Source: Candidatus Hodarchaeota archaeon (GTDB taxonomy: Archaea; Asgardarchaeota; Heimdallarchaeia; Hodarchaeales; YT1-039). Taken from it: DNA of 15,534 nt. Below are positions 1 through 15,534 of the stretch, one piece after another (position 1 is the first letter of the stretch; each line of letters opens with the position of its first letter). The position numbers and the translations under genes were made by a program. The stretch spans positions 1 through 15,534 of the forward strand of contig JAEOTF010000230.1 of NCBI GenBank assembly GCA_016840025.1, read 5' to 3'. The notes beneath the pieces were generated by a model. It ran no database searches, was not told the DNA's origin, and was given only the letters and a program-made list of their open reading frames with translations.

Positions 1-591
1 CTCTGGGTATGCTATCAAATAGCTATCCAGTCTACCCATTAAATCCAGAGTGCTAAGAACACCAAATGTTCCTTGTAAGGTGCGATTAACCCCTATTTCA
101 TCTGCATACCCAAGTCGATCATTTTCAATAATTTCTAGTTCTGTTGAGATATAATTCTCAATATTTTGGCCAAGAGCAAAGGGAAATAGACTCGAGTACT
201 GCCCTAGAATTTTAAGGGCAACTATCCCCTTTGTTGTAGCGGATGTTGCAGTAGTTCCGCCAAATCCAGCAGGAAAACCTACTGTAGTATCGCTAGAATC
301 AGTGTCAAGGTGTTTCTGAAAGAACTCAAAGAGAGAATAACCATCAATCATTGGAAGGGCGTAATCATTAGTAAGTGAGGAAGAAGTACGCCGATCGGTG
401 GACTTTATCGTTTGAACATCATTTAACGGCATAGTTCGTGAATTACTATCCGGGCTAGAGCTTGAGTCCTTTGCTATCGGTGGATATAATGGGGGATGAG
501 AGTATATAGTAATCATAGCAAAAGAAAAGAAAATAATCGCTATAAAGCAGATTCCATATATTCTTGAAGTGAGTAACCGACTATAAGGCAT
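1..591 (-). CDS. Secreted/membrane-anchored protein, C-terminus beyond window
   Basis: This open frame runs off the left edge and shows 197 residues. It starts with ATG at 589-591, and a GGAG (minus strand, 602-605) lies 10 nt upstream. Residues 11-30 form a strongly hydrophobic segment (ICFIAIIFFSFAMITI), which fits a signal peptide or N-terminal anchor. A Ser/Asp/Pro-rich stretch of about 40 residues follows and looks like an extracytoplasmic linker. From about residue 110 there is a Thr/Ala/Gly-rich helical region. The pieces TTKGIVALKILGQYS and TLQGTFGVLSTLDLMGRL resemble the helical repeats of the prenyltransferase/squalene-oxidase (alpha-toroid) superfamily, but this is a weak visual match and no catalytic motif is in view. 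The gene diverges from the mannose-1-phosphate guanylyltransferase gene. Function is not assigned. The start and the secretion signal are fairly secure; the fold is a guess. Confidence 0.7.
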   Translation of the reverse strand, partial: MPYSRLLTSRIYGICFIAIIFFSFAMITIYSHPPLYPPIAKDSSSSPDSNSRTMPLNDVQTIKSTDRRTSSSLTNDYALPMIDGYSLFEFFQKHLDTDSSDTTVGFPAGFGGTTATSATTKGIVALKILGQYSSLFPFALGQNIENYISTELEIIENDRLGYADEIGVNRTLQGTFGVLSTLDLMGRLDSYLIAYPE

Positions 592-750
592 CACTGGGGC
601 ACTCCGAGTATTCTAACGAAGAAATTAGGATCATAAAGGCTATTTCGGCAATAAAAAATAACGAAAATTTAATCTTTCTTCGGCCACTTTCAAAAAAAAA
701 TAGAAATACTAACCATTAATTTTGTATATAGATTTATGGAGGACATATTA
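592..750. promoter_or_regulatory. Divergent intergenic region with two promoters
   Basis: This 159-bp AT-rich gap separates two divergent genes and must hold both promoters. On the plus strand, TATA-like stretches occur at 664-671 (AATTTAAT) and 724-730 (GTATATA). The first would give a leader of about 50 nt that includes the GGAGG at 738-742. The second lies too close for a leader that retains that ribosome-binding site. No palindrome or riboswitch-like structure was seen. Confidence 0.4.
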
Positions 751-1812
751 ATGATTGCTGCAATCGTCATGGCTGGAGGATACGGGGAAAGATTTTGGCC
801 TCGTTCTAGAAAATCAAGCCCCAAGCAAACTATACCAATAGTTAGTGACAAACCTCTCATCCAAGAGACTGTTGAGAGATTTGAACCTTTAATAGACAAA
901 AAAAATGTCTTTATTATTACTGGAACACATTTACATGAAAGTATGTGCAAAATTGTTCCAGAAGTAAATTTTATCTTAGAACCGATGAGAAGAGATTCAG
1001 CAGCAGCTATAGGATTAGCAGCTATTACTATTGAGAGAAAAAATCCCAATGCTACATTAATTGTAGTCGGAGCGGATTATTACATTAAAGATAAAGTAGA
1101 ATTTCAAAGACATCTCCACTTTGCTGCTGAATTGGCTCAAAAAGAAGAAAAAATCATAACGATTGGGATTGAACCCACACGACCAGCAACGGGGTTTGGC
1201 TACATTCATATGGGAAAGGAAATTGCCCAGAGTGACGGAATAACGGCTTATAAAGTACAAAAATTTGTGGAGAAACCAAAATTAAATACAGCTAAAGAGT
1301 ATTTAGAATCGGGAGAATATAAATGGAACTCAGGAATGTTTGTATTTCGAGTTTCTGTAATTTTAAAAGCTTTTAAAGTATATATGCCCCAGCTTTACAC
1401 AGCACTTGAAGCAATTAAGTCAGCAAACTTTGATAAACAGGTTATATATGATAATTTTGAGAAACTTCAGCGGATTAGCATTGACTACGGGATTATGGAA
1501 AAAACCCAAGATATTATAATGGTACGGGGGGATTTTCACTGGGATGATGTCGGTAATTGGGCTTCACTAGAAAGGTTTGCTCTTTCCGACCAATATGGCA
1601 ATGTTATTCGCGACAATGGGAAATTAATTGCCATAGATACAGAGAATTGCGTGTTTGACATTTCAGGGCATACTGTAGCCACAATTGGAGTGCATAACAT
1701 GATAGTAGTGACAACCGAAGATGTCATCATGATTTGTCCAAAAGATAGGGCCCAAGATGTCAAAAAACTTGCTGCTCTTGTTCAAAGCCAACATTCATAT
1801 TTGTTTGAGTGA
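751..1812 (+). CDS. manC: Mannose-1-phosphate guanylyltransferase (GDP-mannose pyrophosphorylase)
   Basis: The enzyme makes GDP-mannose from mannose-1-phosphate and GTP, the mannosyl donor for glycans and glycosylation. With the ATG at 751 the product is 353 residues, typical of the single-domain form without a fused phosphomannose isomerase domain. The ATG at 736 is unlikely because GGAGG (738-742) lies inside that extension, 8 nt before 751. Visible motifs are the nucleotide-binding signature MAGGYGERFWPRSR (residues 7-20) with K25 in SPKQ, LEP followed by RRDSAAAIGLAA (76-91), GADYYI in place of the usual PADH motif (107-112), TGFGYI (147-152), FVEKP (172-176), WNSGMFVFR (192-200) and DFHWDDVGNW (261-270). 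All are hallmarks of the family. No sugar-nucleotide genes sit next to it, so its use in N-glycosylation or surface glycans is inferred. It appears to be transcribed alone. Confidence 0.93.
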   Translation: MIAAIVMAGGYGERFWPRSRKSSPKQTIPIVSDKPLIQETVERFEPLIDKKNVFIITGTHLHESMCKIVPEVNFILEPMRRDSAAAIGLAAITIERKNPNATLIVVGADYYIKDKVEFQRHLHFAAELAQKEEKIITIGIEPTRPATGFGYIHMGKEIAQSDGITAYKVQKFVEKPKLNTAKEYLESGEYKWNSGMFVFRVSVILKAFKVYMPQLYTALEAIKSANFDKQVIYDNFEKLQRISIDYGIMEKTQDIIMVRGDFHWDDVGNWASLERFALSDQYGNVIRDNGKLIAIDTENCVFDISGHTVATIGVHNMIVVTTEDVIMICPKDRAQDVKKLAALVQSQHSYLFE

Positions 1813-1936
1813 ACAATCCTTATTTATTCTGTTGATATAGCTCTACAAAGAAAACTCTAAGAATTTCTCTTATTGAGGTAAAAACGTATTTAGATAAACA
1901 AGATATACTATATTTGTCTTTAAGGAGTTTTCCAAG

Positions 1937-2728
1937 GTGAATGAAGAAAGTTCCAAAGAATTTCGACTTACAATCTCGCAGGGCACTATGCTTGTTCGCG
2001 AAATCCTTACTAAAGAAGGAATTGTTCCTCATTTTCTTATCACGAAAGTATCTCTTCCAGAACCAGTCTTGAAAGAGATCAATGCTCTTTCCGAGATTGA
2101 ACAAACAGAACCAGAGGAGATAAAGAAGGTCCTTTGGAATCTTGCAATCGATTATGGCGAACAAACGTATGAGGGCTTGGAGGATAACAACACAAAAAAA
2201 GCAGTAATGATATCTGTTTGGCAGGGAAGTCTAGGATTCCAAACATTAAGCTTTAGTAGTATGATAAATGACCCCAACGCTTCTGTCGAACGACTGTGTA
2301 CAGTCTACCATGAGAGACATTTCGCAAATCTCCCTTCTTTTGACTGCTTTCAACATTCGGTCAAGATGGATACACGGTTACGGGAATTGGGTAGGAAATA
2401 TCATCATCCACCCATTGAAGCTGTTTATGAACCTCTTACCGATTTATTTGATGATCTACTCCAAGCCCTCATCCGTGAACTGGAAAAATCGGAGCAACCA
2501 CCTAAATTCTTATTACGTGATCTCATGGGGGTATTAGTTCATCAACCTGGTATGATCGAACGAAATTTTCGTCTCCGTAAAGAAGTGGACAAAATTCCAC
2601 TCAGGGCTAAAAAACGTATTCTCACACTGGGGGATCTAAAAAAACAGCATCGGTTTGTCGCAGCCTTAATGGTAGAATTGCTTATGGAAAATGAGATATT
2701 TAGAGATATTATAAAGACTAGACTTTAA
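1937..2728 (+). CDS. Hypothetical protein, first gene of a two-gene unit
   Basis: I do not recognise this 263-residue protein. Start is the GTG at 1937, supported by AAGGAG (1922-1927) 9 nt upstream. An AT-rich TATA-like stretch (ATATACTATATTT, about 1903-1915) lies in the 124-bp gap after manC. The protein is soluble, with no membrane segment. The N-terminal third is mixed. The middle (about residues 85-125) contains Trp, Ser and Phe-rich strands followed by a cluster CTVYHERHF, and the C-terminal half is charged and mostly helical, ending in a basic helical stretch (KKRILTLGDLKKQHRF, then MVELLMENEIFRDI). No known catalytic signature is evident. The next gene starts 12 nt after the stop, so the two are probably co-transcribed. 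They may act together, but no function is proposed. Confidence 0.8.
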   Translation: MNEESSKEFRLTISQGTMLVREILTKEGIVPHFLITKVSLPEPVLKEINALSEIEQTEPEEIKKVLWNLAIDYGEQTYEGLEDNNTKKAVMISVWQGSLGFQTLSFSSMINDPNASVERLCTVYHERHFANLPSFDCFQHSVKMDTRLRELGRKYHHPPIEAVYEPLTDLFDDLLQALIRELEKSEQPPKFLLRDLMGVLVHQPGMIERNFRLRKEVDKIPLRAKKRILTLGDLKKQHRFVAALMVELLMENEIFRDIIKTRL

Positions 2729-2740
2729 TGAAAGTGGATA

Positions 2741-3580
2741 ATGATGCGATTTCTAAAATCATTTGATAAATTAATCACAGATGAGGAGAGGTTAGCACTT
2801 ATTTTTGAAGCATTTAGCGAAAAATATCTTTATTGGGGAGTAGATTTATTCATTAAGGATGCAGTTGATCAGATACAGGTCCAGCATTTGAATTTTGTCA
2901 ATCATAATGACGTCAAAGTACTTGTGAAACGTGAGATCGAACGTCATCATATAGTACCTGCCCGAAATTGGCTTATCGGAAAATGTAACCAAATAAAAGA
3001 CTTTGAGCTCCGACAAAACGAATTTCTAGAAGAACCCGTCGACTGGAATTCAAGATATGCCGGTCTTCTTTACGAACTTGAAATGAGTCCAGAACCCCCT
3101 TTACTTTCATTAGAAGAGACTCTAATCAGTTTAAATGCAATTGGTCTTCAAAAAATAATAATTGCGGAAGAAGGTGAAAGTATTTCTGTTGAAAGCGTAA
3201 TTGATAGACCCCTTGTTCAAGCAGAATGGGCAGATATGAGTCAATTTGGTCAACAACTTTATGAAATCGAGTTTCTCCGACAAAATATCGAACGAATTGT
3301 CGCTAAAATTATTGAAAAGCCCTGTTTTGCCTTACCTACTGAGATAGAATGGAGTAATGGCGAAAGACTCGCTTTCTGGAATCCAAAGGATTTTCAAGAA
3401 GGTAAAAGGGTCGGAGTTGTACTTCTGATCTATTTTGGTCTAGGAGACCAAAGGTTAAAAGGACTCCTCGGATATCTTAATGAACTGGCAGCTCGCGTGA
3501 CTAAAGACGAGAAGCAAAGTCTTCTAACTTTGGTTGAGGAATTTAAACTCATTCAGAATCCGATAGAGAGGACACGTTAG
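2741..3580 (+). CDS. Hypothetical protein, second gene of a two-gene unit
   Basis: I do not recognise this 279-residue protein. Start is the ATG at 2741 or the adjacent ATG at 2744. Ribosome-binding support is weak (GTGGA about 5-8 nt upstream), and an out-of-frame ATG overlaps the upstream stop (TAATG, 2726-2730), so translation may be coupled. The product is acidic, soluble and helix-rich. A middle segment (about residues 133-155, IGLQKIIIAEEGESISVESVI) looks like alternating strands. A hydrophobic stretch VGVVLLIYFGLG (about 225-236) is too short and isolated to call a membrane helix. The 3' end overlaps the 3' end of the convergent LpdD-like gene by 32 bp (3549-3580), so the two transcripts would be antisense there. 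It is not an obvious paralogue of the preceding gene. Confidence 0.8.
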   Translation: MMRFLKSFDKLITDEERLALIFEAFSEKYLYWGVDLFIKDAVDQIQVQHLNFVNHNDVKVLVKREIERHHIVPARNWLIGKCNQIKDFELRQNEFLEEPVDWNSRYAGLLYELEMSPEPPLLSLEETLISLNAIGLQKIIIAEEGESISVESVIDRPLVQAEWADMSQFGQQLYEIEFLRQNIERIVAKIIEKPCFALPTEIEWSNGERLAFWNPKDFQEGKRVGVVLLIYFGLGDQRLKGLLGYLNELAARVTKDEKQSLLTLVEEFKLIQNPIERTR

Positions 3581-3926
3581 TATTAGAAAGCTTATTTACT
3601 AATAATTCACCTAGTTTTAAGCTATGTTCAAGCACCTGTGCTATTTCATCTCGTGAAAGAGAATCTTGATGAAAACCTGCAATAACAACAACAGGACAGT
3701 GAAGATAAGGAACAAGTTGGCGAGTAATTGCTGTAGAAATAGCATCATCACGATGAGAAAACCGAGTGAGGGTTGATACCGAGGCACTAGGTTTCTTATG
3801 TGACGTATAAGGCTCCCCTAGTGAAACTGCCCCAATATGTATGTCTCCTCCTCCAACTAAAATAACATAACCATCTCCGAATTCAAGGACTTTGGCTGTG
3901 AGCAAACCAAAGGTATAAGTTTTCAA
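3549..3926 (-). CDS. LpdD-like (prenylated-flavin chaperone/PAC-like) domain protein
   Basis: This small protein (125 residues from TTG, 128 from GTG) matches what I know of the LpdD-like family. The hallmark pieces are a GGGDIHIGAVSLG segment, a Ser-rich strand followed by LTRFSHRDDAI, and CPVVVIAGFHQDSLSRDEI followed by a C-terminal helix. In bacteria LpdD is tied to prenylated-FMN decarboxylases, while similar archaeal domains are often annotated as proteasome-chaperone-like. No decarboxylase gene is nearby. TTG at 3926 is preferred because GGTGAT, which pairs with the archaeal 16S tail, lies 4 nt upstream; the GTG at 3935 would overlap this site. The gene follows the GTPase gene with almost no gap and is surely co-transcribed. 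That pairing suggests a GTPase partner rather than an enzyme subunit (inference). Family call is firm, role is open. Confidence 0.75.
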   Translation of the reverse strand: MKTYTFGLLTAKVLEFGDGYVILVGGGDIHIGAVSLGEPYTSHKKPSASVSTLTRFSHRDDAISTAITRQLVPYLHCPVVVIAGFHQDSLSRDEIAQVLEHSLKLGELLVNKLSNTNVSSLSDSE

Positions 3927-3936
3927 TTTAATCACC

Positions 3937-4500
3937 CTAACGTGCTGTAAATAGCTTAGTTACTTCTTTTATGAGCCTTTCTGAAATATGAAGAAAAATC
4001 TCATCTACATGTTCGCCCGTAAGGGCAGAAGTTTGAATGGAACGACAGCAATTGAGGCTAAAGGCCTTTTTTTCGGCTTCTTGGGGAGTTACTGCCATCT
4101 TATCCTTCAAATCGACCTTATTACCAACAAGAATGGCGATTATATTCGTATCATCTTTAACGCCTCTTATCAGCGAGCTTTGCCATTTATCAAGGTTTTT
4201 GAGCGTATCTGGGCGAGTACAATCGAAAACATATATTACAGCGTTAGTTCCTACATAGAAAACTCTCTGGATTTCCCGAAATTTCCTTTGGCCCGCTAGA
4301 TCAAAGATAGACAAAGTACAATGGCTATTATTAACTTTCACCACTTTTGTCATGACATTTACGCCAATTGTGACCTTATAGTCGTGGCTAAATTTATTAT
4401 GGACAAATCGTTGAATAAGTGAAGTTTTTCCAACGGCAAAGTCGCCTAAAAGGACAGTCTTGAATATATAGGCATTCGTATGCTTCTCTGGCACATTCAC
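3937..4500 (-). CDS. Ras/Rab-like small GTPase
   Basis: This 187-residue protein carries all five G motifs: G1 GDFAVGKT (19-26), switch I threonine in KVTIG (T44), G3 DLAGQ (67-71) with the catalytic glutamine, G4 NKVD (127-130) and G5 TSAL (157-160). The switch I and WDxAGQ-type region (SIFDLAGQRKFR) places it with the Rab/Ras branch rather than Arf. There is no C-terminal cysteine motif (it ends KLFTAR), so classical prenylation is not expected. Start is GTG at 4500; a second in-frame GTG at 4494 has GGGTG 5 nt upstream and may be the true start, changing only two residues. The LpdD-like gene follows directly. Such eukaryote-like GTPases are abundant in Asgard archaea, and this is a main reason for the lineage suggestion. 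Guanine-nucleotide cycling is secure from motifs; the cellular process is unknown. Confidence 0.95.
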   Translation of the reverse strand: MNVPEKHTNAYIFKTVLLGDFAVGKTSLIQRFVHNKFSHDYKVTIGVNVMTKVVKVNNSHCTLSIFDLAGQRKFREIQRVFYVGTNAVIYVFDCTRPDTLKNLDKWQSSLIRGVKDDTNIIAILVGNKVDLKDKMAVTPQEAEKKAFSLNCCRSIQTSALTGEHVDEIFLHISERLIKEVTKLFTAR

Positions 4501-4764
4501 ACCCGAACAAAAGTACGTAACCCGTAGCTACTGAACTGAGCTCAAAAACCTTTTGACTTGTAATCTCTAATGTGAGAACTCTAATTTCATGGATGTTCTT
4601 CTAAATTATTTTGTTTCGTCACATCTTTACTTAGAACACATCTTGTTTTAATTTTACCTTTTTTTTCGGTGAAATGACCATATACAAAGAAGAGACAGCT
4701 TCAGATAGATATTGAAAATGTTTAATAATTTAGAATAACGATTTTGTGACATATTTGCGTTAAT

Positions 4765-4784
4765 AAACGTAAACGTTTACGTTT
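4765..4784. promoter_or_regulatory. 20-bp perfect palindrome, candidate operator A
   Basis: The sequence AAACGTAAACGTTTACGTTT is a perfect 20-bp inverted repeat. It sits immediately upstream of a TATA-like TTTAAATA (4786-4793), so a dimeric protein bound here would overlap the expected BRE/TFB contact region. The same element with one mismatched pair precedes the coiled-coil operon. A transcription-factor site shared by the two units is the simplest reading. Confidence 0.75.
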
Positions 4785-4785
4785 G

Positions 4786-4793
4786 TTTAAATA
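4786..4793 (+). promoter_or_regulatory. TATA-like box for the endonuclease gene
   Basis: TTTAAATA occupies the position corresponding to the TTTATATA-type sequence of copy B. Archaeal spacing would place transcription start near 4815-4820, giving a long leader of about 220 nt before the ATG at 5041. Confidence 0.5.
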
Positions 4794-5040
4794 TCAAAGG
4801 ATTCTAAGAATCTAAGAAAATAGAGCAAGTTGGAATCCAATAAAATTCGCAATCGCTGTTCACTATTAACGTGAGAGCTTTCTAACTTTAGAAAAATACA
4901 CTATTTACTATGTTAGAAATTTCCTTGATTTGTAAGTTGAATCGATAATATATGTACAGAATAAAGTAGTAAACAACTTACTCGTAAGCGTTCTCGAAGT
5001 AGGAGTTATCTAAAAAACTCAGTTCTAGGAGAAACAACCC

Positions 5041-6138
5041 ATGACATCAATAAACGATGACATTCAAGACAAAAAAAAAGAAATAGAAACTGAGTTAAAA
5101 CTATTGAAGAATGGACATGACATCTATAAACCAAAAAACAGAAAATTGCTAAGAAAGGCATATAAACACATAGGTCCTAGAAGAATCGCTGAAATCACAG
5201 GGGTAAACCTCAATACACTCAAGAATAATAAAAGAAAAGAATTTAATCTTCCTTACTACATGAAGAATCGTGCCAAGAGATTAGATGGGAAAACTTGTCG
5301 CCTTTTAGACAATCCTGCAGAATTATATGACTTACTTTGGAACAAAAACCTCACAATAAAGGCAATTGCTAAGAAACTCGAAGTTGATTGGAATACAGTA
5401 AATAGTGCATTCAAAAAACACAGAATACCAACAAAAACCCTTGAACAATCACGAAAAGTGACAAATGAAACAAGTATACCTCTTACTTATGCGCTTTTAC
5501 TTTTCCTTATTGGAAGTTTATTGGGCGATGGGTATATCAGAGGAAGAAAATACGTAGCTAGTTATACTCTTGTCCAATCATTTGATAGAAAAGAGTATAT
5601 CGACTTTGTTGCCTCTCTTTTTAAGGAAGCAGGATATAAAGTTACCATCCGCCTTAAAAACACACTTGCTCCTAATGGTAAACCTGTTAACGCTTGGACA
5701 TTGACTACAAATGGCTCTATGGAGCTTTTGAAACTCTGGAAACAATGGTATCGCAAAGCTACACCAGAAGAACGTAAAAATAGACCAGATATTAAATGGG
5801 TCAAGGTTGTCCCCAATAACTTAGTCCTCCACCCATTCAGCCTTCTCATTTGGCATTTAGAAGATGGCTCCATTTACAGACACAAGAAAAACTGGGGTAA
5901 ATCAAAAACAATCGATAAACAAGTTATTAACATGAAATTCTGCACACAAGGCTTTCCAATGACTTCAATTCAGAAACTAAGACAAATCTTGATAGAATAC
6001 CTTGCTCTTAATAGGAATGAGGTTTACATCAACAAAAGTGGCAATATTCGGATTAATAAATCACCAATGCTCTCATTACTACATATTATGCCATCAAATC
6101 CTTTCAAATGCTTTTCTCATAAATTTCCAGTTCAATAA
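5041..6138 (+). CDS. LAGLIDADG homing endonuclease with two N-terminal helix-turn-helix segments
   Basis: This 365-residue protein has two LAGLIDADG-type motifs, FLIGSLLGDGYI (155-166) with acidic D163 and LLIWHLEDGSIY (268-279) with E274/D275. Both are spaced as in the LAGLIDADG_2-like family, where one chain has two pseudo-symmetric halves and cuts a long asymmetric DNA site. Before them lie a basic N-terminus and two helix-turn-helix-like stretches, RRIAEITGVNLNTLKNNKR (47-65) and LTIKAIAKKLEVDWNTVNSA (104-123), likely for added DNA binding. The ATG at 5041 follows AGGAG by 9 nt. The gene is free-standing in an intergenic position: no intein or split host gene surrounds it. It is flanked by duplicated promoter segments. 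The catalytic acids appear intact, so an active enzyme is plausible. The HTH part could also serve as a repressor of the flanking palindromic promoters (inference). Confidence 0.85.
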   Translation: MTSINDDIQDKKKEIETELKLLKNGHDIYKPKNRKLLRKAYKHIGPRRIAEITGVNLNTLKNNKRKEFNLPYYMKNRAKRLDGKTCRLLDNPAELYDLLWNKNLTIKAIAKKLEVDWNTVNSAFKKHRIPTKTLEQSRKVTNETSIPLTYALLLFLIGSLLGDGYIRGRKYVASYTLVQSFDRKEYIDFVASLFKEAGYKVTIRLKNTLAPNGKPVNAWTLTTNGSMELLKLWKQWYRKATPEERKNRPDIKWVKVVPNNLVLHPFSLLIWHLEDGSIYRHKKNWGKSKTIDKQVINMKFCTQGFPMTSIQKLRQILIEYLALNRNEVYINKSGNIRINKSPMLSLLHIMPSNPFKCFSHKFPVQ

Positions 6139-6148
6139 ACTCTCAGTT

Positions 6149-6179
6149 CTCCCTTTCTTCTTTTTCTTAGTATTTTTGG
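6149..6179 (+). terminator. Pyrimidine/T-rich terminator tract
   Basis: A run of C and T with T-clusters (TTTCTTCTTTTTCTTAGTAT) begins 10 bp after the endonuclease stop. Archaeal intrinsic termination uses such T-rich tracts without a required hairpin. A second T7 run lies at 6229-6235. Confidence 0.55.
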
Positions 6180-6387
6180 AACTTTATAAGAAATAAGATC
6201 TTAAATCTCAACTGATGTCTGCTCTTAATTTTTTTGCTTTATAAGATCTTGCTTTATAGTACCTCTTGCTCGTAATATGATTGTTTTATGTGATAAAATG
6301 CATTACGTAAAGAAATGGTACCTTAAGATAAATGCTGAAATTATCTAATAGTTTAGAATAAGGATTTACTTACCTATATGCGTTAAT

Positions 6388-6407
6388 AAACGTAATCGTT
6401 TACGTTT
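6388..6407. promoter_or_regulatory. 20-bp near-perfect palindrome, candidate operator B
   Basis: AAACGTAATCGTTTACGTTT pairs at nine of ten positions; the single mismatch is a T-T at the two central-flanking positions. The symmetry continues three pairs outward (6385-6387 with 6408-6410). It abuts a TATA-like sequence, as in copy A. Confidence 0.7.
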
Positions 6408-6416
6408 ATTTATATA
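6408..6416 (+). promoter_or_regulatory. TATA-like box of the coiled-coil operon
   Basis: ATTTATATA matches the archaeal TATA consensus and would place transcription start near 6440. That leaves a leader of about 60 nt containing the conserved TAAAATTCGCAATC block and the GGAGG at 6491-6495. Confidence 0.55.
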
Positions 6417-6503
6417 TCAAAACGAATCTAAGAAATTACAACAAAGTAAAACCCCTTAAAATTCGCAATCACGATTATCTTATAATTATTGGAGGCTCAA
6501 AAC

Positions 6504-7094
6504 CTGGAAATCATTGATTGGCTTCTTGACCAGAAAGCAGAATCAAAAATGGACTTTCTTGACCGAGCGGAACGGTATTTCTATCAATTATGGAGCGCCT
6601 ATAAAAAATCAGCCGCAGAAACCTTCCAAGAACTCGCGAATGACTATCAAAAGGGACGAAAACCGTCTCCAACCAAGAAAGGGGAGTGGAGACTCCGAAA
6701 ACAACAAGAAATGGCATTATTAGAGCTTGTTGATCTCTGCAGGAAAGCTAAGAATACCCTTCGACTAAAAATGCATGCTCAACGATTAGAGCCATTAGAC
6801 ACTAAAAAGCTCAAGAAATTGGTCAGACAAGCAAGCCGAGAAGAAAAACACTTTGATCGTTCTATGCGAGAAGCATTGATTCAAGGAAGAGCGGACCTCA
6901 TGACAACCAATGACATTGCTGTTGGGCTACTCTCGCTGTCCGAAGAGATCGAGGAGATGGTAGAACCAGTCGATGAACAGTTAAACAACTTGTTTCAACA
7001 AGAATTTCTGGTTTCCCTTGAAGATCTTTCCCCTGTCCTTGATTTTGAGAAAATAAAACGAAAAGTGACCGAGGTCGAAGGAAAGAGCAATTAG
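6504..7094 (+). CDS. Charged helical protein, first gene of coiled-coil operon (probable CTG start)
   Basis: I do not recognise this protein of about 196 residues. It is almost entirely helical and very rich in Lys, Arg and Glu, basic in its first half and acidic toward the end, without membrane segments or Cys pairs beyond one. Predicted helices run through RAERYFYQLWSAYKKSAAETF, a basic linker GRKPSPTKKGEW, and long amphipathic helices ending in LLSLSEEIEEMVEPVDEQLN. The start is unusual. A TTG at 6489 overlaps the GGAGG (6491-6495), whereas CTG at 6504 lies 8 nt after it and aligns with the ATG that follows the equivalent GGAG in the endonuclease leader. The first in-frame ATG is 6549. A basic-to-acidic helical bundle of this size recalls ESCRT-III proteins, but I see no diagnostic motif and do not make that call. 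Confidence 0.75.
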   Translation: MEIIDWLLDQKAESKMDFLDRAERYFYQLWSAYKKSAAETFQELANDYQKGRKPSPTKKGEWRLRKQQEMALLELVDLCRKAKNTLRLKMHAQRLEPLDTKKLKKLVRQASREEKHFDRSMREALIQGRADLMTTNDIAVGLLSLSEEIEEMVEPVDEQLNNLFQQEFLVSLEDLSPVLDFEKIKRKVTEVEGKSN

Positions 7095-7104
7095 GTGATC
7101 AAAA

Positions 7105-7740
7105 TTGAAAGTACTCGGTGAAAAAGAGTTAAAGAAAAGAAATGAGCGAGTTGATCGGTTTTTCACAAGTGGGAAGTTAAGAAGAGGCGACAAAAAATTC
7201 TTAGAGAAATTAAGCACGGAAATTCTTCCAGAGGAAATTGACGCCCATGAAGAAGCTCTTCAAATGTATGAATTGAAATTAAAACAGGTTATCAGGCAAG
7301 CAGAGGACTTTTTAGGAATAAAAATCGATGACCCACGGTTTTTAGGACTGCTGAAACAAAGAGAAACAGAGACTGGAGCACTTTACCAGCGTTTTATCCA
7401 TTTTGAACAAGCGATAGATGCAAGTAAGAAAACAATCGAATGGAAGACTGCTCAAAGTGATATGATTCAAGAAAGACTCAATCCACTAACACCTGGGCAG
7501 CCAGAAGGTTACCTTATCACAATGCAAAGAAGAGAGGAGTGGATTAAACAAGCCTCTTTAGCACTTTCCGCCTTAAAAGAATATGAACGAGAAATACAGG
7601 AAAAATATGGTCCAGCTGTATATGCAAGACTGAAAGATATGCAGACCCAACGTAATACACTTTCCGAGTCACAGAAAAAGATAATCACCGAAAAAGAAGA
7701 AGAAAAGGAGAAAACTGAGGAGAAGAAGACATTCGCATGA
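7105..7740 (+). CDS. Coiled-coil protein, second gene of operon
   Basis: This 211-residue protein is not recognised. The TTG start at 7105 is well supported: GGTGATC (7094-7100) is a seven-base complement of the archaeal 16S tail and lies 4 nt upstream, overlapping the previous stop. The protein is helical throughout, with a basic N-terminal segment (KELKKRNERVDRFF), a central helix pair interrupted by a Pro/Gly-rich turn (LNPLTPGQPEGY, about residues 126-137), and a C-terminal Lys/Glu tail (about 190-208) typical of coiled coil or disordered charged ends. The next gene overlaps it by 4 bp (ATGA), so translation is probably coupled. A structural or scaffold role is likely from composition only. 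Confidence 0.8.
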   Translation: MKVLGEKELKKRNERVDRFFTSGKLRRGDKKFLEKLSTEILPEEIDAHEEALQMYELKLKQVIRQAEDFLGIKIDDPRFLGLLKQRETETGALYQRFIHFEQAIDASKKTIEWKTAQSDMIQERLNPLTPGQPEGYLITMQRREEWIKQASLALSALKEYEREIQEKYGPAVYARLKDMQTQRNTLSESQKKIITEKEEEKEKTEEKKTFA

Positions 7741-8738
7741 ATAATCTGCTTGAAGACGCCAATTTATTACTCTCTAAGCTCAATGAACTTGAGCTATGGT
7801 ATAAAAGAATGATAGAAAAAACCAACTTCTATCAATATATGCCACGGAAACGAGCTGATCATGAAACTTCATATTGGCCAAGCCGAATTGATTTTGAACC
7901 CCGAATAATGATGGACTCACGTCTAATAACTATCACAGAGGCCTTTAAAACTGCGAAAAAGATTTTTCGGAGCTGTAAAAGAAATAAATTCAGGAAAGAT
8001 TCCCTAGAAGAGTTTTTTACTATCATGCGTAACATTTTTAGCGGAATTCAGATGAAAGAAGAATTGGAACAAAACATCAAAGTAATCAAACGACAAAAAC
8101 AACTAACAACTACTGAAAAAGCCCAAAGAATTCAAAATAAGGTCCGAGAGTATACTTTCAGTTATGCTCCCTATGAGAAAGGAACTATTCGGAGAGAAAT
8201 CAAAAGAACAATAGATCCAATAACACCTAAAGATACCATTCTCAAAGAAATTAAAAAAACAATTGACCCATCGAAACCGATAAAATCTAAAAAAGAAGAA
8301 GCAAAATATGTAGAATGGTATAAAAAGATAGAATATGAAATTGCTGTGCGGAAAGAAGAACTTAGAGCATTATTGGAAAGGACCTGTAATTTCATGGACT
8401 TTGTCCCCTCATATGAAGACACATCCATCCCTGTACCAGAAATGAGTTCCTTTTTGGTCACTCTTGCCCAACAGGATCTAACAGAACGCTACATCTACGC
8501 TCTTGAAGCAATAAAGGCTCAAATAGACCTCAAACGCCTTAGAACAATTAGGCTCGATGAAAAATTGTTTTACAGTACTCTTTTGGAGAATGAAAGACAG
8601 ATATATGTTGCTGAACAAAAATTAAAGCAAATTCAAGATGTAAAAGAGACCACTAGAATCAGAGAAACTTTAAAAGAAAATTTAGTGAAACTACGTAAAC
8701 AGGTTAAAGAGGGAGAGCGCATCCTCCTACAGGCGTGA
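7737..8738 (+). CDS. Coiled-coil protein with an internal 17-residue tandem repeat, third gene of operon
   Basis: This 333-residue protein is not recognised. It begins at the ATG of an ATGA overlap with the previous gene. Most of it is charged helix: an N-terminal helical pair (residues 1-35), a basic region around FRSCKRNKFRKDS (about 79-91), and a long C-terminal coiled coil (about 265-333). In the middle, residues 150-166 (TIRREIKRTIDPITPKD) and 167-183 (TILKEIKKTIDPSKPIK) are adjacent copies of one unit. There is no membrane segment or known enzyme motif. The operon seems to end here: the following 106 bp hold T-rich sequence and a new promoter. Partners within the operon are likely its binding partners, since all three are similar in composition. 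Confidence 0.8.
   Translation: MNNLLEDANLLLSKLNELELWYKRMIEKTNFYQYMPRKRADHETSYWPSRIDFEPRIMMDSRLITITEAFKTAKKIFRSCKRNKFRKDSLEEFFTIMRNIFSGIQMKEELEQNIKVIKRQKQLTTTEKAQRIQNKVREYTFSYAPYEKGTIRREIKRTIDPITPKDTILKEIKKTIDPSKPIKSKKEEAKYVEWYKKIEYEIAVRKEELRALLERTCNFMDFVPSYEDTSIPVPEMSSFLVTLAQQDLTERYIYALEAIKAQIDLKRLRTIRLDEKLFYSTLLENERQIYVAEQKLKQIQDVKETTRIRETLKENLVKLRKQVKEGERILLQA
8184..8285 (+). repeat. 51-bp tandem repeat inside a coiled-coil gene
   Basis: Two adjacent in-frame 51-nt units (8184-8234, 8235-8285) encode the 17-residue repeat with the core EIK(R/K)TIDP. DNA identity is partial, so the duplication is not very recent. Confidence 0.8.
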
Positions 8739-8770
8739 ATTTTCACATATCTTTCTTGTATATCAATACA

Positions 8771-8801
8771 TTATAATATTCAATCCACTAACTGATTGAA
8801 T
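8771..8801. promoter_or_regulatory. Promoter with 8-bp inverted repeat
   Basis: TTATAATA (8771-8778) is a TATA-like box. Overlapping its end is the inverted repeat ATTCAATC/GATTGAAT (8778-8785 and 8794-8801, 8-nt spacer), which covers the expected transcription start near 8800. This is a good geometry for a repressor site controlling the single gene that follows. It differs from the palindromes of copies A and B. Confidence 0.55.
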
Positions 8802-8844
8802 GACATCCTTTCTTTTTGAAAAAGACTCTCTGAAGGGGAATTGG

Positions 8845-9561
8845 ATGGCTAAGACCAAGAAATTATCGTTGATTCAAGCAAAGAGAAGAATCCAAAAAAT
8901 AGAATCTAGGGCTCAGTACTTTTTTTTCACTACTCTAACTGGTTTAGAAAATATCACAAACCATTCAGCACCTGTCCTCTTCCAGAAGAAAAGAAGCCAC
9001 TATTATGGAATCCAAATCCTAACAACCAAATACCCAGTAGCTTTGAATCTAGTTTATAATGGAACAAATGGTTCAGGATTCTTAAAAAAGGCACAAAGCA
9101 TTATATATGCCATTGAGTTTTCGTGGGGCATTCCAGAAATTCGACCGTGGTTCATTACAAATTTTAATCTTCTAAAAGGGAACAGGTTTGCCCTTTCGCG
9201 GGTTCGTTCTACCTTCTGGGAGAAAGTCCAACGAAAGAATTTTATTCATCCAAGAGGGATTAAACAACTTCTGCAAGACCTAGATACGAATATTCACATC
9301 CATAACCACGCCTCTATTGTGATAAAAACAGTAGAACCTCTTAAACCGAATGGGATGACCTTTGTCTGCTCTCATAAGCCCAAGATAATCGAGGAAGATC
9401 GACCCAACCTCTCTCTCTCATTCGAGTTTATCGTAAAAAAACAGGAAAGAATAGGTCCAGAGATCAGTCCCGCTGTCTGGAATGAAACCGTTATAAGGAG
9501 TTGTGATTTGCTTCTTGCTGTAAGAGAACGCTGTGAAGCTTATAGAACATTATATTTCTAG
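8845..9561 (+). CDS. Hypothetical basic protein, single-gene unit
   Basis: I do not recognise this 238-residue protein. The ATG at 8845 is chosen because AAGGGG (8833-8838) lies 6 nt upstream; the in-frame ATG at 8800 falls inside an inverted repeat near the expected transcription start. The N-terminus is basic and helical (KTKKLSLIQAKRRIQKIESR). The rest is mixed alpha/beta, with aromatic-rich strands (YYGIQILTTKYPVALNLVYN, about residues 54-73), an Arg-rich segment (about 115-145) and HIHNHASIVIKT (about 152-163). The C-terminal strand LSLSFEFIVKKQ is followed by a helix with two Cys. There is no membrane helix. The histidine cluster might bind metal, but spacing gives no known motif. It converges on the type I membrane protein gene with only 4 bp between the stops. 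Confidence 0.75.
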   Translation: MAKTKKLSLIQAKRRIQKIESRAQYFFFTTLTGLENITNHSAPVLFQKKRSHYYGIQILTTKYPVALNLVYNGTNGSGFLKKAQSIIYAIEFSWGIPEIRPWFITNFNLLKGNRFALSRVRSTFWEKVQRKNFIHPRGIKQLLQDLDTNIHIHNHASIVIKTVEPLKPNGMTFVCSHKPKIIEEDRPNLSLSFEFIVKKQERIGPEISPAVWNETVIRSCDLLLAVRERCEAYRTLYF

Positions 9562-9565
9562 ATGT

Positions 9566-10276
9566 TCATTTTCTCTTGGTTTGATCCATGGCAGCCATTA
9601 ATGCTTGCAAAATTGCATGTTTATTTTGATCTTTGGGAATTGTCTCGGTTAAACCTAGTTTTTGATAGAGTTGTTCAATATCAATGGGCCCCTGACTTAT
9701 TCGTAGGTTGTAAAGGAGTTCTTGAGCTAATTGGTCATAATCTAAACTTAAACCTATGTCTGGAAGGAGTAATGATTTCTCCTTAACGAATCGAAAAATA
9801 ATAAGTCCCGCAACAAGAGCAATAATAACATTTACGAAGGCAAGGAGAGTAAAGGGGGTTTGAAACCATTCTTTTACTTGAAGGGAAAATATCTGATACT
9901 CAATGTGTTGTTGCTCAAGTGATTGGAGGGTTATATTGAATTCATAGACACCAGTTTTAACAAAATGGAGTTGGAAGTAAGCGGTATCACTACCTGCCAA
10001 TAGTGTGTTATTACCCTCAACCTCTTCTAGTCCTGTATTTTCGCCCTTTTCTAAAGTAAGAAAAGCAGAGAAATTATGGGTGAAGGCTACTGACGCATTT
10101 AATCTTATAGTAAGCTTAAAAGGGTCATTTATATACGCAAAATCGCTTTGAGGATCGATTTCAAAAGTTTTAGCTTGATAAATTTGGCTCTGGACTACTA
10201 CAGTGGAAGAACAACCAATAAGAATGCTGTAAATTAATAAAAGAAAACCGATAATGAAAGATGATGATGTTTTCAT
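9566..10276 (-). CDS. Type I membrane protein with lipobox-like N-terminus
   Basis: This 236-residue protein has a short N-terminus, a hydrophobic signal segment (residues 7-21) ending in LIGC (19-22), which fits a lipobox with C22 as the possible lipidated residue, or else an ordinary signal peptide. Residues 30-135 alternate as beta strands and contain four N-glycosylation sequons (N60, N68, N90, N114), consistent with an extracytoplasmic Ig-like or beta-sandwich domain. A membrane helix follows (about 141-163) with KEK on its inner side, then a cytoplasmic helical domain of about 70 residues (LAQELLYNLRISQGPIDIEQLYQKLGL). The ATG start lacks a clear ribosome-binding site, and a TTTTTATTT stretch about 35-40 bp upstream suggests a short leader. 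It diverges from the membrane protein at 10385, so the two could be linked in function. No family was recognised. Confidence 0.85.
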   Translation of the reverse strand: MKTSSSFIIGFLLLIYSILIGCSSTVVVQSQIYQAKTFEIDPQSDFAYINDPFKLTIRLNASVAFTHNFSAFLTLEKGENTGLEEVEGNNTLLAGSDTAYFQLHFVKTGVYEFNITLQSLEQQHIEYQIFSLQVKEWFQTPFTLLAFVNVIIALVAGLIIFRFVKEKSLLLPDIGLSLDYDQLAQELLYNLRISQGPIDIEQLYQKLGLTETIPKDQNKHAILQALMAAMDQTKRK

Positions 10277-10384
10277 ATCAAAATGAATTAACTATCATTC
10301 TCTCAAAAGGATGCCTAAATAAAAACAAATGGTCAAATTACCAAATAATCATATTAAAGTAGAATACAGCACTGAGGTTCCTTT
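10277..10384. promoter_or_regulatory. Divergent promoter region between two membrane-protein genes
   Basis: This 108-bp AT-rich gap carries, on the plus strand, ATATTAAAG (10351-10359) about 30 bp before the GTG start and GAGG (10374-10377) 7 nt before it. On the minus strand a TTTTTATTT stretch (about 10312-10324) can serve the opposite gene. No long palindrome was seen. Confidence 0.45.
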
Positions 10385-11542
10385 GTGGTTGATTCCGAGC
10401 GATTCGTTTTCAAAGTAGCAGAAGGCCTTTGTTTACTCCTTGCTTTCATTGAACTGGCTTCACACCAAAGATTAGAGGAAGCGGGACAACAAGGCCAAAA
10501 TTTCAGTCTTCATCTCATTTTTAGTATAGCTTATATAGCCCTTGCATTCTTTATTCTATTAACCATCTCCGAAAAAGTAAGAGAAATCGTTGATTTAAAG
10601 GGAGTTGCTCAACCAACTCATAATACTCGAGTAGAAAATGCTATTAATCTATTAATCCGATCTACTAGCATTATAGCGATCTTTGTTGCTCTGATTGCTC
10701 TTTTTCACGAAACATTGCGAGGATTAGGGCTACAAAATGAAGAAATTGACTTATTGATAACAATTGGAGGAGTAAGTTTTGTTCTTACTCTTTTACTCAC
10801 ATTTATCATTATAATTTGGGAGTTAAAAAGTCCTGAAACTAGTACAGACCCACAATACCCAAATGGCATGTATATCCGACTAAAAACAACCCGATCTACT
10901 AGTTTACTCGTGTTACTTGCTATAGGAATCGTAAGAGCACTTGAGATACTTAACCCCTCTTCAAGGGAGAGTTTGTCAAGTGAAGTTCTTCTTGGACTTA
11001 CAGTTTTAGTTTGGATCAATATTCTCTCCTCATTCTTTCTTCTCTTTATTAGAAAACGCTGGAAGGCGCCTAAGAAAATGCAAATATCCACACAACTTAA
11101 TCTTCATTCTACCATTGCTTATATTTGTTTAATCATCGCACTCTTTAATTTCGGGTCTCTTATCTCTAATGGAGTGTGGTTGCATGGACTTACAGTGCTT
11201 TTTTGGATGTTTTTTCTAATTAATTTCATACAGTTCTTTTTTTTACTTCAAAATGCGGACAAAATAGGAAATTACATTGATCCTGAAGCCCTAAATTTTT
11301 CTCTCTGGCTGCAACTATTTGTAGCTATCCTAGTTTCTCAATTATTCTTTATTGATTTGAATCAAGTTTTTAGTTCACTAACTGATGTTTTTAGTAGCTA
11401 TCCGCGCATTATTGAAGTTCTGGAAAGTTGGGTTCAGGATCAACCAAATTCTGATTTCTTGTATGATTTTAGACTCACTATTTTTAGAGTTCTATTCCTA
11501 ATCTTCGCAGCTATTTCCCTATGGATAACGGAGGGACGTTAA
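10385..11542 (+). CDS. Ten-helix membrane protein built of helical-hairpin repeats
   Basis: This 385-residue protein has about ten hydrophobic helices (roughly residues 9-26, 42-63, 90-108, 122-145, 172-189, 201-222, 242-262, 266-288, 307-325, 362-381) grouped as five hairpins. Charged loops lie after the even helices (SEKVREIVDLK, WELKSPETSTDP, RKRWKAPKKM). Helices 3, 5 and 7 each begin with a similar tag (IRSTS at 91-95, TRSTS at 169-173, LHST at 240-243), suggesting an internal repeat. Start is GTG at 10385 with GAGG 7 nt upstream. No transporter or enzyme signature was recognised, and charged residues within the helices are few, which fits an anchor or scaffold rather than an ion carrier (inference). 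It is the first gene of a five-gene operon; the ParA-like gene follows after 21 nt. Confidence 0.85.
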   Translation: MVDSERFVFKVAEGLCLLLAFIELASHQRLEEAGQQGQNFSLHLIFSIAYIALAFFILLTISEKVREIVDLKGVAQPTHNTRVENAINLLIRSTSIIAIFVALIALFHETLRGLGLQNEEIDLLITIGGVSFVLTLLLTFIIIIWELKSPETSTDPQYPNGMYIRLKTTRSTSLLVLLAIGIVRALEILNPSSRESLSSEVLLGLTVLVWINILSSFFLLFIRKRWKAPKKMQISTQLNLHSTIAYICLIIALFNFGSLISNGVWLHGLTVLFWMFFLINFIQFFFLLQNADKIGNYIDPEALNFSLWLQLFVAILVSQLFFIDLNQVFSSLTDVFSSYPRIIEVLESWVQDQPNSDFLYDFRLTIFRVLFLIFAAISLWITEGR

Positions 11543-11563
11543 CAGTTCTAAGGAGATGATCAA

Positions 11564-12685
11564 TTGCTACCTCTCAGACGAACACTCATTCAAATTATAT
11601 CATCAAATCGCTCAGCTTCAGGAAAGACTCCTATCGCATTAGGACTTATAGTAAATCATTTAGTACGTAATGAAACGAATTATGTTACCGCTATCGACCT
11701 AAACAGTGCCAATCCTGACTTTGCCTCTATTCTCTTAGGTACAAAAGATGCAGGATACTGTTCAGAAGGCCGTCATAAACCTCAACTTGTTCTAAATTCC
11801 ATCCAGAAGAAAGAAAAATTGCCTGGAGAGTTAGAATACTATTTTCAGCCATGTTTTTCCAATCTCTCTGTTGTTTATAGGCGAAAAGTATTCGCTCCCT
11901 TAACTTCTAATCAAATCTGGCATACAATTACTGAAGTTTTACAGAAACAAAGAGAATTCCTTGCCTCAGAAGATCAGCAAGTTAATCAACGTCGAATTGT
12001 TGTCGATACAGGACTAAACCTACCCTCTACATTAGCAGGATTTGATAAAGAAACGATACATGCTTTGGATGCAGAAGTGGAGTTTTTTCATGTTTGGAAT
12101 TTAGTATCAGCTCTTGAATGTCCAGTTTTTGGGAGAGAAGGCACATATAATAAATACTGTGAACTAATCGCACCATTGTTCGACGAGTTAGATACAATTT
12201 CAAGATTGGCTACAGCAAAAAACGTTGCTCCGAACGTGATCCACATATTCACACCAAGGGCTGTACCAGTGCGAAAAGATTTTCTACAAGCAACTAAAAA
12301 GAAAGAAGATTTGATAAGCCATCAAGTACATACGGGATTACGAAAACGTAAATATAATCCTAATCTTTATCTGACTTTCACGAAACTTTCAAATCTACTA
12401 AAGAAAATATGTAATAATATTATTGAGGCGCAAGGCGCTGAAAAATGGAACCAGAGAGATTTTCAAGCGGAGTTTATAAATCAAGTACTTGACTACCTCC
12501 TACAATTTCCTGTTCTGCCTCGAAATGTGTTTGTAATTCCTTTGTTATTTACAAATGTGTTACGGGCATCTGATACATTACAACATCGGACAAATCTCAC
12601 CCAAAAGGAAATAGCTGTAGCATTAAAGGGCTTAATGCCTCGCATTAATGACTTTGAGAATACTCGAAGGACAGTGTTTCAATGA
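11564..12685 (+). CDS. ParA/MinD-like P-loop protein, degenerate paralogue
   Basis: This 373-residue protein starts at TTG 11564, 8 nt after AGGAG (11551-11555). Its P-loop is SSNRSASGKT (13-22): the GKT is kept, but the signature lysine of the deviant Walker A (KGGxGKT) is absent and the loop is one residue longer than in its neighbour. AIDLNSANPD (43-52) supplies the ParA-type acidic strand, and RIVVDTGLNLPS (144-155) the Walker B-like strand. The whole chain aligns with the next gene: matching blocks include NLSVVYR, VEFFHVWNLVS, NVIHIFTPR (224-232) and NVFVIPLLF near the C-terminus. The two are therefore tandem paralogues. Residues after the nucleotide domain form a family-specific helical region that I do not recognise. 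Loss of the lysine suggests reduced or altered ATP hydrolysis, perhaps as a partner subunit (inference). Confidence 0.75.
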   Translation: MLPLRRTLIQIISSNRSASGKTPIALGLIVNHLVRNETNYVTAIDLNSANPDFASILLGTKDAGYCSEGRHKPQLVLNSIQKKEKLPGELEYYFQPCFSNLSVVYRRKVFAPLTSNQIWHTITEVLQKQREFLASEDQQVNQRRIVVDTGLNLPSTLAGFDKETIHALDAEVEFFHVWNLVSALECPVFGREGTYNKYCELIAPLFDELDTISRLATAKNVAPNVIHIFTPRAVPVRKDFLQATKKKEDLISHQVHTGLRKRKYNPNLYLTFTKLSNLLKKICNNIIEAQGAEKWNQRDFQAEFINQVLDYLLQFPVLPRNVFVIPLLFTNVLRASDTLQHRTNLTQKEIAVALKGLMPRINDFENTRRTVFQ

Positions 12686-13755
12686 GATTCAAAATTGTTG
12701 TATCGTCGAAAGGAAGTGCAGGAAAAACACCTTTAGCGCTTTCATTAACTCTAAATCATTTAATAATGGACCAACCAATCATAGCAGTCGATGTTAACTC
12801 AAACAATCCTGATTTGGCACGTATTCTTTCTTCTACCTCAATAAAAAATAAAAAGAGAAGTCTATGTGAAAAAAACGATCTATTTACTTGTATTGAGATA
12901 ACAGAGAATCTGCATCTTATTTATCGCTCATCACCCTTCGACCCTTTAAGTATGGAAGAATTTTGGAGATTATTAGCAGAAATCAAAGAACATAGTGATA
13001 AAGCTCATTCAAGAGAGACTATTTGTATAGTAGATACTGTATTTAACCTCCCCTCTCTTGATCCTAGTACGGAATCTTCGCGAATTGCACTTCTAGACTT
13101 TGGTAAAGCTACTATTGAAATTTTTAATATCTGGAATGTCGTATCGGTCCAAGTTCGTTCCCAATTTCAACAACGATTTGAAGAAGTTGATGAGATTAAG
13201 GTTATTGGTGACACTTTAAGAAACCTTGACCGTATTGGTGAGTCTGATTCCTCTGTAATTCATGTTTTTACACCAAGACCATACGTACGGGCCACAGATA
13301 CTACTAAAATAGGTAAATTGCTTGATGGAAGACTTGTAAGAGATACAGGTAAACTACTTCCTATTGGTATTGAGGAATTTCAAGCTTTTAAAGAAAAAAA
13401 ATTGGATTTTGGACTTACATTGCCTTTTGAAGGAAAGATGAAAAGTCTGCAAGCTATTGTTGAAAGCATCGATATTTCTGATATTGGACAAAAGACAGAA
13501 TTCAGTTTTGAAAAGCTAGAAAATGAGGTTTTTAGAGATATTTTCAGGGTTATCAACTCGTGGGAATATCAACGTCCTTGGAACGTAATTGTGATCCCCG
13601 AATTAGTCCCTGAAGTTTTTAATATCGCTGAAACTCTCAGCTTTACTAATGAACTTACCTTTGAGCGGATTGAACGAATGTTAAGTCGATTCTATCAAGA
13701 GGTAGCCGATTGGATAAAGGAATATGAAGATAAGCGTCAAGATTTGAAAATGTAA
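12682..13755 (+). CDS. ParA/MinD-like ATPase with deviant Walker A
   Basis: This 357-residue protein overlaps the preceding gene by ATGA, implying coupled translation and probably matched amounts. The P-loop SSKGSAGKTPLAL (8-20) fits the deviant Walker A of ParA/MinD ATPases, with signature K10 and K15/T16. AVDVNSNNPDLARIL (35-49) carries the acidic strand (D37), and CIVDTVFNLPS (115-125) the Walker B strand (D118). ParA/MinD enzymes dimerise on ATP and use DNA, membrane or protein surfaces to position cargo. No C-terminal amphipathic membrane-targeting helix of MinD type is obvious; the C-terminus is a charged helix (QEVADWIKEYEDKRQD). The chain is longer than usual ParA (about 260), with an extra C-terminal portion shared with its paralogue. 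Position between a multi-pass membrane protein and a Vps4-like ATPase hints at membrane-associated work. Confidence 0.8.
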   Translation: MRFKIVVSSKGSAGKTPLALSLTLNHLIMDQPIIAVDVNSNNPDLARILSSTSIKNKKRSLCEKNDLFTCIEITENLHLIYRSSPFDPLSMEEFWRLLAEIKEHSDKAHSRETICIVDTVFNLPSLDPSTESSRIALLDFGKATIEIFNIWNVVSVQVRSQFQQRFEEVDEIKVIGDTLRNLDRIGESDSSVIHVFTPRPYVRATDTTKIGKLLDGRLVRDTGKLLPIGIEEFQAFKEKKLDFGLTLPFEGKMKSLQAIVESIDISDIGQKTEFSFEKLENEVFRDIFRVINSWEYQRPWNVIVIPELVPEVFNIAETLSFTNELTFERIERMLSRFYQEVADWIKEYEDKRQDLKM

Positions 13756-13774
13756 AAGATGAGAGCGAAATCAG

Positions 13775-14986
13775 ATGGATTATGTGAAGCAATTCAGGGA
13801 ACTCCATCAGGCCATCGAATTAGCCGTAGATGCCCGAAAATGGCACCTTGCGGATATCAATATTGGAAAAGCCATTCAGCTACTTGTACAATACCAAAGT
13901 CTTTCCGCGGGATCATCTAAACTGGTAGCATTTTGTAATCTTAAATTAAAAGAACTGAGGAGTCTTAGAGAAGAAGTACGAAAAAAACTTGCAGAACAAG
14001 AGCAAGCCCCTCATCAAATTCATCCACAAAAAACTCCAAAGAAGGAAGAAAGTACGAATGACCAGAAAGAGAAGCCTATCACAAAAGATTTTCCAAGAGA
14101 TTGTAGGGAAATAATCGATAAACTTAATGGGAAATACAACTACTCGAAACTTGCAGGATTAGATCAAATAATGCAAAGAATGAGAGAGGCAATTGAGTTA
14201 CCTCTTTACTACGCTGAAGAAATGGAAGAATTAGAATTAGAAATCCCACGTGGAATTCTGATGTTTGGTCCACCAGGTTGTGGAAAAACATTTTTTGTTA
14301 GGTGTACAGCTGGAGAATTTAATCTTCCTCTGGTGATTTGTAACCCTGCCGCAGTTATGCATAAATTTGTAGGAGAAACACCGAAAGCAATTCAAAAAAT
14401 CTTTCAATGTGCATCGAAGGTAGGAAAAACACAACCCAGTCTTATTTTTGTGGATGAAATCGAAAAACTGATACCTAAAACAGAATATGCAATGTCAAGT
14501 TCAAATGTGGCTAACGAAGCCTTGAATATGTTCCTTCAGTACATGGATGGCGTAAAGCCTGAATCCGGGTTTATTGTAATTAGTGCGACCAATCACCCCG
14601 AACTCATGGAACCAGCCCTTATCAATCGGCACCAGGAGAAGATTTTCTTTCCTCCACCAGATAAAGAAACACGAAAAGCAATTCTACAATTAAATCTCCC
14701 AAAAAAGTACATCTCTTCTGAAGTTGATTATGATAAGTTAGCAATTTACACAGAAGAAAAAAATGGATGGTTCTACGCAGGACGAGATCTAGCCCAAGCC
14801 TGTAATAAAGCAAAATGGCAGTTGTTTAATGAATGGCGTAAAAAGAAAGATAAAACCATAAAATTAGATATGAAATTCCTAGAATTAGCTCTTGAAAAAG
14901 TAAAGCGGTCTGTCAGCCCCGCTCTTCTCAAAAATTACAAGAATTGGGCAGATCAATATGCCTCTGAAATAGCTTACAGCGAGTAA
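13775..14986 (+). CDS. Vps4/katanin-type AAA ATPase with MIT-like N-terminal domain
   Basis: This 403-residue protein has the layout of Vps4. Residues 1-75 look like a three-helix MIT-like domain (FRELHQAIELAVDARKWH, then DINIGKAIQLLVQYQSL, then LKLKELRSLREEVRKKL), followed by a polar linker (76-108) and one AAA module. The module has Walker A GPPGCGKT (165-172), pore loop HKFVG (196-200, Phe where Vps4 has Trp), Walker B LIFVDEIE (223-230), sensor 1 in SATN (N273) and arginine finger R285. In Vps4 the finger region reads RRF; here it is NRHQ, so the second arginine is lost. GADI near sensor 2 is GRDL here (336-339). The end RSVSPALLKNYKNWADQY (378-395) matches the Vps4 C-terminal helix. It likely forms hexamers that thread or disassemble a polymer. 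Its neighbours are ParA-like genes and not ESCRT-III. Confidence 0.92.
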   Translation: MDYVKQFRELHQAIELAVDARKWHLADINIGKAIQLLVQYQSLSAGSSKLVAFCNLKLKELRSLREEVRKKLAEQEQAPHQIHPQKTPKKEESTNDQKEKPITKDFPRDCREIIDKLNGKYNYSKLAGLDQIMQRMREAIELPLYYAEEMEELELEIPRGILMFGPPGCGKTFFVRCTAGEFNLPLVICNPAAVMHKFVGETPKAIQKIFQCASKVGKTQPSLIFVDEIEKLIPKTEYAMSSSNVANEALNMFLQYMDGVKPESGFIVISATNHPELMEPALINRHQEKIFFPPPDKETRKAILQLNLPKKYISSEVDYDKLAIYTEEKNGWFYAGRDLAQACNKAKWQLFNEWRKKKDKTIKLDMKFLELALEKVKRSVSPALLKNYKNWADQYASEIAYSE

Positions 14987-15017
14987 ATTTAATATTAAGA
15001 AAAAAGGATCAATATCT

Positions 15018-15534
15018 ATGACTCAACCGGTACCAAAAACTCTAGACAGAGAGATTAAGGAATTAATAAAAGCACATATGGACAAATGGAGTATTTTTAT
15101 TGAAAAATGGAGAACCGCTGTAATCCATAGTGCTCCAGAAGAAGCTTCAGTAGTTGTTCTATTATTTTCCGAATTAAGATCAAAGATCTTGACTATCACA
15201 GAAAACCTAAGCGAGGAAGATTACCTACCTAGACCAAAGAAACCTGGAGAAATGATCGGAAGAATGCAAGAATTAACAAGTTTTCAACGTACTAGCGTTA
15301 TATCCGCTGAATCATTCAATATACCCACACTTGAGATAGAATTTCCTACCCCAAGTTTTCAACAAGAATTAAGTGCGCCCAGTGATGAAGAAATAATGAA
15401 AGACATAGCCAAAATTCCGTTATTTCCCAAACAAGTGGAAGAAATTCCTACTCCTCGTCTAGAAGAACCCCCAATTAAATCACAAGAACCAAGTGCGCCC
15501 ATTGATGAAGAAATAGTGAAAGAAATTGCCAAAA
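15018..15534 (+). CDS. Helical protein with acidic repeats, 3' end beyond window
   Basis: This frame shows 172 residues and runs off the right edge. The ATG at 15018 follows AGGA (15005-15008) by 9 nt and lies 31 nt after the AAA ATPase stop. Residues 1-65 form a helical, amphipathic region (LDREIKELIKAHMDKWSIFIEKW and a second helix). From about 95 the chain is Pro, Glu and Ser-rich and probably disordered. Within it residues 116-133 (QELSAPSDEEIMKDIAKI) and 156-172 (QEPSAPIDEEIVKEIAK) are copies exactly 40 residues apart, separated by a proline-rich spacer. The hydrophobic positions of DEEIMKDIAKI fall at +3, +7 and +10 from the acidic residue, as in type 1 MIT-interacting motifs, although the usual arginine is replaced by an acid. 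Binding to the neighbouring ATPase is therefore plausible but unproven. Confidence 0.75.
   Translation, partial: MTQPVPKTLDREIKELIKAHMDKWSIFIEKWRTAVIHSAPEEASVVVLLFSELRSKILTITENLSEEDYLPRPKKPGEMIGRMQELTSFQRTSVISAESFNIPTLEIEFPTPSFQQELSAPSDEEIMKDIAKIPLFPKQVEEIPTPRLEEPPIKSQEPSAPIDEEIVKEIAK
15363..15534 (+). repeat. 120-bp-period in-frame repeat (second copy cut by window end)
   Basis: The 52-nt stretch starting at 15363 recurs at 15483 with about six substitutions; the spacer between copies is not repeated within the window. More copies may lie downstream. Encoded motif core is SAP-x-DEEI-x-K(D/E)IAK. Confidence 0.85.

Follow-up and report, generated by a model that had tools for sequence, protein, structure and literature searches.

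The stretch of DNA analysed here (the window, 15,534 nt in full) closes with five consecutive plus-strand ORFs separated by 21, −4, 19 and 31 nt (Table 1), and the ORF list agrees in this with the first-pass annotation, which had described five same-strand genes with these gaps. The cluster begins earlier than that annotation placed it, with the ORF at 6489–7094 preceding the five genes. The gene assignments made at that stage held up for the ten-helix membrane protein (10 hydrophobic segments in a 19-residue Kyte-Doolittle scan), for the ParA/MinD-type pair (A and B are paralogs, with phmmer values of 5e-20 and 1e-20, and match FleN/MinD at the family-profile level) and for the Vps4-like AAA ATPase (PF00004 in Pfam at 4e-29, together with its relatives and its place in the tree). 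The last gene, called a repeat protein, does contain a unit of ~31 residues seen twice, but only this one unit is duplicated, at the end cut by the window edge, and no Pfam or NCBIfam family matched the protein. The P-loop proteins, the AAA ATPase and ORF 6489–7094 all have relatives and are therefore not chance ORFs.

Table 1. Genes of the cluster in order along the window.
Feature	Coordinates	Strand	Basis
ESCRT-III-like helical protein, 201 aa	6489..7094	+	profile chain, orthologs, AF2 hairpin
Helical protein, 211 aa	7105..7740	+	position only; 10 nt past ESCRT-III-like gene
Helical protein, 333 aa	7737..8738	+	position only; 4-nt overlap with 7105..7740
Uncharacterised protein, 253 aa	8800..9561	+	position only; 61 nt past 7737..8738
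Protein of 236 aa: signal-like N-terminal helix, then an extracellular part, a single TM helix and a tail in the cytosol	9566..10276	-	
TM: membrane protein, about ten TM helices, 385 aa, GTG start	10385..11542	+	hydrophobicity scan
MinD/ParA-like P-loop protein A, 373 aa, TTG start; Walker A NRSASGKT	11564..12685	+	
MinD/ParA-like P-loop protein B, 357 aa; Walker A SKGSAGKT	12682..13755	+	
Vps4-like AAA ATPase, divergent Asgard clade, 403 aa	13775..14986	+	PF00004, relatives, tree, AU tests
Protein start with duplicated unit, 172 aa, open at window end	15018..15534	+	

The AAA domain has both Walker A and Walker B motifs (GPPGCGKT and FVDEIEK occur in the sequence). The Vps4 C-terminal oligomerisation helix, PF09336, scores 15.7 bits (E 0.015) in the window protein against a cut-off of 21.3, and it exceeds the cut-off in P0005, P0006, L115 and L122 among nine AAA relatives scanned. 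No MIT domain was recognised in the window protein taken alone; the Pfam MIT model matches its relatives P0003 (9e-11), P0010 (3e-9) and L119 (5e-5), and the N-domains of the family match canonical MIT domains with P 98.7 (18 sequences) and P 95.7 (8 sequences), in a test whose decoy pool still contained AAA genes, so that the family member L113_1548 was ranked as a "decoy".

Eight relatives match the window ATPase at E ≤ 2e-70, and a single-AAA gene within a frame of 383–414 aa (E ≤ 4.4e-54) is found in 10 of 227 Asgard-phylum genomes. The scan of genome contigs with the single AAA protein returned no relative, and an alignment scan with two generic motifs returned 80 loci, mostly unrelated AAA proteins, seven of which were searched for MIT genes. 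In the tree the protein sits on a long end branch (1.46) within an Asgard clade that holds P0003–P0010, L113 and L114 (98/95), with P0009 labelled Hodarchaeota. Approximately unbiased (AU) tests, with groups named after the tree had been seen, gave p 1.2e-5 for placing it inside canonical Asgard Vps4 and p 5.2e-4 for placing it inside Vps4 plus CdvC; the test against Cdc48 (p 8.5e-4) is confounded because the sequence canV_L210, omitted from the canonical group because of this placement, groups with the Cdc48 rows. The window ATPase is Vps4-like but not Vps4: in the tree its Asgard clade stands separate from CdvC, Cdc48 and canonical Vps4. The first-pass annotation would have taken its reading as refuted if this protein were the only canonical Vps4 of the organism; as far as this can be judged it is not, as the tree excludes it from canonical Vps4 and a relative genome, G058, encodes canonical ESCRT-III and Vps4 at a separate locus.

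The AAA family is distinct from Vps4 and CdvC, and its genes usually lie directly after ESCRT-III-like genes: such a gene is found directly upstream and on the same strand at 7 of 10 AAA-family loci, L122 has a weak ESCRT-III-like candidate upstream, and an upstream ESCRT-III-like gene is absent at L113 and L114. In the first-pass annotation the usual ESCRT neighbours had been called unrecognisable here. This no longer stands, since the ORF at 6489–7094, which ends 3.3 kb before the five genes, appears ESCRT-III-like through a two-step profile chain that is strong in two steps and not significant when made in a single step. In the first link of the chain, the ORF and three relatives, compared with the E3 family of ESCRT-III-like proteins, ranked that family first of 237 targets (score 41.4, P 83, alignment 47–193/42–193; top decoy 24.9). 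In the second link, E3 (22 sequences) ranked canonical ESCRT-III (15 sequences, kept after a length filter from 21 Snf7 loci) first of 237 (score 53.4, P 93.5), with a collinear alignment (8–188/54–235) and a top unrelated decoy of 22.2. Pfam gave no Snf7 match for the ORF at E ≤ 1, and for ten E3 relatives Snf7 was not seen among the first 25 of 66 Pfam families, with the first member listed. The ORF has P0137 (88%) and P0138 (66%) as orthologs, and a single-sequence search of the genomes found one relative at E ≤ 1e-3, in G058 (L145 2664–3329, E 8.4e-8); a C-terminal IKRK stretch is common to the ORF and L116, L117 and L120. E3 itself matches in 9 of 227 genomes, and the divergent AAA is present in all 8 with a strong match, each of which supplied rows to that profile. 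When the E3 alignment was run against PDB sequences, the hits were coiled-coil proteins, mostly viral fusion proteins and designed bundles, and were uninformative.

Proteins A and B are members of a MinD-like family of Asgard archaea whose genes usually follow immediately on one for a multi-helix membrane protein. The gene next upstream encodes such a membrane protein for 23 of the 36 family genes, compared with 6 of 463 other genes, which for this family bears out the membrane linkage proposed at first reading. The closest PDB matches of the family are FleN/MinD (4.8e-6), and CbiA (18/22 members) and AAA_31 (17/22) match at E ≤ 0.1, indicating a SIMIBI P-loop domain; strong family matches occur in 30/227 genomes, and P-loop B as a lone query returned itself alone from the protein database. 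Members are 330–441 aa long, with a long C-terminal part that has no PDB match. Among the 21 family rows spanning the deviant Walker A motif, 18 have its signature Lys; B keeps this residue and A replaces it with Arg, a substitution found in all three A-type proteins (window, L144 and L147). The Asp of the MinD DxD motif has a catalytic role. All 22 P-loop rows carry DxN rather than DxD, with Asn39 placed 24 residues past the Walker Lys, in a register that is unsure because the HMMER alignment to FleN has a two-residue gap there.

For the remaining members the comparisons gave less. A match to the membrane protein turned up in 1 of 227 genomes and proved spurious (40 residues with an internal stop), and the protein's scores against the TM pieces of G058 (z 3.7 and 2.4 against composition shuffles) are suggestive at most. 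The protein at 7737–8738 matches in 0/227 genomes, and an internal duplication in it was rejected, with its halves scoring 51 and shuffles up to 60. No Pfam family matched 8800–9561 at E ≤ 1. The minus-strand gene has hydrophobic segments at residues 7–25 and 142–160; an Ig-like fold for it is only a guess. After P-loop B in G058 (L144 3274–4112) lies a gene of the same layout without sequence similarity. Equating 7105–7740, 7737–8738, 8800–9561 and this signal/TM protein with similarly placed G058 genes found no support in the sequences (best probabilities 0–4, z ≤ 2.1 against composition shuffles).

The exact five-gene order is found in the window only, which the first-pass annotation would have counted against a shared machine, but parts of it recur: the order TM, A, B is also seen in G057 and G058, across contig breaks, and the AAA gene accompanies an ESCRT-III-like gene at the seven loci described above. 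In G058 one contig (L145) runs from the ESCRT-III-like gene through three genes to the start of the TM gene at the contig end, another (L144) from the end of the TM gene through A to B as a tandem pair, and of the divergent AAA there is a fragment of 241 aa, lying where a contig ends. The P-loop genomes and the single-AAA genomes overlap through G058 alone, plus a weak P-loop match in G172 (3.2e-15).

Taken together, the cluster suggests that a second machine for membrane remodelling exists in addition to the ordinary ESCRT system. Our main reading, for which we infer the function and which we put at about 0.5, is that the window encodes a non-canonical ESCRT-like system with a membrane-attached MinD-like switch pair. 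The ESCRT-III-like protein, perhaps with its helical neighbours, would polymerise on the inside of the cell membrane, and the AAA ATPase would bind it through its N-terminal region and extract subunits. The membrane protein would anchor the A/B switch, which is probably a heterodimer of the ATP-sandwich type whose hydrolysis is slowed and which would set the membrane site of filament formation or of ATPase loading. The weakest links are the unrecognised MIT domain in the window and the ESCRT-III match that is not significant in one step.

A somewhat unlikely alternative is that an Asgard TM plus MinD-like unit has come by chance to lie beside a divergent AAA that works with partners of its own, so that the P-loop pair and the ESCRT-III-like protein are functionally separate. 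The confinement of the exact order to the window favours this, as does the finding of the two modules mostly in different genomes. Against it, only 19 nt on one strand separate P-loop B from the AAA gene, and G058 combines the relative of ORF 6489, tandem A/B and the divergent AAA fragment. It is improbable that the helical proteins, rather than being ESCRT-III kin, act as membrane scaffolds of the BAR-like kind or as coiled-coil adaptors of another sort, with the AAA ATPase unfolding another substrate. The AF2 model of 6489–7094 is a hairpin (helices 17–54 and 61–99, pLDDT about 73–92 per block) whose structural matches are led by BAR domains, and an ESCRT-III chain is absent among the 50 matches listed, an absence that excludes nothing; the first rank of E3 against canonical ESCRT-III, collinear and far over unrelated decoys, and the position of these genes directly upstream of the MIT-bearing AAA family at 7 of 10 loci argue against this alternative. 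Anti-phage defence related to IetAS (AAA ATPase plus subtilisin-like protease) is very improbable and membership was rejected, since, although the window AAA matches PADLOC IetA (2.4e-31) and a Peptidase_S8 gene stands in the cluster at four relative loci (L115, L119, L121 and L122; Pfam 4.2e-50 for L119), the IetA score of canonical Vps4 L208 (132.5 bits) exceeds those of the window protein (107.5) and the tested relatives (77–105), the subtilases score lower on IetS than on generic subtilase, and at 28.6–51.5 bits far under the NCBIfam cut-off of 900, and the window has no subtilase.

The ESCRT-like reading can be carried further, to a version that is rather doubtful as a whole: a second Asgard ESCRT lineage may exist, with its own AAA family beside Vps4/CdvC and highly divergent ESCRT-III-like filaments. 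In the window's lineage it would be coupled to an A/B heterodimer of MinD type, anchored in the membrane and bearing natural D→N changes at its catalytic sites, which would act as a spatial switch to place or license the filaments. Arguments on how eukaryotic membrane trafficking arose lean largely on Asgard ESCRT genes that were recognised by their likeness to Vps4 and Snf7. An AAA/ESCRT-III-like lineage running in parallel would be too divergent for Vps4/Snf7 models, and Asgard membrane remodelling would therefore be under-counted; such a lineage is a testable paralogous system. If true, a MinD-like switch physically linked to ESCRT-like filaments would have no precedent in the literature searched, would bear on where Asgard cells bend or cut membrane, and would bring together in a single machine the two main means by which prokaryotes organise their membranes.

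As the first-pass annotation had supposed, no described system with this gene set was found in the literature searched. Likeness to IetAS lies in the AAA ATPase and in the subtilase of some relative clusters, at scores typical of any AAA or subtilase. The P-loop family resembles MinD, FleN and ParA in a Walker A motif that has the signature Lys in most rows and in having FleN and MinD as top solved-structure matches, and differs from them in DxN for DxD, in the long C-terminal part, in the multi-TM partner gene and in the tandem arrangement of A and B, where A carries the K→R change. Makarova et al. 2024 (PMC10936438) reports three diverged Hodarchaeota Vps4 paralogs unassociated with other ESCRT genes, and searching its text by term turned up neither subtilisin, subtilase or protease nor MinD. 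AAAs of the P0009/L113/L114 type may be these three paralogs; L113 and L114, which group with the window AAA, likewise have no ESCRT neighbours, whereas the wider 19-row clade does have ESCRT-III-like neighbours in other Asgards (7/10 loci) and also, further off, in the window. Like the archaeal ESCRT-III/Vps4 systems of that paper, the AAA family as a whole bears MIT domains and is encoded next to ESCRT-III-like genes, which precede it, and has helical partners. The window and its relatives differ in that the AAA lies outside canonical Vps4 and CdvC, in that the ESCRT-III-like protein is too divergent for Snf7, and in their additional components, a subtilase in the relatives and a TM protein with a MinD-like pair in the window.

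The window cluster is membrane-linked and combines a Vps4-like ATPase with a MinD-like pair. ORF analysis of the window returned its five genes with the positions (Table) and gaps (21, −4, 19 and 31 nt) of the first-pass annotation, and the products answered to their descriptions: a membrane protein in which we counted ten hydrophobic segments, a ParA-like pair whose members are paralogs of one another, an AAA ATPase, and a repeat protein, truncated by the window edge, with a unit of approximately 31 residues present twice. Of the interpretation placed on these genes the membrane link, the Vps4-like ATPase and the MinD-like pair stand, but ESCRT neighbours, described as not recognisable, are not absent, since an ESCRT-III-like partner is present upstream of the five genes. 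The five-gene order is not conserved outside the window in searchable genomes, and coupling of the MinD-like pair to the ESCRT-like part is the least supported element of the reading.

Coordinates of genes and clusters in the window and in the fetched loci (L)
Feature	Location	Coordinates	Strand
Mannose-1-phosphate guanylyltransferase	window	736-1812	
Ras-family GTPase and PAC_bac-like genes	window	3549-4500	-
ESCRT-III-like ORF (201 aa)	window	6489-7094	+
Ten-segment membrane protein	window	10385-11542	+
P-loop A	window	11564-12685	+
P-loop B	window	12682-13755	+
AAA ATPase	window	13775-14986	+
Repeat protein	window	15018-15534	+
Subtilase (Peptidase_S8) in ESCRT-like cluster	L115	13220-14893	
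Subtilase (Peptidase_S8) in ESCRT-like cluster	L119	12329-14062	
Subtilase (Peptidase_S8) in ESCRT-like cluster	L121	11939-13687	
Subtilase (Peptidase_S8) in ESCRT-like cluster	L122	997-2712	
Divergent gene pair	L118	6056-7922	
Divergent gene pair	L119	6449-8145	
Divergent gene pair	L121	6127-7803	
Extended cluster	L117	3464-8233	
Extended cluster	L120	1804-6628	
TPR-like gene	L116	508-1686	
TPR-like gene	L117	8242-9399	
TPR-like gene	L120	6625-7791	
TPR-like gene	L115	11774-12835	
Weak E3 match	L281 (G081:C84)	705-1229	
Weaker MinD-like relative	L258 (G172)	3523-4773	

A database search with the window AAA protein gave 434 matches; in the best 120 of these, which were listed, eight proteins cluster closely with it (all at E ≤ 2e-70, against 3.9e-53 for the following match), and the five of the eight that carry names are all Asgard. 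Among 227 Asgard-phylum genomes 22 matched at E ≤ 1e-45, ten of them with a single-AAA frame of 383–414 aa. In a 41-row tree the window protein, ten genome AAAs and the eight database proteins make up a divergent clade of 19 rows (support 100/99), separate from canonical Asgard Vps4 (10 rows, support 100/99), TACK CdvC-like proteins (7 rows) and Cdc48. AU tests rejected forcing the window protein into canonical Vps4 (p = 1.2e-5) or into Vps4 plus CdvC (p = 5.2e-4), both for groups named post hoc from the tree and with a long window branch. The protein is Vps4-like, but by these tests it lies outside both groups. The N-domains of the family matched canonical MIT domains with P 98.7 (18 sequences), and those of eight sequences from loci other than L113 and L114 did so with P 95.7; the N-terminal 85 residues of the window protein alone were not recognised as MIT, canonical MIT ranking 20 of 206.

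The mannose-1-phosphate guanylyltransferase gene of the window reaches a top identity of 42% against the 227 genomes, and its host is therefore not near any of them. Also in the window, a Ras-family small GTPase gene (7.6e-44) is followed on the same strand by a PAC_bac proteasome-assembly-chaperone-like gene (2.8e-24).

Regions around the ten single-AAA genes (L113–L122) were fetched and all their genes cross-compared. In seven loci (L115–L121, which are non-independent, L117/L120 and L119/L121 being close pairs) one or two genes of a helical family, E3, each of about 185–211 aa, lie directly upstream of the AAA gene on the same strand. The 215-aa gene directly upstream in L122 is a weak E3 match (P 57), and this comparison found no E3 gene beside the AAA in L113 and L114, the nearest kin of the window AAA.

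When an E3 profile (22 sequences) was compared with 237 targets, the canonical ESCRT-III profile (15 sequences) ranked first (score 53.4, P 93.5), the alignment being collinear across 180 residues. The top unrelated decoy scored 22.2 and reversed canonical ESCRT-III 25.7; reversed E3 against E3 itself reached 43.4, a warning of coiled-coil self-similarity. The converse search with canonical ESCRT-III as query placed E3 first of all targets (score 51.7; top decoy 24.5). Snf7 (Pfam) was not seen among the families listed for ten E3 members, while 10 of 12 genomes examined for canonical Snf7 genes have them at other loci. Judged by these profile comparisons, the E3 family is ESCRT-III-like. Its profile matched nine of the 227 genomes, and all eight strong matches carry the divergent AAA, the same eight having supplied rows to the profile. 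A weak match (2.8e-6) was seen in genome G081, where the AAA search gave nothing at E ≤ 1e-45.

Other genes were observed in these neighbourhoods. Two related genes of 264–326 aa form a pair that is transcribed divergently from the ESCRT-III-like pair in three loci; both members in L119 have a G-x4-GKT P-loop, and the family differs from the window P-loop pair. By eye, an extended cluster in two loci encodes zinc-ribbon/FG-GAP-like, SPFH-like and winged-helix-like-repeat proteins, and a TPR-like family lies directly downstream of the divergent AAA in L116, L117 and L120 and is the third gene on in L115.

For the P-loop family (22 rows) the top solved-structure matches are FleN and MinD (best 4.8e-6), and 18 of the 22 members matched CbiA. 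Across the phylum, 92 of 227 genomes reached E ≤ 1e-8, mostly through the first 60–140 positions alone; 30 reached E ≤ 1.4e-25, and 18 of those 30 had supplied rows to the search profile. A membrane gene, counted when it has four or more hydrophobic segments and lies immediately upstream on the same strand with a gap ≤ 35 nt, precedes 23 of 36 P-loop family genes; of the 463 other genes in these loci, 6 are so preceded. Given the relatedness of the genomes and the choice of loci around P-loop genes, it is the ratio that counts and not a p-value. The remaining 13 comprise three for which the contig carries nothing upstream, three preceded by an A paralog or a piece of one, and seven that lack the membrane gene. 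All 22 rows have Asn at position 39, 24 residues past the Walker lysine, a spacing that in MinD and Soj leads to the catalytic Asp; the HMMER alignment to FleN has a two-residue gap near this position. Arg replaces the signature Lys in the upstream paralog of all three tandems (window, L144 and L147). Because of the invariant Asn39 and this substitution, A and B may form a heterodimer with slowed hydrolysis.

A compact two-gene unit, often with overlapping genes, was seen in L155, L157, L158, L162, L163 and L250–L256: a membrane protein of about 310–333 aa (5–6 segments) and a MinD-like ATPase, the two closest genes on each side being neither AAA nor ESCRT-like. In genome G172, TM genes lie upstream of a weaker MinD-like relative, and another contig carries the divergent AAA and ESCRT-III-like genes.

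Syntenic counterparts in genomes G058 and G057 are split over contigs that we take to be neighbours because genes are cut at contig ends. In G058 a short contig (L145) carries an ESCRT-III-like gene, three more genes and, at its end, a membrane-protein start; L144 has a membrane-protein end, A, B and a signal/TM protein; and a 241-aa piece of divergent AAA ends a third contig (L207). A canonical ESCRT-III/Vps4 locus (L208) is also present. The first G057 contig ends with TM and the start of A, and the second holds the remainder of A, then B and a CAAX-protease-like gene (by eye).

A limited search, at the level of listings, of literature on Asgard ESCRT/Vps4, MinD/ParA and subtilisin found no description of a TM/MinD-like/AAA/ESCRT-III-like gene set. 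In Makarova et al. 2024 (PMC10936438) a term search found none of subtilisin, subtilase, protease or MinD; the paper describes archaeal ESCRT variants and, in Hodarchaeota, three diverged paralogs of Vps4 that have no ESCRT genes beside them.
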